From Halopelagius longus (GTDB lineage Archaea > Halobacteriota > Halobacteria > Halobacteriales > Haloferacaceae), in assembly GCF_900100875.1 (NCBI RefSeq), contig NZ_FNKQ01000004.1, positions 62,001-126,000 on the forward strand: 64,000 nt of DNA, read 5' to 3'. Position numbers and translations under genes: made by a program. How positions within the stretch are numbered: the first letter of the stretch is position 1; each line of letters starts with the position of its first letter. The notes below the pieces were generated by a model that ran no database searches, was not told the origin of the DNA, and saw only the letters and a program-made list of their open reading frames with translations. Shown here piece by piece: positions 1-64,000 of this stretch.

Positions 1-1
1 C

Positions 2-1324
2 GAAGACGCGGAGAGGGCAATCGAGGCCGCCGCCGCGGCGTCCGACGAGTGGGCCTCTACGCCCGGCCCGGAACGCGGCGCGATTCTCACGCAGGCCGCG
101 CGGTTGCTCGAAGACCGCACGGAGGAACTGACGGAGACGCTCACCCGCGAGGAGGGGAAGACGCCCGCGGAGGCCGAACCAGAGGTCCAACGCGCCGTCG
201 ACATCTTCTACTACTACGCCCAGAAGGCGGGGGACTACGGCGGCACCGTCAAGGCCGCAAGCGGCCGCGAGTCGAACCTCTACACGCAGAAAGAGCCGTT
301 AGGCGTCGCCGGCCTCATCACGCCGTGGAACTACCCCATCGCCATCCCGGCGTGGAAGATAGCGCCCGCCCTCGCGACGGGTAACGCGGTCGTCATCAAA
401 CCGGCGCGACTCGCCCCCGGCGTCGCCAAGGGTATCGTCGAGTGTCTCGACGAAGCGGGAATCCCCGACGGCGTCGTGAACCTCGTCATCGGGTCCGGGA
501 GCGACGTCGGCGGCGCAATCACGGACCACGACGCCGTGGACGCCGTCTCCTTCACCGGGAGTTCCAAGGTGGGACACCACGTGTACGACGCCGCGACGGA
601 CGACCAAAAGCGCGTCCAGTGCGAGATGGGCGGGAAGAACCCGACCATCGTCTCCGACACGGCGGACGTCGACGAGGCGGTCGATATCGTCGCCTCCGGG
701 GCGTTCGGCGTCACCGGGCAGGCGTGTACCGCCACCTCCCGCGCCATCGTCTACGACGACGTGTACGACGAGTTCGTCGACGGCGTCGTCGCCGCCGCCG
801 AGGACATCGACGTCGGCCCGGGCCTCGACGGCCACGATATGGGGCCGCAGGTGAGCGAGAGCGAACTCGAATCGACGCTGGAGTACGTCGAAATCGGACA
901 GGACGAAGGCGCGACCCTCGAAACCGGCGGCGAGGAGGTGGACGTCGAGGGCGCGGACGGCTACTTCGTCTCGCCCGCAGTCTTCTCCGACGTGGACGAG
1001 AACATGCGAATCGCGCAGGACGAGATATTCGGTCCCGTGCTCTCGGTCATCCGCGTCGAGAGTTACGAGGAGGCCGTCGAAGTGGCGAACGGCGTCGATT
1101 ACGGCCTCGCGGCGAGCGTCGTCACGGACGACCACTCCGAGGCGAACCGCTTCGTGGACGACATCGAAGCCGGCGTCGTCAAGATAAACGAGAAGACGAC
1201 GGGACTCGAACTGCACGTCCCCTTCGGCGGGATGAAGGACTCCTCCAGTAACACGTACCGCGAACAGGGCGAGGCCGCCCTCGACTTCTTCACGACGACG
1301 AAGACGGTCTACGACAACTACTGA
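2..1324 (+). CDS. Aldehyde dehydrogenase (partial, 5' end outside window)
   Basis: The reading frame is open from base 2, so the start lies upstream and about 440 codons are seen. It is an NAD(P)-dependent aldehyde dehydrogenase: the LITPWNYP segment (near 316-339), the general-base Glu in EMGGKNP (near 625), the catalytic Cys in TGQACTATSR (codon 725-727) and the EIFGPV motif (near 1023) are all present and in order. The surrounding sugar-acid dehydratase genes make 2-oxoglutarate semialdehyde dehydrogenase, the last step of non-phosphorylative pentose or hexarate breakdown, a reasonable guess, but the sequence alone does not fix the substrate. Succinate-semialdehyde or glyceraldehyde dehydrogenase are alternatives. 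The IclR gene follows on the same strand after 333 bp and has its own promoter. Confidence 0.93.
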   Translation, partial: EDAERAIEAAAAASDEWASTPGPERGAILTQAARLLEDRTEELTETLTREEGKTPAEAEPEVQRAVDIFYYYAQKAGDYGGTVKAASGRESNLYTQKEPLGVAGLITPWNYPIAIPAWKIAPALATGNAVVIKPARLAPGVAKGIVECLDEAGIPDGVVNLVIGSGSDVGGAITDHDAVDAVSFTGSSKVGHHVYDAATDDQKRVQCEMGGKNPTIVSDTADVDEAVDIVASGAFGVTGQACTATSRAIVYDDVYDEFVDGVVAAAEDIDVGPGLDGHDMGPQVSESELESTLEYVEIGQDEGATLETGGEEVDVEGADGYFVSPAVFSDVDENMRIAQDEIFGPVLSVIRVESYEEAVEVANGVDYGLAASVVTDDHSEANRFVDDIEAGVVKINEKTTGLELHVPFGGMKDSSSNTYREQGEAALDFFTTTKTVYDNY

Positions 1325-1657
1325 GCCTGCGCTCTCGGACCTTATTTTTCGCGTCGGACGCGAACGGTCGCTCCGACCGCAGAACGGCGTGCGGGACGGA
1401 GGGGATGACGGCAGTGGGCTGGTTGAACTGATAGTGGCACGCGGCTCTCGGACTACGCGCGAGTCCCCTCCGACCGCGCCGCGGACTATGTCAGCAATGA
1501 ACATGAATCTTCGGGCCTCCCTCTCGGAGGCGGTCGCACCGCCACTCCGTCCGTTCGGCGCACACGACGATGTCGGGCCGTCCACCACCATAGTCGGAAA
1601 CACGTTCTGGGAACGTGAACAAACGTTATATATATCGGACGGTAATCGGTGTGTGTC
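1325..1657. promoter_or_regulatory. Intergenic region with TATA box for the IclR gene
   Basis: No coding sequence is convincing in this 333-bp gap. A clear TATA element, TTATATATA at 1626-1634, sits about 27 bp before the ATG at 1658, which fits a leaderless transcript. The element lies close to a long A/T run (1618-1636) that stands out from the GC-rich surroundings. IclR proteins often repress their own promoters, but no inverted repeat stood out here. Confidence 0.7.
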
Positions 1658-2422
1658 ATGGGAACTAACACCACGAACACGATCGGGGCGCTGGGAACCT
1701 CGCTTCGGATCCTCGAAGCGTTGAAGGAGAAGGGGAACGCCGGTGTGACGGAGTTAGCGAACGAACTCGGACTTCCCAAGAGCACGGTGTACAGTCACCT
1801 TCGAACGCTCCGGGAACACGAGTACGTCGATTGGCACGACGAGACGTACTGCATCGGCCTGAAGTTCCTCGACTTCGGCGAACACACGCGCGACCGGATG
1901 CGCATCTACGACGTCGCCAAACCGGAGGTGGAGTCCCTCGCCGACGAGACGGGCGAGTTGGCGAATCTGCTGGTCGAAGAGCACGGGCGGGGAGTGTACC
2001 TCCTCCGCTCGAAGGGCGACCGAGCGGTCAACCTCGACACGCACGCCGGGATGCGCGTCGGCCTCCACTGCACCTCGCTGGGGAAGGCGGTTCTGGCGCA
2101 CCTCCCCGAGGAACGCGTCGACGAGATAGTCGACCGCTGGGGCCTGCCCGCGCAGACGGCCAACACCGTCTCGACGCGGGAGGAACTCGACGAGGAACTG
2201 GCGGCTATCCGCGAACGCGGGTACGCCACCGACAACGGGGAGCGACTCTCCGGGCTTCGGTGCGTCGCCGCGCCCGTCACGAACCCGGACGGACGCGCCA
2301 TCGGCGCCGTGAGCGTCTCCGGGCCGACGAGTCGGATGAAGGGCGAGACGTTCGAATCGGAGATACCCGAACGCGTCCAGAGCGCTGCGAACGTCATCGA
2401 ACTCAACCTCACGTACTCGTGA
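1658..2422 (+). CDS. IclR family transcriptional regulator
   Basis: This 254-residue protein has the IclR layout: an N-terminal winged helix-turn-helix (VTELANELGLPKSTVYSHL, residues about 28-48) followed by the effector-binding domain, with the typical stretches GLHCTSLGKAVLAHLP and GLRCVAAPV. Length is normal for the family. I chose the ATG at 1658 over an in-frame GTG at 1649 because the TATA box at 1626-1634 places transcription start at or beside the ATG. In bacteria and haloarchaea IclR proteins commonly control sugar-acid and aromatic catabolism; flanked by an aldehyde dehydrogenase and the dehydratase operon, it probably senses an acid-sugar intermediate for this island. That role is inferred from position. 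Confidence 0.9.
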   Translation: MGTNTTNTIGALGTSLRILEALKEKGNAGVTELANELGLPKSTVYSHLRTLREHEYVDWHDETYCIGLKFLDFGEHTRDRMRIYDVAKPEVESLADETGELANLLVEEHGRGVYLLRSKGDRAVNLDTHAGMRVGLHCTSLGKAVLAHLPEERVDEIVDRWGLPAQTANTVSTREELDEELAAIRERGYATDNGERLSGLRCVAAPVTNPDGRAIGAVSVSGPTSRMKGETFESEIPERVQSAANVIELNLTYS

Positions 2423-2563
2423 CCGACGGCCCCCCGTCGGGCGTGCGTTTTCAATTTCTGCGACTCGTCGTTCGTCAAACTGTCACTTCCAGTTCGCCCG
2501 CCGGGCGAATCGGTCACCCCGAGCGCGTTCTGAGACCGAGAAAAAGCGGACGCCGAGACGGAT

Positions 2564-3676
2564 TCACATCGACGGCCCGACGCGCGTGATGGCGAACTCC
2601 GTGAGGCCGTGTCGCTCCGCGCAACAGGGGTCGCCGTTCGCCACGGCGACCAGTTTCTCCAGTAGGTCGTCGGCGTCGGCGTTCGCCGCCGCCACGTCGA
2701 TGTCGTCCGGTAGCGCCGCCGCCGTCCCCGGGTCGCCGGTCACCTTCACCACCGGGACGAGGGGGTGGCCGGCGAGGATGCCGTCGCCGGTGACGTGGAC
2801 GACGACGTTCGCGCCCGCCGCGGCGAGTGCCGTCGTCGCTTCAGCGAACCGCGACGGCGCGTCCACGAGGGCGAGACCCTCCGAGATGCTCGCGCGTTCG
2901 CCGTACGCCAACACCTCCGACACGTCGCGCTCCCCCCACGAACGCGTCACCGCCTCGAACGACCGCTTTTGGGCGAAGCGACCGACGCGCGTCGCGCGCG
3001 GCGGGTCGCCCTCGTGCCGGGCGAGGAGTTCGTCCAGCGAGTCGCGGGCTTCGTACGCCGTCGCGTCGCGTGCGGCCTCCGGGTGGGCCAGGACGCGTTC
3101 GTTCCCGGCGACGACGACCCGACCCCCAGCGGCGACGACGGCGCGGGCCACGTCGCCGACGAGGGGGTCCCCCACGTCCACCGTCGCGGTGTCGAGGTCG
3201 CTCGAGACGATTCCGAGCGTCAGGTCCCCGATGGAGGCGTCGGAGTGAGCCTCGGAGCGCGGTTCGGCGAGTTCCGACGCCGCCTCGACGCCCCGTTCGA
3301 CGCACTCGTCGGTGCCGCCGACGCCCTGTATCGACAGTTCCCGGACCGGGACGTCCCGCGACCGGAGCGCGTTCGCCACGTCGTCGCTCTGAACCTCCTC
3401 GCAGCCGAGTCCGACGACGAGTGTGCCCGCGACGTTCGGGTTCTCCGCCAGAGAGAGGAACGTCCGGCGCGTCTGCTCGTTGTCGGCCCCGAGTTGGGCG
3501 CACCCGTGGTCGTGCGGCGTCGAGACGGCGCGGTCTACGCGGGCGGCGATGCGGTCTGCGACGATGTGCGAGCAGATGACCGACGGGAGGACGAGGACGT
3601 TGTCGCGGACGCCGACGCTCCCGTCTGTTCGGAAGACGCCCTCGAACGTCCGCCCGGTGACGGACGGAGCGCTCAC
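2564..3676 (-). CDS. UxaA/GarD-family dehydratase large subunit, divergent (lacks C-terminal catalytic motifs)
   Basis: This 370-residue protein is the last of three overlapping genes. It aligns with the C-terminal part of altronate/galactarate dehydratases: it keeps the N-terminal motifs with cysteines (HDHGCAQLG near residue 53, GLGCEEVQ near 89) and the late PVVKVTGDP segment. It has lost the family motifs normally spelled ECGGSDxxSG and GNxxGGLTTxEEKSLG; the corresponding places read GIVSSDLDTATVD and GRFAQKRSFEAVT. The paralog two genes upstream shows the reverse pattern. The start is a GTG whose last two bases overlap the SAF gene stop (GTGA). It may act only together with its paralog and the SAF protein. 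Family assignment is firm; the function of this copy alone is uncertain. Confidence 0.82.
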   Translation of the reverse strand: MSAPSVTGRTFEGVFRTDGSVGVRDNVLVLPSVICSHIVADRIAARVDRAVSTPHDHGCAQLGADNEQTRRTFLSLAENPNVAGTLVVGLGCEEVQSDDVANALRSRDVPVRELSIQGVGGTDECVERGVEAASELAEPRSEAHSDASIGDLTLGIVSSDLDTATVDVGDPLVGDVARAVVAAGGRVVVAGNERVLAHPEAARDATAYEARDSLDELLARHEGDPPRATRVGRFAQKRSFEAVTRSWGERDVSEVLAYGERASISEGLALVDAPSRFAEATTALAAAGANVVVHVTGDGILAGHPLVPVVKVTGDPGTAAALPDDIDVAAANADADDLLEKLVAVANGDPCCAERHGLTEFAITRVGPSM

Positions 3677-3987
3677 GCCGCCTCACCTCCGGCGTCCGCC
3701 CGGTCGCCGCGGCCGCGGGTGCTCTCGCAGTTGTGGGTGTGGACCCACTCGCCCGGGCCGATGGCCCGCGTCGCCGCGCCGATGACCTCGCCGTACTTCC
3801 GAACCTCGTCGCCGACGGCGAACGACTCCACGGCGACCTTGTGACCGAAGGGAACGTCCTCGGAGAGGGTGACGGTCCGCCCGCCGCGCTCGATTTCGGT
3901 TCCCGCGGAGAGGTCGTCCACCGCCGTTCCGACGTTGTCGGCGTCGCTCAGGAGGAGGAGGGCGTCGTCGAGGACGCGACCCTTCAT
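3673..3987 (-). CDS. SAF-domain small subunit of UxaA/GarD-type sugar-acid dehydratase
   Basis: This 104-residue protein matches the N-terminal SAF domain of altronate and galactarate dehydratases, which in many archaea is a separate gene. Visible family features are DNVGTAVDDL near the start, PFGHKVAVESFAVGD in the middle and RKYGEVIGAAT followed by GEWVHTHN near the end. The start is the ATG at 3987, which overlaps the stop of the upstream large-subunit gene as ATGA; the stop overlaps the GTG start of the next gene. Such end-to-end overlaps indicate translational coupling and equal expression of the three products, as expected for subunits of one enzyme. A longer reading frame reaching back to 4188 is an antisense-like extension and was not used. 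Confidence 0.88.
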   Translation of the reverse strand: MKGRVLDDALLLLSDADNVGTAVDDLSAGTEIERGGRTVTLSEDVPFGHKVAVESFAVGDEVRKYGEVIGAATRAIGPGEWVHTHNCESTRGRGDRADAGGEAA

Positions 3988-5171
3988 GCGCCCGCCTCCG
4001 CGTCGAGTTCCCGCGGTTGAATCTCGTTGATGGCGAACTCCTCTAACCGCCGGTGCTCGGACTCGGTGCGCCGGCCGTCGGCCACCTCGACGAGCGTCTC
4101 GAAGACGCGTTCGCCGACCGAATCGACGGACTCGCCGTCGAACACCGTCCCCGCGTTCACGTCGATGTTGGTCGCCATCGTTTCCCACGTCTTCGGGTTG
4201 CCGGTCACCTTGATGACCGGCGCGACGGGGTTGCCGGTTGTGCTCCCGCGCCCGGTGGTGAACGCTATCGCCTGCGCGCCGCCGGCAACCTTGCCGACGA
4301 CGCTCTCGACGTCGTATCCGGGCGTGTCCATGAGGACGAGTCCGCCGCCGACCGGCAGGTCCTCGCCGTACTCGACGATGCCGCGGACGGGCGTCGTCCC
4401 GCCCTTCGAGATTGCGCCGAGGCTCTTCTCCTCGATGGTGGTGAGGCCGCCCTCCTGATTCCCGGGCGTCGGTTGCGCGCCGCGGAGGTCAACGCCCATC
4501 AGTTCGGCCATCCCCTCGCGTTTCTCGACCCGGTCGAGGAGTTTCGCGCGCGTCTCCTCGTCCACGCACCGGTCCGCGAGAATGTGTTCGGCGCCGATGA
4601 ACTCCGGCGTCTCGCTGAAGCAGGCGGTGCCGCCCGCCTCGACGAGTCGGTCGCAGGTCGCGCCGACCGCCGGGTTGGCCGCGATTCCGCTGGTCGCGTC
4701 GCTACCGCCGCACTCCACGCCGAAGACGAGTTCCGAGACGTCCGCCTCCTCGCGTCTGGCGCGTTTCGCCTCCTCGTCGAGGCGTTCGAGGCGCTCTGCG
4801 CCCTCCGCGAGGGCGGCCTCGGTGCCGCCGGCCTCGCGTATCGTGAGCGTCTCGACGGCCGCCCCGTCGGCGGCGATGCTGTCCGCGATATCGTCGGCGT
4901 CGATGTCCTCGGTGCCGAGTTCGACGACGAGGGCCGCTCCGACGTTCGGGTTCCGTCCGACGCCGGTCAACACTCGCTCGGTCTGCCGCCTCGCCGGGTC
5001 CGGTTGGCTCGTTCCGAGTTGGTGCGGCGTCGCCCGCGCCCACGCGCCGGCCTCCGCGGCCACCGCCGACGCGACGGCGGAGGCGGCGACCGACGTGGGG
5101 AGGACGGCGACGTGGTTGCGGACGCCCACTCGGCCGTCCGGCCTGCGGTAGCCGCTAAACGTGTGACCCAT
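3984..5171 (-). CDS. UxaA/GarD-family dehydratase large subunit (lacks N-terminal cysteine motifs)
   Basis: This 395-residue protein is the first gene of the dehydratase operon. It has the catalytic-domain signatures of altronate/galactarate dehydratases: GVECGGSDATSGIAANPAVG near residue 155, GNQEGGLTTIEEKSLG near 240 and FTTGRGSTTGNPVAPVIKV near 310. At the N-terminus the family's conserved cysteines are missing: the H..GCG motif reads PHQLGTSQP and GLGCE reads ELGTEDI. The partner encoded at 2564-3676 keeps exactly those motifs. The enzyme class removes water from a C5/C6 aldonic or aldaric acid to give a 2-keto-3-deoxy acid, using iron. Substrate could be altronate, galactarate or another sugar acid. 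Confidence 0.88.
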   Translation of the reverse strand: MGHTFSGYRRPDGRVGVRNHVAVLPTSVAASAVASAVAAEAGAWARATPHQLGTSQPDPARRQTERVLTGVGRNPNVGAALVVELGTEDIDADDIADSIAADGAAVETLTIREAGGTEAALAEGAERLERLDEEAKRARREEADVSELVFGVECGGSDATSGIAANPAVGATCDRLVEAGGTACFSETPEFIGAEHILADRCVDEETRAKLLDRVEKREGMAELMGVDLRGAQPTPGNQEGGLTTIEEKSLGAISKGGTTPVRGIVEYGEDLPVGGGLVLMDTPGYDVESVVGKVAGGAQAIAFTTGRGSTTGNPVAPVIKVTGNPKTWETMATNIDVNAGTVFDGESVDSVGERVFETLVEVADGRRTESEHRRLEEFAINEIQPRELDAEAGA

Positions 5172-5313
5172 GGGAACGAGTGTCGATGACGAGCGTGTTA
5201 GTCTTTTCGCCGGCGGGAGACCGAGTGTTCGTTCCGCTCCCGGTTCGGTCGAAAGAATAGTTCACTCACCGACTCGGGCGGAGAGGGGGCCGGTCGCTCG
5301 CCCTCGCCGCCCG

Positions 5314-6309
5314 TCACTTCACCACGTCTATCTTGTCGCGGTCCAGCGACATCCACACCGCGCCGATGACGACGAACCCGAGGATTATCTCTTGGACGAA
5401 CGAGCCGATGCCGTTGAGGTCCAGTCCGTTCTGGAGGACCTGGATGACCATCACGCCGATGATGGTTCGGTGGGGGCCGCCGACGCCGCCGGTCAGGGCG
5501 GTGCCGCCCATCACGATGGCGGCGATGCTGGGGAGGAGGAAGCCGTCGCCCATCGTCGCCTGCCCCGAGGAGATGCGGGCGGCCAGCAACGCCCCGGCGA
5601 TGCCGCAGAGCAGCCCCGAGAGGACGAACACGCCGATTTTGTACCGGTCCACCTTCACGCCCGAGAGGTCCGCAACTTTCTCAGACTCCCCCAGCGCGTA
5701 GGTGTAGCGGCCGAACGACGTCTTCCACGCGACGAACGAGGTAATCGCGTAGATGAGCAGTCCCCAGAGGACGAGGTTCGGAACCGTCGGAATCAGTTCG
5801 CCCGTCGCTACCCACTGGGCCTGTTCGTTCCGGAACGGGATGGACGACCCGTCGGTCAGAAGCAGCGCCGACCCCTGCGCGATGGAGAGCGTTCCGAGGG
5901 TGACGAGGAACGACGGCAGTTTCAGTTTGGCGAAGATGACGCCGTTTACGGTGCCCGCCGCGACGCCGACGAGGATGCCGACCGGAATCGCCAAAATTCC
6001 GATCTGGTTGACCATCATCGCGGTGACGACGCCGGTGAGGCCCACCAACGCCGCCACCGAGAGGTCGATGCTCTGCTGTAGGATGGGGAACGTCCCCGCG
6101 AGGGCCACGAGCAGCAGAATCATGCTGTTGTTCAGGATGCCGATGAAGTTCCCGTACGTGGCGAACACGTCGCTCGTGAACGAGAACAACGCGACGAGGA
6201 TGATGAGCATCGCGAAGGGCCCCAAATCGACCAGCCAATCGCGGAGGTCGCGTCTCTCGCGTAACTGTTCGAACTTCTCTCGTGCGCCGTCGCCGATAGT
6301 CGTTGACAT
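5314..6309 (-). CDS. Ribose-type ABC transporter permease (RbsC-like)
   Basis: This 331-residue membrane protein belongs to the BPD_transp_2 family of sugar permeases. About eight to ten hydrophobic helices are visible, with the family landmarks ILQQSIDLSVAALVGLTGVV near residue 75 and the cytoplasmic-loop motif around SGVKVDRYKIGVFVLSGLLC; the late segment MGGTALTGGVGG is also typical. The start is the ATG at 6309, two bases after the stop of the ATPase gene, so an in-frame extension to 6576 is rejected. With the two upstream genes it forms a complete CUT2-type importer in the order binding protein, ATPase, permease. The transported sugar or sugar acid is unknown. Confidence 0.92.
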   Translation of the reverse strand: MSTTIGDGAREKFEQLRERRDLRDWLVDLGPFAMLIILVALFSFTSDVFATYGNFIGILNNSMILLLVALAGTFPILQQSIDLSVAALVGLTGVVTAMMVNQIGILAIPVGILVGVAAGTVNGVIFAKLKLPSFLVTLGTLSIAQGSALLLTDGSSIPFRNEQAQWVATGELIPTVPNLVLWGLLIYAITSFVAWKTSFGRYTYALGESEKVADLSGVKVDRYKIGVFVLSGLLCGIAGALLAARISSGQATMGDGFLLPSIAAIVMGGTALTGGVGGPHRTIIGVMVIQVLQNGLDLNGIGSFVQEIILGFVVIGAVWMSLDRDKIDVVK

Positions 6310-6311
6310 CG

Positions 6312-7910
6312 TCAGATCATCTCCTGAATGATTTCCTCTTCGGTCGGTTTGTCGCCGGGCGGTGCCTCGACGACGTCTACGATACTGCCGTCTTTCATCA
6401 CGAGGATGCGGTTGGCCATCCCGATGACCTCCGGGAGTTCGTCGCCGATGAACAGCATCGAGACGCCGTCGTCGGCCAACTCCCGACAGAGCCTGTACAC
6501 CTCCTCCTTCGCGCCGACGTCGATGCCGCGGGTCACGTTGTCGAAGACGAGAACCGAGACGTCGCGCATCAGCCACTTCGCGAGGACGACCTTCTGTTGG
6601 TTACCGCCGCTCAGCCGTTCGACCAGTTCGTCGATGCCGGGCGTCTTGATGTTCAGTCGCTCGACGGCCCGTTCGGCCAGTTCCTCCTCGCGGTCGAAGT
6701 CGATGAGGGGGAGCGACCGACCGGCGAGCGGAACGTCGTCGCGCATCGAGGGGAGTCCGATGCTCGGCAGCGAGACGTTGAACCGGAGCGGTTGATACAG
6801 GAGCAACCCTTCCGATTTGCGCTCCTTGGGAACGTAGCCGACGCCGGAGTCGACCATCTTCGAGACGGTCGGGTTCTCGATTCGCTCGCCGCCGACGGAG
6901 ACGGTGCCCGCGTCGGGCGCGCGCGCCCCGCCGAGAATCCGGCCGAGTCGGGCCTTCCCCGACCCGTCGACGCCGACGACGCCGAGGATCTCTCCCTCCC
7001 TGAGGTCGAAGGAGACGTCCGCCAGACCGTCGTCCGTCGCGAGGCCGTCCGCCGAGAGGGCCACGTCTTCGCCCGCAACCGTTCGTTGGGCGGAGACGTG
7101 GTAGTACTCCTCGGAGGCGTCCCGCCCGACCATCGCTCGCTGGAGTTCGTCTTCGGTGGTGTCCGCGGCGGCGACTTCGTCTACGACCGCGCCGTCCTTC
7201 AGGACGTAGATTCGGTCACAGACTTCGAGGACCTCGTCGAGTTCGTGCGAGACGAACACGAACGACGCCGTCTCGCGGAGTCGGTGTATCTGCTCGAAGA
7301 GGAGGTCGCGTCCTTCCTCTTCGAGGCCGGCGGTGGGTTCGTCGAGCAGGATGATGGGCCGGTCGGCGTCGCCGAGGTAGCTGAACGCCTTGGCTATCTC
7401 CAGCATCTGCCGTTCGTTGAAGTCGTAGTGGGCGACGGTGTCGGTGAGGTCGATGTCGATGCCCAACTCGTCGATGACTTCCTGTCCGGCCTCCCGCATC
7501 GCCCGCCGGTCGAGGACGCCGCCGGTGGTGAATCGGTCGAACAGGCCGAGGTACATGTTCTCGTACCCGGTGAGGTTCCCGATGACGTCCTGTTCTTGGT
7601 GGACGAGCGAGATGCCCTCGCTGGCGGCGTCGTTCGGCCCGTCTACGGTTATCGGTTCGCCGTCGAGGAACAGTTGGCCGTCGTCGGGGCGGTGGATGCC
7701 GGTGAGAATCTTCAACAGCGTGCTCTTTCCGGCGCCGTTCTCGCCGACGAGGCCGACGACCTCTCCGGTGCCGACGGTGAGGGAAACGTCGTCTAAGGCG
7801 TCCACGTGGCGGAACGACTTCGAGACGCCGTCGATGCGGAACAGTTCCTCGCCTCGGACCGCGGCCTCGGCGTCCCGAGGCGGTTGGTTTCGTTGTTTGT
7901 TCGAGGACAT
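6312..7910 (-). CDS. Ribose-type ABC transporter ATPase with two nucleotide-binding domains (RbsA-like)
   Basis: At 532 residues this has the tandem ATPase architecture of RbsA/MglA/XylG proteins. Domain 1 has Walker A GENGAGKST (near residue 56), a signature region FNERQMLEIAKAFSYLG and Walker B IILLDEPTAGL. Domain 2 has a degenerate Walker A (GVDGSGKAR, with Ala where Ser or Thr is expected), a good signature LSGGNQQKVVLAKWL and VLVFDNVTRGIDVG. A weak second Walker A is usual for this family, so it does not imply loss of function. It sits in the cytoplasm bound to the permease encoded directly downstream. Confidence 0.93.
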   Translation of the reverse strand: MSSNKQRNQPPRDAEAAVRGEELFRIDGVSKSFRHVDALDDVSLTVGTGEVVGLVGENGAGKSTLLKILTGIHRPDDGQLFLDGEPITVDGPNDAASEGISLVHQEQDVIGNLTGYENMYLGLFDRFTTGGVLDRRAMREAGQEVIDELGIDIDLTDTVAHYDFNERQMLEIAKAFSYLGDADRPIILLDEPTAGLEEEGRDLLFEQIHRLRETASFVFVSHELDEVLEVCDRIYVLKDGAVVDEVAAADTTEDELQRAMVGRDASEEYYHVSAQRTVAGEDVALSADGLATDDGLADVSFDLREGEILGVVGVDGSGKARLGRILGGARAPDAGTVSVGGERIENPTVSKMVDSGVGYVPKERKSEGLLLYQPLRFNVSLPSIGLPSMRDDVPLAGRSLPLIDFDREEELAERAVERLNIKTPGIDELVERLSGGNQQKVVLAKWLMRDVSVLVFDNVTRGIDVGAKEEVYRLCRELADDGVSMLFIGDELPEVIGMANRILVMKDGSIVDVVEAPPGDKPTEEEIIQEMI

Positions 7911-7948
7911 CTATCTCGTAGGCGTGGGGGTGTTCGTGGCGGTGACGC

Positions 7949-9277
7949 TCATGCGTACGGGTCCGACCACCGGTCCGCGTACGTCTGTTCTACTTCGTCG
8001 AACGCGTCGGAGTCGTCGTACTCGTCGGGGAGCGAGTAGCCGTTCGGCTTGTTCTCCTCCGTCCACAGCAGTTGGAAGAAGTCGCTCTTCCGGATGGGAA
8101 CGAGCTTGTTCTGCGGGTCGAACGCGTCCTCGCCGGACTCGACCACCGACATCTTCTTCCAGTCGTACGGCGGGTCTCCGGACCCGAACACGGAGTCGAG
8201 GTACGTCTGCGGCTTCACGAAGCGGTCGTGGTCGAGCGTGTCCTTCCACTTCGAGGGGTCGTTGACGACGAGCGAACCGCCGGTGAACATCATCCGTTCG
8301 GGCGTGTCGGGTCGCCACCCGTTGTGCCAGTCGTAGGTTTTCGCTATCGCCCACCCGGCCTGCCACGCGGGGTGGGCGGTGAACGTCGCGACGATGCGAC
8401 TCCCGTCTTCGGGCTGGTTTTGAATCTCCTTCGCCGTCTCTTGGGTGCCGTCGTAGCCCACTATCGGGACGTTCAGGTCGTGCTCCTGACAGACTGTCAA
8501 CACCCCTTGGGCCTCGGTGTCGTTCTGCGCGTAGACGCCGTCTATCTCGTCGCCGAATCGGGAGACGAAACTCTGCATCGACTCGCGTGACTTCTGGCGG
8601 TTCCAGTCGCCCGGCAACGGGTCGCCGAGGCGTTCGACGTCGGGGTAGTCTTTCATCGCCTCCTCGACGCCCATGTTGCGCCCGTTCGCCCCGACGGTGC
8701 CCTGCATGCCCGTCACGTGGACGAAGTTCCCCTCCCCGCCCATGGCCTCGAAGAGGATGCGAGCGGTCAAACCGCCCGTCCGCACGGGTTCGGGGATGTT
8801 GTACTGGACGAAGTGCTCGCCCGCGTCGAGGGGCGTGTACCACTTGCCCATCGCCCACATCTCGACGAACGGCACGCCCTCGCCGCCGGCGGCGTCGGCC
8901 AACGACGGGACGCCCGAGTCGTCGCTCGCCGTGCCGACGACGGAGTCAGCGCCGCCCCTGACGGCCGAGTCGAACTGCGAGAGCATGTTCGAGGTGTCGG
9001 CGTCGTTCGCCTGAATGTCGTGTTCGAGTCCCCACGCGTCCGCCGCCGTTCCGTACCCCTCCGCGAACGCGCTCCAGTAGTCGTTCTCTAACGTCTCCGC
9101 CGTCGCGAACACCTTGTCGTACGAGGACCCCTCGCCGCCTTCGGTGCCGTCGCCACCGCCGGAGCCGCCGTCACCGCCGCCCGTGCACCCGGCTAACCCG
9201 CCGAGTGCGGCGACCGACGCCCCTTTTAAGTACGCTCTCCGCCCGAGAACTGATAGACTATTGTCATGGTCTACCAT
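7949..9277 (-). CDS. Sugar ABC transporter substrate-binding lipoprotein (CUT2-type)
   Basis: The 442-residue product begins with a Tat signal (RR at residues 13-14) and a lipobox LAGC with the lipid-modified Cys at 31, followed by a Gly/Asp/Ser-rich linker. The mature part is a periplasmic-binding-protein-like fold: VFATAETLENDYWSAFAEGY opens the domain and the hinge-type segments VVGTASDDSGVP, GVYAQNDTEAQGVL and VPIVGYDG are typical of ribose/xylose-type binders. It is the first gene of the importer and faces a divergent promoter region shared with the acid-sugar kinase. The start is the ATG at 9277. The ligand is unknown; co-location with the four-carbon acid kinase suggests a small sugar acid or pentose. 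Confidence 0.92.
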   Translation of the reverse strand: MVDHDNSLSVLGRRAYLKGASVAALGGLAGCTGGGDGGSGGGDGTEGGEGSSYDKVFATAETLENDYWSAFAEGYGTAADAWGLEHDIQANDADTSNMLSQFDSAVRGGADSVVGTASDDSGVPSLADAAGGEGVPFVEMWAMGKWYTPLDAGEHFVQYNIPEPVRTGGLTARILFEAMGGEGNFVHVTGMQGTVGANGRNMGVEEAMKDYPDVERLGDPLPGDWNRQKSRESMQSFVSRFGDEIDGVYAQNDTEAQGVLTVCQEHDLNVPIVGYDGTQETAKEIQNQPEDGSRIVATFTAHPAWQAGWAIAKTYDWHNGWRPDTPERMMFTGGSLVVNDPSKWKDTLDHDRFVKPQTYLDSVFGSGDPPYDWKKMSVVESGEDAFDPQNKLVPIRKSDFFQLLWTEENKPNGYSLPDEYDDSDAFDEVEQTYADRWSDPYA

Positions 9278-9397
9278 GCCAAAGCACTGGAAAGCCTGAG
9301 TTGTAAATCTACCGGAGATATATACGAACCTCAGATTAAACGCCGCCGCCTTCGCTCCCGAGGTAGGTTTTTACGACTGCTGGCGGAAGACCGTCGC
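9278..9397. promoter_or_regulatory. Divergent promoter region between ABC importer and acid-sugar kinase
   Basis: This 120-bp region serves both directions. On the minus strand an AT-rich element, GTATATATCT (RC of about 9314-9323), lies about 40 bp before the binding-protein start, implying a short leader. On the plus strand GGTTTTTACG (9366-9375) is placed about 27 bp before the kinase ATG at 9398, as expected for a leaderless message. The shared spacer suggests that importer and kinase are controlled together. Confidence 0.55.
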
Positions 9398-10684
9398 ATG
9401 CAGCCTTCGGGACTCGTCGTCGCGGACGACCTGACCGGGGCGACCGACACCGGCCACGAGTTCGCCGCCCGCGGCCTTCGAACGCTCGTCTCCGCGCGAG
9501 GGAAATCGACCGACGCGGACGCCGGGACGGACGTTCGCGTCGTGGACACGGACTCCCGGTACGCCGACCCGTCGGACGCCGCCGCGAGGGTCGAACGCGC
9601 GGTGGGCGACGACGGGTACGCGTTCGTCTACAAGAAGGTCGATTCGACGCTCAGGGGGAACCTCGTCGCCGAAGTGGACGCCGCCCTCGACGCGACCGGC
9701 GCGGATATCGCCCTCGTCGCGCCCGCCTCGCCGCGAAACGGCCGCACGACCGTCGAGGGGTTCCACCTCGTCGAGGGCGTCCCCGTCGCGGAGACGGACG
9801 CGGGGAACGACCCGGAGCGACCCGTCGAGACGTCGCACCTCCCGACGCGGTTCGCGGCGTCCACCTTCCCGGTCGTCCGACTGGCGGTGAACCGCGTCGC
9901 CGCGGGCGCGGCGACCGTCGCCGCCGACGTAGAGGCGACGGCGCGGGAGGGCCGAACGGTCGTCGTCGCCGACGCCGCCCACGAACGCCACCTCGAAGCG
10001 ATAGCCGCGGGGGCGGCGCGGGCGGAGTGTGACGTCCTCTACGTCGGAAGCGCGGGACTCGCCCGGTACGTCGAGACACCGTCGCCCGCCGCCGACGGCC
10101 CGCCGTCGGTCCCGAGGCGGGAGCGGAGCGTCCTCTGCGTCGTCGGGAGCACGAACCCGGCGACGAGAGCGCAGGTTCGCGCGCTTCCCGACTCGTCGGT
10201 CGTTCCCCTCGCCCTCGAAACGGCCGTCGAGTCGCCCGAGAGGGCGAGTAAGGACGCCGCGGCGGCGTGCGCCGACCGCCTCTCGGAGTCCGGACTCGCC
10301 GCACTCGTCTCTGCCCCGGACGCCGACGCACCGAACCGCGCCGTCGAGGCGGGGCGGCGCCTCGGCGTCGACGAATCGACGGTGCGCGAACGGGTCAGCG
10401 AGTCGTTGGCGGAGGCGGTGAGGCGACTGTGGCGCGACTGCGGCGACGCCCCGGAATCGCTGTTCGTCACGGGCGGGGCAGTGGCCGCGGACGCGTTCGA
10501 GGCGGTGGACGCCGCGGGCGTCCTCCTCACCGGGGAGTCCGTCGAGGAAGGGATACCGCTCGGGCGAATCGCCGGCGGACTCGCGGACGGCACGCCGGTG
10601 GTGACGAAAGCGGGCGCGTTCGGCACGCCCGGGGCAATACGTAAGTGCGCCGCCCGTCTCGGAGGACGTGATGACTTCGAGTAA
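9398..10684 (+). CDS. Four-carbon acid sugar kinase family protein (OtnK/DtnK-like, DUF1537)
   Basis: This 428-residue protein matches the four-carbon acid sugar kinase family, which phosphorylates D-threonate, L-threonate or D-erythronate and related 3-oxo acids at O4. The N-terminal domain opens with VVADDLTGATDTGHEFA, the family's hallmark, and continues with YKKVDSTLRGN; the C-terminal nucleotide-binding domain has LFVTGGAVAADAFEAVDA, a GIPLGRIAGG loop and TKAGAFG. The ATG at 9398 is used because the upstream in-frame extension has no family similarity and overlaps the promoter. The stop overlaps the next gene by 14 bases. That neighbour is a PdxA homologue, the known pathway partner of DtnK-type kinases. 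Confidence 0.9.
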   Translation: MQPSGLVVADDLTGATDTGHEFAARGLRTLVSARGKSTDADAGTDVRVVDTDSRYADPSDAAARVERAVGDDGYAFVYKKVDSTLRGNLVAEVDAALDATGADIALVAPASPRNGRTTVEGFHLVEGVPVAETDAGNDPERPVETSHLPTRFAASTFPVVRLAVNRVAAGAATVAADVEATAREGRTVVVADAAHERHLEAIAAGAARAECDVLYVGSAGLARYVETPSPAADGPPSVPRRERSVLCVVGSTNPATRAQVRALPDSSVVPLALETAVESPERASKDAAAACADRLSESGLAALVSAPDADAPNRAVEAGRRLGVDESTVRERVSESLAEAVRRLWRDCGDAPESLFVTGGAVAADAFEAVDAAGVLLTGESVEEGIPLGRIAGGLADGTPVVTKAGAFGTPGAIRKCAARLGGRDDFE

Positions 10685-11687
10685 ACCGCTCGTCGCCGTG
10701 ACGATGGGCGACCCGGCGGGCGTCGGCGCGGAAGTCGCCGCGAAGGCGTACCCCGCGGCGGTGGAGTTCGCGCGTATCGTCGTCGTCGGCGACGCGGACG
10801 CGGTGCGGGCGGCCGTCGAGGCGTGCGACGCCGCACTCGACGTGCGCGCGGTCGACTCCGCTGCGGAGGCGAGCGACGACCCCTCGGCGCTGTCCGTCCT
10901 GGACATGGACAACGTGGACGAACTCGCCTACGGGGAGTTGCGCGCGGAGTACGGCGAGGCGAGTCTGGCGTACGTCGAACGCGCCGTCGAACTCGCCCTC
11001 GCGGGCGAGGTGGACGCCATCGCCACCGCGCCCATCAACAAGCAGGCGACGCGGATGGCGGGGAGCGACCACGCCGGCCACACGGGCCTCCTCGCGGAGC
11101 GAACCGACACGGAGAACTACTCGATGATGCTCGTAGAGGAGGACCTGCGCGTGACGCACGTGAGCACGCACGTCCCCCTCAGGGAGGCCTGTGACCTCGT
11201 GACGACGGAGAACGTCCTCGACACGATTCGGGTGACCGACGACGCCCTCCGCGAACTCGGCGTCGAGTCGCCGCGCGTCGCCGTCGCGGGGTTGAACCCC
11301 CACGCCGGGGACGGCGGACTCCTCGGCGACGAAGACGAGGCGGAGATAGCCCCGGCGGTCGAACGCGCCCGCGAGGAGGGCATCGACGCCGACGGCCCCC
11401 TCTCGCCGGACACCGTCTACGTCCGCGCGGCGCGGGGCGACTTCGACTGCGTCGTCTCGATGTACCACGACCAAGGCCACATCCCGCTGAAGATGCTCGG
11501 ATTCGACGGCACCGGCGGCGTAAGCGGCGTAAACGTGACTATCGGACTCCCCATCGTCCGCACGAGCGTGGACCACGGAACCGCCTTCGACATCGCGGGC
11601 GAGGGCATCGCGAGCGAAACGAGCATGGTGGACGCCGTTCGCGTCGCGGCGACGGTGGTGGAGAACCGACGCGCGAACGGTCGGTGA
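10671..11687 (+). CDS. PdxA-family 4-phospho-acid dehydrogenase (PdxA2-like)
   Basis: The 338-residue product is a 4-hydroxythreonine-4-phosphate dehydrogenase family member. It has TMGDPAGVGAEVAAKA at the start, a metal-binding SDHAGHTG segment, and CVVSMYHDQGHIPLKMLG followed by RTSVDHGTAFDIAG, giving the three histidine ligands of the family. The start ATG at 10671 has GGAGG five bases upstream; a GTG at 10668 is less likely. In known DtnK-PdxA2 systems this enzyme oxidises and decarboxylates 4-phospho-D-threonate or -erythronate to dihydroxyacetone phosphate. Its overlap with the kinase gene favours that role over vitamin B6 synthesis, since the bacterial PdxA route is not the archaeal pathway. 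Confidence 0.9.
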   Translation: MTSSKPLVAVTMGDPAGVGAEVAAKAYPAAVEFARIVVVGDADAVRAAVEACDAALDVRAVDSAAEASDDPSALSVLDMDNVDELAYGELRAEYGEASLAYVERAVELALAGEVDAIATAPINKQATRMAGSDHAGHTGLLAERTDTENYSMMLVEEDLRVTHVSTHVPLREACDLVTTENVLDTIRVTDDALRELGVESPRVAVAGLNPHAGDGGLLGDEDEAEIAPAVERAREEGIDADGPLSPDTVYVRAARGDFDCVVSMYHDQGHIPLKMLGFDGTGGVSGVNVTIGLPIVRTSVDHGTAFDIAGEGIASETSMVDAVRVAATVVENRRANGR

Positions 11688-11788
11688 AGACGCCCGGTGG
11701 GGACAGCAGATGAGGACGAGCCGTATTTTGTAGCTCGGTTACATCTACCGCAGCAAGTGTTAACACGGTAGTGACGGAAGAGGGAACC

Positions 11789-12295
11789 ATGGCTATCGAC
11801 GCGGTATCGACGTTCGAGTCGTCGCTCGCGGAGTTGGACGTGACGCTCACCCGCACCGACGCCGAGGGGTTCGCGGACGCCGTCGCCGAGGCGGTGGACG
11901 AACCCGCCGTCGGGACGCCACTCGGGTTCGACGGCGCGTCGCTGGACGAGACGCCCGTGGAGACGGAGTTGACGCCCCGTCGAATCAAGGAGGCGGAGAC
12001 GGGCGTCACGCCCGTCGGGCGCGCCGTCGCGGAGTACGGGACGCTGGTCGTGGATTCGAACGCCGCCGGGAACGAACTCGTGTCGCTCTACCCGCCGACG
12101 CACGTCGGCGTCGTCCGCGAGAGCGACGTGGCGGCGGACGTCGAATCGACCGTCCCGTACCTCGCAGACCGGTTCGCGGACGGCGGGTCGTCCGTCTTCG
12201 CCACGGGCGTCAGTTCCACCGGCGACATGGGCGCGTTGGTCGAGGGCGTCCACGGGCCGCGCACCGTCCGCGTGATTCTGCTGGAGGGGCGATGA
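11789..12295 (+). CDS. LUD-domain protein, LutC-like subunit of lactate-utilization system
   Basis: This 168-residue protein has the LUD (DUF162) fold of LutC/YkgG: conserved-looking stretches are GRAVAEYGTLVVDSNAAGNE, LYPPTHVGVVRESDV and a C-terminal FATGVSSTGDMGALVEGVHGP motif. The ATG at 11789 is chosen; an in-frame GTG at 11771 adds six residues without similarity. Its stop overlaps the start of the next gene as ATGA, so the two are translationally coupled. In Bacillus LutABC oxidises L-lactate to pyruvate in the cytoplasm using iron-sulfur clusters, with LutC needed but of unclear role. The substrate here could be lactate or a related 2-hydroxy acid. Confidence 0.85.
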   Translation: MAIDAVSTFESSLAELDVTLTRTDAEGFADAVAEAVDEPAVGTPLGFDGASLDETPVETELTPRRIKEAETGVTPVGRAVAEYGTLVVDSNAAGNELVSLYPPTHVGVVRESDVAADVESTVPYLADRFADGGSSVFATGVSSTGDMGALVEGVHGPRTVRVILLEGR

Positions 12296-14496
12296 GCGCA
12301 CGGAGAGAGCGTCGGCGGAAGGCCGAGCGGATTCGGCACCTGCTGAAGACGGAGGGCGACGCCATCCGCGCGAACACCACCGTCTTCAACGAGGACCGCT
12401 ACGCGGTGACCGCAGACTTCGACGAGTACGAGGGCCTGCGGACCGAGGCGCGAGAAATCAAGGAGGACGCCATCGAACGCCTGCCGGAACTGGTCGAACG
12501 GGTCCGCGAGAGCGTCGAGGCCAACGGCGGGACGGTGTACGTCGCCGACGACGCCGACGACGCGAACGAGTACATCGCCGGCGTCGTAGAGGACGAAAAC
12601 GCCGAGACGGTGGTCAAGAGCAAGTCGATGACCACCGAGGAGTTGGACGTGAACGAACATCTCCGGGCGCGCGGGACGGACGTCTGGGAGACCGACCTCG
12701 GGGAGTTCGTCCTGCAGGTGGCCGAGGAAGCGCCCTCGCACCTGGTCGGGCCCTCGCTCCACAAGTCGAAAGACGACGTGGCGCGCCTGTTCAACGAGGC
12801 GTTCGACCCCGAGGAACCGTTCGAGACGGCCCAGGAACTCACCGAGTTCGCCCGCGACTACCTCGGGGAACGCATCCGCGACGCCGACGTGGGGATGACC
12901 GGCGCGAACTTCGTCCTCGCCGACTCGGGCACCATCGCACTCGTGACGAACGAGGGTAACGCCCGGAAGTCGGCGGTCACCCCCGACACCCACGTCGCGG
13001 TGGCGGGCGTCGAGAAGCTGATTCCCGGCGCGGAGGAGTTACAGCCGTTCATCGAACTCATCGCGAAGGCGGCGACGGGGCAACCGATAGCGCAGTACGT
13101 GACGATGCTGACGCCGCCCGTGGAGTCGCCGACCATCGACTTCGACGCCCCGGACGAACCCCTCGGGAGCGCCGACGAACGCGACTTCCACCTCGTCCTC
13201 GTGGACAACGGGCGCACGGAGATGCGCGAGGACGACCAACTGCGGGAGACGCTGTACTGCATCCGGTGCGGGGCCTGCGCGAACTCCTGCGCGAACTTCC
13301 AGCACGTCGGCGGGCACGCCTTCGGCGGCGAGACGTACACCGGCGGCATCGCCACCGGGTGGGAGACGGGCGTCCACGGCATCGACAGCGCCGACGATTT
13401 CAACGACCTCTGCACCGGATGCACCCGGTGCGTGGACGCCTGCCCGGTGAAGATAGACGTGCCGTGGATAAACACCGTCGTCCGAGACAGGCGGAATCAG
13501 GGGGCGGACCCCTCCCAGTTCGACTTCCTCGTGGAGGGCCTCACGCCCGACGTCGAACCCGGCGGGATGAGCCTCCAGAAGCGCTTCTTCGGCAACTTCG
13601 GGACGCTCGCTAAACTGGGTTCTGCGACGGCACCGCTCTCGAACGCGATTGCGAGCCTCGGCCCCGTCCGCGCCGCGATGGACCGCTTCATCGGCGTGGA
13701 CGCCCGCCGCGACTTGCCGGAGTTCCAGCGGGAGACGCTGGTCGACTGGTTCGAGTCGCGGACGCCGCGCGCGCCGAACGTAACCGCCGACCGGAAAGTC
13801 GTCCTCTACGCCGATACGTACACGAACTACATCCGCGTCGAGAGGGGAAAGGCCGCCGTCCGAACGCTGGAAGCCCTCGGCGCGCACGTCGAACTCTCGA
13901 CGCCGAGAGAGAGCGGACGCGCGCCTCTCTCGCAGGGGATGATAGAGACGGCGACGGAGAACGCCCGCGCCGTCGCCGACGACGTGGACCCGTACCTCGA
14001 CGCCGAGTTCGACGTGGTCGTGATCGAACCGTCGGACCTCGCCGCGTTCCGCCGCGAGTACGAGAAACTGCTCGACGAGGCGACGCACGAACGACTCGCG
14101 GAGAACGCCTACGACGTGATGGAGTACGTCTACGGCCTCCTTCGGAACGGCGCGGACGCGGACGCCCTCTCGGGGCCGACGAACCCCGTCGCCTACCACA
14201 GTCACTGCCAACAGCGAACGCTCGGCGTCGAAGCGTACACCGAGGCGGTCCTCGCCGAACTCGGCTACGACGTGATGACCTCCGACTCGGAGTGTTGCGG
14301 CATGGCCGGCAGTTTCGGCTACAAGAGCGAGTACTATGAACTGGCGATGGACGTCGGCGAGGACTTGCGCGAAGACTTCGCCGACGCGGGCGACAGAACC
14401 CTCGTCGCCAGCGGAACCTCCTGCGCAGAACAGATGAGCGCCCTGTTCGCCCGCGACGCCGTCCACCCCGTGGAACTCGTCGCCCCCGACGGATAG
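12292..14496 (+). CDS. LutB-LutA fusion: LUD domain, two 4Fe-4S motifs and CCG domains
   Basis: At 734 residues this joins two proteins that are separate in Bacillus. Residues about 1-300 are the LUD/LutB part (VKSKSMTTEELDVNEHL, GMTGANFVLADSGTIALVTN). Two ferredoxin-like cluster motifs follow, CIRCGACANSC near 322 and CTGCTRCVDACP near 374. The C-terminal part carries the cysteine-rich CCG domains of LutA/GlcF/HdrB proteins, with HSHCQQRTLG, SECCGMAGSFG and SGTSCAEQM. It therefore looks like a self-contained Fe-S electron-transfer oxidase for lactate or another 2-hydroxy acid. It overlaps lutC by four bases and is followed after 71 bp by a LarA-like gene, which together imply use of both enantiomers of the substrate. 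Confidence 0.92.
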   Translation: MSARRERRRKAERIRHLLKTEGDAIRANTTVFNEDRYAVTADFDEYEGLRTEAREIKEDAIERLPELVERVRESVEANGGTVYVADDADDANEYIAGVVEDENAETVVKSKSMTTEELDVNEHLRARGTDVWETDLGEFVLQVAEEAPSHLVGPSLHKSKDDVARLFNEAFDPEEPFETAQELTEFARDYLGERIRDADVGMTGANFVLADSGTIALVTNEGNARKSAVTPDTHVAVAGVEKLIPGAEELQPFIELIAKAATGQPIAQYVTMLTPPVESPTIDFDAPDEPLGSADERDFHLVLVDNGRTEMREDDQLRETLYCIRCGACANSCANFQHVGGHAFGGETYTGGIATGWETGVHGIDSADDFNDLCTGCTRCVDACPVKIDVPWINTVVRDRRNQGADPSQFDFLVEGLTPDVEPGGMSLQKRFFGNFGTLAKLGSATAPLSNAIASLGPVRAAMDRFIGVDARRDLPEFQRETLVDWFESRTPRAPNVTADRKVVLYADTYTNYIRVERGKAAVRTLEALGAHVELSTPRESGRAPLSQGMIETATENARAVADDVDPYLDAEFDVVVIEPSDLAAFRREYEKLLDEATHERLAENAYDVMEYVYGLLRNGADADALSGPTNPVAYHSHCQQRTLGVEAYTEAVLAELGYDVMTSDSECCGMAGSFGYKSEYYELAMDVGEDLREDFADAGDRTLVASGTSCAEQMSALFARDAVHPVELVAPDG

Positions 14497-14567
14497 AACG
14501 GCACCGACACCGGTGCAACGCCGGAATCGGCGTCAATTTTTTGCTCGGCGGCGGGGTTTGGTATAGC

Positions 14568-15911
14568 ATGCCACGAAGAGACGGCTCTCGGGCGGGGCCG
14601 ACGCCAGTTCCGGAGCGTTCCGTCCTCGACGCCTGCGGCGACGCGTCGATTCCGGAGATGGGTGTCGTCGAACAGGAGTGGGAGACGGACCCGATACCGA
14701 CCGACGAGGTTCGAGGACACGCCGCCGACGCCGTGGCCGCGTTGGAGTTAGCGACGGTGCCCGACGGCGGCGAGGTGGCCGTCGGCGCGGGCAGTCGCGG
14801 CATCGCGAACGTCCCCGATATCGTCGGCGGGGTGGTCGATGGCCTGCGCGAACGGGGGCACGACCCGTTCGTCTTCCCGGCGATGGGGAGTCACGGCGGG
14901 GCAACCGCCGAGGGGCAACGGCGGATGCTCGAATCCCTCGGGATGACCGAAGACACCCTCGGGTGCGAGATACGCGCGACGATGGACACCGTCGTCGTCG
15001 GGGAGACGGCGGACCGCGGCGTGGCGGTGCACGTCGACGCGAACGCCGCCGCCGCCGACGCCATCGTCCCCGTCAACCGCGTGAAGCCCCACACGGACTT
15101 CGAGGGCGAGGTGGAGTCGGGCCTCGCGAAGATGCTCGTCGTCGGCATGGGGAAGCAACGAGGCGCGAAGACGGCCCACTCGTGGGCCGCCGACTGGAGT
15201 TTCCGCGACATGCTCCCCGAAATCGCATCGCTGTTGCTCGCGGAGTTGCCCGTCGCGGGCGGCGTCGCCGTCGTCGAGGACGAACGCGACGACACCGCCG
15301 TCATCGAGGGCGTCCCGTCCTCGGAACTCCTCGATCGGGAGGCCGAACTCCTCGAACTCGCGTACGACCGCCTGCCGACGCTACCGTTCGACGAGGTGGA
15401 CGTCCTCGTGGTCGACCGGATGGGGAAGGATATCTCCGGGGCGGGGTTGGACACGAACGTCATCGGCCGGCGGGTGTACGGGAACGAACCCGAACCGGAG
15501 ACCCCGGACGTAAAGCGCATCTTCGTCCGCGGCCTCACCCCGGCCTCCCACGGCAACGCCACCGGCGCGGGGTCCGCCGACCTGATACACGCGGACCTCT
15601 TCGAGGAGGCGGACCTCCACGACATGCTGATGAACACGGTCACCGCCGGGACGTTGCGGAGTGCGCACGTCCCGCCGGCCGTCGAGACGGACCGTGCCGG
15701 ACTCCTCGCCTGCCTCTCGACTATCGGCGTCGAGAGCCTCGACGCGCCGCGCGTCGTCCGCGTCCGCGACACGATGCGCCTCGAACGAATCGAGGCGTCG
15801 CCCGCCCTCCTCGAAGAGGCGGGCGAACGTGACGACTTACGGGTGGTTTCGGAGGCCGAACCCGTAAAGTTCGAGGGCGGCCAGTTCGCGGAGGACGTTC
15901 TCGACGCGTGA
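14568..15911 (+). CDS. LarA-like protein (DUF2088, nickel-pincer racemase family)
   Basis: The 447-residue product belongs to the lactate racemase LarA superfamily. It has AGSRGIANVPDIVGGVVDGL and PAMGSHGGATAEGQ in the N-terminal domain and the segment GLAKMLVVGMGKQRGAKTAH, which contains candidate equivalents of the Lys and His that hold the nickel-pincer nucleotide in LarA. The ATG at 14568 is chosen; TATA-like TCAATTTTTTG lies near 14533-14543. The gene follows lutC and the lutBA fusion, so a racemase for a 2-hydroxy acid is plausible. No larB, larC or larE homologue for cofactor synthesis is present in the window. A paralog is encoded at 34998-36323. Confidence 0.83.
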   Translation: MPRRDGSRAGPTPVPERSVLDACGDASIPEMGVVEQEWETDPIPTDEVRGHAADAVAALELATVPDGGEVAVGAGSRGIANVPDIVGGVVDGLRERGHDPFVFPAMGSHGGATAEGQRRMLESLGMTEDTLGCEIRATMDTVVVGETADRGVAVHVDANAAAADAIVPVNRVKPHTDFEGEVESGLAKMLVVGMGKQRGAKTAHSWAADWSFRDMLPEIASLLLAELPVAGGVAVVEDERDDTAVIEGVPSSELLDREAELLELAYDRLPTLPFDEVDVLVVDRMGKDISGAGLDTNVIGRRVYGNEPEPETPDVKRIFVRGLTPASHGNATGAGSADLIHADLFEEADLHDMLMNTVTAGTLRSAHVPPAVETDRAGLLACLSTIGVESLDAPRVVRVRDTMRLERIEASPALLEEAGERDDLRVVSEAEPVKFEGGQFAEDVLDA

Positions 15912-15976
15912 GGCGCGTCCGCCCCGCCCGTTCGCCGGGAGTGTAGTTTTTTGGCGGTTCGGCGGGAGAGAGGGGT

Positions 15977-16930
15977 ATGGAACCGGCACTCATCCTGCCC
16001 GCAGAGCGCGACGAGCGATGGGACTTGGCGAAGCAGACGGGCGTCGAAACCGCGGTGTATCACTCATTGGAGATAGGCGACGGGTCGCGCCCGTGGCGGT
16101 ACGACGAACTCCTCGAACTCGTCCAGGAATTCCGCGACTACGGCCTCGAACTCGGCGTCATCGAGGGGTGCGTCCCCATCTCCGACGCCACCCGCCTCGG
16201 ACGCGAGGGACGCGACGAGGAGATAGCGCGGTTCAAGCGGTACCTCCGGAACCTCGGCGAACTCGGCGTGCCCGTCGTCGCCTACGACTGGATGGCGGGC
16301 AAGCGGTGGGCGCGCACCTCCACCGCCCTCCCCATCCGCGGTGACGCTCTCACCACGGCGTACGACGACGAACTGATGGCCGGCGCGCCCCAACAGGAGA
16401 TAGCGCCGGTGGACGCCGAACAACTGTGGGACGCCCTCGAACACTTCTTGAACGAGGTGGTCCCCGTCGCCGAGGAGGCGGGCGTGAAACTCGCACTTCA
16501 CCCCGACGACCCGCCCATCGACGGCATCCGCGGCGTGGACCGCATCGTCACCTCGCCGGAGAACTACGACCGGGTGATGGGGATGTACGACAGCGAGTAC
16601 AACGGCATCACGTTCTGTCAGGGGAACTTCGCGGCGATGGGCGTCGATATCCCCGAAACCATCCGTCGCTTCGGCGACCGAATCAACTTCGTCCACTTCC
16701 GCGACGTGGAGGGCGACGCCCGGAAGTTCGTCGAGACGTGGCACGACGACGGCCCGACGGACATGCGCGCCTGCATCGAAGCGTACCGCGACGTCGGCTT
16801 CGAGGGGCCGGTCCGCCCGGACCACGTGCCGACGATGGCGGGCGAGGAGAACTCGAATCCGGGGTACATGACGCTCGGCCGCCTCTACGCCGTCGGCTAC
16901 CTGAAGGGACTGTTGGAGGCGACGGCGTGA
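15977..16930 (+). CDS. uxuA: Mannonate dehydratase family protein (UxuA-like)
   Basis: This 317-residue TIM-barrel protein resembles D-mannonate dehydratase of the UxuA type, which converts D-mannonate to 2-keto-3-deoxygluconate. Diagnostic stretches are VVAYDWMAGKRWARTST, LALHPDDPPIDGIRGVDRI, GITFCQGNFAAMGVD, NFVHFRDVEGD and RPDHVPTMAGE ending in GRLYAVGYLKGL. These include the Cys and His residues that bind the metal in the family. It is shorter than E. coli UxuA (394 residues) but of the length common in archaeal relatives. It lies 47 bp before an SDR gene, which could encode the partner fructuronate/mannonate oxidoreductase. Family membership is strong; the exact substrate is inferred. 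Confidence 0.88.
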   Translation: MEPALILPAERDERWDLAKQTGVETAVYHSLEIGDGSRPWRYDELLELVQEFRDYGLELGVIEGCVPISDATRLGREGRDEEIARFKRYLRNLGELGVPVVAYDWMAGKRWARTSTALPIRGDALTTAYDDELMAGAPQQEIAPVDAEQLWDALEHFLNEVVPVAEEAGVKLALHPDDPPIDGIRGVDRIVTSPENYDRVMGMYDSEYNGITFCQGNFAAMGVDIPETIRRFGDRINFVHFRDVEGDARKFVETWHDDGPTDMRACIEAYRDVGFEGPVRPDHVPTMAGEENSNPGYMTLGRLYAVGYLKGLLEATA

Positions 16931-16976
16931 CCGGGCAAACGTATAACCGTCAACTCTGCGAATACAGACGTGAGCG

Positions 16977-17759
16977 ATGGGACGAATCCGACCAGACTTC
17001 GGAGACGAGACGGTAATCGTGACCGGCGGCGCGTCCGGCATCGGCCGGGAGGTATCCATGCGCTTCGGCGACGCGGGCGCGACGGTGATAGTCGCCGACT
17101 TGGACGACGAACCGAAGGACGCCGACGTGCCGACGCACGAGGCCATCCGCGATTCGGGCGGCACCGCGGAGTTCGTCGAGACGGACGTAACCGACCGGGA
17201 GCAACTCCGTTCGCTGGTCGAGGCGGCCCGCGAGTTCGGCGGCGTGGACGTGATGGTGAACAACGCGGGACTGATCATCAACGGATCGATACTCGAACTC
17301 GACCCCGAGGAGTTCGACGCGGTACACGCCGTCAACGCGAAGGGCGTCTACTTCGGGACGCAGGTGGCCGCAAACGACATGCTCGACAGGGAGGACCCCG
17401 GCGTCATCCTCAACACGGCGTCGATAAGTTCCAACACCGCGCAGTTCGAGCAAGTGCAGTACGACTCCTCGAAGGGCGCGGTGCGGATGATAACCCGCGG
17501 GGCCGCCTTGGAGTTGGCCGAACACGGCATCCGCGTCAACGCCGTCGCGCCCGGGCAAATCGCCACCGAGTTCACCGAGGGATGGTCCGAGGAGGCCCGA
17601 GAGAAGGCACAGAGCGGCGACCTGATCAAGCCGGTGCCGTTCGGACGCGCCGGGACGCCCGAGGACGTGGCGGGCGCGTACCTCTACCTCGCGAGCGACG
17701 ACGCCGACTACGTGACGGGAGAACTCCTCCACGTGGACGGCGGGTGGCAGATATTCTGA
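16977..17759 (+). CDS. Short-chain dehydrogenase/reductase
   Basis: The 260-residue product is a classical SDR: cofactor loop TGGASGIGRE near residue 16, NNAGLI near 94, catalytic Ser in NTASISSN and the YDSSKG Tyr-Lys pair near 162, and a C-terminal TGELLHVDGGWQIF typical of sugar and polyol dehydrogenases. An acidic residue after the second strand (VADLDD) suggests NAD rather than NADP. It follows the UxuA-like gene by 46 bp and precedes a cyclase-family gene, so it probably oxidises or reduces a sugar acid in the same pathway, for example at the mannonate/fructuronate step. The substrate is not shown by sequence. Confidence 0.9.
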   Translation: MGRIRPDFGDETVIVTGGASGIGREVSMRFGDAGATVIVADLDDEPKDADVPTHEAIRDSGGTAEFVETDVTDREQLRSLVEAAREFGGVDVMVNNAGLIINGSILELDPEEFDAVHAVNAKGVYFGTQVAANDMLDREDPGVILNTASISSNTAQFEQVQYDSSKGAVRMITRGAALELAEHGIRVNAVAPGQIATEFTEGWSEEAREKAQSGDLIKPVPFGRAGTPEDVAGAYLYLASDDADYVTGELLHVDGGWQIF

Positions 17760-17830
17760 GGCGTCCGTGCAGGCGCCCCCTTCCGTTCCGTGCTAACAGT
17801 TAACTCTCCCGGGGGAGACGTACGGCGCGT

Positions 17831-18529
17831 ATGTTCCCGCCGGAGGAGATTATCGACCTGAGCAACCCGATAGAGAACGGCATGCCCGTCTGGCCGACGT
17901 TCCCGCCGTTCGAGCTCGAACGGACCGACTGGGCGGCCCGCGACGGGTTCACGATGGAGCGAACCGAGATGCGAACCCACACCGGAACGCACGTCGATTC
18001 ACCGCTTCACTTCGTTCCCGAAGGGCGGTCCCTCGACGACTTTCCCCTCTCGAAGTTCATGGGCGAGGGCGTCGCTATCGACGTGACGCCGAAGGACCCG
18101 GAGGAGGCCATCACGGCCGAGGACATCGAGGCGTTCGAAGAGGACATCGAGGACGGCGACGTGTTGATGCTGCACACCGGGTGGGACGAGTACTACGGAC
18201 TCACCGAGGAGTACCTGTTCGAGTTCCCCTACCTGACGGCCGAGGCGGCGCAGTACTGCGCCGAGTTGAACCTGAAGGCGGTCGGAACCGAGGGCGCGAG
18301 CGTCGGCGGGTGGGTCGACGAGGTGCCCGCCCACGGCCCGAGCACCGACGTGGGCGCGGACGAGTCTCACCTCCCCCTCTTGGAGAACGGGGTGATACCC
18401 ATCGAGGAGGTGCGAAACCTCGACCGGGTGCTGAAGGGCGCCGAGAGTCGCCGCGCGTACTTCTTCTTCCCGCCGTTGAACTTCCGCGGGACAAGCGGGT
18501 CGCCGGTCCGAGCGTTCGCCTTCCTCTGA
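17831..18529 (+). CDS. Cyclase family protein (PF04199, metal-dependent hydrolase)
   Basis: This 232-residue protein has the HxGTHxD metal-binding motif (HTGTHVDSPLHF, near residue 50) of the kynurenine formamidase/isatin hydrolase/cyclase family, plus GTEGASVGGWVDEVPAH with further putative ligands. Members open cyclic amides, esters or lactams or act on formamides. In a sugar-acid operon, a lactone- or amide-opening step is possible, but this is conjecture. The gene starts at the ATG 17831, 71 bp after the SDR stop, and ends convergent with the enolase-superfamily gene. Confidence 0.85.
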   Translation: MFPPEEIIDLSNPIENGMPVWPTFPPFELERTDWAARDGFTMERTEMRTHTGTHVDSPLHFVPEGRSLDDFPLSKFMGEGVAIDVTPKDPEEAITAEDIEAFEEDIEDGDVLMLHTGWDEYYGLTEEYLFEFPYLTAEAAQYCAELNLKAVGTEGASVGGWVDEVPAHGPSTDVGADESHLPLLENGVIPIEEVRNLDRVLKGAESRRAYFFFPPLNFRGTSGSPVRAFAFL

Positions 18530-18620
18530 CCGCGTCGGACCTCTCTGTTCGGCCTCGTGCACGTCGGGGATTCTCATCCCCGCGTTCCGCCCGTGCCGAC
18601 GATTCCCGCCTCGACGGTCA

Positions 18621-19796
18621 CTACTCGTAGACGTGGACGCTTCCGGTCTTGTTCTCCTCGATGTAGTCCCAGTCGTACTCGACGCCGAGTCCGGGGCCGT
18701 CCGGCACGGGCACCGTCCCGTCGTCGTCGATGGTGTCGAACATGTCGGAGTAGTCGCCCTTGTACACCGGCGGTTGGGTGTTCTGCGCCTCCGGGTGAAC
18801 GAGGGCGAGTTCGTAGTAGTTCGCGTTGCGCGTCGCCGCGATGCAGTGTCGTTGCGCCGGGCCGGGCGCGTGATACTCCACGTCGAGGCCGAACCCCTCC
18901 GCGACGCGGGAAATCTTCATCGCGCCCGTGATGCCGCCGTCGTACTCGGGGTCCGCGCGGACGAAGTCCGTCGCGCCGTTGGCGATGAAGTCCGTGTGCG
19001 GTTCGAGTCCGCGGACGTGTTCGGTCTGCAGGATGGGCGTCTCTATCATCTCGCCGAGTTTCTCGTGGGAGTGCTGGGAGATGCCGCCGTCGCGGTAGGG
19101 GTCCTCGTACCAGAGGAAGTCGTACTCGTCGCAGGCGCGTCCCACCTTCAACGCGTCCGCGAACGTCTCCAGTTCGCAGGCGGGGTCGCACATCAGGTCC
19201 ATCTCGTCGCCGACGCGTTCGCCGACGGCGCGAATCGTCTCGACTTCGCGTTTCACGTCTCTGGCCTCGTCGCTTCCGCCCCAGCCGTGAATCTTGAACC
19301 CCGGATAGCCCGCCTCCAGACACTCCTCGGCGAAGTCGGCGTACGCCTCCGGCGAGTCCAACCCGCCGTTGTCGTCGGCGTGGTAGGTGGAGGCGTACGC
19401 CGGGAGTCGCGTGCGGTAGGTGCCGAGGAGTTCGTGGATGGGCGCGTCGTAGTACTTCCCGGCGAAGTCCCACAGGGCGATGTCGATGGGACCGATTCCC
19501 ATGCGGTCGTACTTCCGCAACGCTCGCTTCACTTCGCTCCAGTGGCGTTCGCGTTCGAGGGGGTTCTTGCCGACGAGGTAGTCCGCGAACGTGTTTATCT
19601 GCGCCGCACCCGGGGAGTTCCCCCCGACGTACTCGCCCGTGATGCCCTCGTCGGTGTGGACCCGTATGGCGAACAGTTTCCGCTCCGTCGTCGTTCCCGG
19701 TTCGTACGAGAGGTTGAACCCGTTTCCGTCGGTGCCCACGTCCTCGAGTGGGTACCGGAATTCCGTGCTTTCTATCCGCGTGATGGTCGGTGGCAT
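18621..19796 (-). CDS. Mandelate racemase/muconate-lactonizing (enolase) superfamily dehydratase
   Basis: The 391-residue product has the enolase-superfamily plan: an N-terminal capping domain with the 20s and 50s loops and a barrel with metal ligands in DLMCDPACE, FLWYEDPYRDG and FVRADPEYDGGI. The second-strand Lys motif reads FKIHGWGG, and VEYHAPGPAQRHCIAATRN supplies a His near the end of the barrel. These features fit an acid-sugar dehydratase of the mandelate racemase subgroup, but I cannot assign the sugar. The ATG at 19796 is preferred; the upstream in-frame 21 residues have no family similarity. It runs convergent to the cyclase gene, 91 bp away, and is transcribed from its own promoter. 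Confidence 0.88.
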   Translation of the reverse strand: MPPTITRIESTEFRYPLEDVGTDGNGFNLSYEPGTTTERKLFAIRVHTDEGITGEYVGGNSPGAAQINTFADYLVGKNPLERERHWSEVKRALRKYDRMGIGPIDIALWDFAGKYYDAPIHELLGTYRTRLPAYASTYHADDNGGLDSPEAYADFAEECLEAGYPGFKIHGWGGSDEARDVKREVETIRAVGERVGDEMDLMCDPACELETFADALKVGRACDEYDFLWYEDPYRDGGISQHSHEKLGEMIETPILQTEHVRGLEPHTDFIANGATDFVRADPEYDGGITGAMKISRVAEGFGLDVEYHAPGPAQRHCIAATRNANYYELALVHPEAQNTQPPVYKGDYSDMFDTIDDDGTVPVPDGPGLGVEYDWDYIEENKTGSVHVYE

Positions 19797-20514
19797 AGTT
19801 CGGCCGACACGGGGAACCGTAATAAATGCTGGTTCGCGTCGCAGGTTCGATGGACGCACGTCGGACGATTAGACCGGAACCACGGCGAGTTCGAGAATCC
19901 GTTCACCATCGTCGCACACGTCCCGCAGACCGCCGGACGCCGCGACGGTCGGCGCGAACGGTCGCCGGATCCGACGCGCCGTTACGCAACTACGGTTGTA
20001 ACGCGGTGACGAGTTAGCAGAAACCGAATCGCTCGTTCGTCGGTGTCGAAGGACGTTCCGAACGGACGAAGAAGTATCGGATATCCGTCTCGGAGAGGAA
20101 TCGAACACCGAATTTGTGCGGAGTCAGCGGTGAAGAGTGCGACATCGAAGGTGTTCGAGAGTCGAAACTGTCGCATCTAGAGTACGTTTATCGATGATGA
20201 ACGACGCTTTCGAGAACGTGAGCGTCGCCGGTTTCGGGGACGACGAATCGGGACGCAGAAACGGCGTCACGCCGTTCGTCGTGGGGTTTTCGCTCGAAGT
20301 TCGTCGGATAGGTTCCGCGGAACGGCGACCGGTCGTGGTACTATCTCACACATTCGTGCGATATCGTCGCACGGCCGGAACCGGTTCGCCGGGAACGTCG
20401 CGTCTCGGCGGACGATATCGACAGTCCGGCGAGGACTGCCCGTCTCGTCGACGCTCGGTACAGGCCCGCTCGCCGCCACGTACATTTATATCCCGCGGTG
20501 TGCTTCGCCAATGC
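19797..20514. promoter_or_regulatory. 718-bp intergenic region with inverted repeat and chaperonin promoter
   Basis: I see no convincing gene here, although the frame of the downstream chaperonin stays open back to 20137. An imperfect inverted repeat lies at 19980-20003: CGTTACGCAAC, a four-base loop, then GTTGTAACG. The TATA element CATTTATATC (20483-20492) is placed about 27 bp before the ATG at 20515. The segment 20005-20215 is less GC-rich than the genes around it. Confidence 0.5.
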
Positions 20515-22200
20515 ATGGCACGCGACGACGGGGCGCGGACGGGCGCATGGGTCACTCGCGACGAGGCGGCGCGGGAGTACGTCGTCGAAGCGGCGCGGGC
20601 GGTCGAATCGCTCGTCGCCTCGACGTACGGTCCGGCGGGCGGGACGACGCTGGTCGAGACGGTGGACCCGCAGGACGTTCCCGAGACGGTGGTGACGAGA
20701 GACGCCGGGCAACTCCTCGACGCCGTCGAACGCGGGGACGGGTTCGGTCACCCGGTGGCCGCCCTGTTCGTGGACGGACTCGACTCGGTGCGGCGGGGCC
20801 TCCGCGACGGGACGACGGCGGCGGCGCTTCTCGCGGCGAGACTGCTCGATTCGGGGGCGGAGTTGGTCGGGGACGGCCTCCACCCCGGCAGCGTCGCCGT
20901 CGGGTACGCGATGGCGGCCAACCGCACCGGGGCCGTCTTGGACGACTTGGCGCGTCCGGTCGAGGCGACGGACCGAGAACTGCTCTCGCGGGTGGCCGCG
21001 ACGACGATGACCTCCGACCTCTCGGACCGACGGCGGGAAGAGTACGCGGACGCCGTCTCGGCGGCCGTCTCGGGCCTCGCCCGCGAGAGCGAAGACGGGT
21101 GGTTCGACACGGACGACGTCACGGTACGGACGCGGGTGGACGCCGACTGTACCCTCTCGCGCGGCCACGTCGTGCGTCGCCGTCCCGGCGCACACGAGAC
21201 GAGCGACCGGAGTCGCCTCTCGTTCGACTGGTCGCCGTCCGTCGAGGGCGTCCTCGCGGACGCTCGGGTCGCCGTCCTCGAACGCGACATCGACGTCGAG
21301 GAGTCGGCGACGAGTTTCGGGCGGGAGGGCCGGTCCGGCGTGACGCTCGATTCCGCTGGGGCCGTCGCGGCGTACGCCGAGGGGCGCGACGCCGCCGTCG
21401 ACGCCGTCGCCGCGGGGGTGGCCGAAACGGGCGCGGACGTGCTTGTCGTGCGGGCGGAACTCGACGACGAGGTGAAAGCCGCCCTCGAATCGCACGGCGT
21501 CGCCGTCGTCGACCGGGCGCAGTACCCGAAATCCGACGTACACCGCGTCGCCCGCGCGACGGGGGCCACCGTCGTCGGCCACGTCTCCGACCTCGACGAG
21601 TCGAAACTGGGGCGGGCGGGGCGGGTGTTCGAACGGCGCGTCGGCGACGAGAAGTGGGCGCACTTCGACGAGTGCGACGGCCCGGTGTTCACGATTCTCG
21701 TCGGCGCGCCGACGGAGAAGGGCCGGACGACGCACGAGCGACTCGTCTCCGACGCCGTGGAGACGACGGCCGTCGCCGCGATGGACGGGCAGGTGCTCCC
21801 GGGGGCCGGCGCGGCACCCGTGGCGGTCGCACGCGACCTGCGGGAGTTCGCCCGCGGCGTCGAGGGGAGAGAGCAGTTGGCCGTGGAGGCGTTCGCGGAC
21901 GCCTGCGAATCGCTCGCGACGACGCTGGCTCGAAACGCCGGATACGACCCCATCGACGTGCGGGCGAAACTCCGAAGCGCGCACGCCGAGGCGGCCGAAC
22001 GCCCCGCGTCCGTCGGCCTCGACGTCGCCACCGGCGAGGCGGCGGACGCGTGGGAGATGGGCGTCGTCGAACCGCGGCGCGTCTTCTCGCAGGCCGTCGA
22101 TACGGCCGTCGCGACGGCCGAGCAGTTGGGGACCGTAGACGCCGTCGTCGCGCCGGGCGTCGAACCCGGGCCGTTCACGCCGCAGACGGAGCACGACTGA
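20515..22200 (+). CDS. Divergent group II chaperonin (thermosome-like) paralog 1
   Basis: This 561-residue protein is related to thermosome/CCT subunits over its full length but is far from the canonical sequence. The nucleotide-site motifs are altered: LGPKGMDKM reads YGPAGGTTL, TNDGATIL reads TRDAGQLL and GDGTTTAVV reads RDGTTAAAL, although the Asp in RDGTT and the later SDAVETTAV Asp remain. VPGGGAxE reads LPGAGAAP. The C-terminal NAGYDPIDVRAKLRSAH and GVVEPRRV parts are recognisable. The ATG at 20515 has a well-placed TATA box. It faces a second such paralog tail-to-tail, 47 bp away. It may be an accessory or specialised ring subunit; ATPase activity is uncertain. Confidence 0.82.
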   Translation: MARDDGARTGAWVTRDEAAREYVVEAARAVESLVASTYGPAGGTTLVETVDPQDVPETVVTRDAGQLLDAVERGDGFGHPVAALFVDGLDSVRRGLRDGTTAAALLAARLLDSGAELVGDGLHPGSVAVGYAMAANRTGAVLDDLARPVEATDRELLSRVAATTMTSDLSDRRREEYADAVSAAVSGLARESEDGWFDTDDVTVRTRVDADCTLSRGHVVRRRPGAHETSDRSRLSFDWSPSVEGVLADARVAVLERDIDVEESATSFGREGRSGVTLDSAGAVAAYAEGRDAAVDAVAAGVAETGADVLVVRAELDDEVKAALESHGVAVVDRAQYPKSDVHRVARATGATVVGHVSDLDESKLGRAGRVFERRVGDEKWAHFDECDGPVFTILVGAPTEKGRTTHERLVSDAVETTAVAAMDGQVLPGAGAAPVAVARDLREFARGVEGREQLAVEAFADACESLATTLARNAGYDPIDVRAKLRSAHAEAAERPASVGLDVATGEAADAWEMGVVEPRRVFSQAVDTAVATAEQLGTVDAVVAPGVEPGPFTPQTEHD

Positions 22201-22247
22201 CGGCGGCCGAGTGAGGGAGAAGGAAGGAGAGAGAGTGGAGAACCGCC

Positions 22248-23804
22248 TCATCTGGCCGCCGCGGTCGAATCCTCGTCGGAGAGGTCGTTCGCGGGTATCT
22301 GTCGGTCGATGCGGAGCAGTTGCGTCGCCAGTTCCGTCGCCGAAGACACGGCGTCGCGCTTGAGACCGAGGGGTTCGACGACCGGTTCGCCGTCGAGAAC
22401 GTCCCGAATCTCGCCCGCGAGGGCGTCCACGCCGACCGACGACCGGCCTTCGTCGTGGGCGACCCGGAGGCGGACGACGCCCGACCACCCGTCGATGCCC
22501 GCACTCTCGGCGAGTCGCCGGGGCACCGTCGCGAGGGTCCTGCCGAACGCCTCCGCGGCGAGTTGCTCCCGTCCGGACGTTCCCCGCGCCGCCGCCCTGA
22601 CCGCGCGTTCGAGGTCTATTTCGGTCGCGCCGCCGCCGGGCACGACGCGTTCGTCGTCGAGTGCCCGGAGCGTCGCCGCGACGGCGCTCTCGGCGCTTCT
22701 TTCGAACGAGGTGACCGACCGCGGGTCGGGGGCGCGACAGACCAGCGTGAACGTCGGCGCGTCGTCGCCCTCGACGTAGACGAACTCCCGGCCGGCGAGG
22801 CGTTCGACGCGGACGTCCGCCCGCCCCATCGTCTCGGGCGTCGTCTCCGCCAGAGTGGGCACCACCCGCCCGCCGGTGTTCCGGACGAGACGCGCCATCG
22901 TCTCGTCGTCCACGCGGTCGATGGCGGCCACGCCCGCGTCGGCGAGTCGCGTCTTCACGCGGTCGTTGACGCCCCCCTTCGTCGCGACGAACCGACACCC
23001 GGACGCGACGGCCGACGAGAGGATACGGCGGAACTCCTCGCGTTCGTACTCGCCGACGGCGGCCCGGTCCTTGAAGGAGTCCGCGTCCATCGAGAGGTCG
23101 TAGTCGGTCGATTCGGTCGCGCCGCCGAGTTTGGGAACGTCCACCGTCGAAGCGAGGAGGGCGACGCCCGCGCCGGACAGGCGGCGCGGCATGGCGTCGG
23201 AGACGAGTGGCGTCTCGACGACGACGCCTTCGAGGAGTTCGGTGTCGCCGACGCCGCCGAGTCGCGCGAGGACGGCGACGTCTCCGCGTCCGCCGGTCGG
23301 CGAGTCCGCCGCCGATACCGTCTCGACGGCGTCGGCCACCGCTTCGCTCACCCGCCGTCTCGTCATCGGGTTCCGCGTCCCGGTGAGGGCCGTCCGCGCG
23401 ACGGCCTCCGGGCCGACGACCGAGAGGGGACGGGCCCGGGAGTCGAGTCGGTCCTCGGCGACGGAGAGCGCCTCCTCGTAGCCGCGGGCGACCGTCGTCG
23501 GGTGGAGGCCCCGGTCGAGTAACCCGTCGGCCTCGCGGAGCAACGCGCCCGTCAGGAGCGTGAGCGTCGTCGCGCCGTCGCCGTGTCGCTGGCGAAACTC
23601 CCCGGCCGCCCGTTCCAGAAGCGTCGTCGCCGGGTCGTCCAGTTCGAGGCGGTCCAAGAGCAGCGACCCCGAGGAGGTGGCCGTCACCCGCCCGCCCGAC
23701 TCCACGACGAGTTTGTTCGTCCCGAGCGGACCGAGCGTCGTCCCGACGAGTTCGCAGACGCGGTTCGCGTCGTCGAGTAGCGCGTGCCGTGCGTCGGAGT
23801 CCAT
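22248..23804 (-). CDS. Divergent group II chaperonin (thermosome-like) paralog 2, degraded ATPase site
   Basis: The 518-residue product is another thermosome-like chaperonin. It keeps LGPLGTNKL and HGDGATTLTLL and has VVPGGGATEIDL, but the TNDG motif reads TSSGSLL and the region where canonical subunits have the catalytic Asp (ERSLHDAL) reads ERSAESAV, so the usual Asp appears to be absent. The late NAGLDPID segment reads SAGIDGWSG. Loss of these residues suggests a subunit that binds but poorly hydrolyses ATP. I use the ATG at 23804; an in-frame ATG at 23831 is possible. It is convergent with paralog 1 and divergent from the sugar importer at 23944. Confidence 0.8.
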   Translation of the reverse strand: MDSDARHALLDDANRVCELVGTTLGPLGTNKLVVESGGRVTATSSGSLLLDRLELDDPATTLLERAAGEFRQRHGDGATTLTLLTGALLREADGLLDRGLHPTTVARGYEEALSVAEDRLDSRARPLSVVGPEAVARTALTGTRNPMTRRRVSEAVADAVETVSAADSPTGGRGDVAVLARLGGVGDTELLEGVVVETPLVSDAMPRRLSGAGVALLASTVDVPKLGGATESTDYDLSMDADSFKDRAAVGEYEREEFRRILSSAVASGCRFVATKGGVNDRVKTRLADAGVAAIDRVDDETMARLVRNTGGRVVPTLAETTPETMGRADVRVERLAGREFVYVEGDDAPTFTLVCRAPDPRSVTSFERSAESAVAATLRALDDERVVPGGGATEIDLERAVRAAARGTSGREQLAAEAFGRTLATVPRRLAESAGIDGWSGVVRLRVAHDEGRSSVGVDALAGEIRDVLDGEPVVEPLGLKRDAVSSATELATQLLRIDRQIPANDLSDEDSTAAAR

Positions 23805-23904
23805 GGTCGCGCAGTCTTCCTCTCCGGTCATAAGTCTGCGGGACGAAACGGTCGAATTCGTCCGGAATTGGCGGACAAACCGCGAGAAATTGGTGGCCGC
23901 GTGA

Positions 23905-23939
23905 GAAACATTTATTATCACTGTCTATCATTTAGATAG
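23905..23939 (+). promoter_or_regulatory. TATA box and palindrome before sugar-binding protein gene
   Basis: The sequence TTTATTAT (23911-23918) is a TATA-like element about 27-33 bp before the ATG at 23944. Between it and the start lies the perfect palindrome CTATCATTTAGATAG (23925-23939, five-base arms around ATTTA). A palindrome overlapping the expected transcription start is a good place for a repressor to act. Confidence 0.55.
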
Positions 23940-23943
23940 CGCA

Positions 23944-25512
23944 ATGTCAAAGAGTAGCACGAGTGGCAGGGAGAGCGCGGACCGCACCGAGGGGCAGGCC
24001 GGTGCAGAGCCGTCGCGGCGGGACTTCGTGCGGGCGACCGCCGCCACGGCGACGGTCGGCGCACTCGGGGGACTCGCGGGGTGTAGCGGCGAACAGGGCG
24101 GAGGCACGCCGGAACCGAAAGAAGGGGGCGGCGGTTCGACCGGCGAAACGGGGTCGGACTCCGGCGGGTCCGAGAGCGTCACCATCGACTACCTGAGCGC
24201 GCAGGCCGTCGAGAACTCCGCGATGAAGTCCCACTTCCAGGAGTCGATGAAGACGTTCGAGGAGAAGAACGGGAACGTCTCGGTGAGCCTTCAGACGGCT
24301 TCGTACGGGGATATCCGTTCGAAACTCTCCTCGACGGTGTCGTCCGGGAACCCGCCGACGTTCGCGGAGGCCGGCGGCGGCGGCTTACAGTTCTACCTCA
24401 ACGACAAGGTTCCGGACCACAAGCCGTTCATCGAGTCCACCGACTCGCTTCCGGACGACTTTACGGCGGCAAACAAGGAGTCTGCGCAGTACCGCGGCGA
24501 GTACTGGTCGGGCGGCGGAATGCGCAACACGAACAGCAACCTCGGGATCAGCCCGAAACTGTTCAGTCAGGCGGGCGTCAGCAACCCCAAAGAGGAACTC
24601 TCGACGTGGAGCGGGTTCCTCGACGCGGTCAAGCGCGTGGACCAACAGACCGACGCCATCGCCTACGAGGAGACCGGCGTGCCCGGCGACCTCGAATCGT
24701 ACTGGGGGTACGCCCGGACGGCGTACACCGACGGGACCGACCCGTGGATGCGCCCGGGCGACAACCCGGACAACCCGACCATCGTCGTGGGGAACGACGA
24801 ACACGAGGACCAAGGGAAGACGGACGGGATGATAAAGACCTGCGTCAAGATGGCGAACCAGTTCAGTAGCCAGGAGGCGGCCCAACGCGGCGACGAGGAC
24901 ATCCCCTCCCTCATGCTGACCGGCCGCGTCGCCTCGTTCAACTACGCGGTGCCGACCGCCAGTCGGTGGACCGCCACCAAGGACGACGTCAAGTTCGGGT
25001 GGCAGGGCGGCAACGGCGATTTCATGCTCCTCCCGCACCCGAAGGTCGATCCCCAGTTCGGGCAGAACTTCGGAATCAGCGACCTCGAAGGCGTCGAGGG
25101 GGAGCACGGCGGCCACATGTGGGCGCTCGAACAACAGCAGTGCATCTTCCAGGCCAGCGACGCGAAGCAGCAGGCCGCGTGGGACCTCAACATGTTCCTC
25201 TTGAGCGACAACGAGTTCGTCCTGCCCGCCTGGGGCGAACACTACGAGGCGATTCCGGGTCTCAAGACGAAACTGGAAGCCGTCCTCAACGAGTACGACC
25301 TCGCACAGAGCACGGAGCAGGCGTACAAGAACGCCGACGAGTACGGCGTCCAGTACTCCACGACGGGCGCGTCGTGGGACGTACGCGACGTGGACCCGAT
25401 TCGGTGGACCGACATCAACGAGACGCTCAGTCAGGCCATCGCGGGGCAACACTCCGCCGAGGAGACGCCCGGCCTCATCCGACAGCGCATCCAGAAGCGA
25501 CTCGGACAGTAA
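23944..25512 (+). CDS. Sugar ABC transporter substrate-binding lipoprotein (CUT1-type)
   Basis: The 522-residue product has a Tat motif (SRRDFVRA, Arg at 25-26) and lipobox LAGC with Cys at 47, then a Gly/Ser/Glu linker. The mature domain resembles family 1 extracellular solute-binding proteins for oligosaccharides or glycerol phosphate: ESMKTFEEKNGNVSVSL early, PPTFAEAGGGGLQFYL, and a Trp/Tyr-rich middle (ESYWGYARTAYTDGTDPWM). It heads a four-gene operon with two permeases and an ATPase. It is longer than typical MalE-type proteins (about 400-450 residues), the extra length falling mostly in the signal/linker and C-terminal portions. The ligand is unknown. Confidence 0.92.
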   Translation: MSKSSTSGRESADRTEGQAGAEPSRRDFVRATAATATVGALGGLAGCSGEQGGGTPEPKEGGGGSTGETGSDSGGSESVTIDYLSAQAVENSAMKSHFQESMKTFEEKNGNVSVSLQTASYGDIRSKLSSTVSSGNPPTFAEAGGGGLQFYLNDKVPDHKPFIESTDSLPDDFTAANKESAQYRGEYWSGGGMRNTNSNLGISPKLFSQAGVSNPKEELSTWSGFLDAVKRVDQQTDAIAYEETGVPGDLESYWGYARTAYTDGTDPWMRPGDNPDNPTIVVGNDEHEDQGKTDGMIKTCVKMANQFSSQEAAQRGDEDIPSLMLTGRVASFNYAVPTASRWTATKDDVKFGWQGGNGDFMLLPHPKVDPQFGQNFGISDLEGVEGEHGGHMWALEQQQCIFQASDAKQQAAWDLNMFLLSDNEFVLPAWGEHYEAIPGLKTKLEAVLNEYDLAQSTEQAYKNADEYGVQYSTTGASWDVRDVDPIRWTDINETLSQAIAGQHSAEETPGLIRQRIQKRLGQ

Positions 25513-25641
25513 CTGCGTCTCGGAGCCGCCGCGGCCGCCGCGGCCCGGCATAGATAGCGTCGCTTAGCCGGTCGTTCGCCGTATTATCGGCAGAATCGGC
25601 CCCTAACATTTTTACCGGTCGCAGGGCATCGAAGAAGTACC

Positions 25642-26583
25642 TTGGCACAAGAAAACACACAGCACATCAGGCAGAAGTACGGCATGGAGGAGACCACGCT
25701 GATGGACCGTGCCCGGGAGAACTGGATAGGCTACCTGTTCATTCTCCCCACGTTCCTGATGTTCACGCTCCTGTTTTACTTCCCCATCGTGCGGGGCGTC
25801 TACATGACGTTCACCAACACGCGGTTGGGGGGAGTGGGGACGTTCGTGGGTCTCGACAACTACGTGTGGCTGTTGACGAACGACCTGTTCCACTTCGCGT
25901 TCGGGTGGACGCTCGTGTTCGTGTTCGGGACGACGTTCCTGCAGTTGTTCATCGGCCTGTTCGCGGCGCTCCTGTTGGCCGAACTCCGAAGCGGGTTGCG
26001 CGAGTGGACCAGCGCCGTCGTCATGTCCCCCTACTTCTCCGCGCCGTTGGCGGGGGGCGTCATCTGGCTGTGGTTCCTCAACAGCGACTTCGGGATGGTC
26101 CCGAGACTCGTCTCGGACCTCTTCGGCGTGACGACGCCGGCGTTCCTCGCGGAGGACCTGTGGCCGTACGTGTCGCTCATCGTCGCGCAGTCGTGGCACG
26201 ACTACGGGTACGCCGGAATCATCTACGCCGCGGCCATCGTCGGCATCCCGCGCGAACAGTACGAGGCGGCGGCGTTGGCCGGGGCGGGTCGCCTCCGGCG
26301 GTTCCGCGACGTGACCCTCCCGCACCTCGTGACGCCCACCATCGTCATCCTCGCGCTTCGGACGGCGTGGAACGTCGCGGAGTTCGCGCAACCGTTCGAG
26401 TTGACCGGCGGCGGCCCCGGGACGCGGACGATGCTGATGAGCATCCTCACGTACGAGACGGCCTACGTGAACCTGCAGTTCTCGCGGGCCTACACGCTCG
26501 GGATGGCCATGATCGTGATCTCGATGACGGCGGCCATCTTCTACGTGACCGTCATCCAAGACGAGGAGGAGATGTACGTCTGA
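25642..26583 (+). CDS. Sugar ABC transporter permease, MalF/UgpA type
   Basis: This 313-residue membrane protein has six visible hydrophobic segments beginning with WIGYLFILPTFLMFTLLFYF, and the EAA motif of inner-membrane permeases (EQYEAAALAGAGRLRRFRDV, near residue 205) that docks on the ATPase. The TTG at 25642 is taken as start because the residues after it are similar in kind to other haloarchaeal MalF N-termini; an ATG at 25684 would give 299 residues. A T-rich element (ACATTTTTACC, 25606-25616) lies about 30 bp before the TTG. It is separated from the next permease gene by two bases. Confidence 0.9.
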   Translation: MAQENTQHIRQKYGMEETTLMDRARENWIGYLFILPTFLMFTLLFYFPIVRGVYMTFTNTRLGGVGTFVGLDNYVWLLTNDLFHFAFGWTLVFVFGTTFLQLFIGLFAALLLAELRSGLREWTSAVVMSPYFSAPLAGGVIWLWFLNSDFGMVPRLVSDLFGVTTPAFLAEDLWPYVSLIVAQSWHDYGYAGIIYAAAIVGIPREQYEAAALAGAGRLRRFRDVTLPHLVTPTIVILALRTAWNVAEFAQPFELTGGGPGTRTMLMSILTYETAYVNLQFSRAYTLGMAMIVISMTAAIFYVTVIQDEEEMYV

Positions 26584-26585
26584 CC

Positions 26586-27419
26586 ATGATAAACGAGACT
26601 CGCCGCTCCCGACTGATACTGTACGTCGCGCTCGGACTGTTCGCGCTGTTCGCCTTAGCGCCGTACTACTGGGTGATTCGGACGTCGTTCCTGACGGACT
26701 TCGCCGCCATCAACCCGGAGACGAACTACCTCCCGGCGTTGAAGAACCTCACCATCACCGCGTACGAGCAGATATGGGAACGGTACAACTTCGTCACGTT
26801 CTTCAGCAACAGCATCATCGTCTCCGTCACGGCGACTGTCATCTCGCTGTTCTTCTCCATCCCCGGCGCGTACGCGTTCGCGCGACTGGACTTCCCGGGG
26901 CGGAAGGTGCTGTTCTACACCGCCGTCTTCACCATCATGTTCCCGTGGATAGTCATCACCATCCCCGTCTACGAGGTGTTCTTCGTCCTCGGCCTCATCA
27001 ACACCCTCACGGGCGTCATCATCGCCCTGTCCATCTTCGTCCTCCCGCAGACCATCTGGCTGTTGCAGGGCTTCTTCAGGCAGGGCATCCCCGAGAACAT
27101 CGAGGAGGCCGCACTCATCGACGGGCACAGCGAACTCGGGGCGTTCCTGCGAATCGTCCTGCCCCTCTCCGCGCCCGCCGTGGGCGCGGCGGCCCTGTTC
27201 GCGTTCCTGACGGCGTGGAACAACTTCCTGTGGGTGTTCGTCCTCACCAGCGACGAGGAAGTCCGCACGGCCACGGTGGCCCTGCACTACATCCTCGGGA
27301 GCGACGTGCTCCGGCAGTGGAACATCCTCATGGCCTCCGTGGTCCTTCTCGTGGCACCGCCGGTGGTCTTCTACGGTCTCTCGCAACGCTACGTCGGCGA
27401 GGGACTGGGAGGGATGTGA
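26586..27419 (+). CDS. Sugar ABC transporter permease, MalG/UgpE type
   Basis: The 277-residue product has about six transmembrane segments (LILYVALGLFALFALAPYYW first) and the EAA loop ENIEEAALIDGHSELGAFLR near residue 175, the docking site for the ATPase. The ATG at 26586 lies two bases after the stop of the partner permease, so the two are coupled. An in-frame extension upstream to 25866 overlaps the partner gene and is not real. Together with the gene before it, it forms the heterodimeric channel of a CUT1 importer. Confidence 0.92.
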   Translation: MINETRRSRLILYVALGLFALFALAPYYWVIRTSFLTDFAAINPETNYLPALKNLTITAYEQIWERYNFVTFFSNSIIVSVTATVISLFFSIPGAYAFARLDFPGRKVLFYTAVFTIMFPWIVITIPVYEVFFVLGLINTLTGVIIALSIFVLPQTIWLLQGFFRQGIPENIEEAALIDGHSELGAFLRIVLPLSAPAVGAAALFAFLTAWNNFLWVFVLTSDEEVRTATVALHYILGSDVLRQWNILMASVVLLVAPPVVFYGLSQRYVGEGLGGM

Positions 27420-27509
27420 GGCGAATCGGCACCCCGAGGGGGTTTCGACCCGCCTCTCGGGGATACTACTAAATAACTGAGACGCAAACCAAAATTGGAG
27501 TAAGTTAAC

Positions 27510-28664
27510 ATGGCACGTGTTCAATTCGACGACGTAACGAAAGTGTTCGAGGATACGTCCGGCCCGATAGTCGCCGTCGAGGAGTTGTCGCTCGAGATTC
27601 CCGACGGCGAGTTCGTGGTGTTCGTCGGTCCCTCGGGGTGCGGCAAATCCACGACGTTGCGGATGCTCGCCGGGTTGGAGTCGATAACGGACGGCGAGAT
27701 TCGGTTGGACGGACAGCCCGTCAACGATATGTCGCCGAAGGAGCGCGACATCGCCATGGTGTTCCAGTCGTACGCGCTGTACCCCCACAAGACCGTCCGG
27801 GAGAACATGGCCTACGGGCTGAAGTTGAGTACCGACCTCAGCGACGAGGAGGTGAACCGCCGCGTCGTCGAGGCGGCCGAGATGATGGGCATCGAGGACT
27901 TGCTCGACAAGAAACCCGGAAGCCTCTCCGGCGGGCAACAGCAACGCGTGGCGACCGGTCGCGCCATCGTCCGCGAACCGGCGGTGTTCCTGTTCGACGA
28001 ACCCCTCTCGAACTTGGACGCGAAACTCCGCAAGCACATGCGGACGGAACTGTCGCGCATCCACTCGGAACTCGGCATCACGACCATCTACGTGACGCAC
28101 GACCAGGAGGAGGCGATGACGATGGCCGACCGCATCGTCATCCTCGACAACGGCCAACTCCAACAGGTCGGCTCGCCGAAGGAGGTGTACTACCGACCGG
28201 CCAACGCGTTCGTCGCCGACTTCATCGGCTCTCCGAGCATGAACTTCTTCGACGTGGACCTCCGCGTCGAGAGCGACGGCACCGGGACCTTGGTCGGCGA
28301 GGGCATCTCGTACGGCGTCTCCGAGGAGATAGTCGACGCCGTCGGCGGCGAAGGCGAGTACACGCTCAGTATCCGCCCGGAGAACCTCCGCGTGGACCCC
28401 ACAGCGCCGCCCGCGAAGACGTTCGAGGCGACGGTCGACGTCGTCGAAATCGTCGGCTCGGACAACTTCCTCTACCTGCGGGTCGGCGGCAAGGAATGCC
28501 GCCTCCGCGCGCCCGTCGAAGTCGAACCGGCGGAGGGCGAGGTAGTGGACGTGACGTTCGACGAGTCGGACCTCCACCTGTTCGACCGCAACACCGAGGA
28601 GGCACTCGTCCACGGCCGCGAACGGGCCGAGACGGCGCGCCGGACGGTAGAACAGGAGGTCTGA
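27510..28664 (+). CDS. Sugar ABC transporter ATPase, MalK/UgpC/MsmX type
   Basis: This 384-residue ATPase has Walker A GPSGCGKST (near residue 38), Q-loop FQSYALYPHKTV, signature LSGGQQQRVATGRAIVREP, Walker B FLFDEPLSNLD and H-loop VTHDQEEAM. After residue about 235 comes the TOBE/OB-fold regulatory domain typical of MalK-like subunits (SIRPENLRVDP). It is 90 bp behind the permease gene; the sequence TTGGAGTAAGTTAAC directly before the ATG includes a Shine-Dalgarno-like GGAG. It closes the importer operon 23944-28664. Such ATPases may be shared by several importers. Confidence 0.95.
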   Translation: MARVQFDDVTKVFEDTSGPIVAVEELSLEIPDGEFVVFVGPSGCGKSTTLRMLAGLESITDGEIRLDGQPVNDMSPKERDIAMVFQSYALYPHKTVRENMAYGLKLSTDLSDEEVNRRVVEAAEMMGIEDLLDKKPGSLSGGQQQRVATGRAIVREPAVFLFDEPLSNLDAKLRKHMRTELSRIHSELGITTIYVTHDQEEAMTMADRIVILDNGQLQQVGSPKEVYYRPANAFVADFIGSPSMNFFDVDLRVESDGTGTLVGEGISYGVSEEIVDAVGGEGEYTLSIRPENLRVDPTAPPAKTFEATVDVVEIVGSDNFLYLRVGGKECRLRAPVEVEPAEGEVVDVTFDESDLHLFDRNTEEALVHGRERAETARRTVEQEV

Positions 28665-28831
28665 CGGTGCGGAAGAGCGGAGAAACGACCGGACGCGGCC
28701 GGTGATCGCGTCGGAGGCCGAGCGAGACGGACGACGCCGAATCGAGGACTCGTCGCCGAGTCGAACACGTGCCGGCGAGGACGGCGTCCGTCGGGGGAAC
28801 GCTTTTGACCGCTCTCGGCGACTCTCGTGGT

Positions 28832-28921
28832 GTGACGTACGATATCACAGCACTTCCGGGTGACGGTATCGGGGTCGAAGTCGTCGAGGCGGTCGTCTCC
28901 GCCCTCCGGGCGCGTCTCTGA
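28832..28921 (+). pseudogene. Remnant of an isopropylmalate/isocitrate-type dehydrogenase (29 codons)
   Basis: From the GTG at 28832 a short frame encodes MTYDITALPGDGIGVEVVEA and nine more residues before a TGA at 28919. The ALPGDGIG...EV motif is the N-terminal signature of beta-decarboxylating dehydrogenases (LeuB, Icd, tartrate dehydrogenase), which are normally about 350 residues long. Nothing resembling the rest of the family follows; the next gene begins six bases later. A promoter-like GCTTTTGACC lies near 28801-28810. I read this as a gene cut down by deletion that left its promoter and first exon-like piece. It may still be translated as a short peptide. Confidence 0.75.
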
Positions 28922-28927
28922 ACGACC

Positions 28928-30133
28928 GTGCGACTTCGCTCTCGCGGAACCGACCCGGAGGTCGAGCGCTTTTCGGCGGCGCTCCGCCGCCTCGACGAGG
29001 AGGCGTTCGCCGCCTTCGTCGCGGCCGTCTGGGAGGCGCGCGGGCGGTCAGCGACGCGCAACGGGACGACGCTCTCCGTCGAAACCCGCGGCGAGAGCGG
29101 TCGCCTCCGAGTCACCCACGGCGAACCGACGCCGGGACGCGACGGACGGGCGACGCGAGTCGTCACCTCCCGTCTCGTCCCCGAATCGACCGCCGACGCG
29201 CCGGAACCGACGGTCGTCGACGCCGCGGAACTGCTCCGCGTCGTCCGGTACGCGGTCGAACGCGACCGGGCGACGTCGCTCCTCGCCCGGCATCTGGGTC
29301 GCGGCGCCGAGAAGTTCGCAGAGCCCGGTGCCGTCCGCGCCGAACGCGAACGAGTTCTGAGTCGGCGCAGACGCCTCGGGCGGCGGTTCGCCGCCGCCGT
29401 CGCCCTCGCCGCGTGTCTCGCCGCCGTCGCCCTCGTCGGACCGGGCCTCGTCTCGTCGTTCGACGCGCCGCCGTTCGGGTCCGCCGAGAACGGCGCGACG
29501 CCGACCGGGACGGGAGTCGAGACGGCGACCGACCCGGCGGCGGTGGAGGGCGGACCGACGGCCTCCCGCCTCGGCGGGCGGACCGACTACGCCGCACTCG
29601 GCTGTCCGTCGCCGCCCGACGACGCCGACCCCGAGGAACTCACCCCGTCCGTCGTGCCCGGGGCGAGTGCGTCGGGGTTGGACGGGTGGCGACTCCTCGA
29701 CTCCGAACGCATCGAGTCGTTCGACGGGCGAGTCGACCTCGGCGACCACCCCGAACCGGCGGTGCGGTACACCGCGAGGTACGTGCCGCCGTCCGGCGAG
29801 ACGCTCAGACTCACCGTGGACCGGTGGCGGTCGGTCGCCGCCGCCGAGGCCGTGACGTCGTCGCTGGCCGGGACGAACCAGACCGTCCTGCGGTGGGGTC
29901 GGTACACCGTCGTCGTCCGCGCGTTCACCGCCGACGGGGTTCGACTCTCGCGGGCGCAGACGCTCGACCGGTCGCGGGTGCTCCTCGCGTCGGTTCGCGA
30001 CCCCTCCGGGAGTCGCCTCGGCTTTCGGTGCGTCGCGTCGCTTCTGGACGAAGCGAACGCGTCGGCAACCAGCGACCCCGCCGAGAACGACGGGGACGCC
30101 GACCCCCCGCCCGCACCCGCTGACGCCGCGTGA
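28928..30133 (+). CDS. Haloarchaeal membrane-anchored protein of unknown function
   Basis: I cannot name this 401-residue protein. Residues 1 to about 135 form a soluble domain (EEAFAAFVAAVWEARG, then VVTSRLVPEST and TVVDAAELLRVVRYAVERD) whose pattern recalls degenerate restriction-endonuclease-like domains of haloarchaea, without an obvious catalytic set. One strong transmembrane helix follows (AAAVALAACLAAVALVGPGL, about 155-175). The outer part has a Thr/Gly/Pro-rich linker and a domain with YTARYVPPSGETLRLTVDRW. The tail is Asp/Pro/Ala-rich. It starts with GTG immediately behind the dehydrogenase remnant and shares direction with two more uncharacterised genes. Confidence 0.75.
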   Translation: MRLRSRGTDPEVERFSAALRRLDEEAFAAFVAAVWEARGRSATRNGTTLSVETRGESGRLRVTHGEPTPGRDGRATRVVTSRLVPESTADAPEPTVVDAAELLRVVRYAVERDRATSLLARHLGRGAEKFAEPGAVRAERERVLSRRRRLGRRFAAAVALAACLAAVALVGPGLVSSFDAPPFGSAENGATPTGTGVETATDPAAVEGGPTASRLGGRTDYAALGCPSPPDDADPEELTPSVVPGASASGLDGWRLLDSERIESFDGRVDLGDHPEPAVRYTARYVPPSGETLRLTVDRWRSVAAAEAVTSSLAGTNQTVLRWGRYTVVVRAFTADGVRLSRAQTLDRSRVLLASVRDPSGSRLGFRCVASLLDEANASATSDPAENDGDADPPPAPADAA

Positions 30134-30167
30134 AAGTTTTATATTCGATGAAGCGCCACGAGTGAAC

Positions 30168-30452
30168 ATGGCACACGGCCCGGACGCGGTCCACGAACTC
30201 GTCTCGGAGTCGGGGTGGTCCTACCCCGTCTCCGTGCGCCGGTTGGAGCGTGAACACGCGTTGGCGAACGTCCAGTTGGACGAGGACGGCAACTCCATCA
30301 TGCTGGCGGAACTGCTCTCGGAGACGAACGTCGACCGCTTCGAGAGCCGCGAGGACCTCGAAGCGAAACTCGGGCCGGTGTTCGAATCGGAGAGTCAGCG
30401 CCGGAAGGTGGGCTTCTTCGGGCGCATCAAGCGGACGTTCCTCGGGGGGTGA
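30168..30452 (+). CDS. Small conserved-looking haloarchaeal protein of unknown function
   Basis: The 94-residue product is acidic with a basic C-terminus (FFGRIKRTFLGG). It resembles in layout the short haloarchaeal DUF2795/DUF5789-type proteins (a YPVSVRRLE segment, DEDGNSIMLAELL in the middle, and ESREDLEAKL), but I do not claim membership. TTTATATTC at 30138-30146 is a TATA box placed 26 bp before the ATG at 30168, supporting a leaderless start there and not at the GTG 30162. The stop is five bases before the next gene. Confidence 0.75.
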   Translation: MAHGPDAVHELVSESGWSYPVSVRRLEREHALANVQLDEDGNSIMLAELLSETNVDRFESREDLEAKLGPVFESESQRRKVGFFGRIKRTFLGG

Positions 30453-30456
30453 CCGG

Positions 30457-31524
30457 ATGAACAAGCTCAGAGCGTTCGTCGTCTGCGGGTCGGTCGCACT
30501 CGCGGTCGGTACCCTGTGGGCGGCGTTCCGATACGGCGTCGCGCCCGCGTCCCGCACCGGATACCTGAGGGCAGTCGCGGCCGCCGTCCTCCTGCCGGCG
30601 ATTCCGGTCGCGTTGGCCCGCGCGAAGTTGTGGATTCGACGCCTCGCGGAGTACCGTCGCAACGGGTCGAGCCTCAGTTTCGAGCGGAAGTCGATATTCG
30701 TCTCCGGCGACGAGGTGGGCGACGCCGACGGAACGCTCGAAGACATCGAGGCGGCCGTCGCCGCCGCCGACGAGTACGACGAGTGCCGCCGCGACCGGTT
30801 CGGCGAGGGTCGCGGCCTCACGGTTCGTCACACCGGCTTCCACAACTCCTTCGTCCGCATCGCGGGCGACGGACGAGTCGTCGTCACCGGCGCCTCTGAG
30901 AACACCCACTCGCTGGCCTCCCTCGTGGAGCGAGTCGTCTCGCTCCCGATGGAACGGACGCGGAACCACCCGCTCTTGGAACCGAAACCCGTCCGCGGCG
31001 CGCCGCGGGCGTTCCTCGGACTGTTCCTCGTCGCCCTGTTCCTGTTCGGCGTCGGCGGCGTGGGAGCCGCGGCGTACCCCGCAGACGCCTACAGCGCGCC
31101 CGAGCGAGCCGTCTTCGTCGGGTACGACGCGCGGGCCGACGCCCTCCCCGGATACGACGAGACGGACGCGACGGTGGACAAAGCCGCCCTCCTCGTGAAG
31201 GCACTCGGCGAGGAGGCGGTCGAACTGCAGTGGGACCGCGACGACGCGACCAGACTCTCAGAACACACCCGGCAGTCCGTCTTCCTGTCGGCGCGGGGCG
31301 CGGAGATGCTCGACGACGCGCGGGCGGGGAACCTCGACGCCGCGGACCGAAAGCGGGTGTCGGCGCTCGAAACCGACCTGCACGCGGCGGAGTGCCGCGT
31401 CGCCTCCGCCATCACCACCCGCATCGAGAAGGGGCGCGTCGAGGGCGACGCGGAGGCCCTGCGAGACGCGCGGCGAACCCTCCGCGAGAGGGCGTCGGCG
31501 GCGGGCCACGCCTGTACCGCCTGA
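30457..31524 (+). CDS. Multi-helix membrane protein of unknown function
   Basis: This 355-residue protein has two hydrophobic helices at the N-terminus (AFVVCGSVALAVGTLWAAF and AVAAAVLLPAIPVALARA) and one near residue 185 (AFLGLFLVALFLFGVGGVGA), separated by a cytoplasmic-type domain with FERKSIFVSGDEVGDADGTL. The C-terminal 150 residues are predicted helical and acidic. No enzyme motif is recognised. The ATG at 30457 lies four bases after the preceding stop, so the pair is probably co-transcribed. Function unknown. Confidence 0.75.
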   Translation: MNKLRAFVVCGSVALAVGTLWAAFRYGVAPASRTGYLRAVAAAVLLPAIPVALARAKLWIRRLAEYRRNGSSLSFERKSIFVSGDEVGDADGTLEDIEAAVAAADEYDECRRDRFGEGRGLTVRHTGFHNSFVRIAGDGRVVVTGASENTHSLASLVERVVSLPMERTRNHPLLEPKPVRGAPRAFLGLFLVALFLFGVGGVGAAAYPADAYSAPERAVFVGYDARADALPGYDETDATVDKAALLVKALGEEAVELQWDRDDATRLSEHTRQSVFLSARGAEMLDDARAGNLDAADRKRVSALETDLHAAECRVASAITTRIEKGRVEGDAEALRDARRTLRERASAAGHACTA

Positions 31525-31667
31525 GGCGGGAGGCAGAGACGAGGTGAGTAAGGCGGGACAAGACGGCGGGAAAAGACGGAAGCGGAGACGGTGACGGTCG
31601 TCAGGAGTCTTCGTGATACCCGTTTGAAACCTCACCTTTACCGTCCCCGGGCGAGAGTACCTCGCGT

Positions 31668-32411
31668 ATGGACGAAGACGCACTCGAAGACAACGTCGCG
31701 TTCGTCACGGGAGCCACCTCCGGAATCGGCCGGGCGGCGGCCCTCGAACTCGCCGCCGAGGGGGCGCACGTCGCCCTCGCGTCGCGCCGAGAGGACCGAC
31801 TCGAAACCGTCGCCGAGGAGGTGCGGACCGAACACGACCGGGAGGCCATCGTCGTCCCGACGGACGTGACCGACCCGGAGCAGGTGCGGGCCGCGGTGGC
31901 GGAGACGGCCGAGACGTTCGGCGGGGTAGACGTCGTCGTCGCCAACGCGGGCCTCGGCGTCAACGAACCCGTCGAGGACCTCTCCGTCGAGGATTTCGAG
32001 TTGATGATAGACGTGAACGTCAACGGGATGTTCTACACGGCGCAAGCGGCGCTTCCGCACCTCCGCGAGTCGTCCGGGAACCTGGTGTTCCTCGGCAGTT
32101 TCGCCGGGCAGTACCCGCGACCGAACGACGCCGTCTACGCCGCCACGAAGTGGTGGACGCGGGGGTTCGCGCTGAGTCTCGAAGGGACCGTCGGCGACGA
32201 CGACGTGGCCGTCACCGTCGTCAACCCGACGGAGGTGCGGACGGAGTTCGGGTCCGAGACGGACGACGAGATGAAAGACCGCTTCGAACCGGGCGAGGTG
32301 ACCGAACCCGCGGAGGTGGCCGAAGCCATCGCGTTCGCGGCGAAGCAACGCCCGCCGAACACCGTCAGCGAGATAGACCTCTACCGCCGCGACAAGTTCT
32401 CGCACTTCTGA
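31668..32411 (+). CDS. Short-chain dehydrogenase/reductase
   Basis: A 247-residue classical SDR with TGATSGIGRAAA near residue 15, NAGLGV near 90, a Ser in FLGSFAGQYP and the YAATKWW Tyr-Lys pair near 156. ASRREDRLE after the second strand, with basic residues, favours NADP. The C-terminus is short and ends YRRDKFSHF, similar to haloarchaeal oxidoreductases annotated as SDR family. It has its own upstream region (144 bp) and is followed by an aldolase gene after 72 bp. The substrate is unknown. Confidence 0.9.
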   Translation: MDEDALEDNVAFVTGATSGIGRAAALELAAEGAHVALASRREDRLETVAEEVRTEHDREAIVVPTDVTDPEQVRAAVAETAETFGGVDVVVANAGLGVNEPVEDLSVEDFELMIDVNVNGMFYTAQAALPHLRESSGNLVFLGSFAGQYPRPNDAVYAATKWWTRGFALSLEGTVGDDDVAVTVVNPTEVRTEFGSETDDEMKDRFEPGEVTEPAEVAEAIAFAAKQRPPNTVSEIDLYRRDKFSHF

Positions 32412-32483
32412 CCGCCGCCTCCGGCGGCGGCAACGCCGACCCGGAGTCGAAGGTATAGGTGGCCGGGCGACGAGGGAGGCAGT

Positions 32484-33269
32484 ATGACCGAAGACGGCGG
32501 ACTTGCGCGCATCGCCGAGGCGACGGAGCCGTCGATAGGGACGTGGGTCACCATCCCCGCGCCCGAGACGGCGGAACTTCTGGCCGGACTCGGCTACGAC
32601 TTCGTCTCGTTCGACCAGGAGCACACGCCGATGTCGTACGAGACGATGGGGAACCTGCTCCGGGCGGCGGACGCCGCCCCCGGGACGACGGAGTCGCTCG
32701 TGCGCGTCGCCGACGACGACCCGACGACGCTGAAACGGACGCTCGATTTGGACCCGACGGCGATTCTCGTCCCGATGGTCGAGACGGCCGAACAGGCCGA
32801 GGAGATAGTCGATGCGAGTCGCTACCCGCCGGAGGGGCGGCGCGGACTCGGCCTCACCCGGGCGTCGGGGTACGGTCGCTCGCTCTCAAACCACGTCGAG
32901 ACGGCCGAAGACGAACTCGCCCGGTTCGTCCAACTTGAGTCCGAACGCGCCGTCGAGAACGCCGACGCCATCGCGACGGTGGACGGCATCGACGGCCTGT
33001 TCGTCGGGCCGGTGGACCTCTCGCTGTCGATGGGTCGCCTCGGCGAGTGGGACGACGCGGAGTTCCTCGAACGCGTCGACAGCGCAATCGAGGCGGCCCG
33101 CGACGCCGACGCGGCGGTCGGAACGTTCGCCACCAGCGCCGACCAACGCGAGGCACGTCTCGACTGGGGCGTGGACTTCCTCGTCGCGGGCGTGGACGCG
33201 ACGCACCTCGCCGAGGGAGCGTCGGCGGCCCTCGACCACGCGGAGGGCCTCGTCCGACGGGAGGAGTAG
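32484..33269 (+). CDS. HpcH/HpaI-family aldolase (2-keto-3-deoxy acid type)
   Basis: The 261-residue product belongs to the HpcH/HpaI class II aldolase family. It shows WVTIPAPETAELLAGLGYDF, FDQEHTPMS (metal-binding Glu/Asp region), TAILVPMVETAEQAEEIV and FVGPVDLSLSMGRLGEW, which are typical of 2-keto-3-deoxy-L-rhamnonate and 2,4-dihydroxyheptenedioate aldolases. Cleavage yields pyruvate and an aldehyde. It could serve the keto-deoxy acids produced by the dehydratases in this island. The ATG at 32484 follows an AAGGTATAGGTGG stretch that might act as promoter and leader. Confidence 0.9.
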   Translation: MTEDGGLARIAEATEPSIGTWVTIPAPETAELLAGLGYDFVSFDQEHTPMSYETMGNLLRAADAAPGTTESLVRVADDDPTTLKRTLDLDPTAILVPMVETAEQAEEIVDASRYPPEGRRGLGLTRASGYGRSLSNHVETAEDELARFVQLESERAVENADAIATVDGIDGLFVGPVDLSLSMGRLGEWDDAEFLERVDSAIEAARDADAAVGTFATSADQREARLDWGVDFLVAGVDATHLAEGASAALDHAEGLVRREE

Positions 33270-33342
33270 GCGGCCGGGGAGTCTCCACCGCGGCGGGGCA
33301 ACGACGCGCCGCGGGGACAGGTCGGGGAGACGGGGGTGGGGG

Positions 33343-33450
33343 ACTCCACGCTTACGAGTGAAGGTGAGGAGACTCCACCCTTACGAGTGAACGTCCGAGG
33401 GACTCCACGCTTACAAGTGAACGACCGGAGAGTCCACGCTTACGAGTGAA
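33343..33450 (+). repeat. Four direct Orc-box-like repeats (core CCACGCTTACGAGTGAA)
   Basis: Four copies of a 20-base unit lie head to tail at 33343-33362, 33372-33391, 33402-33421 and 33431-33450, spaced 29-30 bp apart, close to three helical turns. The 17-base cores are CCACGCTTACGAGTGAA (twice), CCACCCTTACGAGTGAA and CCACGCTTACAAGTGAA. The same pattern, CCAC-N2-TT-R-C-R-AGTGAA, occurs around the orc1/cdc6 gene at 52.7-54.6 kb. A G-run (CGGGGGTGGGGG, 33331-33342) precedes the first copy. No gene occupies 33270-33510. Confidence 0.8.
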
Positions 33451-33510
33451 CGTCCGTGCGAGAGCGACCGCAGACGGCGGAAAAGCGAGAACGGGGACGG
33501 CCGGAGAGCG

Positions 33511-34416
33511 TCACTCGTACGCGGCGACGACGTCCTCCACGAGCGACGCGATTTCGTCGCGAGCGTCGGCGTCGAGTTCGACCAACGGGGGTCGAACCTC
33601 GTCGGTTTCGAGGACGCCGCGCGCGCGGAGTCCCGCCTTCGTCGCCGGGCCGAACCCGTGTTCGACGCACTGCTGGAACAGGGGAGCGACGTGTTCCTCG
33701 TGGATCCGCCGGGCCGCCTCGGCGTCGCCGTCGAACGCCGCGTCCGTCGCCGCCGCGAACGCCTCGGGAATCACGTTCGAGAGAGCGTTGACGCCGCCGT
33801 CGGACCCGAAGAGTAGTCCGGGGACGAAGTGGCTGTCGAACCCCTCGAACAGTTGGAACGACTCGGGCGTCCGCCGCAGGAGTTCCGAGAAGTAGTTGAA
33901 GTCGCCGCTCGAATCCTTCACGCCGAGGATTCGGTCGTGTTCCGCGAGTTCGACCGCGGAGTCGGCGGCGATGGGTCGGCCGACGCAGGCGGGGATGTTG
34001 TAGAGGTATATCGGAAGGGCGGCGTCGTCGGCGACGCGTCGCACGAACGCCTCGTCGCCCGCCGGGTCGTTCGACCCGTGGAAGTACGGGAGGGTGATGA
34101 GGGCGGCGTCCGCGCCGACGTCGGCCGCCGTCTCGATTTTATCGAGCGTTTCGGCGACGCTCGTCCCCGCGGTGCCGGCCATCACGGGCGCGCCGTCGGC
34201 GTACTCGACGGTCGTCTCCAGGACCGCCCGGTACTCTGCGGCGTCGAGGCTGGCGAACTCGCCCGTCGTCCCGCAGGGGACGAGGCCCGTCACGCCGCCG
34301 TCGAGGACGTGTTCGACCAGTTCGCCGAGAGCCTCGTGGTCCACGTCGCTACCCGCGAAGGGGGTGACGAGGGGGCAGTGCGCGCCTTCGAACCGTCGTG
34401 CGACGTCGTCCGTCAT
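33511..34416 (-). CDS. DapA-family lyase/aldolase (KDG aldolase or KdgD-like)
   Basis: This 301-residue protein is a dihydrodipicolinate synthase-family TIM barrel. It has LVPCGTTGEFASL near residue 43, the Tyr in PIYLYNIPA near 135 and the Schiff-base Lys in ILGVKDSSGDF near 163. Family members in sugar-acid pathways are 2-keto-3-deoxygluconate aldolase, 2-keto-3-deoxypentonate dehydratase and 5-keto-4-deoxyglucarate dehydratase. With the dehydratase operon and aldehyde dehydrogenase nearby, a KdgD-type step giving 2-oxoglutarate semialdehyde is possible, but aldolase activity is equally open. It is transcribed opposite to the HpcH aldolase and abuts the Orc-box-like array. Confidence 0.9.
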   Translation of the reverse strand: MTDDVARRFEGAHCPLVTPFAGSDVDHEALGELVEHVLDGGVTGLVPCGTTGEFASLDAAEYRAVLETTVEYADGAPVMAGTAGTSVAETLDKIETAADVGADAALITLPYFHGSNDPAGDEAFVRRVADDAALPIYLYNIPACVGRPIAADSAVELAEHDRILGVKDSSGDFNYFSELLRRTPESFQLFEGFDSHFVPGLLFGSDGGVNALSNVIPEAFAAATDAAFDGDAEAARRIHEEHVAPLFQQCVEHGFGPATKAGLRARGVLETDEVRPPLVELDADARDEIASLVEDVVAAYE

Positions 34417-34508
34417 CGTCCGTCACTCCCCCGCGGCGGAAGTTATACCTTGCCACGCCGGCAGTCCGCCGCCAACGTTTATGTTCCTCTGCGGGCGTGT
34501 GTCACACC

Positions 34509-34937
34509 ATGGCGATACTGGCAGCAGTCGACGGCGACGAGGAACCCGACCGCGCGGTCACCGTCGGAGAGGACCTCGCGGAGGCGTACGGCGACGAACT
34601 CGTCGTCGTCCACGTCCTCCCGCAGGAGGAGTTCGAGAAGCGAGACGAGGTCCGGCGGGGCGAACGCTACACCGTCGAGAACGGACAGCACGACGCGGAG
34701 GCGACGGCGCGGACGGTCGTGAAAGCCTCGACGGACAGGCCGGGACCGGTCGTGACGCGCGGACGCGTCGGCGACGTGGTGGAGGAACTGTTGAGCGAGG
34801 CCGAACGGGTGGACGCGAAGTACCTCGTCGTCGGCGGGCGCAAGCGGACGCCCGTCGGGAAGGCCCTGTTCGGGAGCACCACGCAGTCGGTGCTTCTGAG
34901 TTCGGACGTGCCCGTCGTCGCCGTGATGGACGAGTGA
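34509..34937 (+). CDS. Universal stress protein (UspA family)
   Basis: A single UspA domain of 142 residues: MAILAAVDGDEEPDRA opens the fold and the ATP-binding loop reads GGRKRTPVGKALFGSTTQSV near residue 113. The ATG at 34509 is used; ACGTTTATGTTCC at 34473-34485 is a TATA-like element about 27 bp upstream. Its physiological role cannot be read from the sequence; it stands alone between the lyase and the LarA-like gene. Confidence 0.92.
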   Translation: MAILAAVDGDEEPDRAVTVGEDLAEAYGDELVVVHVLPQEEFEKRDEVRRGERYTVENGQHDAEATARTVVKASTDRPGPVVTRGRVGDVVEELLSEAERVDAKYLVVGGRKRTPVGKALFGSTTQSVLLSSDVPVVAVMDE

Positions 34938-34997
34938 AGGCGAGGCGAGCGGACCGGCGCGGGATTCATTAGCACGGGGACGAAACTCGGAGGAGAG

Positions 34998-36323
34998 ATG
35001 GTCGAACTGGAGTTTCCGGGCCGGGAACGACTGGAGGCGGTCAACGACGCGTCGCTCTCGGACCTCCCGACGTTCGCGACGGTGCGGACGGTGACGGACC
35101 CGCCCGAGGTGGACGACGTTCCCGCGGCCACCGCCGCGGCGATAGCCGAGATACCGGCGCTGGACAAACTTTCGCGCGGGGCCGAGGTGGCAATAACCGC
35201 GGGCAGTCGGGGGATACACGACATGCCGACGGTCCTCTCGACGGCAATCGAGGAACTCCGAAACCGAGGGCTCGACCCGTTCGTCATGCCCGCGATGGGG
35301 AGTCACGGCGGCGCGACGGCGGAGGGACAGGTGGAGACGCTGGCGTCTCTCGGCATCACGGAGGCGTCGATGGACTGCGAGATTCGGTCGTCGATGGCCG
35401 TCGAGGCGGTGGCCGAGGACCCGAACGGCGAACCGGTGTACGCCGCCGAGGACGCACTCGACGCCGACGCGATTCTCTTGGCGAACCGCGTGAAACTCCA
35501 CACCGACTACCGCGGACCCGTCGAGTCGGGGCTCTGTAAGATGGCCGTCATCGGCCTCGGGAAGCACCGCGGCGCGGAGAACATGCACAACGCCGCCATC
35601 GCCCGCGGGTTCGACGAGGTGGTCCCCGAACGCGCGGAGTTGCTGTTCGAGGCGGACGACGTGCCCATCGTCGGCGGCATCGCCGTCGTGGAGAACGACC
35701 GGGAACGCGCCGCGCGCGTCGAGGGCGTCCCAGTCGAGGACCTGCCCGAACGCGAGGCGGAACTGCTCGAACGGTCGGCGGAGCTTTTCCCCTCCCTGCC
35801 CGTCGAGCAACTGGACTTCCTGATGGTTGACGAACTCGGCAAGAACGTCAGCGGAACGGGGATGGACACGAACGTACTCGGGCGGGTTCGGTTCCACAAC
35901 CAACCGGAGGTCCACACCCCGGAGATAACGCGCGTCTACGTCCGGTCGGTCACCGAGGAGTCCCACGGCAACGCCATCGGCATCGGCCTCGCGGACTTCG
36001 CGAGCAGGGACCTGCTGGAGTCGGTGGACTTCGAGGACATGTACGTCAACATCACGACCAGCGGCGAACCCGAACGCTCGAAGGTGCCGTTCGTCGTCCC
36101 CTGCGACGCGACGGCGTTCGTCCTCGCGGCGTCGATGACCGGGGTGCCGGACCTCTCGGAGATGCGCATCGGTCGCATCAGGAACACGCTCGAACCCGGG
36201 ACGATGCTGGCGTCGGAACCGGTTCTCGACGAACTTGAGGGGAGAGACGACGTGGAGATAGGCGAGCGCAGGCGGTTGACGTTCGACGACGACGGTCGGT
36301 TGACGACCGAAATCGAGGGGTGA
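34998..36323 (+). CDS. LarA-like protein (DUF2088), second paralog
   Basis: The 441-residue product is a paralog of the protein at 14568-15911, with the same anchors: AGSRGIHDMPTVLSTAIEEL, PAMGSHGGATAEGQ, NRVKLHTDYRGPVESGL and KMAVIGLGKHRGAENMH. The last contains the Lys and His candidates for tethering the nickel-pincer cofactor. A Shine-Dalgarno-like GGAGGAGAG lies directly before the ATG at 34998. It is convergent with the amidase gene with only two bases between stops. A racemase or epimerase for a 2-hydroxy or sugar acid is the best guess; the substrate is unknown. Confidence 0.83.
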   Translation: MVELEFPGRERLEAVNDASLSDLPTFATVRTVTDPPEVDDVPAATAAAIAEIPALDKLSRGAEVAITAGSRGIHDMPTVLSTAIEELRNRGLDPFVMPAMGSHGGATAEGQVETLASLGITEASMDCEIRSSMAVEAVAEDPNGEPVYAAEDALDADAILLANRVKLHTDYRGPVESGLCKMAVIGLGKHRGAENMHNAAIARGFDEVVPERAELLFEADDVPIVGGIAVVENDRERAARVEGVPVEDLPEREAELLERSAELFPSLPVEQLDFLMVDELGKNVSGTGMDTNVLGRVRFHNQPEVHTPEITRVYVRSVTEESHGNAIGIGLADFASRDLLESVDFEDMYVNITTSGEPERSKVPFVVPCDATAFVLAASMTGVPDLSEMRIGRIRNTLEPGTMLASEPVLDELEGRDDVEIGERRRLTFDDDGRLTTEIEG

Positions 36324-36325
36324 GG

Positions 36326-37876
36326 CTACGCGTCCCCGTCCCGCACCCGTTCGAACGTGCGCGCGATTCGGAGGAGTTCCGCGTCCTCGTAGGACCCGGC
36401 GACGAACTGGACGCCGACCGGGAGTGCGTCGCCGTCGTCGTCACCGTCGGGGACGGTCACCCCGGGGACGCCCGCGAGATCCATCGGGCGCGTGTTGTAC
36501 GCGAGTGGCACGTCGAGGCTCTCCCCGCCGTCCGCGTCGTCGTACTCGTGGGGTCGCCACGCGCCCACCTCCGGCGCGACGACGGGCATCGTCGGCGAGA
36601 CGAGGGCGTCACGGCCGTCGAGTGCGGCCTCGAACTCCGCCTTCAAGGTCGAACAGACGTTCCGCGCCCGGGTGTAGTGGCGGCCGTCGTACCGGTCCAG
36701 CAAGGCCGCGCCGACGAGGGCGCGTTCCTTCACCACGTCGCCGAACCCGACGCCCGCGGCGGACTGTCTCGCACTCGCCGCGTCGTACCGGGCGGTGTCG
36801 AACGGTCCCTGGCGTTCGAGGGGGAGGCCGTTCCGCCGGAGTGCGGCGGCGAACTCGACGTTCGTTATCGCGTTCCAGACGTAGACGGCGTCCTCGACGG
36901 TCGGCAGTCGGACCGATTCGACGGTCGCCCCCGCGGATTCGAGCGTCGCCACGGCGTCTCGGAAGCGTTCGCGCACCTCCTCGGAGACGTGGTCCGAGAG
37001 GAGTTCCTCGGGGACGCCGAGAGAGAGGTCGGCCGGGTCCGGCGCGTCGGTCAGTCCCGACGCGCACTCGCCGACCGGAATCTCCCTCGCTAGCGCCGAG
37101 GAGGGGTCCCGAGCGTCGTAGCCGCCGATCACGTCGAATCCGAGCGCCGCCGTCTCCACGTCCGGCGCGAGCGTTCCGACGTGGTCGAGCGTGTACGCCA
37201 GGTCCACGAACCCGTCGCGCGGAACCGCGCCCCACGAGGGTTTGAAGCCGACGACGCCGCAGAACGACGCCGGGATGCGGACCGACCCGCCGGTGTCGCT
37301 CCCGAGTGCGAGGTCCGCCGACCCCTCGGCGACGGCGGCGGCGCTTCCGGAGGAGGACCCGCCCGCGACTCGACTCCCGTCCGCCGGGTTGGTCACCGGC
37401 CCGAAGGCGCTGGTTTCGCTCGTCGGGCCGTAGGCGAGTTCGTCCATGTTGGTCTTGCCGACGATGCGCGCGGCCGCAGAGAGCAGTCGGTCGACGATAC
37501 TCGCGTTCCGTCGGGGGACGACGCCCTCGAAGACGCGCGACCCGCAGGTCATCGGGACGCCCGCGACGGCGAGGTTGTCCTTCACGGCGACATCGACGCC
37601 GGAGAGAGGGCCGTCGGCGTCACCGTCGCCGCTCTCCATCGAGAACGCCGTGATGTAGGCGTTGTGGGGGTCCTCGTCCTCGCCGGGCGCGCGAACGTCG
37701 CGCACCGCGACCGACCCCGAGGCGTCCGTCGGCGCGAGTTCGTCGAGGGCGGCGTACCCGCCGAGTTCGTCGCTCACGCCGCGAGCGAAGCGTTCGGCGT
37801 CCGCCGCAGAGAGGTCGAACCCCATCGACTCGCCCGCCTCCGCAATCCACGCCGCCGAGACGGAAGAGAGGGGCAT
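36326..37876 (-). CDS. Amidase (amidase signature family)
   Basis: This 516-residue enzyme has the Ser-cisSer-Lys triad of amidase signature proteins: Lys in VAVKDNLAVAG (near residue 84), the GGSSSGSAAAV motif (near 165) and the nucleophile Ser in GSDTGGSVRIPA (near 187). GKTNMDELAYGPTSE between them is typical of GatA-like amidases. Length is right for a stand-alone amidase. The ATG at 37876 is preferred over a GTG at 37882. It could hydrolyse an amide substrate for carbon or nitrogen supply; a formamidase gene lies 5 kb away. The GatA role in tRNA amidation is unlikely as no gatB/gatC-like gene is near. Confidence 0.88.
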   Translation of the reverse strand: MPLSSVSAAWIAEAGESMGFDLSAADAERFARGVSDELGGYAALDELAPTDASGSVAVRDVRAPGEDEDPHNAYITAFSMESGDGDADGPLSGVDVAVKDNLAVAGVPMTCGSRVFEGVVPRRNASIVDRLLSAAARIVGKTNMDELAYGPTSETSAFGPVTNPADGSRVAGGSSSGSAAAVAEGSADLALGSDTGGSVRIPASFCGVVGFKPSWGAVPRDGFVDLAYTLDHVGTLAPDVETAALGFDVIGGYDARDPSSALAREIPVGECASGLTDAPDPADLSLGVPEELLSDHVSEEVRERFRDAVATLESAGATVESVRLPTVEDAVYVWNAITNVEFAAALRRNGLPLERQGPFDTARYDAASARQSAAGVGFGDVVKERALVGAALLDRYDGRHYTRARNVCSTLKAEFEAALDGRDALVSPTMPVVAPEVGAWRPHEYDDADGGESLDVPLAYNTRPMDLAGVPGVTVPDGDDDGDALPVGVQFVAGSYEDAELLRIARTFERVRDGDA

Positions 37877-38305
37877 CGGCACTACCCGTCCCCCCGATAG
37901 CCGCCGGTCCGTCCGTCGTCGAGTCTCGTCATGCGTCCCCGAGTCACGGGAGAGGCCCGCATAATCGTTCGGGTGACGGGAGCGTCAGGCGGTCCGAACG
38001 GCGGGACTGCTAGCGGACGGAGGCACCACCGTCTGGCGATGAGAGAAATACGAGATAGCAAAACTGGCAAAGACAGGAGAAGAGTTTGGATACCAAAGGC
38101 GGAAAAGATAGTTTTGAGCCTTTGAGCGAGGAGAGGCGGCCACCGGGAGGAGGCTCTCCCTAGTTCTTTGGTACCAAACCACGTTCGAATATCGTATGCG
38201 CGCGACCGTTTCCGACGCGTCGGAGAAGGGAGGACGGGAGAGACGCCGCACCGAACCGAGCGAGGACCTCCGTCCTCGCGCCGCCGAAGGGGGGTTGGAG
38301 TGACG
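37877..38305. promoter_or_regulatory. Intergenic region with two TTTGG/CCAAA inverted repeats
   Basis: This 429-bp region separates divergent genes. Two related inverted repeats stand out: TTTGGATACCAAA at 38085-38097 and the perfect palindrome TTTGGTACCAAA at 38167-38178, with centres about 82 bp (eight helical turns) apart. Such a pair would suit a repressor binding two sites on one face of the DNA. The segment 38040-38125 is markedly AT-richer than the rest. I see no gene. Confidence 0.55.
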
Positions 38306-39274
38306 ATGACGGGGGAATCGACCGACGGAGTGGACGAAGACGCCGGACGGGGCGAGTTGCATCCCGACGCTCAGGCGTTCCTCGAGGGGGTGGAGTCGAG
38401 GGGCCTCCCCTCGACGGCGAACCTCTCCGTCGAGTCCGAGCGCGAACAGTCGGCGATGCTCGTAGAACGGACGGAGGGACCCGACGTGGAGGAGGTGTTC
38501 GATATCTCGATTCCCGGGCCGGACGACCCGATTCCGCTTCGTATCTACCGACCGGCGGGCGACGACGGGCGGGGCGTCCTCGTCTACTTCCACGGCGGCG
38601 GGTGGGTGCTCGGCGGACTCGACAAGATGGACGCCGCCTGCCGCCACATGGCCGTCGAGTCCGGTCGGTTGGTCGTCTCGGTGAACTACCGACACGCGCC
38701 GGAACATCCGTTCCCGGCCGGACTGCGGGACTGCCGCGCCGCGACGCGGTGGGTGACGGAGAACGCCGACGCCATCGGCGGCGACGCGGAACGGGTAGCC
38801 GTCGGCGGCGATAGTTCGGGCGGCAACCTCGCGGCGGCCGTCGCGCTTTCGTTTCGGGACTTCGACGGCCCCGCCCTCGAACGACAGTTGCTGATATACC
38901 CCGCGACGGAACACGCCTTCGACACGCCGTCCCACGAGGAGAACGCGTCCGGGTACTACCTCGAACGCGCCGACAGCCGGTGGTTCTGGAACCACTACCT
39001 CGGCGACGAACTCGACGGCAAACACCCCTACGCCTCGCCGTTGCGGGCGCGGGACCTGTCGGGACTTCCGCCGGCGTCGGTTCTCACCTGCGGGTTCGAC
39101 CCGATTCGGGACGAGGGAATCGCGTACGCGAGACGCCTCTCGGAGGCGGGCGTCCCGGTTCGGCACCACCACTACTCCGACCAGATACACGCCTTCGTCG
39201 GGATGTTCGTCGAACCGATGCGCCCGCACGCCGAGGAGGCCCTTGCGACCATGCTGAACGACCTCTCGGAGTGA
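38306..39274 (+). CDS. Alpha/beta hydrolase, hormone-sensitive-lipase type esterase
   Basis: The 322-residue product has the HSL-family oxyanion motif YFHGGGWVLGG near residue 93, the nucleophile elbow VGGDSSGGNLAA near 168, an acid in FDPIRDEG near 266 and a His in DQIHAFVG near 297. It therefore has a full catalytic triad and the length of a carboxylesterase. The ATG at 38306 is chosen; it is preceded by GGTTGGAG and the in-frame extension to 38168 runs over the palindrome at 38167-38178. It may cleave an ester side group of a plant or algal substrate, but no specificity can be read. Confidence 0.9.
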   Translation: MTGESTDGVDEDAGRGELHPDAQAFLEGVESRGLPSTANLSVESEREQSAMLVERTEGPDVEEVFDISIPGPDDPIPLRIYRPAGDDGRGVLVYFHGGGWVLGGLDKMDAACRHMAVESGRLVVSVNYRHAPEHPFPAGLRDCRAATRWVTENADAIGGDAERVAVGGDSSGGNLAAAVALSFRDFDGPALERQLLIYPATEHAFDTPSHEENASGYYLERADSRWFWNHYLGDELDGKHPYASPLRARDLSGLPPASVLTCGFDPIRDEGIAYARRLSEAGVPVRHHHYSDQIHAFVGMFVEPMRPHAEEALATMLNDLSE

Positions 39275-39400
39275 GGCGGCGGGCAAATGAGGGACGAAGA
39301 GCGTCTTTGCGCCGTTGCGACGGCCTCTCCCGGCGGTTCGGCCGCCGAGGGGTCGTCCGACCGTCGTGCGAGGTGGTCGGACGTGGCACGCCGACGCGTC

Positions 39401-40105
39401 TCACCGCGCCGCGGAGAGTATCGCGTACGACGCACCCAGCAGAAATCCGGCCGCGTGGAGCGCAGTCGCCAGTCCCCCGGTCACGACGTCCCCGACGAAC
39501 ACCGCCGTCGCGTAGCACAGGAAGGCGAACGCGAGTCGGGAGTGACGGGGCGAAGCGCTTCCGGCGACGATCTCGCCCGCCACGTACCCGGTCAGGGCGA
39601 ATCCGACCGTCGACGCGCCGTATCCGAACTTCGTCCGTCCGGTGACGAGAAACACCGCCGCCGTCACCGGGGGCGTGAGAACCACCAGACGGGCGTAGGC
39701 GGCACGAATCGCGTCCGCCGATTCGTTCAGGCTCAGAAAGCCGACGGCGACGGCGGCGAACAGGCCGAGGTTCTTCAACAGGTGAAGCGGCGGCCGTTGC
39801 GTCGGGTCGTGAAAGAGGACGTGCGCGAAGACGCCAACCGCGCGAACGGGGAGTTCTTCGAGCGACGAGGGGGGCGTCGACTGGAGCGCGAACAGTCGAA
39901 ACCGAGCGATGGACGGTTGGACGACGAAGAACCAGACGGTGACGACGGCGGGGAACCACCCGACCGACGCGGCGTACTCCAGACGCGACCGAAGCGCATC
40001 CCGACCGAACCGCCCCCCGGAGAGTACGGAGTTCGGCGGTGAACGACCGACGCCCATGTGTCTGTCCCACCGTTCGAACAGCGGATAGATTGTAACGCAG
40101 ACCAT
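39401..40105 (-). CDS. Rhomboid-like intramembrane protease, atypical
   Basis: This roughly 234-residue protein has five to six hydrophobic segments. HLLKNLGLF (near residue 108) resembles the rhomboid HxxxN motif, GYGASTVGFALTG (Ser near 165) resembles the Gly-x-Ser active-site helix although the Gly usually after Ser is a Thr, and HAAGFLLGAS (near 217) supplies the His. The catalytic Ser-His pair may thus be kept. The start is uncertain: ATG at 40105 is used, GTG at 40153 and ATG at 40057 are alternatives. It is convergent with the esterase gene. A classical rhomboid is encoded at 61223-61834. Confidence 0.65.
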   Translation of the reverse strand: MVCVTIYPLFERWDRHMGVGRSPPNSVLSGGRFGRDALRSRLEYAASVGWFPAVVTVWFFVVQPSIARFRLFALQSTPPSSLEELPVRAVGVFAHVLFHDPTQRPPLHLLKNLGLFAAVAVGFLSLNESADAIRAAYARLVVLTPPVTAAVFLVTGRTKFGYGASTVGFALTGYVAGEIVAGSASPRHSRLAFAFLCYATAVFVGDVVTGGLATALHAAGFLLGASYAILSAAR

Positions 40106-40297
40106 ACCCCGCCGCGGCGAGGCGACGGGACGCCTAACGAGTGCATAAGCCACCGAAGCGCCGGAGACGACTCGGAGGGCACGGAAGGCGCGTACGCCGG
40201 TCGTACGGTCGCCTAGGCGGATAACGTCGGACTAATCGGCTCGTGACGGTGGGGCGGAGCGACTCCGGTGACGGTGCCTCGTTCGCGGCGAACGGCG

Positions 40298-40670
40298 CTA
40301 CGTTCGGTGGAGATGTCGGTTGGACCGCGCGTCGTCCGGCGTCGGGTCCTGTTCCGGGTCGAGTCGTCGCTCGAAGTCGAGGAGGCGGCGGTGCGCGTTC
40401 TTCGCTCGTTCGTGCGCTTCGGTGTCGCCCTCGGCCCGCGTGACGAGTTCCTCGGACGGTGAGGTCGGCGACGGTGAACTCGCGGTTGAGGTTCAGTAGG
40501 CCGACGTAGTCGCGGAGTTCGAAGGTCGCGGTGCGACTGAGAGCGCGCTCGACGAGCGGCGTGAGGAGACTGTGAAACGTCTCGCTGCGCGAGAGCGTTA
40601 CCAAAACGGCCGCCACGCCGAGCAGGATGAGCAGTCGGGGGAGCCGCGTCGGCGGGATTCCGGTTGTACG
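40298..40670 (-). pseudogene. Wreck of an RCK/TrkA-C-domain membrane protein gene (internal deletion)
   Basis: Two coding pieces lie in different frames. The first, from about 40670 to 40460, reads LLILLGVAAVLVTLSRSE (a helix) and continues to RDYVGLLNLNREFTVADLTV, the type of sequence that leads into a RCK_C (TrkA-C) domain in haloarchaeal proteins. The second, ending at the TAG at 40298, reads EELVTRAEGDTEAHERAKNA and LLDFERRLDPEQD, a charged tail of the sort that follows that domain. The domain itself is missing between them, and the joint near 40458-40462 shifts the frame. No start codon is found upstream; the frame runs directly out of the chaperonin stop at 40686. Confidence 0.65.
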
Positions 40671-40685
40671 ATCACATATGTTCGA

Positions 40686-42371
40686 TCAATGTCCGAGCGT
40701 CCACGGGTACCCGCCGGTGCTCTCGACGACGCCGCCGCGGCCGTGGTCGTGGTCGTGGCCGGGTTCGTCGTCCTCCCCCGGCGAGGCGACGGCGACGGCG
40801 TCGTCCACGCGAACGAGCGTCGTCGCCGCCTCCGCGGCACCGAGGACGGACCGTCGCTTCACCGGCACGGGTTCGACGACGCCGCGGGACAGCGTGTTCG
40901 CCGGTTCGCCCGCCGCGAGGTCGAGTCCGGCGAACACTTCGCCGTCGTCGTGGCGGGCGTGCAGTTCCGCGAGTACGTCTATCGGGTCGAGGCCGGCGCT
41001 CTCGGCGAGAAGCCACGGCACGCGTTCCAGCGCGTCCGAGAACGCCTCGACGGCGAGTTGCTCCGTTCCCCGAACGCTCGGTGCGAACGCCGAGAGTTCC
41101 CGCGAGAGGCGTACCTCCGCGGCCCCGCCGCCGGGGAGTACTCCCCCCTCCTCGACCGCGGTCCGCAGAACGCCGAGGCAGTCGTCGAAGATGCCCGCGA
41201 GTTCGTCGAGGACGCGCGGCGTCCCGCCGCGGAGGAGGACGGAGACGTGACGCGACGCCGACTCGCCCTCGACTGCGACGAACTCGCGGTCGCCCGCCGA
41301 CCGACGTTCGACGAGTTCGGCGCGGCCGGCGTCCGCCGGCGTCAACTCCTCGACGGCGGCGACGGGGGACGCGCCGGTGACGCGCGCGAGGGTCCGGAAC
41401 TCGTCGGCCCGCGTGCGTTCGACGGCGAGAATCCCCGCCCGCGCGAGGGCGTCCCGCACCGGGTCGTCTATCGACTTCTGACAGAACACCGCGTCCGCGC
41501 CGACGCCCTCGATTCGCGCGCGGATGTCGTCGTATCGCTCCCGTTCGTACGCCTCGAACTCCCGGAGTTCCTCGGGGGTTTCGACGACCACTTCGCTCGC
41601 GCCGGAGAGCGTCTCGACGGTGAGTTGCCCGTCGACGAGAACGACCGTCGCGTCGGGAAACCGCGCCGGGAGAGTCGCCTCCCGCGAGGCGACGTCCGTC
41701 GAGGAGAGCTCTAAATCGACGAGGAGGCCGCCGCAGACGGTCGAATCGAACACCGACCCGCCGGGGGCCGTCTGTCTCGTGATTCGCTCGAAGTCGAGGG
41801 TGCGCCCCTCCCCGACCGCCGCCGCCGTCTCGACGGCGCGCCGGGCGAGACACTCCGCCGCCGACTCGTCCCACTTGCCCGTGACGACCGTTCGGGCCAC
41901 GTCTTCGAGTCTCGCCGCGTCGTCCGGGTCGATATCGACCGCATACTCGTCGAGTGCGTCCGACGCGCGCGTCGCCGCCCGGTGGTACCCCGCCGCGACC
42001 GCCGCCGGCGGGACGCCGCGTTCGACGAGGTCCCCGGCGTTCGACAGTAACTCCCCCGCTAAAACGACAGCCGTCGTCGTCCCGTCGTTCACCCGGTCGT
42101 CCTGCCGACGCGCCGTTTCGACCAGAACCCGCGCCGCCGGGTGGTCGAGAGGGAGGTTCTCGAGCACCTTCGCCCCGTCGTTCGTGACGACGACGTGTCC
42201 GTCCGCGCCGACGAGCATCTTGTCGAGACCCTTCGGACCCAACGTGGACTCCACCACCGCGGCGACCCCCCGTCCGGCGGCGACGTTCGTCCGGCGAACG
42301 TCGCGGCCGTCGATGCGGCCGACCGGACCCCGCCCCTCGGAACCCAGTCGCGTGATATCTCGCTCCACCAT
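40686..42371 (-). CDS. Group II chaperonin (thermosome-like) paralog 3
   Basis: At 561 residues this is the most canonical of the three chaperonin paralogs. It has LGPKGLDKMLVG near residue 43, TNDGAKVLENL near 63, NDGTTTAVVLAGELL near 91 (canonical proteins have GDGTTT), the Asp in IFDDCLGVL and LPGGGAAEV, and SAGLDPIDVLAEL near the end. The ATPase site is largely kept. The C-terminus is His/Asp-rich (DDEPGHDHDHGRGG) and ends without the GGM-type tail of group II chaperonins. It is not close to the other two paralogs but lies in the same 22-kb stretch. A role in folding under stress is assumed. Confidence 0.88.
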   Translation of the reverse strand: MVERDITRLGSEGRGPVGRIDGRDVRRTNVAAGRGVAAVVESTLGPKGLDKMLVGADGHVVVTNDGAKVLENLPLDHPAARVLVETARRQDDRVNDGTTTAVVLAGELLSNAGDLVERGVPPAAVAAGYHRAATRASDALDEYAVDIDPDDAARLEDVARTVVTGKWDESAAECLARRAVETAAAVGEGRTLDFERITRQTAPGGSVFDSTVCGGLLVDLELSSTDVASREATLPARFPDATVVLVDGQLTVETLSGASEVVVETPEELREFEAYERERYDDIRARIEGVGADAVFCQKSIDDPVRDALARAGILAVERTRADEFRTLARVTGASPVAAVEELTPADAGRAELVERRSAGDREFVAVEGESASRHVSVLLRGGTPRVLDELAGIFDDCLGVLRTAVEEGGVLPGGGAAEVRLSRELSAFAPSVRGTEQLAVEAFSDALERVPWLLAESAGLDPIDVLAELHARHDDGEVFAGLDLAAGEPANTLSRGVVEPVPVKRRSVLGAAEAATTLVRVDDAVAVASPGEDDEPGHDHDHGRGGVVESTGGYPWTLGH

Positions 42372-42539
42372 CGAATCCTCCGTCGGTACGCCGTCGAGCG
42401 CAAAAAATCCCGTTCGCCGTCTCGGGGACTGTTCGGCCGTAAACGTGACAGTAACCGAACTGCTGTCCCGGCCGGCCCGTGCGGGCGACGACGCCGCCGT
42501 CCCGAAGACTTAGGGCCGAATCGAGCGTCGTGGTAACTT

Positions 42540-42875
42540 ATGACAAAGGAGAGCGAAGCCCTCGCGTCCGCCGTCGAGGAGTTCCACGAGGAGGTTCCGC
42601 ACCGGTATCAGGTGTCGCTGACGATGTCGATGGAGACGCGCGAACGGGTGAGCGAGATACGCGACGAACTGAACGACGCCGTCGAGGACCGGCGCGTGAC
42701 GACGAACGACGCGATGCGAATCGCGTTGCTGGCGGCCTCGCGGTACCACGCGGTGGCCTCGGGCGACGTGTCCGAACCGGAGGCGGTGGACGAAGAGCAG
42801 TTGCTCCCGTTGGCGTCCGTGGTGCGTCGGGTCGTCGAGGAGGACGGACTCGGACCGGCGGCCTCGGAGGGGTGA
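42540..42875 (+). CDS. Small haloarchaeal protein, possible ribbon-helix-helix DNA-binding fold
   Basis: I do not recognise this 111-residue acidic protein by name. The stretch YQVSLTMSMETRERVSEIRD followed by TTNDAMRIALLAASRYHAV has the beta-strand plus two-helix rhythm of ribbon-helix-helix proteins, so DNA binding is possible but unproven. The gene is divergent from the chaperonin at 42371 and ends 53 bp before the convergent formamidase stop. Confidence 0.65.
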   Translation: MTKESEALASAVEEFHEEVPHRYQVSLTMSMETRERVSEIRDELNDAVEDRRVTTNDAMRIALLAASRYHAVASGDVSEPEAVDEEQLLPLASVVRRVVEEDGLGPAASEG

Positions 42876-42927
42876 CGATATCGCGCTCACGGGTTTACCG
42901 CCAAAGAGAGGGGACAGCCGCGGTCGC

Positions 42928-44205
42928 TCACCCGAGTGGGTCGTCCGTGATGGGGACCTGTCCGAAGTCCTCGCCGTCGAACTCGCCGAGGGAGTCCGGA
43001 CTGATGTCGAACTCGAACACGTCCTTCGGGATACCGAGCGTCGAACAGGCGTTCGGAATATCGACGACGCCGCTCTGTTTCCCTTCGATGGGTGCCGTCC
43101 CGAGAATCATGTACGCTTGCTCTCGCGTGTATCCGAACTTCGTGAGGTAACTGATGGCTTCGAGGGCGGCGCGGCGGTAGGCGACGTGGGAGTCGATGTA
43201 CTTCTGTTCGCCGTCCTCCGTGACGGAGTAGCCCTCGAAGACGACGTAGTCGGAGAAGTTCGGCCCGCGGTGTCCCGGTTCGAAGATGGGGTGGTCGATG
43301 CCGAACTTCTCCATCCCGTCGTCCACCAACTCGAACTGCAGGTCCACGTACCCGGCCATCTCGATGGCGCCGCAGAACGTTATCTCGCCGTCGCCCTGCG
43401 AGGCGTGGATGTCGCCGATGCCGAACTTCCCGCCCTCGACGAAGACGGGGAAGTAGATGGTCGAACCGAGCGAGAGGTCCTTGATGTCGCAGTTACCGCC
43501 GTGTTCCCTCGGCGGGACCGTCCGCGCACCCTCCCGGGCGATTCGGTCCGCGGCGTCGCCCGTCGCCTCGCCGGGGAGGGCGCCGTCCTCGGTGGGCGGG
43601 TTCGCAACCGGCGGTTCGGACTCCCCCGTGGGGTGGTCGGGAATCGACTCGGGGTCCTCCCGGTGTCGGTCGATGAGTTCCTGTTCGCGCGTCGTCCACT
43701 CCTCTAACAGTTCCTCGGAGGGAGCCGTCCCGATGAGTCCGGGGTGTATCATCCCCTCGTAGCGGACGTTCGGGATGTGGCGCGACGAGACGTAGGTGCC
43801 GTCGATGTCCCAGATGGCCTTCGACGCGTCGGGGAAGTGGTCGGTGAGAAAGCCCCCGCCGTTCTGCTGGGAGAAGATGCCGGTGAACCCGTACTCCGAG
43901 CGTTCGTTCAGGGGGCCGATGTCCAGAAGCGTCACCTTCAGCAGGTCCCCCGGTTCCGCCCCCTCGACTTCGACCGGACCGCTCAGGTAGTGCACCTGAT
44001 TCAGGTCCACGTCGCGGACTTCGTTCGCGTTGTCGTTATCCCGTATCTGGCCGCCCGTCCAGTCGAGACACTCCAAGCGGACCGTCTCGCCGGGTTCGGC
44101 CGTGACGACGGGTTCGATTTCCGGGTGCCAGCGGTTGAACGGGTTGGCTCCCGGCTGTTCGTCGGGCGGTTCGTCGGTGTCTACCTCGAAATGTACGTCG
44201 GGCAT
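42928..44205 (-). CDS. fmdA: Formamidase/acetamidase family protein (FmdA-like)
   Basis: This 425-residue protein matches the FmdA/AmdA formamidase-acetamidase family: FNRWHPEIEPV and GETVRLECLDWTGGQI at the N-terminus, VHYLSGPVEVEGAEPGDLL, ASQGDGEITFCGAIEM with the putative metal and catalytic residues in the middle, and FGYTREQAYMILGTAPIEGK near the end. It hydrolyses formamide or acetamide to ammonia and acid. The start is ATG 44205; GAAAATTTTTAATA (RC of about 44251-44264) about 50 bp upstream looks like its promoter with a short leader. Formate or ammonia supply is the likely use. Confidence 0.92.
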   Translation of the reverse strand: MPDVHFEVDTDEPPDEQPGANPFNRWHPEIEPVVTAEPGETVRLECLDWTGGQIRDNDNANEVRDVDLNQVHYLSGPVEVEGAEPGDLLKVTLLDIGPLNERSEYGFTGIFSQQNGGGFLTDHFPDASKAIWDIDGTYVSSRHIPNVRYEGMIHPGLIGTAPSEELLEEWTTREQELIDRHREDPESIPDHPTGESEPPVANPPTEDGALPGEATGDAADRIAREGARTVPPREHGGNCDIKDLSLGSTIYFPVFVEGGKFGIGDIHASQGDGEITFCGAIEMAGYVDLQFELVDDGMEKFGIDHPIFEPGHRGPNFSDYVVFEGYSVTEDGEQKYIDSHVAYRRAALEAISYLTKFGYTREQAYMILGTAPIEGKQSGVVDIPNACSTLGIPKDVFEFDISPDSLGEFDGEDFGQVPITDDPLG

Positions 44206-44485
44206 TGGTAACTATCCTCACGCACTACGGCCACAGACAGCAGATCTCGTATTAAAAATTTTCGCGGTTAACGACAAAGTAGAACTCGTTTGTCGGACGA
44301 TAACTCGAAATCGTCCGTATGTATCCTCCGAAGTCCGGTATTAGTTTACTCTTGTCGGAGTGAACGCCCGGAGAGGATCGCCCGCGAGGACGGTGCGAGG
44401 GAGGAGTCCGACCGACGAACGCGAACGACGGGACGGGCGAAACGGCCGACGAGGGGTCGGCGGTTCGGCCGATACCGGAGACGGG

Positions 44486-44884
44486 TTACTGCCCGCCGTC
44501 GGTCGCTCGCTCCGCGACTTCGAAGAGGTCCTCGTACTCCGGGGGGAGTTGCGCTTTGACCTCCTCGAGTTCTCCCTCCGGAACCGTCTCGCTCACCACG
44601 TCGAGGACGGCCTGGGCGTGGTACGCCGCCTCCGACCGGTCTTCCCCCTCTCGTTCGACGACCCGGTCTACGAACTCGTCGTAGTCGAACTGCTGCCCGG
44701 ACTCCGCTTCGAGGAGGAACCGGTCTATCTCCATCGGTAACGGTGCAGCGAGGTCGCTCGCCTCGCCCCCTTCGAGGCGTTCGCCGAGCGTCGTCAGGAC
44801 CGCGCGCGTCGCTCGGGCCGCCTCGCCCGTAGAGCTCAGTTCGAGTTCGTTCTGCACCTGACCGAGAAAGCTGTCGTAGTCCAT
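44486..44884 (-). CDS. DUF2267 domain protein
   Basis: The 132-residue product reads as a DUF2267 protein: MDYDSFLGQVQNELEL at the start, RATRAVLTTLGERLEGGEA, then a second similar half with FDYDEFVDRVVEREG and AVLDVVSETVPEGELEEVKA. The two halves look like an internal duplication, as usual for the family. The ATG at 44884 is preferred to the longer frame starting at 45034. Function unknown; in haloarchaea such genes often sit near stress and central-metabolism genes. Confidence 0.85.
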   Translation of the reverse strand: MDYDSFLGQVQNELELSSTGEAARATRAVLTTLGERLEGGEASDLAAPLPMEIDRFLLEAESGQQFDYDEFVDRVVEREGEDRSEAAYHAQAVLDVVSETVPEGELEEVKAQLPPEYEDLFEVAERATDGGQ

Positions 44885-45032
44885 CGTGTTCACCCCCGTC
44901 CGAGCTAACGCCCGAGAATCAATAAACGCTGAGGCGAAACTCCGATATTCCGGTAGGATAGGTCGTCTCCGGTGATTTTCACTGCACCGAACGAACGGAG
45001 GATACACGGCCGTCCCGAGCCAACGTTCGGGC

Positions 45033-45494
45033 ATGCGAGTCGCAGTCGCGGGGACGTTCGGACCCCTTCACGACGGCCACCGGGCGCTCCTGCGCGCGGC
45101 ACTCGAACTCGGAGACGACGGCGTCGTGGTCGCACTCACGAGCGACGAACTCGCGGGCGCGGAGCGGACGCGGTCGGTTCCGCCGTACGACCGACGGGCC
45201 GACGACGTACGGGCGGAGATAGCCGACATGGACGAGTGGGGGCGCGACGTGAGCGTGCGACGACTCGCGGACGAACACGGGATAGCCACCGAGGACCCCT
45301 CCATCGACGCACTCGTCGTCTCCCCCGAGACGGTGCCCGAAGTCGAGACCATCAACGACGTTCGGCGGGAACGCGGGATGGACCCGATTCGGGCCGTCGT
45401 CGTCCCGTACGTCTACGCCGACGACGGTGAACGCATCTCCTCGACGCGCATCGTCCGCGGCGAGATAGACGAACACGGAAACGTCCGCAAGTGA
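45033..45494 (+). CDS. coaD: Phosphopantetheine adenylyltransferase (archaeal CoaD)
   Basis: This 153-residue protein is the archaeal type of pantetheine-phosphate adenylyltransferase, step four of coenzyme A synthesis. It has the nucleotidylyltransferase motif GTFGPLHDGHRAL (HxGH, near residue 7) and ERISSTRIVRGEI near the end, the second conserved motif. LVVSPETVPEVETIN in between is typical. The length matches archaeal orthologues. It is divergent from the DUF2267 gene. This is core housekeeping DNA, which argues that this part of the replicon is not purely accessory. Confidence 0.92.
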   Translation: MRVAVAGTFGPLHDGHRALLRAALELGDDGVVVALTSDELAGAERTRSVPPYDRRADDVRAEIADMDEWGRDVSVRRLADEHGIATEDPSIDALVVSPETVPEVETINDVRRERGMDPIRAVVVPYVYADDGERISSTRIVRGEIDEHGNVRK

Positions 45495-45554
45495 GAACGC
45501 CGGTCGGCCGCCGGCCGGCGAACGGACTTGTGAGAGAGCGTCGATAACGGAGCT

Positions 45555-45656
45555 ATGAGCGACGACCGGGGACGACGCCTCGGACTCGCGGCCGGGATTC
45601 TCGGTATCATCGTGTCGCTCCCGATAATCGCCCTCGGACTCGGAGGCGTCATCTGA
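45555..45656 (+). CDS. 33-residue single-helix membrane peptide
   Basis: A short frame after coaD begins at ATG 45555 and ends at TGA 45654-45656. The product starts MSDDRGRRLGLAAGI and continues with a hydrophobic run to LALGLGGVI-like residues (IVSLPIIALGLGGVI). A charged N-terminus followed by one helix is the pattern of genuine small haloarchaeal membrane proteins. It has a GGAG six bases before the start (GGAGCTATG). Function unknown. Confidence 0.55.
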   Translation: MSDDRGRRLGLAAGILGIIVSLPIIALGLGGVI

Positions 45657-45785
45657 GTAAGTGGGATCGAACCGGCGGATTCGCCCGCTGAAACGTCATC
45701 TCGCGGCGGTGGGGAGAAACTAGCGTTGTGTCAAGTACGATAGGGTTATCCGCTCATCTCTCCATTCTACAGGGGATTGACGGCT

Positions 45786-46499
45786 ATGTCTCAAACCGCT
45801 GATAGTAGAGTCAAAACGTTGCTGGTGTTCGTCACGACCGTCGTCGTGGGGTTCGTCCTCTTCGTCGTCCCCAACCTCTTTTTCGGAATCACGTGGTACA
45901 ACGGCGGTCTCACCGGCATCAATCTACTGCTGGTCGCACTCTTCCAGTTCACCACCGTCGGTGCGCTACTCTACGTGTCGCTGAACTATCTCGGGAAGGA
46001 CTTCCGAGAGATAGGTCTCACCTCGCGGAACTTGAGACGAGACGGCGTACTGGGACTGTCGATAGGGTTAGGCTGGGCGGCACTGCAGATGGGGTGGATC
46101 ATCCCGGCCACCGGCGGGGCAGAGAGGGCGGACGTAGCGCAGATGATCTCCGTGATGGACGGAACGACGGTCGTGGGTCTCCTCTCCTACGTGGCGTTGG
46201 GAGTAATCGGCGGCGGAATCACCGAGGAACTCTACAACAGAGGGTACTTCATCACCGTCCTCGGAGACACGTTCGAGAACCCGCGTATCGGGCTGTGGGT
46301 GGCCGCACTCCTATCGGTACTGTTCTTCAGCGTCGGCCACCTGCCGACGAACTCCGTAGAGTGGTTCGATATTTTAGTTCCCACTATCGCCTACACGCTG
46401 TTGTTCGTTTACACCGGCCGGTTAACCGCACCGATGGTAGCGCACGGAATTTACAATACGGCCAGCATCGTCCTGATATATCACTTTTACGTCGTGTGA
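45786..46499 (+). CDS. CPBP-family intramembrane metalloprotease
   Basis: The 237-residue product has about seven to eight hydrophobic segments and the CPBP (CAAX protease/bacteriocin-processing) motifs: EELYNRGYF near residue 150 (EExxxR) and FFSVGHLPTN near 182 with the His that binds zinc. The ATG at 45786 is used. The upstream AT-rich segment GTCAAGTACGATAGGG holds a possible promoter. Base composition here is slightly lower in GC than in the catabolic island. It may process prenylated or other membrane proteins. Confidence 0.9.
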   Translation: MSQTADSRVKTLLVFVTTVVVGFVLFVVPNLFFGITWYNGGLTGINLLLVALFQFTTVGALLYVSLNYLGKDFREIGLTSRNLRRDGVLGLSIGLGWAALQMGWIIPATGGAERADVAQMISVMDGTTVVGLLSYVALGVIGGGITEELYNRGYFITVLGDTFENPRIGLWVAALLSVLFFSVGHLPTNSVEWFDILVPTIAYTLLFVYTGRLTAPMVAHGIYNTASIVLIYHFYVV

Positions 46500-46634
46500 T
46501 TCGCACGTAGCCAGAGTACCGAATCGACCGGTTCTGGTTCAGAGACCACGAGGGTGCGGCAGAGATTGACAATCGTTTCGTCGGCGAGAGACCGCGCAGT
46601 AACTCCTTGTACGCGGTCGGACAGAGTGTTCTTC

Positions 46635-48911
46635 ATGATAGATAACAACGGCCGAGAGAACGAACGAGACGAGGGGCGGCGACACTCCCGTCGAACGGTC
46701 CTGCGGAGCGTCGGTCTCCTCGGCGCACTCGCGGGAACGGGCGCTCTCGCCTCGACGCCGGCGCGGGCGACGGACGAGGACGGCGGCTTTCGGTCCGCGG
46801 ACGGCGGGTCGCCGGGCCCCGGTCCGTCTCTCCTGTACGACGAACCGGTGACGGCGCCGCAGTTCGAGAACGAACCCCCGTGGAAGGCCGATTCGCTCCG
46901 CGTCGCCGGCACCGAGGCGTACGTCAAAGGGGAGTACCTCTATCAGGACTACGTCTACGACGACTACGGCGCCAACACGACGAACACGTCCGAACCGCCG
47001 CAACCGGCGCCGAACAGCGAGGACGCCTACGGGGAGAACGGGACGATGACGGGCGACGTCGTCTACCCGACCGACGAGGCGACCTACCGGCACAACGCGG
47101 CCGACTTGGTGGAGTTCCGCGCGACGCGCCACGAGGGGAAACTCCGGTATCGGTTCACCCTCAACACGATGGTGGAACCGGACGCCGCGGCGGTGGCTCT
47201 CGGCATCGACACCGGGGAGTCCGGCGGAACCGACGACTGGGGGTACGGAATCGGAACCCTCGGCGAACTCGGCCTGAATCACACGCTCGTGACGTGGGGG
47301 TCGGGCGCGGAACTCGACGGCGAGTCCGTCGAGTCGTCGGTTGACCTCGAACGGAACCAGATAGAGGTGACCGTCCCCCTCTCTCCGCCGAAGGACGCTA
47401 CGTGGCGGCACTACCTCGTCGCGGGTCTCTGGGACGGGGAGAACGAGCGGTTCACTCCCGTCCGAGAACTGCCGGACTCGACGCATCCGGGCGGTGCCCA
47501 CGGCGAGAACCCCCCGCCGGTGTTCAACGTCGGCTTCCGGTTCGACGAACCGGTCGGCGCGCCGAACGTGAATCGGGAGACCGGCGAGGTGGAGGAGACG
47601 ACCGAACTCGGTTCGCGCGGCATCGGCTACGGCCACTGGCGCGACCACGCGCAGGCGAAGGCACTCGCCGAGCGAGACGTCTCGGAGTTGCACGCGGACG
47701 TCGAGTTCGGGAAACTCGACAGTCGCGTCACCGACTGCCGAATCCCCGACTCCGGCTTCCTCACCTGCCTGTACTCGTCGCGGTACGACCTCGGGTCGGG
47801 GGTGGACGCCGAGAACGACGTGTTGCTCGGCCGCATCCAACCGTACGGGCTGTACGTGCCGGAGAGTTACGACGGCGACCCGACGGCGTTGCACCTCCAC
47901 CTCCACTCCCTCGGGTCGACGTACAGCGAGTACGCGGTCCTCAGTCCGAACCTCCTCCGCCAACTCGGCGAACAGCGCGATTCGTTGGTCCTGACGCCGG
48001 AAGGGCGCGGTCCGGCGGGATGGTACAACGACGAGGCCGAACTCGACGTGTTCGAGGCGTGGAACGACGCGGCCCACCGGTTCGCGGTCGACGAGGACCG
48101 CGTGACCGTCGGCGGATACTCCATGGGTGCGTTCGGGACGTTCCGCCTCGGCGGCCTCTATCCGGACCTGTTCGCCCGCGCGTTCGCCGTCGCCGGGGGC
48201 GCCTTCGAATCGGAGGCGTACGAGGCGAGCACCCCGAAGTACCTCGACGGATTCCGCAACCTCCCGGTGCGGATGTGGAACGGTTCGAACGACAAACTCG
48301 TCCCGGCGCCGGTCTACACGAGTACCGAACAGCGACTGCGCGAGTTGGAGTACCGTCACGAACTGGACGTCTTCCCCGGCTACGACCACTTCACGTTCGC
48401 GTTCCGCGACCAGTGGGGTCCGGCCCGCGACTTCCTCGGGACGTCGACGGTTCCAGAGTCTCCGGTTCGAGTCGTCTACCGTCCGATTCCCGCACAGGAC
48501 GCCGAGCAGTTCGACCTCGTTCACGACGGCGCGTACTGGGTCTCCGGCGTCCGGGTGGCGGACGGCGCGGCCGACGGGCGAGTCGACGTTCGCTCGCACG
48601 CGTTCGGCGAGGCGCCGCCGGTCGCGGTGAACTACGAACGCGAAGGGACGGAACCGGCGCCGCACACGAAGCACGGGACGGAGTGGACGGAACCGACGTC
48701 GGACCCGCCGAAGCGAAACGCGCTCTCGGCCGTCCTCGAACGGGTGAGCGAAGCCACCGTCTGGGTCGAAGAAGCGGGACTCGACCCGGCAGACCCGATA
48801 ACGCTGACCGTCGATTCGACCGACGCCGCGGCGGTCACGCTCGCGACGGAGCAGAAAGAGGAGACGGTCGAAGTCCCCTCCGGTCACACCGAGACGACGG
48901 TGACGTTGTAG
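46635..48911 (+). CDS. Secreted esterase/depolymerase-like alpha/beta hydrolase with Tat signal
   Basis: This 758-residue protein has a twin-arginine signal (HSRRTVLRSVG, Arg at 19-20) and a signal-peptidase site after STPARA (residue 45), with no lipobox, so it is exported folded and released. Residues about 80-350 form a beta-rich domain. Residues about 390-620 are an alpha/beta hydrolase: YGLYVPESYDGDPTAL, nucleophile VGGYSMGAFG (Ser near 494) and His in FPGYDHFTFAF near 582. The C-terminal 140 residues are a second beta-rich domain. This resembles secreted PHB depolymerase-like or feruloyl-type esterases. The substrate is not known. The ATG at 46635 is chosen; an in-frame frame to 46554 is possible. 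Confidence 0.82.
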   Translation: MIDNNGRENERDEGRRHSRRTVLRSVGLLGALAGTGALASTPARATDEDGGFRSADGGSPGPGPSLLYDEPVTAPQFENEPPWKADSLRVAGTEAYVKGEYLYQDYVYDDYGANTTNTSEPPQPAPNSEDAYGENGTMTGDVVYPTDEATYRHNAADLVEFRATRHEGKLRYRFTLNTMVEPDAAAVALGIDTGESGGTDDWGYGIGTLGELGLNHTLVTWGSGAELDGESVESSVDLERNQIEVTVPLSPPKDATWRHYLVAGLWDGENERFTPVRELPDSTHPGGAHGENPPPVFNVGFRFDEPVGAPNVNRETGEVEETTELGSRGIGYGHWRDHAQAKALAERDVSELHADVEFGKLDSRVTDCRIPDSGFLTCLYSSRYDLGSGVDAENDVLLGRIQPYGLYVPESYDGDPTALHLHLHSLGSTYSEYAVLSPNLLRQLGEQRDSLVLTPEGRGPAGWYNDEAELDVFEAWNDAAHRFAVDEDRVTVGGYSMGAFGTFRLGGLYPDLFARAFAVAGGAFESEAYEASTPKYLDGFRNLPVRMWNGSNDKLVPAPVYTSTEQRLRELEYRHELDVFPGYDHFTFAFRDQWGPARDFLGTSTVPESPVRVVYRPIPAQDAEQFDLVHDGAYWVSGVRVADGAADGRVDVRSHAFGEAPPVAVNYEREGTEPAPHTKHGTEWTEPTSDPPKRNALSAVLERVSEATVWVEEAGLDPADPITLTVDSTDAAAVTLATEQKEETVEVPSGHTETTVTL

Positions 48912-49017
48912 CGCCGGGCGGGGGCTACGACCGCCCGTTGGTTCCCCAAGTCGGCTGTGAGAACCAACGGGGACGCCGCTTATGTCGCCGCCGCGCCTAC
49001 GTCACACGATAGCACAG

Positions 49018-49647
49018 ATGTTCCGAGACAGAGCGGATGCCGGCCGGCAACTGGCGGAGGAACTCACAGAGCGCGGGGTCGAGGCGGACGTCGTTCTCGC
49101 GGTTCCGCGAGGCGGACTGCCGATAGGGCGACCCATCGCGAATAGACTCGGCGTCCCACTCGACATCATCGTCGCGAAGAAGATCGGCGCCCCGAACAAC
49201 CCCGAGTACGCCGTCGGGGCCGTCTCCAGTCAGGGCCACTTCTGGGTGAACGACGACGCCGTCGGGCCGGGCGGCGTGGACAGGGAGTACGTCGAATCCG
49301 AACGCGAGAGCGTCGAACGCGCCTCGCGCGAGAAAGCCGACCGGTACCGCGGCGACCGGCCGACGCCCGAGTTGCGCGAGAAGACGGTGGTGATAGCCGA
49401 CGACGGCGTCGCGACGGGCGGCACCGCGACGGCCTGCGTCAGGACCGTCCGCGAGGCGGGCGCGCGACGAGTCGTCCTCGCCGTCCCCGTCGGGTCGCCG
49501 CGGACCATCGACGAACTCGAAGCGGAGGCCGACGAGGTGGTCTGTCTGGAGACGCCGTCGAACTTCCGCGCCGTCGGGCAGTTCTACGACCGGTTCGGAC
49601 AGGTGTCCGACGAGGAGGCGATGACGTACCTCGAACGCGACTCCTGA
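49018..49647 (+). CDS. Phosphoribosyltransferase family protein
   Basis: The 209-residue product has the PRPP-binding motif TVVIADDGVATGGTA near residue 122 and the flexible-loop region around NPEYAVGAVSSQGHF. It resembles the stand-alone phosphoribosyltransferases that occur next to alpha/beta hydrolases in many genomes. The ATG at 49018 is preferred to one at 48982. The stop lies seven bases from the end of a convergent methyltransferase gene. Its acceptor base is unknown. Confidence 0.88.
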   Translation: MFRDRADAGRQLAEELTERGVEADVVLAVPRGGLPIGRPIANRLGVPLDIIVAKKIGAPNNPEYAVGAVSSQGHFWVNDDAVGPGGVDREYVESERESVERASREKADRYRGDRPTPELREKTVVIADDGVATGGTATACVRTVREAGARRVVLAVPVGSPRTIDELEAEADEVVCLETPSNFRAVGQFYDRFGQVSDEEAMTYLERDS

Positions 49648-49653
49648 CCGGCG

Positions 49654-50415
49654 TCACTTCACCGCGTGGAGGACGGACGGACCATCTCCGTCGAGTACCT
49701 CGACGCGTCCGAACCCGGCGGCCGAGAACGCGCGTTCGAGCGATTCCGGGTCGTGGAATCGTCCCTCGAACACCGTCCCCATGCGCGCCTCCGTCCCCCG
49801 TTTCTCGTCGGTGATGACGAACAGGTGCGTGGTCGTGTAGTGACCCTGCTCGGAGGTGAGCGCACACACGGAGCGCCGTTCGACGGCGTACCGGTCGGAC
49901 TCGACGGTTTGGAGGTTCGTACTCCCGTTCTCGACGTCGTCCGAGAGCGGTTGGAAGAAGGTGGCGAACGCGCCCCCGTCTCGAAGGCTCTCGTGGGCGT
50001 TCTCGGCGAACGATTCGAGATTCCGGTCGTCGGTCAGGTGGAGTAGACCGCCCATCAGAACCGCGACGTCGAACACCCGGCCCTCGTCGGCGGCGGACCA
50101 CGCCGTGAAGTCCGCCCGTCGAAGCGTCGCCGTCTCGACTTTCTCCTCGGCACGTTCGAGCATCGACTCGTTCGAATCGACGCCGAACACCTCGTCGTAC
50201 TCGCCTTCGATGCGCGCGAGGAGGGGTCCGGTTCCGCACCCGAACTCGAGAACGCGGGCGGTCTCCTCGGGGCTAAATCGCTCCAGTAAGCCGACCTGCG
50301 CCTCCCGGTCGAGAACCCGCGAGTGATAGAAGTCGTACAGTTCAGGGTACTCGTAGAAACTCCGCCGGCGGTGCGGGTTCTCGTTCACGTCGTCGATGAC
50401 CGCGGACAGATTCAT
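49654..50415 (-). CDS. SAM-dependent methyltransferase (class I)
   Basis: A 253-residue class I methyltransferase: motif I is VLEFGCGTGPLL near residue 58, VFGVDSNESMLERAEE follows, and DVAVLMGGLLHL is at motif IV. The C-terminal half carries FEGRFHDPESLERAFSAAG. The substrate is unknown. It runs convergent to the phosphoribosyltransferase gene, seven bases apart. Confidence 0.88.
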   Translation of the reverse strand: MNLSAVIDDVNENPHRRRSFYEYPELYDFYHSRVLDREAQVGLLERFSPEETARVLEFGCGTGPLLARIEGEYDEVFGVDSNESMLERAEEKVETATLRRADFTAWSAADEGRVFDVAVLMGGLLHLTDDRNLESFAENAHESLRDGGAFATFFQPLSDDVENGSTNLQTVESDRYAVERRSVCALTSEQGHYTTTHLFVITDEKRGTEARMGTVFEGRFHDPESLERAFSAAGFGRVEVLDGDGPSVLHAVK

Positions 50416-50509
50416 CCGTGCGGTGAACCGACCGCCGGAGACGACGTAAGCGTTCTTCGGGTGTGCGAACGACCCACATGTTTTTGCAGCTCTCCGTCGG
50501 GGGACGGCA

Positions 50510-51544
50510 TCACTCCGCCCGCGTTCGCGTCTCGGCCGTCTCGACGTAATGCTCGTTGAACAGTTGGACGAGTCGCTTGAACAGGCCGATGACTATCGGG
50601 CCGTAGAACAGGCCCATCACGCCGAAGGCGTACACGCCGCCGAAGACGCCCACGAGGATGACCGCGGAGTGGAGCGACGACCCCCTATCGACGACGTACG
50701 CCCGGAGATAGTCGTCGACGAGGGCGACGGCGGTGAGCCCGTAAGCGACCAAGAACCCCGCCGCGAGGAGACGCCCGTCGAGGAACAGATAGAGGGCGGC
50801 GGGCCCCAGAACCGCGGCGACGCCGACGATGGGGAGGAGAGCGAGGAACATCATCACCGCCGTCCAGAAGAGGACGTTCGAGATGCCGACGACGAACAGG
50901 CCCGCGCCCGCTACGATTCCCTGCACGACGGCGACCAGGACGTGCCCCTTCAGCACGGCCCACGTGGTGACGTACGCCTCGTCGGTGAGTTCCTCGGTTA
51001 TCTCCGCTTCCAGCGGCAGCATCCGTTTTATCCACGCGACGAGTCGGTCGCCGTCCTTGAGCAGGTAGTACAGCGAGAAGACGAGGAGGAGGAGGCCGAT
51101 GAACACGTCCGTCGTCGCGCTGACGATGTTCGAGATGTCGCCGACGAGGAGTTGCGCGACGCGGCGGGGCGCGTTCGCCAAGAACGATTGAAGCGGTAGT
51201 TCGACGCCGAGAGCGCTCTCTAACTGCCGCTGAAACTGTCCGCGCGCGAGTTCGTTCTCTATCGTCTGCGTGACTCGCGAGGGGTCGGTCGGTACCGCCA
51301 TCACCATCACGGCCACCGAGAGGGCCGTCGCGCTTAGCGCGCCGGCGACGAGAGCGAACGCCGATAACTGATCGCCGAGGCGGGGTTCGAGTCGCCGTTG
51401 AAGCGGGTACAGAACGAACGCCAAGAGGATAACCCCGAGGAGATACGACAGGAACGGTTTGATTATCGCGGCGACGAGAAGCGCGAAGAAGGCGAGCAAG
51501 ATAGCGAAGAAGACGCTCCGTGCGTCGATGTCGGAGCGAATCAC
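50510..51544 (-). CDS. AI-2E family transporter (YdiK/PerM-like)
   Basis: This 344-residue membrane protein has around eight hydrophobic segments and the AI-2E/PerM landmarks: RSVFFAILLAFFALLVAAII at the N-terminus, a long amphipathic middle (SRVTQTIENELARGQFQRQL), YYLLKDGDRL near residue 165 and LPIVGVAAVLGPAALYLF near 250, then LYGPIVIGLF-type residues (FYGPIVIGLFKRLVQLF) near the end. Substrates in the family range from autoinducer 2 to ions. It starts at ATG 51544; the upstream 390 bp holds a short tandem repeat. Confidence 0.9.
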   Translation of the reverse strand: MIRSDIDARSVFFAILLAFFALLVAAIIKPFLSYLLGVILLAFVLYPLQRRLEPRLGDQLSAFALVAGALSATALSVAVMVMAVPTDPSRVTQTIENELARGQFQRQLESALGVELPLQSFLANAPRRVAQLLVGDISNIVSATTDVFIGLLLLVFSLYYLLKDGDRLVAWIKRMLPLEAEITEELTDEAYVTTWAVLKGHVLVAVVQGIVAGAGLFVVGISNVLFWTAVMMFLALLPIVGVAAVLGPAALYLFLDGRLLAAGFLVAYGLTAVALVDDYLRAYVVDRGSSLHSAVILVGVFGGVYAFGVMGLFYGPIVIGLFKRLVQLFNEHYVETAETRTRAE

Positions 51545-51559
51545 GATCCCGACCTCCGA

Positions 51560-51625
51560 GTTCGTCTCCGTCTGAGTCCCGTCCGGTCGGGGGTTCGTCT
51601 CCGTCCGAGTCTCGTCCGGTCGGGA
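51560..51625. repeat. Two-copy 33-bp tandem repeat upstream of AI-2E gene
   Basis: Two near-identical 33-base units lie side by side, at 51560-51592 and 51593-51625. Each begins GTTCGTCTCCGTCYGAGT and contains GTCCGGTCGGG. A third partial unit (GGAGTCCG) follows. The whole gap 51545-51936 has no gene that I can support; a TATA box (CTTATAAATATTC, 51907-51919) at its right end belongs to the next gene. Confidence 0.7.
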
Positions 51626-51936
51626 GTCCGCGAACTGTCGGGCCGTTGACCCGGACCGGGCGTTCTCGGGCGGGCGATGGGCGATGGAAACGGCGTCGGA
51701 CCTCCCTTTCCCCGTCGTCGGACGCAGAAGTGACGGTCAGCGGTCAGGTGCACGCCTGGTAAATCGACCCCCTCCGCAAAGTCTTTTGAGCCTTCGTAGG
51801 GGGGTGGTTCGCGGGGCGGTGGAACTTCGCGGAGGGAGGGTTTCGTGGGGGAGTCGGAACAGTGTGACCGCTTCGGTCGTCCAGATTCCGACCGCTATTC
51901 CGACGACTTATAAATATTCGAGACGTACACGGAAGC

Positions 51937-52671
51937 ATGCATTATAGCGGGAGGTACGTTCAGTCGGAGCACCAACTGACGCTCCTCCTCGTCGCCGTCC
52001 TCGTCGGAGTTGGAGCGTACGTCCCGATAGACCGGGGGTCGGTTCCGACGGACGTCCTCGAGATACTGCTCCCCGTCGGCGTTTCGGTCGGACTCCTGGT
52101 ACTCACGCTCTACGTCCGCCGCCAACGCTTCGAGTCCGAGCAGATAGACCACATCGTCAAACTGGGATGGGTCGGGGCACTCGCCGCCGGGGCTATCGGC
52201 GGGTGGTGGGTCGTCCTCCACCGGGTCCGCGAACTGCCGGTCTGGCAGTTGAACGACCAACTCGTCACCGTTTGGAGTCTCGGTATCGGCGGGGGTATCC
52301 TCGTCGGGATGTACACCGTCCGCCCGCGAACGTTCGAACGAGACGCCGACCGCGAACGCGTCCTCGCGGAGACGACGTGGACGAACAGAACGGGGCCGGA
52401 CCCCATCGTAGAGACGATAGTCGAGACGATAGCCGAGATAGAAGCGGTGGACCCACTGGAGATAGGCCCCCTATACGACCACATCGACCCGGACATCGTC
52501 GCCGACCTCAGGAGTCAGAACGACTCGCAGTGGCAGTTGCTGTTCTATACCGACGACTACGAGATTCGAGTCAACAGTCAGGGGACGGTCACGATATACC
52601 ATACCGACGTTCGGGACGACGAACCCGTGATAACCGCCGCGTCCGACGTGCTTTCGGACGGCCGAAGGTAG
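51937..52671 (+). CDS. Membrane protein with C-terminal HalOD1 output domain
   Basis: The 244-residue product has four hydrophobic helices in its first 130 residues (LTLLLVAVLVGVGAYV, LLPVGVSVGLLVLTLYV, GALAAGAIGGWWVVL, LGIGGGILVGMYTV). The C-terminal region ETIVETIAEIEAVDPLEIGP with LYDHIDPDIV matches the haloarchaeal HalOD1 domain, which is thought to be an output module in signal proteins. Its TATA box ends 20 bp before the ATG, consistent with leaderless transcription. It directly precedes the origin-like block. Function unknown. Confidence 0.85.
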   Translation: MHYSGRYVQSEHQLTLLLVAVLVGVGAYVPIDRGSVPTDVLEILLPVGVSVGLLVLTLYVRRQRFESEQIDHIVKLGWVGALAAGAIGGWWVVLHRVRELPVWQLNDQLVTVWSLGIGGGILVGMYTVRPRTFERDADRERVLAETTWTNRTGPDPIVETIVETIAEIEAVDPLEIGPLYDHIDPDIVADLRSQNDSQWQLLFYTDDYEIRVNSQGTVTIYHTDVRDDEPVITAASDVLSDGRR

Positions 52672-52719
52672 GACTCTCGGCCGAACGGGAGCTATCGAGC
52701 GTCGGCCGCCACAGACACA

Positions 52720-53179
52720 CCACTATTACACGTGAAGCGCGCTCGGTCGCCGGCAGGGCGTCGGACACCACCGATTCAAGTGAAATGCGCGGCGGCACAC
52801 ACACCCCACCGTTGCAAGTGATCGAGGCCGAGGCGGTGGGGAGGGGGGTGTTCAGTTGCCTCTCGAAGCGGTGATCGAAGGTCAATCGACCCGGCGAACC
52901 GGGACACAGACACACCACTTTTGCAAGTGAAGGTTCGAACGAGGGGGTTGATCGGTTCGCGACCGGAGTTGAGAACTGCCGTCTCCCTCCCGGACAGACA
53001 CCACTGTTGCGAGTGAAAACAGACTAGTCAGGCCCAATCACGAGGAAATAACGGAATACCCCATCCAAATAATATCAGCGCTTCAGATGAAACAGTGGTG
53101 TGTTGTTCTTCTAGAGTACCCTCTCACACTAGCTTCACTTGCAACAGTGGAGTGTGTGTGTCTTCACTTGCATCAGATG
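52720..53179. other. Replication-origin-like region: five direct and three inverted Orc boxes around an AT-rich spacer
   Basis: Direct 17-base copies lie at 52720-52736, 52768-52784, 52806-52822, 52915-52931 and 53001-53017; inverted copies at 53082-53098, 53134-53150 and 53163-53179. The best are CCACTTTTGCAAGTGAA, CCACTGTTGCGAGTGAA and (inverted) CCACTGTTGCAAGTGAA. Many are preceded by GACACA. Between the two orientations is an AT-richer stretch (53024-53080, including CCAAATAATATC) suited to unwinding. The orc1/cdc6 gene follows at once. This is the layout of archaeal origins with Orc boxes facing each other around a duplex-unwinding element. Confidence 0.85.
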
Positions 53180-53231
53180 AATCAGTTGTAACCGTGGTTT
53201 TAAGTGGGTACACTGTAAGGTGCGAAGCACG

Positions 53232-54458
53232 ATGCGCCGCTTCGAGCGGAAACAGAACATCTTCCACAACAAGGACGCCTTGGGGGAGTCCTACCGACCG
53301 GAGCGGATTCAGGAACGGGACGAGGAGATCGAGGAGTACATGGACGCGCTCCAACCCGTCGTCGACGGGTGGGAACCGAACAACGTCTTCCTCTACGGCA
53401 ACACCGGCGTCGGAAAGACGGCGGTGACCGAGTACCTGCTCAAAGTACTGCGAGAGGACGTCGAACAGTACGACGACGTGGACCTGCACGTCCTCTCTCT
53501 GAACTGCAAGACGCTCAACTCCTCCTATCAGGTGGCCATCGAGTTGGTCAACGAACTCCGTCCGGCGGGCGGCGAAATCAGTTCGACCGGATACCCCCAA
53601 CAGACCGTCTTCAAGAAGCTCTACAAGGAACTCGACGAGTTGGGCGGCACGATACTCGTCGTCCTCGACGAGATTGACTCCATCGGAGAGCGGGACGAAC
53701 TGCTGTACGAACTCCCTCGCGCCCGGTCGAACGGGAAACTGGAGCACGCGAAAGTCGGTATCGTCGGCATCTCGAACGACTTCAAGTTCAGAGACAGACT
53801 CGACCCCCGCGCGCAGGACACCCTCTGCGAACGCGAACTCCACTTCCCGCCGTACGACGCGCCGGAGTTGCAGAACATCCTCGAATCCCGTGCTAGCGTG
53901 GCACTCTCGGAGGGTGCCTACGAGGAGGGCGCGTTGAACCTGTGTGCGGCGCTGGCGGCGAGAGACAGCGGAAGTGCGAGACAGGCGCTCGACTTGCTCC
54001 GGTTAGCCGGCGAGTACGCGGAGAACCGCGACGACGAGTGCATCACCCGTACCCACGTCGAAACCGCCCGGGAGAAACTGGAGCAGGAACGCGTCGTCGA
54101 GGGGATGCGCGAACTCACCGTGAACGGCCACTACGCCCTGTTGGCCGTCGTCTCGAAGGCCGCCCAGCGAGAGACGCCCTGCCGGATGCGCGACGTGTAC
54201 GACGAGTACGTGAGCCTCTGTGAGAAAGCCGACATCGAACCCCTCGCACAGCGGTCGATTCACAACCACCTCTCGGACCTGCGGATGCTCGGCATCCTCT
54301 CCGCCGAGGAGAACCGCACGGGCTCTCGGGGGAACTACTACAGTTACGCGCTCGACGTTCCGTTCTCCAGCGCGATGACCGCGCTTACCGACGTCCTCTC
54401 GCTGGAATCCGTCCTCGAAGACATCCGCACGACCGCTCGACGGTACGACATCGTCTGA
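53232..54458 (+). CDS. cdc6: Orc1/Cdc6 family replication initiator
   Basis: This 408-residue protein is an archaeal Orc1/Cdc6 AAA+ initiator. Walker A is GNTGVGKT (residues 56-63) and Walker B VVLDEIDSI (near 143); sensor 1 lies in GIVGISNDFKF and the sensor-2 region near SGSARQALDLLRLA. A winged-helix domain follows after about residue 290. It should bind the repeats flanking it and load the MCM helicase. The ATG at 53232 is chosen; TTTTAAG at 53198-53204 is a promoter element about 28 bp upstream, and a GTG at 53220 is less likely. Haloarchaea carry many such genes, often each with its own origin. Confidence 0.96.
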   Translation: MRRFERKQNIFHNKDALGESYRPERIQERDEEIEEYMDALQPVVDGWEPNNVFLYGNTGVGKTAVTEYLLKVLREDVEQYDDVDLHVLSLNCKTLNSSYQVAIELVNELRPAGGEISSTGYPQQTVFKKLYKELDELGGTILVVLDEIDSIGERDELLYELPRARSNGKLEHAKVGIVGISNDFKFRDRLDPRAQDTLCERELHFPPYDAPELQNILESRASVALSEGAYEEGALNLCAALAARDSGSARQALDLLRLAGEYAENRDDECITRTHVETAREKLEQERVVEGMRELTVNGHYALLAVVSKAAQRETPCRMRDVYDEYVSLCEKADIEPLAQRSIHNHLSDLRMLGILSAEENRTGSRGNYYSYALDVPFSSAMTALTDVLSLESVLEDIRTTARRYDIV

Positions 54459-54510
54459 CCGGCATCTCCGCTCTGTCGCCGACTCGACGCCTCTCCGGCG
54501 GGTCCCCACT

Positions 54511-54560
54511 CCACTCTTTCAAGTGAAGGGGTCTCGGCTCGAATTCACTTGCGGAAGTGG
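54511..54560. repeat. Facing pair of Orc-box-like repeats downstream of cdc6
   Basis: A direct copy (CCACTCTTTCAAGTGAA, 54511-54527) and an inverted copy (TTCACTTGCGGAAGTGG, 54544-54560) of the origin repeat face each other 16 bp apart just after the cdc6 stop. They share the same 17-base pattern as the copies upstream, so the initiator gene is enclosed by its presumed binding sites on both sides. Confidence 0.8.
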
Positions 54561-55237
54561 TGTGTCCCTCGGATGCATCTTCGGGAGATGGAGTTCTCTC
54601 CGATATCGAGCCTATCTGGGAGACTACCAAGTGTTCTCTGCTGATTTACCAGTTCGAGGTGATTTTATCGCGGGCTCAGCGGACAGAGTCAGCGAACCCG
54701 TAATTTCGTATAATATGGGAGTGAAAATAAGAAAAGATCTTTGTGTCTATCACGTGTCATCATTCGTAGGATGCTCACTTAGCGGAAGGCCGCCTCACGT
54801 GAGGAAGAACAGACCGTCCTCACGTGTCGAAGGCCACTAACAGAGACGGAGATATCTCGACGCAAATCCGTCTGGCAGCACAGCGATGCAGCGTCAATAG
54901 CATACCTGCACAGCAACTGCCACGAGGAACTACGAAATCGAGACACGGATCGCTACTTCTGTTCCTCAGCCGCCGGAGTAACGCGTCCAGGCTCTGGACT
55001 ACCTTCTGAGCCACGGCACTACCGTTCGCGGCTCCGGCGTGCCCGCGATAGTCGTTTTTCACCGCAACTCGCCTTCTCAGAGCATCCTGGAGCTAGCACT
55101 AACGGCAGACTTCACCCGAAGTCAAGAGTCGATATGAACAGACGCGTACCGACGACCGATCCAGCAGTACAGCAGACCACCCAAACGACCGGCCGGGGCG
55201 TCCTCGACGCCCAGCGTATCCAGTACGGAGCGAACCG
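54561..55237. other. 677-bp lower-GC region with CACGTG sites, no clear gene
   Basis: I see no supportable gene here. GC content is clearly lower than in the rest of the window, especially 54640-54760 (many TTT/ATA runs). CACGTG occurs three times within about 75 bp: in ATCACGTGTCA near 54749-54759, in the perfect 12-base palindrome CCTCACGTGAGG (54793-54804), and in CCTCACGTGTCG near 54819-54830. The remainder, 54840-55237, may hold remains of a mobile or decayed gene, but neither strand gives a family match I can name. Confidence 0.45.
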
Positions 55238-56215
55238 ATGATGAACGACGACACAGTTGACGAAGACATCGCGGCAGCTCTCACCAGTGCGTTCCCTGAG
55301 CGAGAGATCGAGGAAGTGCTTCCTGCGGGGCCGTCGTGGAACGACCTGAACGAGACAGTTCGTGTCGAGTTCGCCGACGGCCAATCGGCGTTTCTAAAGA
55401 TCGCCGCCGATGAAGACGGGTCTCGGATCACTCGGGAATGTGCCGTTATCGACTACGTCGATACATACTGTAACGTGGTCGTGCCAACGGTGATTGCGAG
55501 CGAGGCTGCCAGTGAACCCCCGTATCTCGTTACAGCGCCGATGCGCGAGCGGAGTCTCGCATCTCAATGGGCAGAGTTGAGGAGGACGGAACGAACGGCC
55601 GCCCTCCGACAAGTTGGGTGTGCCCTCGCGGACGTGAACTCGCAAGAGTTCGATCACCATGGGCACATCGTGGATGGTGATTCGGACGGGTTGGTCCTGG
55701 ACACCGGTTCGTGGACCACCATCCTCGTTGATCGAATCGAGATGATGCGGGAACTAGCATCGTCAGATCGCTTCGAGCAGTACTACGACGAGGTGATCGA
55801 GGGTGTCAAAGCAAATCGTGAGCGCCTCGATCTCGCACCTGCGACTCTCGCCCACGGCGATCCGGCCATGCCAAACATCTTTCGGAGCGAAACGACGCTC
55901 GGCTTCGTCGATTGGGAACGTGCGCACATCGGCGACCCTGCCAAGGAGCTCCACAGAGCGCAGAACCAGTTACTCGAATCGAGGAATCTTGACGAGGACG
56001 AACAGCTCGTGGCTGCACTCCACGACGGCTACCGCCAACGCGCAGGGTCCTTACCGACCGGCCTAGACGATCGTGCGCCAATCTACGATGCAGTCCGACT
56101 CCTTGGGACGGCTGGATTCTTCGACAAAGTCGTCGAGTTCTCCGACGAGTCGCCCGAAGAAGTTGCGACCTGGATCGAAGCAGAGATGACCGAACGCCTT
56201 AGCGCCATTCGATAA
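55238..56215 (+). CDS. Aminoglycoside phosphotransferase (APH)-family kinase-like protein
   Basis: The 325-residue product has the APH/choline-kinase catalytic motifs: the Brenner-type LAHGDPAMPNIF (HGDxxxxN, near residue 206) and LGFVDWERAHIGDPAKEL with the metal-binding Asp near 225. An N-terminal nucleotide lobe with ADGQSAFLKIAADEDG contains the Lys in FLKI. Substrates could be a sugar, amino alcohol or antibiotic; the sequence does not tell. Codon use is more A/T-rich than that of the surrounding genes, and with the next gene it forms a cargo-like pair beside the origin. Start could be ATG 55238 or 55241. Confidence 0.82.
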   Translation: MMNDDTVDEDIAAALTSAFPEREIEEVLPAGPSWNDLNETVRVEFADGQSAFLKIAADEDGSRITRECAVIDYVDTYCNVVVPTVIASEAASEPPYLVTAPMRERSLASQWAELRRTERTAALRQVGCALADVNSQEFDHHGHIVDGDSDGLVLDTGSWTTILVDRIEMMRELASSDRFEQYYDEVIEGVKANRERLDLAPATLAHGDPAMPNIFRSETTLGFVDWERAHIGDPAKELHRAQNQLLESRNLDEDEQLVAALHDGYRQRAGSLPTGLDDRAPIYDAVRLLGTAGFFDKVVEFSDESPEEVATWIEAEMTERLSAIR

Positions 56216-56222
56216 TGAGAGG

Positions 56223-56828
56223 ATGAACAACGACCGGCAGCCAGACGAGCCGTACTGTTCGCTACGGGCCGACAACGAGGAACGGTGGTCGTTCATTCAG
56301 CAGTATCTCGAAGACCACCATCGAAGCGCTCTGGACATCGGCTGTGCAGAAGGGTATTTCACGAACGCCGCCGCCGAGTTCGGACTAGAGGTAACGGGGA
56401 TCGAGATGGACGAGGATCGGTACAGGCGCGCTGAGGCGGAGTTCGGAGCGAACGAAAACTGTCAGTTCCGATTACAGCGTATCACACCGGAGAACGTTTC
56501 TGAGCTCCCATCGACCGACGTCACGTTTCTGCTGACGATTCAGCATCACTGGGTCGGTGCATATGGTATCGAAGAAGCGACGCGGATGTTGAAGGTCGTC
56601 GGGCAGAAGACGAGTCTCCTACTTTACGAACCCCCGGGGACGATGTATCTCTCAAAAGCCGACCCGATACATCCTGCTGAGAGTATCTCGAAGTATCGGT
56701 CGTATCTGCTGGATATCTTTGATGGGACGGCAACCATTCGGGATGTCGAATTGTTCGATCACGTGAACGAAGGAGAGTACACGGATCGGCGCGATCCACT
56801 CTTCGTGATCGATACGGCAGATATCTGA
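56223..56828 (+). CDS. SAM-dependent methyltransferase, small
   Basis: A 201-residue class I methyltransferase: motif I reads SALDIGCAEGYFTNAA near residue 38, with VTGIEMDEDRYRRAEAEF after it and DVTFLLTIQHHW at motif IV. It begins seven bases after the stop of the kinase-like gene, so both are co-transcribed. Its codon use is also AT-richer than the window average. The pair looks like a transferred two-gene unit, perhaps acting in sequence on one small molecule or sugar. The substrate is unknown. Confidence 0.82.
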   Translation: MNNDRQPDEPYCSLRADNEERWSFIQQYLEDHHRSALDIGCAEGYFTNAAAEFGLEVTGIEMDEDRYRRAEAEFGANENCQFRLQRITPENVSELPSTDVTFLLTIQHHWVGAYGIEEATRMLKVVGQKTSLLLYEPPGTMYLSKADPIHPAESISKYRSYLLDIFDGTATIRDVELFDHVNEGEYTDRRDPLFVIDTADI

Positions 56829-57002
56829 GCGGTTGACTAACGGGGGGTACTTTCGATATTCCAGTTATATTTCAACCCCCTCTTCACCTCGGACAATGCC
56901 CACCTTGGTTAGTGGCGACGTTGCAAGATCCGAGCACTCTCTTTCTAACCCAGTTGAAATACCGTTGAAAAGTTTGATACTGTATCTGCTCGTCAACCAT
57001 TC

Positions 57003-57671
57003 ATGGCATTCGGGGAGCGTATCTCGTTCGTGACCACGGGTGACGATGCGGATGAACGCCTCATCCGAGAGTACGTCGTTCCGGCGGTCGATCGACTCGA
57101 AGCTATCGACGACTGCACGGGCGTACGGTTCTCTCGGTTCGGAATGGACCCCCGATACGACCGGAGTGAGGTAATGCTCGGCATCTACGGCGACTTTGAG
57201 ACCGTAATTCGTTCCGAACGCGACCGATGGGACGCCCTCGTCGAAGACGGATACGCCGAATCGTGGTCTCGCGAGGGACCGCCGTTCGCGGACAAATCCG
57301 AACCGGTTCAGCGGTTCCTCGGTCGGGCTTACGTTCTCGGTAGCGGTATGGCGTGCGAATACTTCGACCGGTTCGAGGACCGGCCGGAACTCGTCGAAGA
57401 GGTTGCAGACGACGACGGTCGGCGGTACGGCCTCTGGTGTGCGTTTCACGTCCTCGCGAACAACATGGGCTATCGCGCGGAGGAAGAAGTCGATGCGTAC
57501 GAACGCCTCCTCCGAGACCGACTCGTTTCGCTCACGGAACTGCGTGACTACGATTTCGTTCGCGACCGTATCGAAGACGTCCGTACCGAATTAGACGAAC
57601 TCGAATGCACCGTCGACGAACTCGAAGAGCGAGGGGGATTCGACTACTACTCCGGCCCAAACCGACGCTAG
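57003..57671 (+). CDS. Hypothetical haloarchaeal protein
   Basis: I do not recognise this 222-residue acidic protein. It is soluble, without signal or membrane segment, and helical in its second half (VRTELDELECTVDELEERGG suggests a coiled coil). Conserved-looking aromatic stretches include FSRFGMDPRYDRSE and YGLWCAFHVLANNMGY. The ATG at 57003 is favoured; an AT-rich promoter region (AAAAGTTTGATACTG, 56968-56982) lies about 27 bp upstream. The 174-bp gap before it, 56829-57002, holds no gene. Confidence 0.7.
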   Translation: MAFGERISFVTTGDDADERLIREYVVPAVDRLEAIDDCTGVRFSRFGMDPRYDRSEVMLGIYGDFETVIRSERDRWDALVEDGYAESWSREGPPFADKSEPVQRFLGRAYVLGSGMACEYFDRFEDRPELVEEVADDDGRRYGLWCAFHVLANNMGYRAEEEVDAYERLLRDRLVSLTELRDYDFVRDRIEDVRTELDELECTVDELEERGGFDYYSGPNRR

Positions 57672-57777
57672 TCACTCTCTACTTTCTCTGTGACGCCGTC
57701 CGAAGGTGGAGATGCAAGTATCTCCGACTACGTGTCAGTACCCAACCATTATACGATCGTAAACTGCGGTTCGAACT

Positions 57778-58899
57778 ATGGTTTACGAGACCGGAAATCG
57801 GACGGTCGACGGCGCGGTAGAACGGGTTCTCGGCGGAGAGAGACTCGACCGGACGGACGCCCTCGCACTCGTCGCACAACCGGTCGAGGAGTTAGCTCCG
57901 GCGGCGGACTACGTTCGCGCCCGGTACGGCGACGACACCGTCGACGCCTGCAGTATCGTCAACGCGAAGGCGGGCAACTGTACGGAAGACTGCGGGTTCG
58001 GCGCGCAGTCGGCCCGCTTCGACACCGGAACCGACTCCTACGACTTCCTCGACCCCGACGAGATTCTCGCGGCCGCGAAGCGCGCCGAACGCGACGGCGC
58101 TCAGCGCTTCGGAATCGTCGTCGCGGAGGAGGGCGTGAGCAAGGACCGCCGCCCCGAGGAGTGGGCGGACGTCCTCCGGGCGATTCGTCTCGTCCGCGAC
58201 GAGACGGACGTCGAGGTGGACGCGAGTCTCGGCATCCTCACCGCGGAGGAAGCCGAGATACTCGCCGAAGAGGGCGTCTGCCACTACAACCACAACATCG
58301 AGACGTCCCCCGACTACTTCCCGGAAATCGTCTCCACTCACTCGTTCGAAGACCGAGTGAAGACGCTCGAACGTGCAAAGCGCGCGGGAATGGACCTCTG
58401 TGCCGGCGTCATCCTCGGCATGGGGGAAGCGCCGACGGACCGTATCGACGCCGCCCTCGCCCTCCGCGATATAGGCGTCGCGTCGCTTCCGGTGAACGTC
58501 CTCAACCCGGTCGAAGGTACGCCCCTCGGCGACGCGGACGAGGCGGCCATCACCACCGAGGAGATCATCCGGACCATCGCCGTCTACCGACTCCTCCATC
58601 CGGAGGCGCGCATCCGCCTCACCGGCGGCCGGGAGGTGAACCTCGACGTAGACGAACAGCACCTCCCGTTCGAGGCCGGCGCGGACGGCATCCTCACGGG
58701 CGACTACCTCACCACGACGGGGCAGTCGCCGGCCGACGACCTCGAAGTCATAGCGGAGGCCGGACTCCGTCCGAACACGGACGTCAACGATTTCGACCCC
58801 GAGGCGGTCAAGCGGCGCGGGCGCGACGACGTGCCGTCCGTCGAGACGGCGGCGGGGACGGCGACCGGCGACGCAACCGAGGACGGAACTCGAAACTGA
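57778..58899 (+). CDS. bioB: Biotin synthase homologue (BioB) lacking the third radical-SAM cysteine
   Basis: The 373-residue product is a BioB-family radical SAM protein: YNHNIETSPDYFPEIVSTH, DLCAGVILGMGEAPTDR and RIRLTGGREVNLDVDEQ align with the enzyme that inserts sulfur into dethiobiotin. The radical-SAM motif, normally CxxxCxxC, reads CTEDCGFGAQS (near 57980-58012): the third Cys is Gly (GGC). The 2Fe-2S ligands matching E. coli Cys97 and Cys128 also appear as Gly and Asp, while Cys188 and Arg260 equivalents are kept. CATTATACG (57748-57756) is a TATA element 27 bp before the ATG. Unless the base is a sequence error, ordinary activity is doubtful. No other biotin gene is in the window. 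Confidence 0.85.
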   Translation: MVYETGNRTVDGAVERVLGGERLDRTDALALVAQPVEELAPAADYVRARYGDDTVDACSIVNAKAGNCTEDCGFGAQSARFDTGTDSYDFLDPDEILAAAKRAERDGAQRFGIVVAEEGVSKDRRPEEWADVLRAIRLVRDETDVEVDASLGILTAEEAEILAEEGVCHYNHNIETSPDYFPEIVSTHSFEDRVKTLERAKRAGMDLCAGVILGMGEAPTDRIDAALALRDIGVASLPVNVLNPVEGTPLGDADEAAITTEEIIRTIAVYRLLHPEARIRLTGGREVNLDVDEQHLPFEAGADGILTGDYLTTTGQSPADDLEVIAEAGLRPNTDVNDFDPEAVKRRGRDDVPSVETAAGTATGDATEDGTRN

Positions 58900-58954
58900 G
58901 TGCGAACGACCTCCCATTACGGTAGACGAACGCCTCGCCCGAACTCACAGTCTG

Positions 58955-59656
58955 TTACTCGACGTCTTCGAGTCTCTCGCGAACGCTCTCGGCGTCGAGT
59001 TCGTCTATCTCGTCGAGTCCGAGAGAGACGACGAGAGGGTAGAAGTGGCGGTTCTTCTCGAAACTCTCGTCGAACTCGTACTCGTAGTCGGCTTTGAGCA
59101 TCGCGTACGCCCTGTCGAGGTTCCGCCGCACGTCGTGCGGGAGGTACATGTACGTCGGCTTCTGCTCGTCTTTGACGGACATCGCCGGCGACTCCTCTCT
59201 CGCCGACGCGTCTTCCTCTTCTCCGCTCTCGCCGTCCGTCGCGTCCCTCTCCGCGTCCGGAGCGTCGGACTCCGTTTTCGCGCCGTCTTCCTCGTCCGTC
59301 GCTACGGTCTCGTCGGTCTCTCCGGTCCCACCGCTTCCGTCTCCACTCTCGGCGTTTTCGGTCTCTTCCGTCTCTGTCGTCTCTCCTCTCTCTTCCGTCT
59401 CGTTCTTCTCTCCCGTCTCGCCCGTCTCTTCCGCCTCTCCTCTCTCTGCTGTCTCTTCCGTCTTTGTCGGTTTTGCTGTCTCTGCCGAACTCGTCGTCTC
59501 CGCCGAATCCGCCGTCTCGGCCTCCGTTCGCTCCTCGGATTCGTTCTCGGCGTCGGGTTCCTCTCCGTCGTCTTCGTCCGCGGCGAAACCGTGTGCGCGG
59601 TCGCGGGCGCGTTGGCGACGGCGTCGGAGTCGGTCGGCGCGGTCACCGTCGCTCAT
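58955..59656 (-). CDS. ParA partner protein with Glu/Thr-rich region (putative segregation adaptor)
   Basis: The 233-residue product has three parts: a basic N-terminus (RADRLRRRRQRARDRAHGF), a long low-complexity acidic tract (about residues 28-160) rich in Glu, Thr, Gly and Ala with repeated TEETGE/TAE-like units, and a conserved-looking C-terminus containing KPTYMYLPHDVRRNLDRAYA and RHFYPLVVSLGLDEID. Its ATG overlaps the parA stop (ATGA), so they form one operon. In haloarchaeal plasmids ParA is often followed by such a partner; a centromere-binding or adaptor role is inferred from that arrangement only. No ParB nuclease motif is seen. Confidence 0.7.
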   Translation of the reverse strand: MSDGDRADRLRRRRQRARDRAHGFAADEDDGEEPDAENESEERTEAETADSAETTSSAETAKPTKTEETAERGEAEETGETGEKNETEERGETTETEETENAESGDGSGGTGETDETVATDEEDGAKTESDAPDAERDATDGESGEEEDASAREESPAMSVKDEQKPTYMYLPHDVRRNLDRAYAMLKADYEYEFDESFEKNRHFYPLVVSLGLDEIDELDAESVRERLEDVE

Positions 59657-60447
59657 GCGTTCGCCTCCGCGAGACCGAACTGTTCGTCGAGGTTCGCCGC
59701 CACGTCGAGGAACGTCTCGCACATGTCGCAGTCGGGGTTGAATTCGAGGAGCGACACGCCGGAGTCGAGGGCTTTCTGCACGTCGGCGCGTTCGCGGATC
59801 TCCCAGACCGGAACGTCCTCGAACGCGGCGTTTATCCAGTCGACCATCTCGCGGGCCTGCTTCTTCCGCACGTCGATGCGGTTGACGACGACGCCTCGGT
59901 CCCGGATGTCTATCTCGTAGTCGTACTCTAGGGCGTCGATGTGGTCGAAGAGCAACTCGAAGGCGCGCTTCGACGTCGACTCCGCGAGCGCGGGGATGAG
60001 GACGTTCTGCGTCGCAAACAGCGCGTTGTCCATAAGGTTCCCGAGGTTCGGCGGGCAGTCCACGATGACGTAGTCGTAGCCCTCTTCCACCTCACGGAGG
60101 ACGAGGTCGAGTTGTTCGCCGCTTCGACGCGCGAGGGTCAGTTCGGGCTCGGCGGCCGTCATGTCGATGTTCGACGGGATGACGTCCATCTCGGGGTGTT
60201 CGCGGACGATGTTCGTTATCTCCCCCCGCTTCTCGGCGTCCGTGAGGCAGTCGAACAGCGTCGGCGGTTCGTCGTCGTACGCCTCCATCAGACCGAGGTT
60301 CTCCGTTGCGTTCCCCTGCGGGTCCAAATCCACGAAGAGTACGTCGTGTCCGCGGGCGTTGAGTGCGCCCGCGACGTTGATGGCGATAGTCGTCTTCCCG
60401 ACGCCCCCTTTCTGGTTCGACACGCAGAGTTTTACTGGTCCGGCCAT
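59653..60447 (-). CDS. parA: ParA family ATPase
   Basis: This 264-residue protein is a Walker-type ParA/Soj/MinD ATPase: deviant Walker A NQKGGVGKTTIAINVA near residue 10, DLDPQGNATENLGL near 42, and Walker B YVIVDCPPNLGN near 120. It should move plasmid or chromosome origins by binding non-specific DNA in the ATP state. AACCTATAAGTTTAG (RC of about 60466-60480) is a TATA element about 27 bp before the ATG at 60447. It heads a two-gene operon with the Glu/Thr-rich partner and lies about 6 kb from cdc6. The gene product lacks an N-terminal helix-turn-helix, so autoregulation would need the partner. Confidence 0.93.
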   Translation of the reverse strand: MAGPVKLCVSNQKGGVGKTTIAINVAGALNARGHDVLFVDLDPQGNATENLGLMEAYDDEPPTLFDCLTDAEKRGEITNIVREHPEMDVIPSNIDMTAAEPELTLARRSGEQLDLVLREVEEGYDYVIVDCPPNLGNLMDNALFATQNVLIPALAESTSKRAFELLFDHIDALEYDYEIDIRDRGVVVNRIDVRKKQAREMVDWINAAFEDVPVWEIRERADVQKALDSGVSLLEFNPDCDMCETFLDVAANLDEQFGLAEANA

Positions 60448-60499
60448 ACTGACTGTCTTTGCCGTCTAAACTTATAGGTTGAGTATGGCCGGCAAAACT
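60428..60499. promoter_or_regulatory. Inverted repeat across the parA promoter
   Basis: The parA start context and the DNA 30-50 bp upstream form an inverted repeat. The left arm is CCGGCCATACT (60440-60450, covering the start codon) and the right arm AGTATGGCCGG (60482-60492), with AGTTTTACTGG outside the left and CAAAACT outside the right. Between them is the TATA box. Such a palindrome could be an operator or part of a partition site. It also creates a divergent ATG at 60485. Confidence 0.55.
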
Positions 60500-60639
60500 G
60501 TCTCTACCGACTCTGTCGACGGCCGGTCGCTATCGTCGGCGACGACTCCCGAACGAGAACCCGCCTCGTTCGCGGCGGAAACACGCCGAATACCCGAAAT
60601 GATCGATGTATCGCCCGAGACGCGAACGTGATGAATCGG

Positions 60640-61222
60640 AGTTGACCACCGATTCGAGGAAGCAAATACGGTTTTGACGTAAAAGATAGACGAAATTCCT
60701 AGATCGGTTTTCTCTCCTAGACCGTCTTTGCCCGTTCGCTCCCGGACGGACAGTACCTCTCTGACATCCTTTCCATCTCTATCGTCTCTTTCATCTCTTC
60801 CGTCTCTCCTTTCTTTCCAATCTTTGCTGTACTAACAGGTTTTGACGGATTTGCTATCAAAACTATCTCGTTCGTCTTTCTCGTAAAGATGGCCCCGGCA
60901 GGAAAAGTAGTCAAGCCATCAAAGATAGATTTGCTAGCAAAGAGGGTTGGGAGAGTAAAGCGAAACGAACTGTGCGAGACGGACGAGAGATGGAAGACGA
61001 GAAAGAGATGCGAGATAGACGAGCGAAGCGGGACGTGGAAGAGATGCAAGAGAGAAGCGAGGAGAAAACAGGGCGACCCGACAATCGGGACGAATTCGGG
61101 GTTTCGAAACCGACCGTGACCGTCCTCACCCGGCCGTCTTCGTCCGACGGGCCCACGTTCGACGGCTCTCCCCCGCGGCGGCCGTGGATATCGTTTCATA
61201 CCCGTAGGTTCTACAGGCGGGT
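60640..61222. other. Intergenic region with polypyrimidine/polypurine tract and TTTGC motifs
   Basis: No gene is convincing. A run of C/T (about 60760-60822) is followed by several TTTGC/GCAAA elements: TCTTTGC near 60723 and 60823, GATTTGC near 60851, and ATTTGCTAGCAAAG at 60932-60945, which is palindromic. Then comes a purine-rich stretch (about 60945-61075). A similar pyrimidine-rich sequence and TTTGC motifs occur in the partner gene. It might be a centromere-like partition site. TTTCATA (61194-61200) at its end serves the rhomboid gene. Confidence 0.5.
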
Positions 61223-61834
61223 ATGAACACGGGCCGCGAGAGGGCATCCCCCTTCGGACGGGTCGTCGGGAACCCCGCCGTACAGACGCTCGTGACGATG
61301 GCCGTCGTCTCCCTCTTGACGTGGTGGAGTTTTCTGGTCGGCTCGACCGGACTGTTCGTCCTCGCCCCGCCCATCTTCGACCCGCCGTGGGGCCTCGTGA
61401 CCAGCGTGTACGCCCACGCCAACCCCGCGCACCTCCTCTCGAACGCGATGCTCATCGCCGTCGCCGGCGGCATCGTCTCGCTCTCGACGACTCGGCTCCG
61501 GTTCCACGCCTTCTTCCTCTCGACGGGCGCACTCGCCGCCGTCGCCCAAGTGTGGTCGGGCGTGATTCTCGGGAATCCGACGGCGGTCCTCGGGTCGTCC
61601 GGGGCGGCGTTCGCGCTGGTCGGCTACGTCCTCGCTTCGAACCCCGTCTCGGCGTCGCTCCTCGACCGGTTCCGCCTCCCCGCACGGGCCGTCGTGGTCC
61701 TCGTCGCCCTCGTCGCGTTCGCCCTCACGCTCACCTACAGCGCACCCGGAAGCGCGCTCGTCGCGCACTTTACGGGTGCCGTCGCGGGGCTGACCGCCGG
61801 CCGCTTCCGCCTCCTCCGCGACGACGCGCGGTGA
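61223..61834 (+). CDS. Rhomboid family intramembrane serine protease
   Basis: The 203-residue product has six hydrophobic helices and all core rhomboid motifs: AHANPAHLLSNAML (HxxxN, near residue 60), the active-site helix AVLGSSGAAFALVGY (Ser near 117) and the TM6 His in ALVAHFTGAVAGL near 180. It is of the short six-helix type usual in haloarchaea. The ATG at 61223 has TTTCATA about 27 bp upstream. Substrates are unknown. Confidence 0.92.
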   Translation: MNTGRERASPFGRVVGNPAVQTLVTMAVVSLLTWWSFLVGSTGLFVLAPPIFDPPWGLVTSVYAHANPAHLLSNAMLIAVAGGIVSLSTTRLRFHAFFLSTGALAAVAQVWSGVILGNPTAVLGSSGAAFALVGYVLASNPVSASLLDRFRLPARAVVVLVALVAFALTLTYSAPGSALVAHFTGAVAGLTAGRFRLLRDDAR

Positions 61835-62156
61835 CGGCCTCGCCCGGGTAGCGTTTCTCCGTCTCGCTGTGTCTTCGCTCGGTCGCACTGGGCCCCTCCC
61901 CGTCGCGCTATTTCCTCTCCGCGTCCGATTCTGTTCGTCCGACCCCGCCCCTCCACCTCCCGGTTTACCGCTTCGAGACGGGATACTTCGCGGAGCGAAC
62001 ACGGTCTCGTTTCCCCTACTGTCGTAGGACGGATAAACAGAATAGTAGAGTTATTTTGTCGAATCGCTATTCGAACCGGCTAGTTTATGGCGTTCCGTCC
62101 TGTACTAGCCGCTGTCGAAGCCGGCCACCACACCGGCGACGCACACGCTTACAACC
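61835..62156. promoter_or_regulatory. Intergenic region with palindrome before TrkA-N gene
   Basis: This 322-bp gap holds no gene. The inverted repeat TCGAATCGCTATTCGA (62059-62074, perfect six-base arms around CGCT) lies just before GTTTATGG (62083-62090), a TATA-like box, so it may be an operator. An AT-rich stretch (62036-62058, TTATTTTGTC) precedes it. Transcription would begin near 62110, leaving a leader of about 45 bases. Confidence 0.5.
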
Positions 62157-62741
62157 ATGTCCACGCAAACACTCATCGTCGGCGGTGGTCACGTCGGCCG
62201 CTTGCTCGCCCGACGGATGGACGAACGCCGCGAGGCGGTCCACTTCGTCGACGACAGCGAGACTGCGGTTCGACGCGCACGGGAGAACGGAGTACCGGCA
62301 CGGGAAGCGACGCTGACCAGTCCGCGGTCGTTGGACGACGTGGGTGCCGGCGACGCGGAGACGGCTATCGCGGTGTCGTTGGAGGACAGCGTCAACCTGC
62401 TCGTCGCGCAACTACTGCGCTGTCGGTTCGACGTTCCGCGAATCGTCGTCCTCGTCAACGACCCGCGGAACCACGACGCCTTCGACGGACTCGGAGTCGA
62501 ATCAGTCTGTGCGGCGACGGCCGTCACCACGGCCATGCTCGAGACGACGTTCGACCTCGATTCGGCGTCGGACGGTTCGTCCGTCGAACTCAACGCCGAC
62601 GACGGGTCCGAGTCGGAGTCCGACCGGCGTCCCGCGCGGCCGTTCGACTTCGGGAGTCGCCTCCGTTCGAAGACGCTCGCTACCGGCCGGTTCGCGGAGT
62701 CGGCCCGAAACCGAATCGCTCGCGGGAGGAGGTCGAACTAA
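62157..62741 (+). CDS. TrkA-N (NAD-binding) domain protein
   Basis: The 194-residue product has a Rossmann fold: TLIVGGGHVGRLLARRM near residue 5, VHFVDDSETAV in the second strand and a SLEDSVNLLVAQLLR stretch, as in TrkA/KtrA regulatory proteins. The TrkA-C domain is absent and the tail is Asp/Ser- then Arg-rich. It overlaps the start of the permease gene by one base (TAATG), so it is a likely regulatory subunit of that permease. A nearby decayed gene (40298-40670) is of the complementary TrkA-C type but is not linked. Confidence 0.85.
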   Translation: MSTQTLIVGGGHVGRLLARRMDERREAVHFVDDSETAVRRARENGVPAREATLTSPRSLDDVGAGDAETAIAVSLEDSVNLLVAQLLRCRFDVPRIVVLVNDPRNHDAFDGLGVESVCAATAVTTAMLETTFDLDSASDGSSVELNADDGSESESDRRPARPFDFGSRLRSKTLATGRFAESARNRIARGRRSN

Positions 62742-64000
62742 TGCAGAAGGCGTTAGAACGCGACCTCGGCCTGTTCTCCGTTCTCGCCATCAGTATCGGC
62801 GCGATGGTCGGGAGCGGCATCTTCATTCTTCCCGCTCTCGCCGTCAAAATCGCCGGCCCCGCCGTCATCCTCGCGTACGTTATCGCCGGCCTCCTCGTGT
62901 TGCCCGCGGCGTTGTCGAAGTCCGAGATGGCGACGGCGATGCCCGAAGCGGGCGGGACGTACCTGTACATCGAACGCGGGATGGGCCCGCTTCTCGGAAC
63001 GGTCGCCGGACTCGGGACGTGGTTCTCCCTCTCCTTTAAGGGCGCACTCGCCCTGGTCGGCGGCGTCCCGTACCTCCTGTTGCTGTTCGACGTCCCCCAG
63101 AGCGTCGTCACGCCCGTCGCTCTCGTACTCGCGGCGCTTCTCGTTCTCGTGAACCTGTTCGGCGCGAAGCAGACCGGCCGTCTCCAAGTCGGCATCGTCG
63201 CGATAATGCTCGCGGCACTCGTGTGGTTCGCCGTCGGCGGGACGCCGAGCGTCCAACAGACGAACTACAGCCCGTTCTTCACCGGCGGCGTCGGCGGTCT
63301 CTTGGCGGCGACCGGACTTGTGTTCGTCTCCTACGCGGGCGTGACGAAGATAGCGAGCGTCGCCGAAGAAGTCGAAGACCCCGACCGGAACATCCCCCTC
63401 GGCATCGTCGGTTCGCTCGCGTTCACGACGCTCCTCTACACGCTCATCGTCGCGGTGATGGTCGGCGTCACCGACCCCGGAACCATCGCCGACACCTCGA
63501 CGCCGATGGCCGTCGCCGCGGAGGCGACACTCGGCACCGCGGGCGTCGTCGCCATCGTGGTGGCCGCCATCTTAGCGCTCGTCAGCACCGCGAACGCGGG
63601 TATCCTCTCGTCGTCGCGGTACCCCTTCGCGATGGCTCGCGACAACCTCGTCCCCTCCTCACTGTCGGTCGTCAGCGACCGGTTCGGAACGCCGAGCACG
63701 TCTATAACGGTCACGGGGGTCGTCCTGTTACTGCTCATCGCGTTCGTCCCAATCCTCGACATCGCCAAACTCGCAAGCGCCTTCCAGATTCTGGTGTTCG
63801 TCCTCATCAACTTCGCTATCGTGGCGTTCCGCGAGGGTAACGTCGAGTACGAACCGTCGTTCGAGTCGCCGCTCTACCCGTGGACGCAGGCGTTCGGCAT
63901 CGTCGGCGGCGTGGTCCTCCTGACGCAGATGGGGACCGTCCCGTTCGTCGGCGCTGTCGTGATGACCGCCGCCGGTATCGTCTGGTACTACGTGTACGCG
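62741..64000 (+). CDS. APC-family amino acid/cation permease (partial, continues beyond window)
   Basis: From ATG 62741 the frame stays open to the end of the window (420 codons). The product opens with LERDLGLFSVLAISIGAMVG and SGIFILPALAVKI, the APC-superfamily TM1 motif, then EAGGTYLYIERGMGP, SYAGVTKIASVAEEVEDP and about eleven to twelve helices in all. In haloarchaea such proteins often end in one or two UspA domains; that part would lie past the window. Coupling to the TrkA-N gene suggests NAD- or ligand-controlled transport of an amino acid or cation. Confidence 0.9.
   Translation, partial: MQKALERDLGLFSVLAISIGAMVGSGIFILPALAVKIAGPAVILAYVIAGLLVLPAALSKSEMATAMPEAGGTYLYIERGMGPLLGTVAGLGTWFSLSFKGALALVGGVPYLLLLFDVPQSVVTPVALVLAALLVLVNLFGAKQTGRLQVGIVAIMLAALVWFAVGGTPSVQQTNYSPFFTGGVGGLLAATGLVFVSYAGVTKIASVAEEVEDPDRNIPLGIVGSLAFTTLLYTLIVAVMVGVTDPGTIADTSTPMAVAAEATLGTAGVVAIVVAAILALVSTANAGILSSSRYPFAMARDNLVPSSLSVVSDRFGTPSTSITVTGVVLLLLIAFVPILDIAKLASAFQILVFVLINFAIVAFREGNVEYEPSFESPLYPWTQAFGIVGGVVLLTQMGTVPFVGAVVMTAAGIVWYYVYA

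Follow-up and report, generated by a model that had tools for sequence, protein, structure and literature searches.

A candidate Orc1/Cdc6 box array, remote from the origin and apparently derived from a gene tail, in the haloarchaeon Halopelagius longus

The window analyzed here, a 64,000-nucleotide stretch of the Halopelagius longus genome, carries four short repeats in a 240-bp gap (33270-33510) between two convergent genes (Table 1). A sequence-only reading of the window had described four direct copies, 29 to 30 bp apart, in a gene-free gap, and this description was borne out: all four 17-mers are exact matches to the 17-base pattern, lie on the + strand, and are spaced at 29, 30, and 29 bp. 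When up to two mismatches were allowed, the pattern occurred 13 times in the window against 0.18 expected, a count reached in 0 of 100 shuffles. The array also had the top tandem repeat score in the window (150 to 185 with Tandem Repeats Finder). A long pyrimidine-rich tandem repeat with a 9/27-bp period and about 12 copies, TTCCGTCTC, lies elsewhere in the window, at 59357-59463. The array had further been reported to have a single orientation and neither an AT-rich partner nor an adjoining initiator gene, and here too we agree, as local GC content is 0.56 to 0.79, no AT-rich stretch was found beside the array, and the window holds a single orc1/cdc6 homologue, which is listed in Table 1 and is no less than 19 kb from the array.

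Table 1. Coordinates of the array, its neighbors, the origin region, and comparison loci (window positions unless a genome and contig are given)
Feature	Position	Strand	Sequence	Remarks
Surviving enolase-superfamily paralogue	18624..19796	-		Same SVHVYE-stop tail
HpcH/HpaI-type aldolase gene	32484..33269	+		Converges on array
Stretch without colinear counterpart in sister genome G001	33240..33426			187 bp; holds copies 1-3; G001 has a 1.2-kb gene there
Array copy 1	33346..33362	+	CCACGCTTACGAGTGAA	25-position box score 22.6
Array copy 2	33375..33391	+	CCACCCTTACGAGTGAA	25-position box score 28.4
Array copy 3	33405..33421	+	CCACGCTTACAAGTGAA	25-position box score 26.4
Array copy 4	33434..33450	+	CCACGCTTACGAGTGAA	Score 21.7; orthologous to 3' end (VHVYE-stop) of enolase-superfamily gene in G001
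Dihydrodipicolinate-synthase-family (dapA-type) gene	33511..34416	-		Converges on array
Origin box cluster upstream of orc1/cdc6	52720..53197	+ and -		+ sites 52720, 52768, 52806, 52915, 53001; - sites 53098, 53150, 53197
orc1/cdc6 initiator gene, presumed box reader	53232..54458	+		TIGR02928, 454 bits, above cut-off
Inverted box pair just downstream of orc1/cdc6	54511..54560			
Haloferax remote array, examples	G028:C1:21615-21710; G072:C18:586706-586780			

The orc1/cdc6 gene lies 19.9 kb from the array, and the box cluster upstream of it flanks an AT-rich stretch at about 53030-53110. The earlier count of ten pattern copies around this gene, between 52.7 and 54.6 kb, was reproduced by weight matrix, which placed ten sites above 11 bits there. 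This box is missing beside the genome's other Orc paralogues, the nearest sequence, on contig C7, being CCACTATTGCCAGTAAA. A scan of the whole 3.87-Mb genome for the 17-base pattern with at most one mismatch, which the sequence-only reading had proposed, returned 11 matches: the 4 array copies, 6 at the origin, and 1 elsewhere on the same contig.

The weight matrix was built from 71 boxes at 12 orthologous cdc6 loci, all in other genomes (proteins 72 to 96% identical), and has the consensus ACACACCACTGTT(A/G)CAAGTGAA. With this matrix, the array copies score 21.7 to 28.4 bits against 24 to 43 for the training boxes, two copies falling slightly below the lowest training site, and the window's own origin boxes score mostly 27 to 39 bits. 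The best window sequence outside the origin and the array reached -0.7 bits, and no score of 20 or more was found in 40 Mb of simulated order-3 Markov background. Because the copies stand so far above both the window and the simulated background, the likeness of the array to Orc boxes, as judged by score, is far beyond chance per site, and in sequence the array matches the boxes at orthologous origins. The 5' ACACA extension of the origin boxes is absent from the array, which has GGACT/GAGT instead. Few origin boxes have a G at position 5 (6/71) or at position 11 (7/71), whereas the array has the former and often the latter as well.

The strong scored sites remote from the origin, namely, the array and the sites at C4:186308 (18.8 bits) and C4:226210 (19.3 bits), are all on the origin's contig, C4, which at 306 kb makes up 8% of the genome. 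These counts come from pattern searches followed by scoring rather than from a full matrix scan, and one weak-pattern match on contig C6 was left unscored. A further candidate, C4:27030, was dropped, as it scored only 6.2. The site at C4:186308, CCACTCCTGCAAGTGAA, is origin-like and has a counterpart at C5:147076 in G001, the only other genome of the genus, where 20/20 bases are identical in an island between unalignable flanks; a gene is shared beyond an insertion on one side.

Comparison with G001 points to the source of the array. The window and G001 are colinear on both sides of the array, with about 85% identity around it, and the array as such is absent from G001. The repeat unit is present there in a single copy, CCACGTTTACGAGTGAACGTCCGGGAG, adjoining the orthologous dapA-type gene. 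This counterpart is the coding end (TGSVHVYE-stop) of an intact enolase-superfamily dehydratase gene located between the HpcH and dapA-type genes, and an SVHVYE-stop-type tail is conserved in many relatives of this enolase-superfamily (mandelate-racemase-like) gene. The colinear alignment at 33427-37974 begins at copy 4, which is orthologous in both position and sequence to the 3' end of the enolase-superfamily gene. The tail is by descent a part of the gene, and the alignment is therefore most simply read as loss of the gene from the window together with amplification of its tail. In two Haloferax genomes, the HpcH and dapA-type genes are adjacent, with no enolase-superfamily gene between them, so gain of the gene in the genus ancestor followed by loss from the window would also be possible; the homology of copy 4 would be unchanged. 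In addition to the surviving paralogue in the window, a second one lies at C4:11761-12933 of the same genome. Between SDR and HpcH genes, G001 holds one more enolase-type gene, which is absent from that place in the window.

The G001 gene tail scores 15.1 bits, with 22 of 32 on the 17-base core, compared with about 4 for the usual tail of related genes. Because the G001 tail already scores this high (15.1; core 22.0), one gene-tail coincidence could have started the array, and since all four copies derive from one tail, their likeness to a box counts as one coincidence and not four. Ten substitutions separate the copies; two of these are in the 17-base core, and both run toward the box consensus (G5 to C and G11 to A), raising the score. 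Simulations placing ten changes at random gave P = 0.0006 for so high a summed score and P = 0.02 for no more than two changes in the core. The test rests on ten changes, and because the core boundary was chosen after the data had been seen, these values are only suggestive of selection on the core.

We searched 392 genomes of the order for similar arrangements. Exact array pairs outside the window were found only among cdc6-adjacent boxes, a BLAST search of the array against plasmids gave no match, and a match to the unit in G033 was attributed to chance, as it lies at the end of an unrelated gene. A relaxed search for same-strand pairs gave matches in 24 genomes, and outside the window's genome and Haloferax these were boxes near cdc6 except in G200 and G395, whose matches contained no scoring box. 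Three more strong boxes, in both orientations, were seen at G002:C1:458025-458303, about 5 to 6 kb from the cdc6 origin. Among 80 viral contigs with the relaxed pair pattern, a single site exceeded 17 bits and no array was present. Isolated remote sites occur on two complete plasmids with the same Orc family, pNG500 (102494; 23.5 bits) and a plasmid of Haladaptatus halobius (86339; 20.8 bits), and neither carries a remote array.

In Haloferax, by pair search and single-box search, a remote array was detected in 12/12 genomes. The genus was identified from two genomes whose hits coincide one by one with those of H. denitrificans ATCC 35960 and H. sulfurifontis. The Haloferax array has three sites on one strand, with a spacing of 24 bp in three genomes, and occupies a convergent gap flanked by radical-SAM and TRAM genes. 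Its distance to the orthologous origin is 112 to 140 kb in the six genomes that have both on one contig, and no orc1/cdc6 homologue was found in the 13 to 16 kb around the array in two genomes. In a comparison of 11 genomes, the sites hardly vary, in contrast to the remainder of the gap; a single base distinguishes the second unit, CCACGCTTGCGAGTGAA, from that of the window. A site at G028:C22:220270 was dropped because it is inside an open reading frame. Since the two arrays occupy different loci, they arose separately; the Haloferax array is a precedent for the window array and not its homologue.

How, then, should the array be read? It might be a neutral fossil, formed when replication slippage multiplied the tail of a dying gene, such that the VHVYE-stop codons plus an A resemble an Orc box by luck and nothing binds there. 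The descent from a gene tail is clear, the ancestral tail, as seen in G001, is plain coding sequence that already has most of the core score, and the array was seen in no other genome among the 392 of the order, all of which would suit this account; but the substitutions spare the core and raise the score, the array shares a contig with the matching origin, and Haloferax conserves remote arrays of near-identical units. We regard the fossil as a serious possibility that is nonetheless somewhat improbable. Real Orc binding is favored by the core-sparing, score-raising changes, the remote sites on the cdc6 contig, and the conserved Haloferax array, and it is the independent, conserved array in Haloferax that leads us to prefer titration to a fossil.

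Binding by some other protein with an Orc-like box, such as a transcription factor or nucleoid protein, appears unlikely. The convergent gaps offer no promoter to regulate, the sites score in or close to the range of origin boxes, and the conserved solitary site at C4:186308 is origin-like, against which can be set the G5/G11 bases (CCACGCTT[AG]CGAGTGAA) that the remote sites of both genera share, unlike most origin boxes. A remnant or dormant second origin, which several boxes in an intergenic gap might bring to mind, is very improbable. Haloarchaeal origins combine inverted boxes, an AT-rich element, and an adjoining orc1/cdc6 gene; the array is GC-rich and of one orientation and has no cdc6 within 19 kb. 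A second-origin remnant was therefore rejected, on anatomy and because the array goes back to a metabolic gene's tail. The same descent rules out a captured origin fragment. Among the three interpretations offered by the sequence-only reading, a satellite Orc-binding array thus fared best, in the light of the independent matrix and the Haloferax array, and the second-origin remnant found no support.

We therefore favor, with a confidence that we would call even, a remote candidate Orc1/Cdc6 array that arose from an amplified gene tail and most likely titrates the initiator rather than serving as an origin. In the proposed sequence of events, an enolase-superfamily gene for a sugar-acid dehydratase would have ended in ~30 bp that by chance resembled an Orc box, and this tail would have been amplified in tandem to four copies as the rest of the gene was lost. 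The four box-like sites lie outside the origin on the contig that carries cdc6 and thus, to the extent that the assembly can tell, share its replicon. As putative sites for the Orc1/Cdc6 encoded 19.9 kb away, they would hold initiator away from the origin, most likely by titration, and so dampen initiation there, acting like oriC2D or the RctB sites described below. We infer Orc binding, titration, and selection for it from these comparisons of sequence. More broadly, and with slightly less than even confidence, we propose that remote initiator-binding arrays linked to the replicon exist in haloarchaea as an archaeal counterpart of datA and sit in convergent gaps, tens to more than 100 kb from the origin; one would be Haloferax-wide, and that of the window would be newly born from the tail of a deleted gene. 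What limits initiation per origin in multi-origin archaea is largely an open question, and the earlier proposal of titration concerned boxes clustered next to their own cdc6 gene (PMC3936714). With a remote array present in every Haloferax genome checked, titration at a distance would become testable in a genus amenable to genetics, and the window array would show the birth of such an element by slippage on a box-like gene tail.

No remote box array was described in the literature searched, a scope that leaves out most subscription journals, and several known systems resemble the array in part. In Haloarcula hispanica, oriC2D is a box cluster that adjoins cdc6E and can be deleted only together with the origin; it is inactive as an origin and reduces plasmid concentration in step with box number, and titration of Cdc6E was proposed (PMC3936714). 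Like the window array as read here, it is a haloarchaeal group of initiator boxes that does not act as an origin, and its lowering of initiation was shown genetically. Its 11 boxes are directly downstream of cdc6E, whereas the window array has 4 boxes in one orientation, 19.9 kb away and derived from a gene tail. The direct boxes of Haloarcula marismortui pNG500 are likewise set at constant steps and evidently arose by tandem duplication; unlike the window array, they are adjacent to cdc6 and have ACACA-like extensions. Five of these direct boxes, at exact 36-bp steps, lie at 25883-26061, directly downstream of the orthologous cdc6. The Haloferax array shares with the window array the box family, same-strand tandem sites, a convergent intergenic gap, and a great distance from the orthologous cdc6, and differs in its 24-bp spacing, radical-SAM/TRAM neighbors, genus-wide conservation, and independent origin. 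On Vibrio cholerae chromosome II, RctB sites outside the origin titrate the initiator (PMC3937223). Both these extra RctB sites and datA of Escherichia coli involve bacterial initiators and boxes with demonstrated binding, whereas binding to the window array is predicted; as initiator-binding clusters that lie outside the origin on the same replicon and lower initiation by titration, they resemble the role proposed here.
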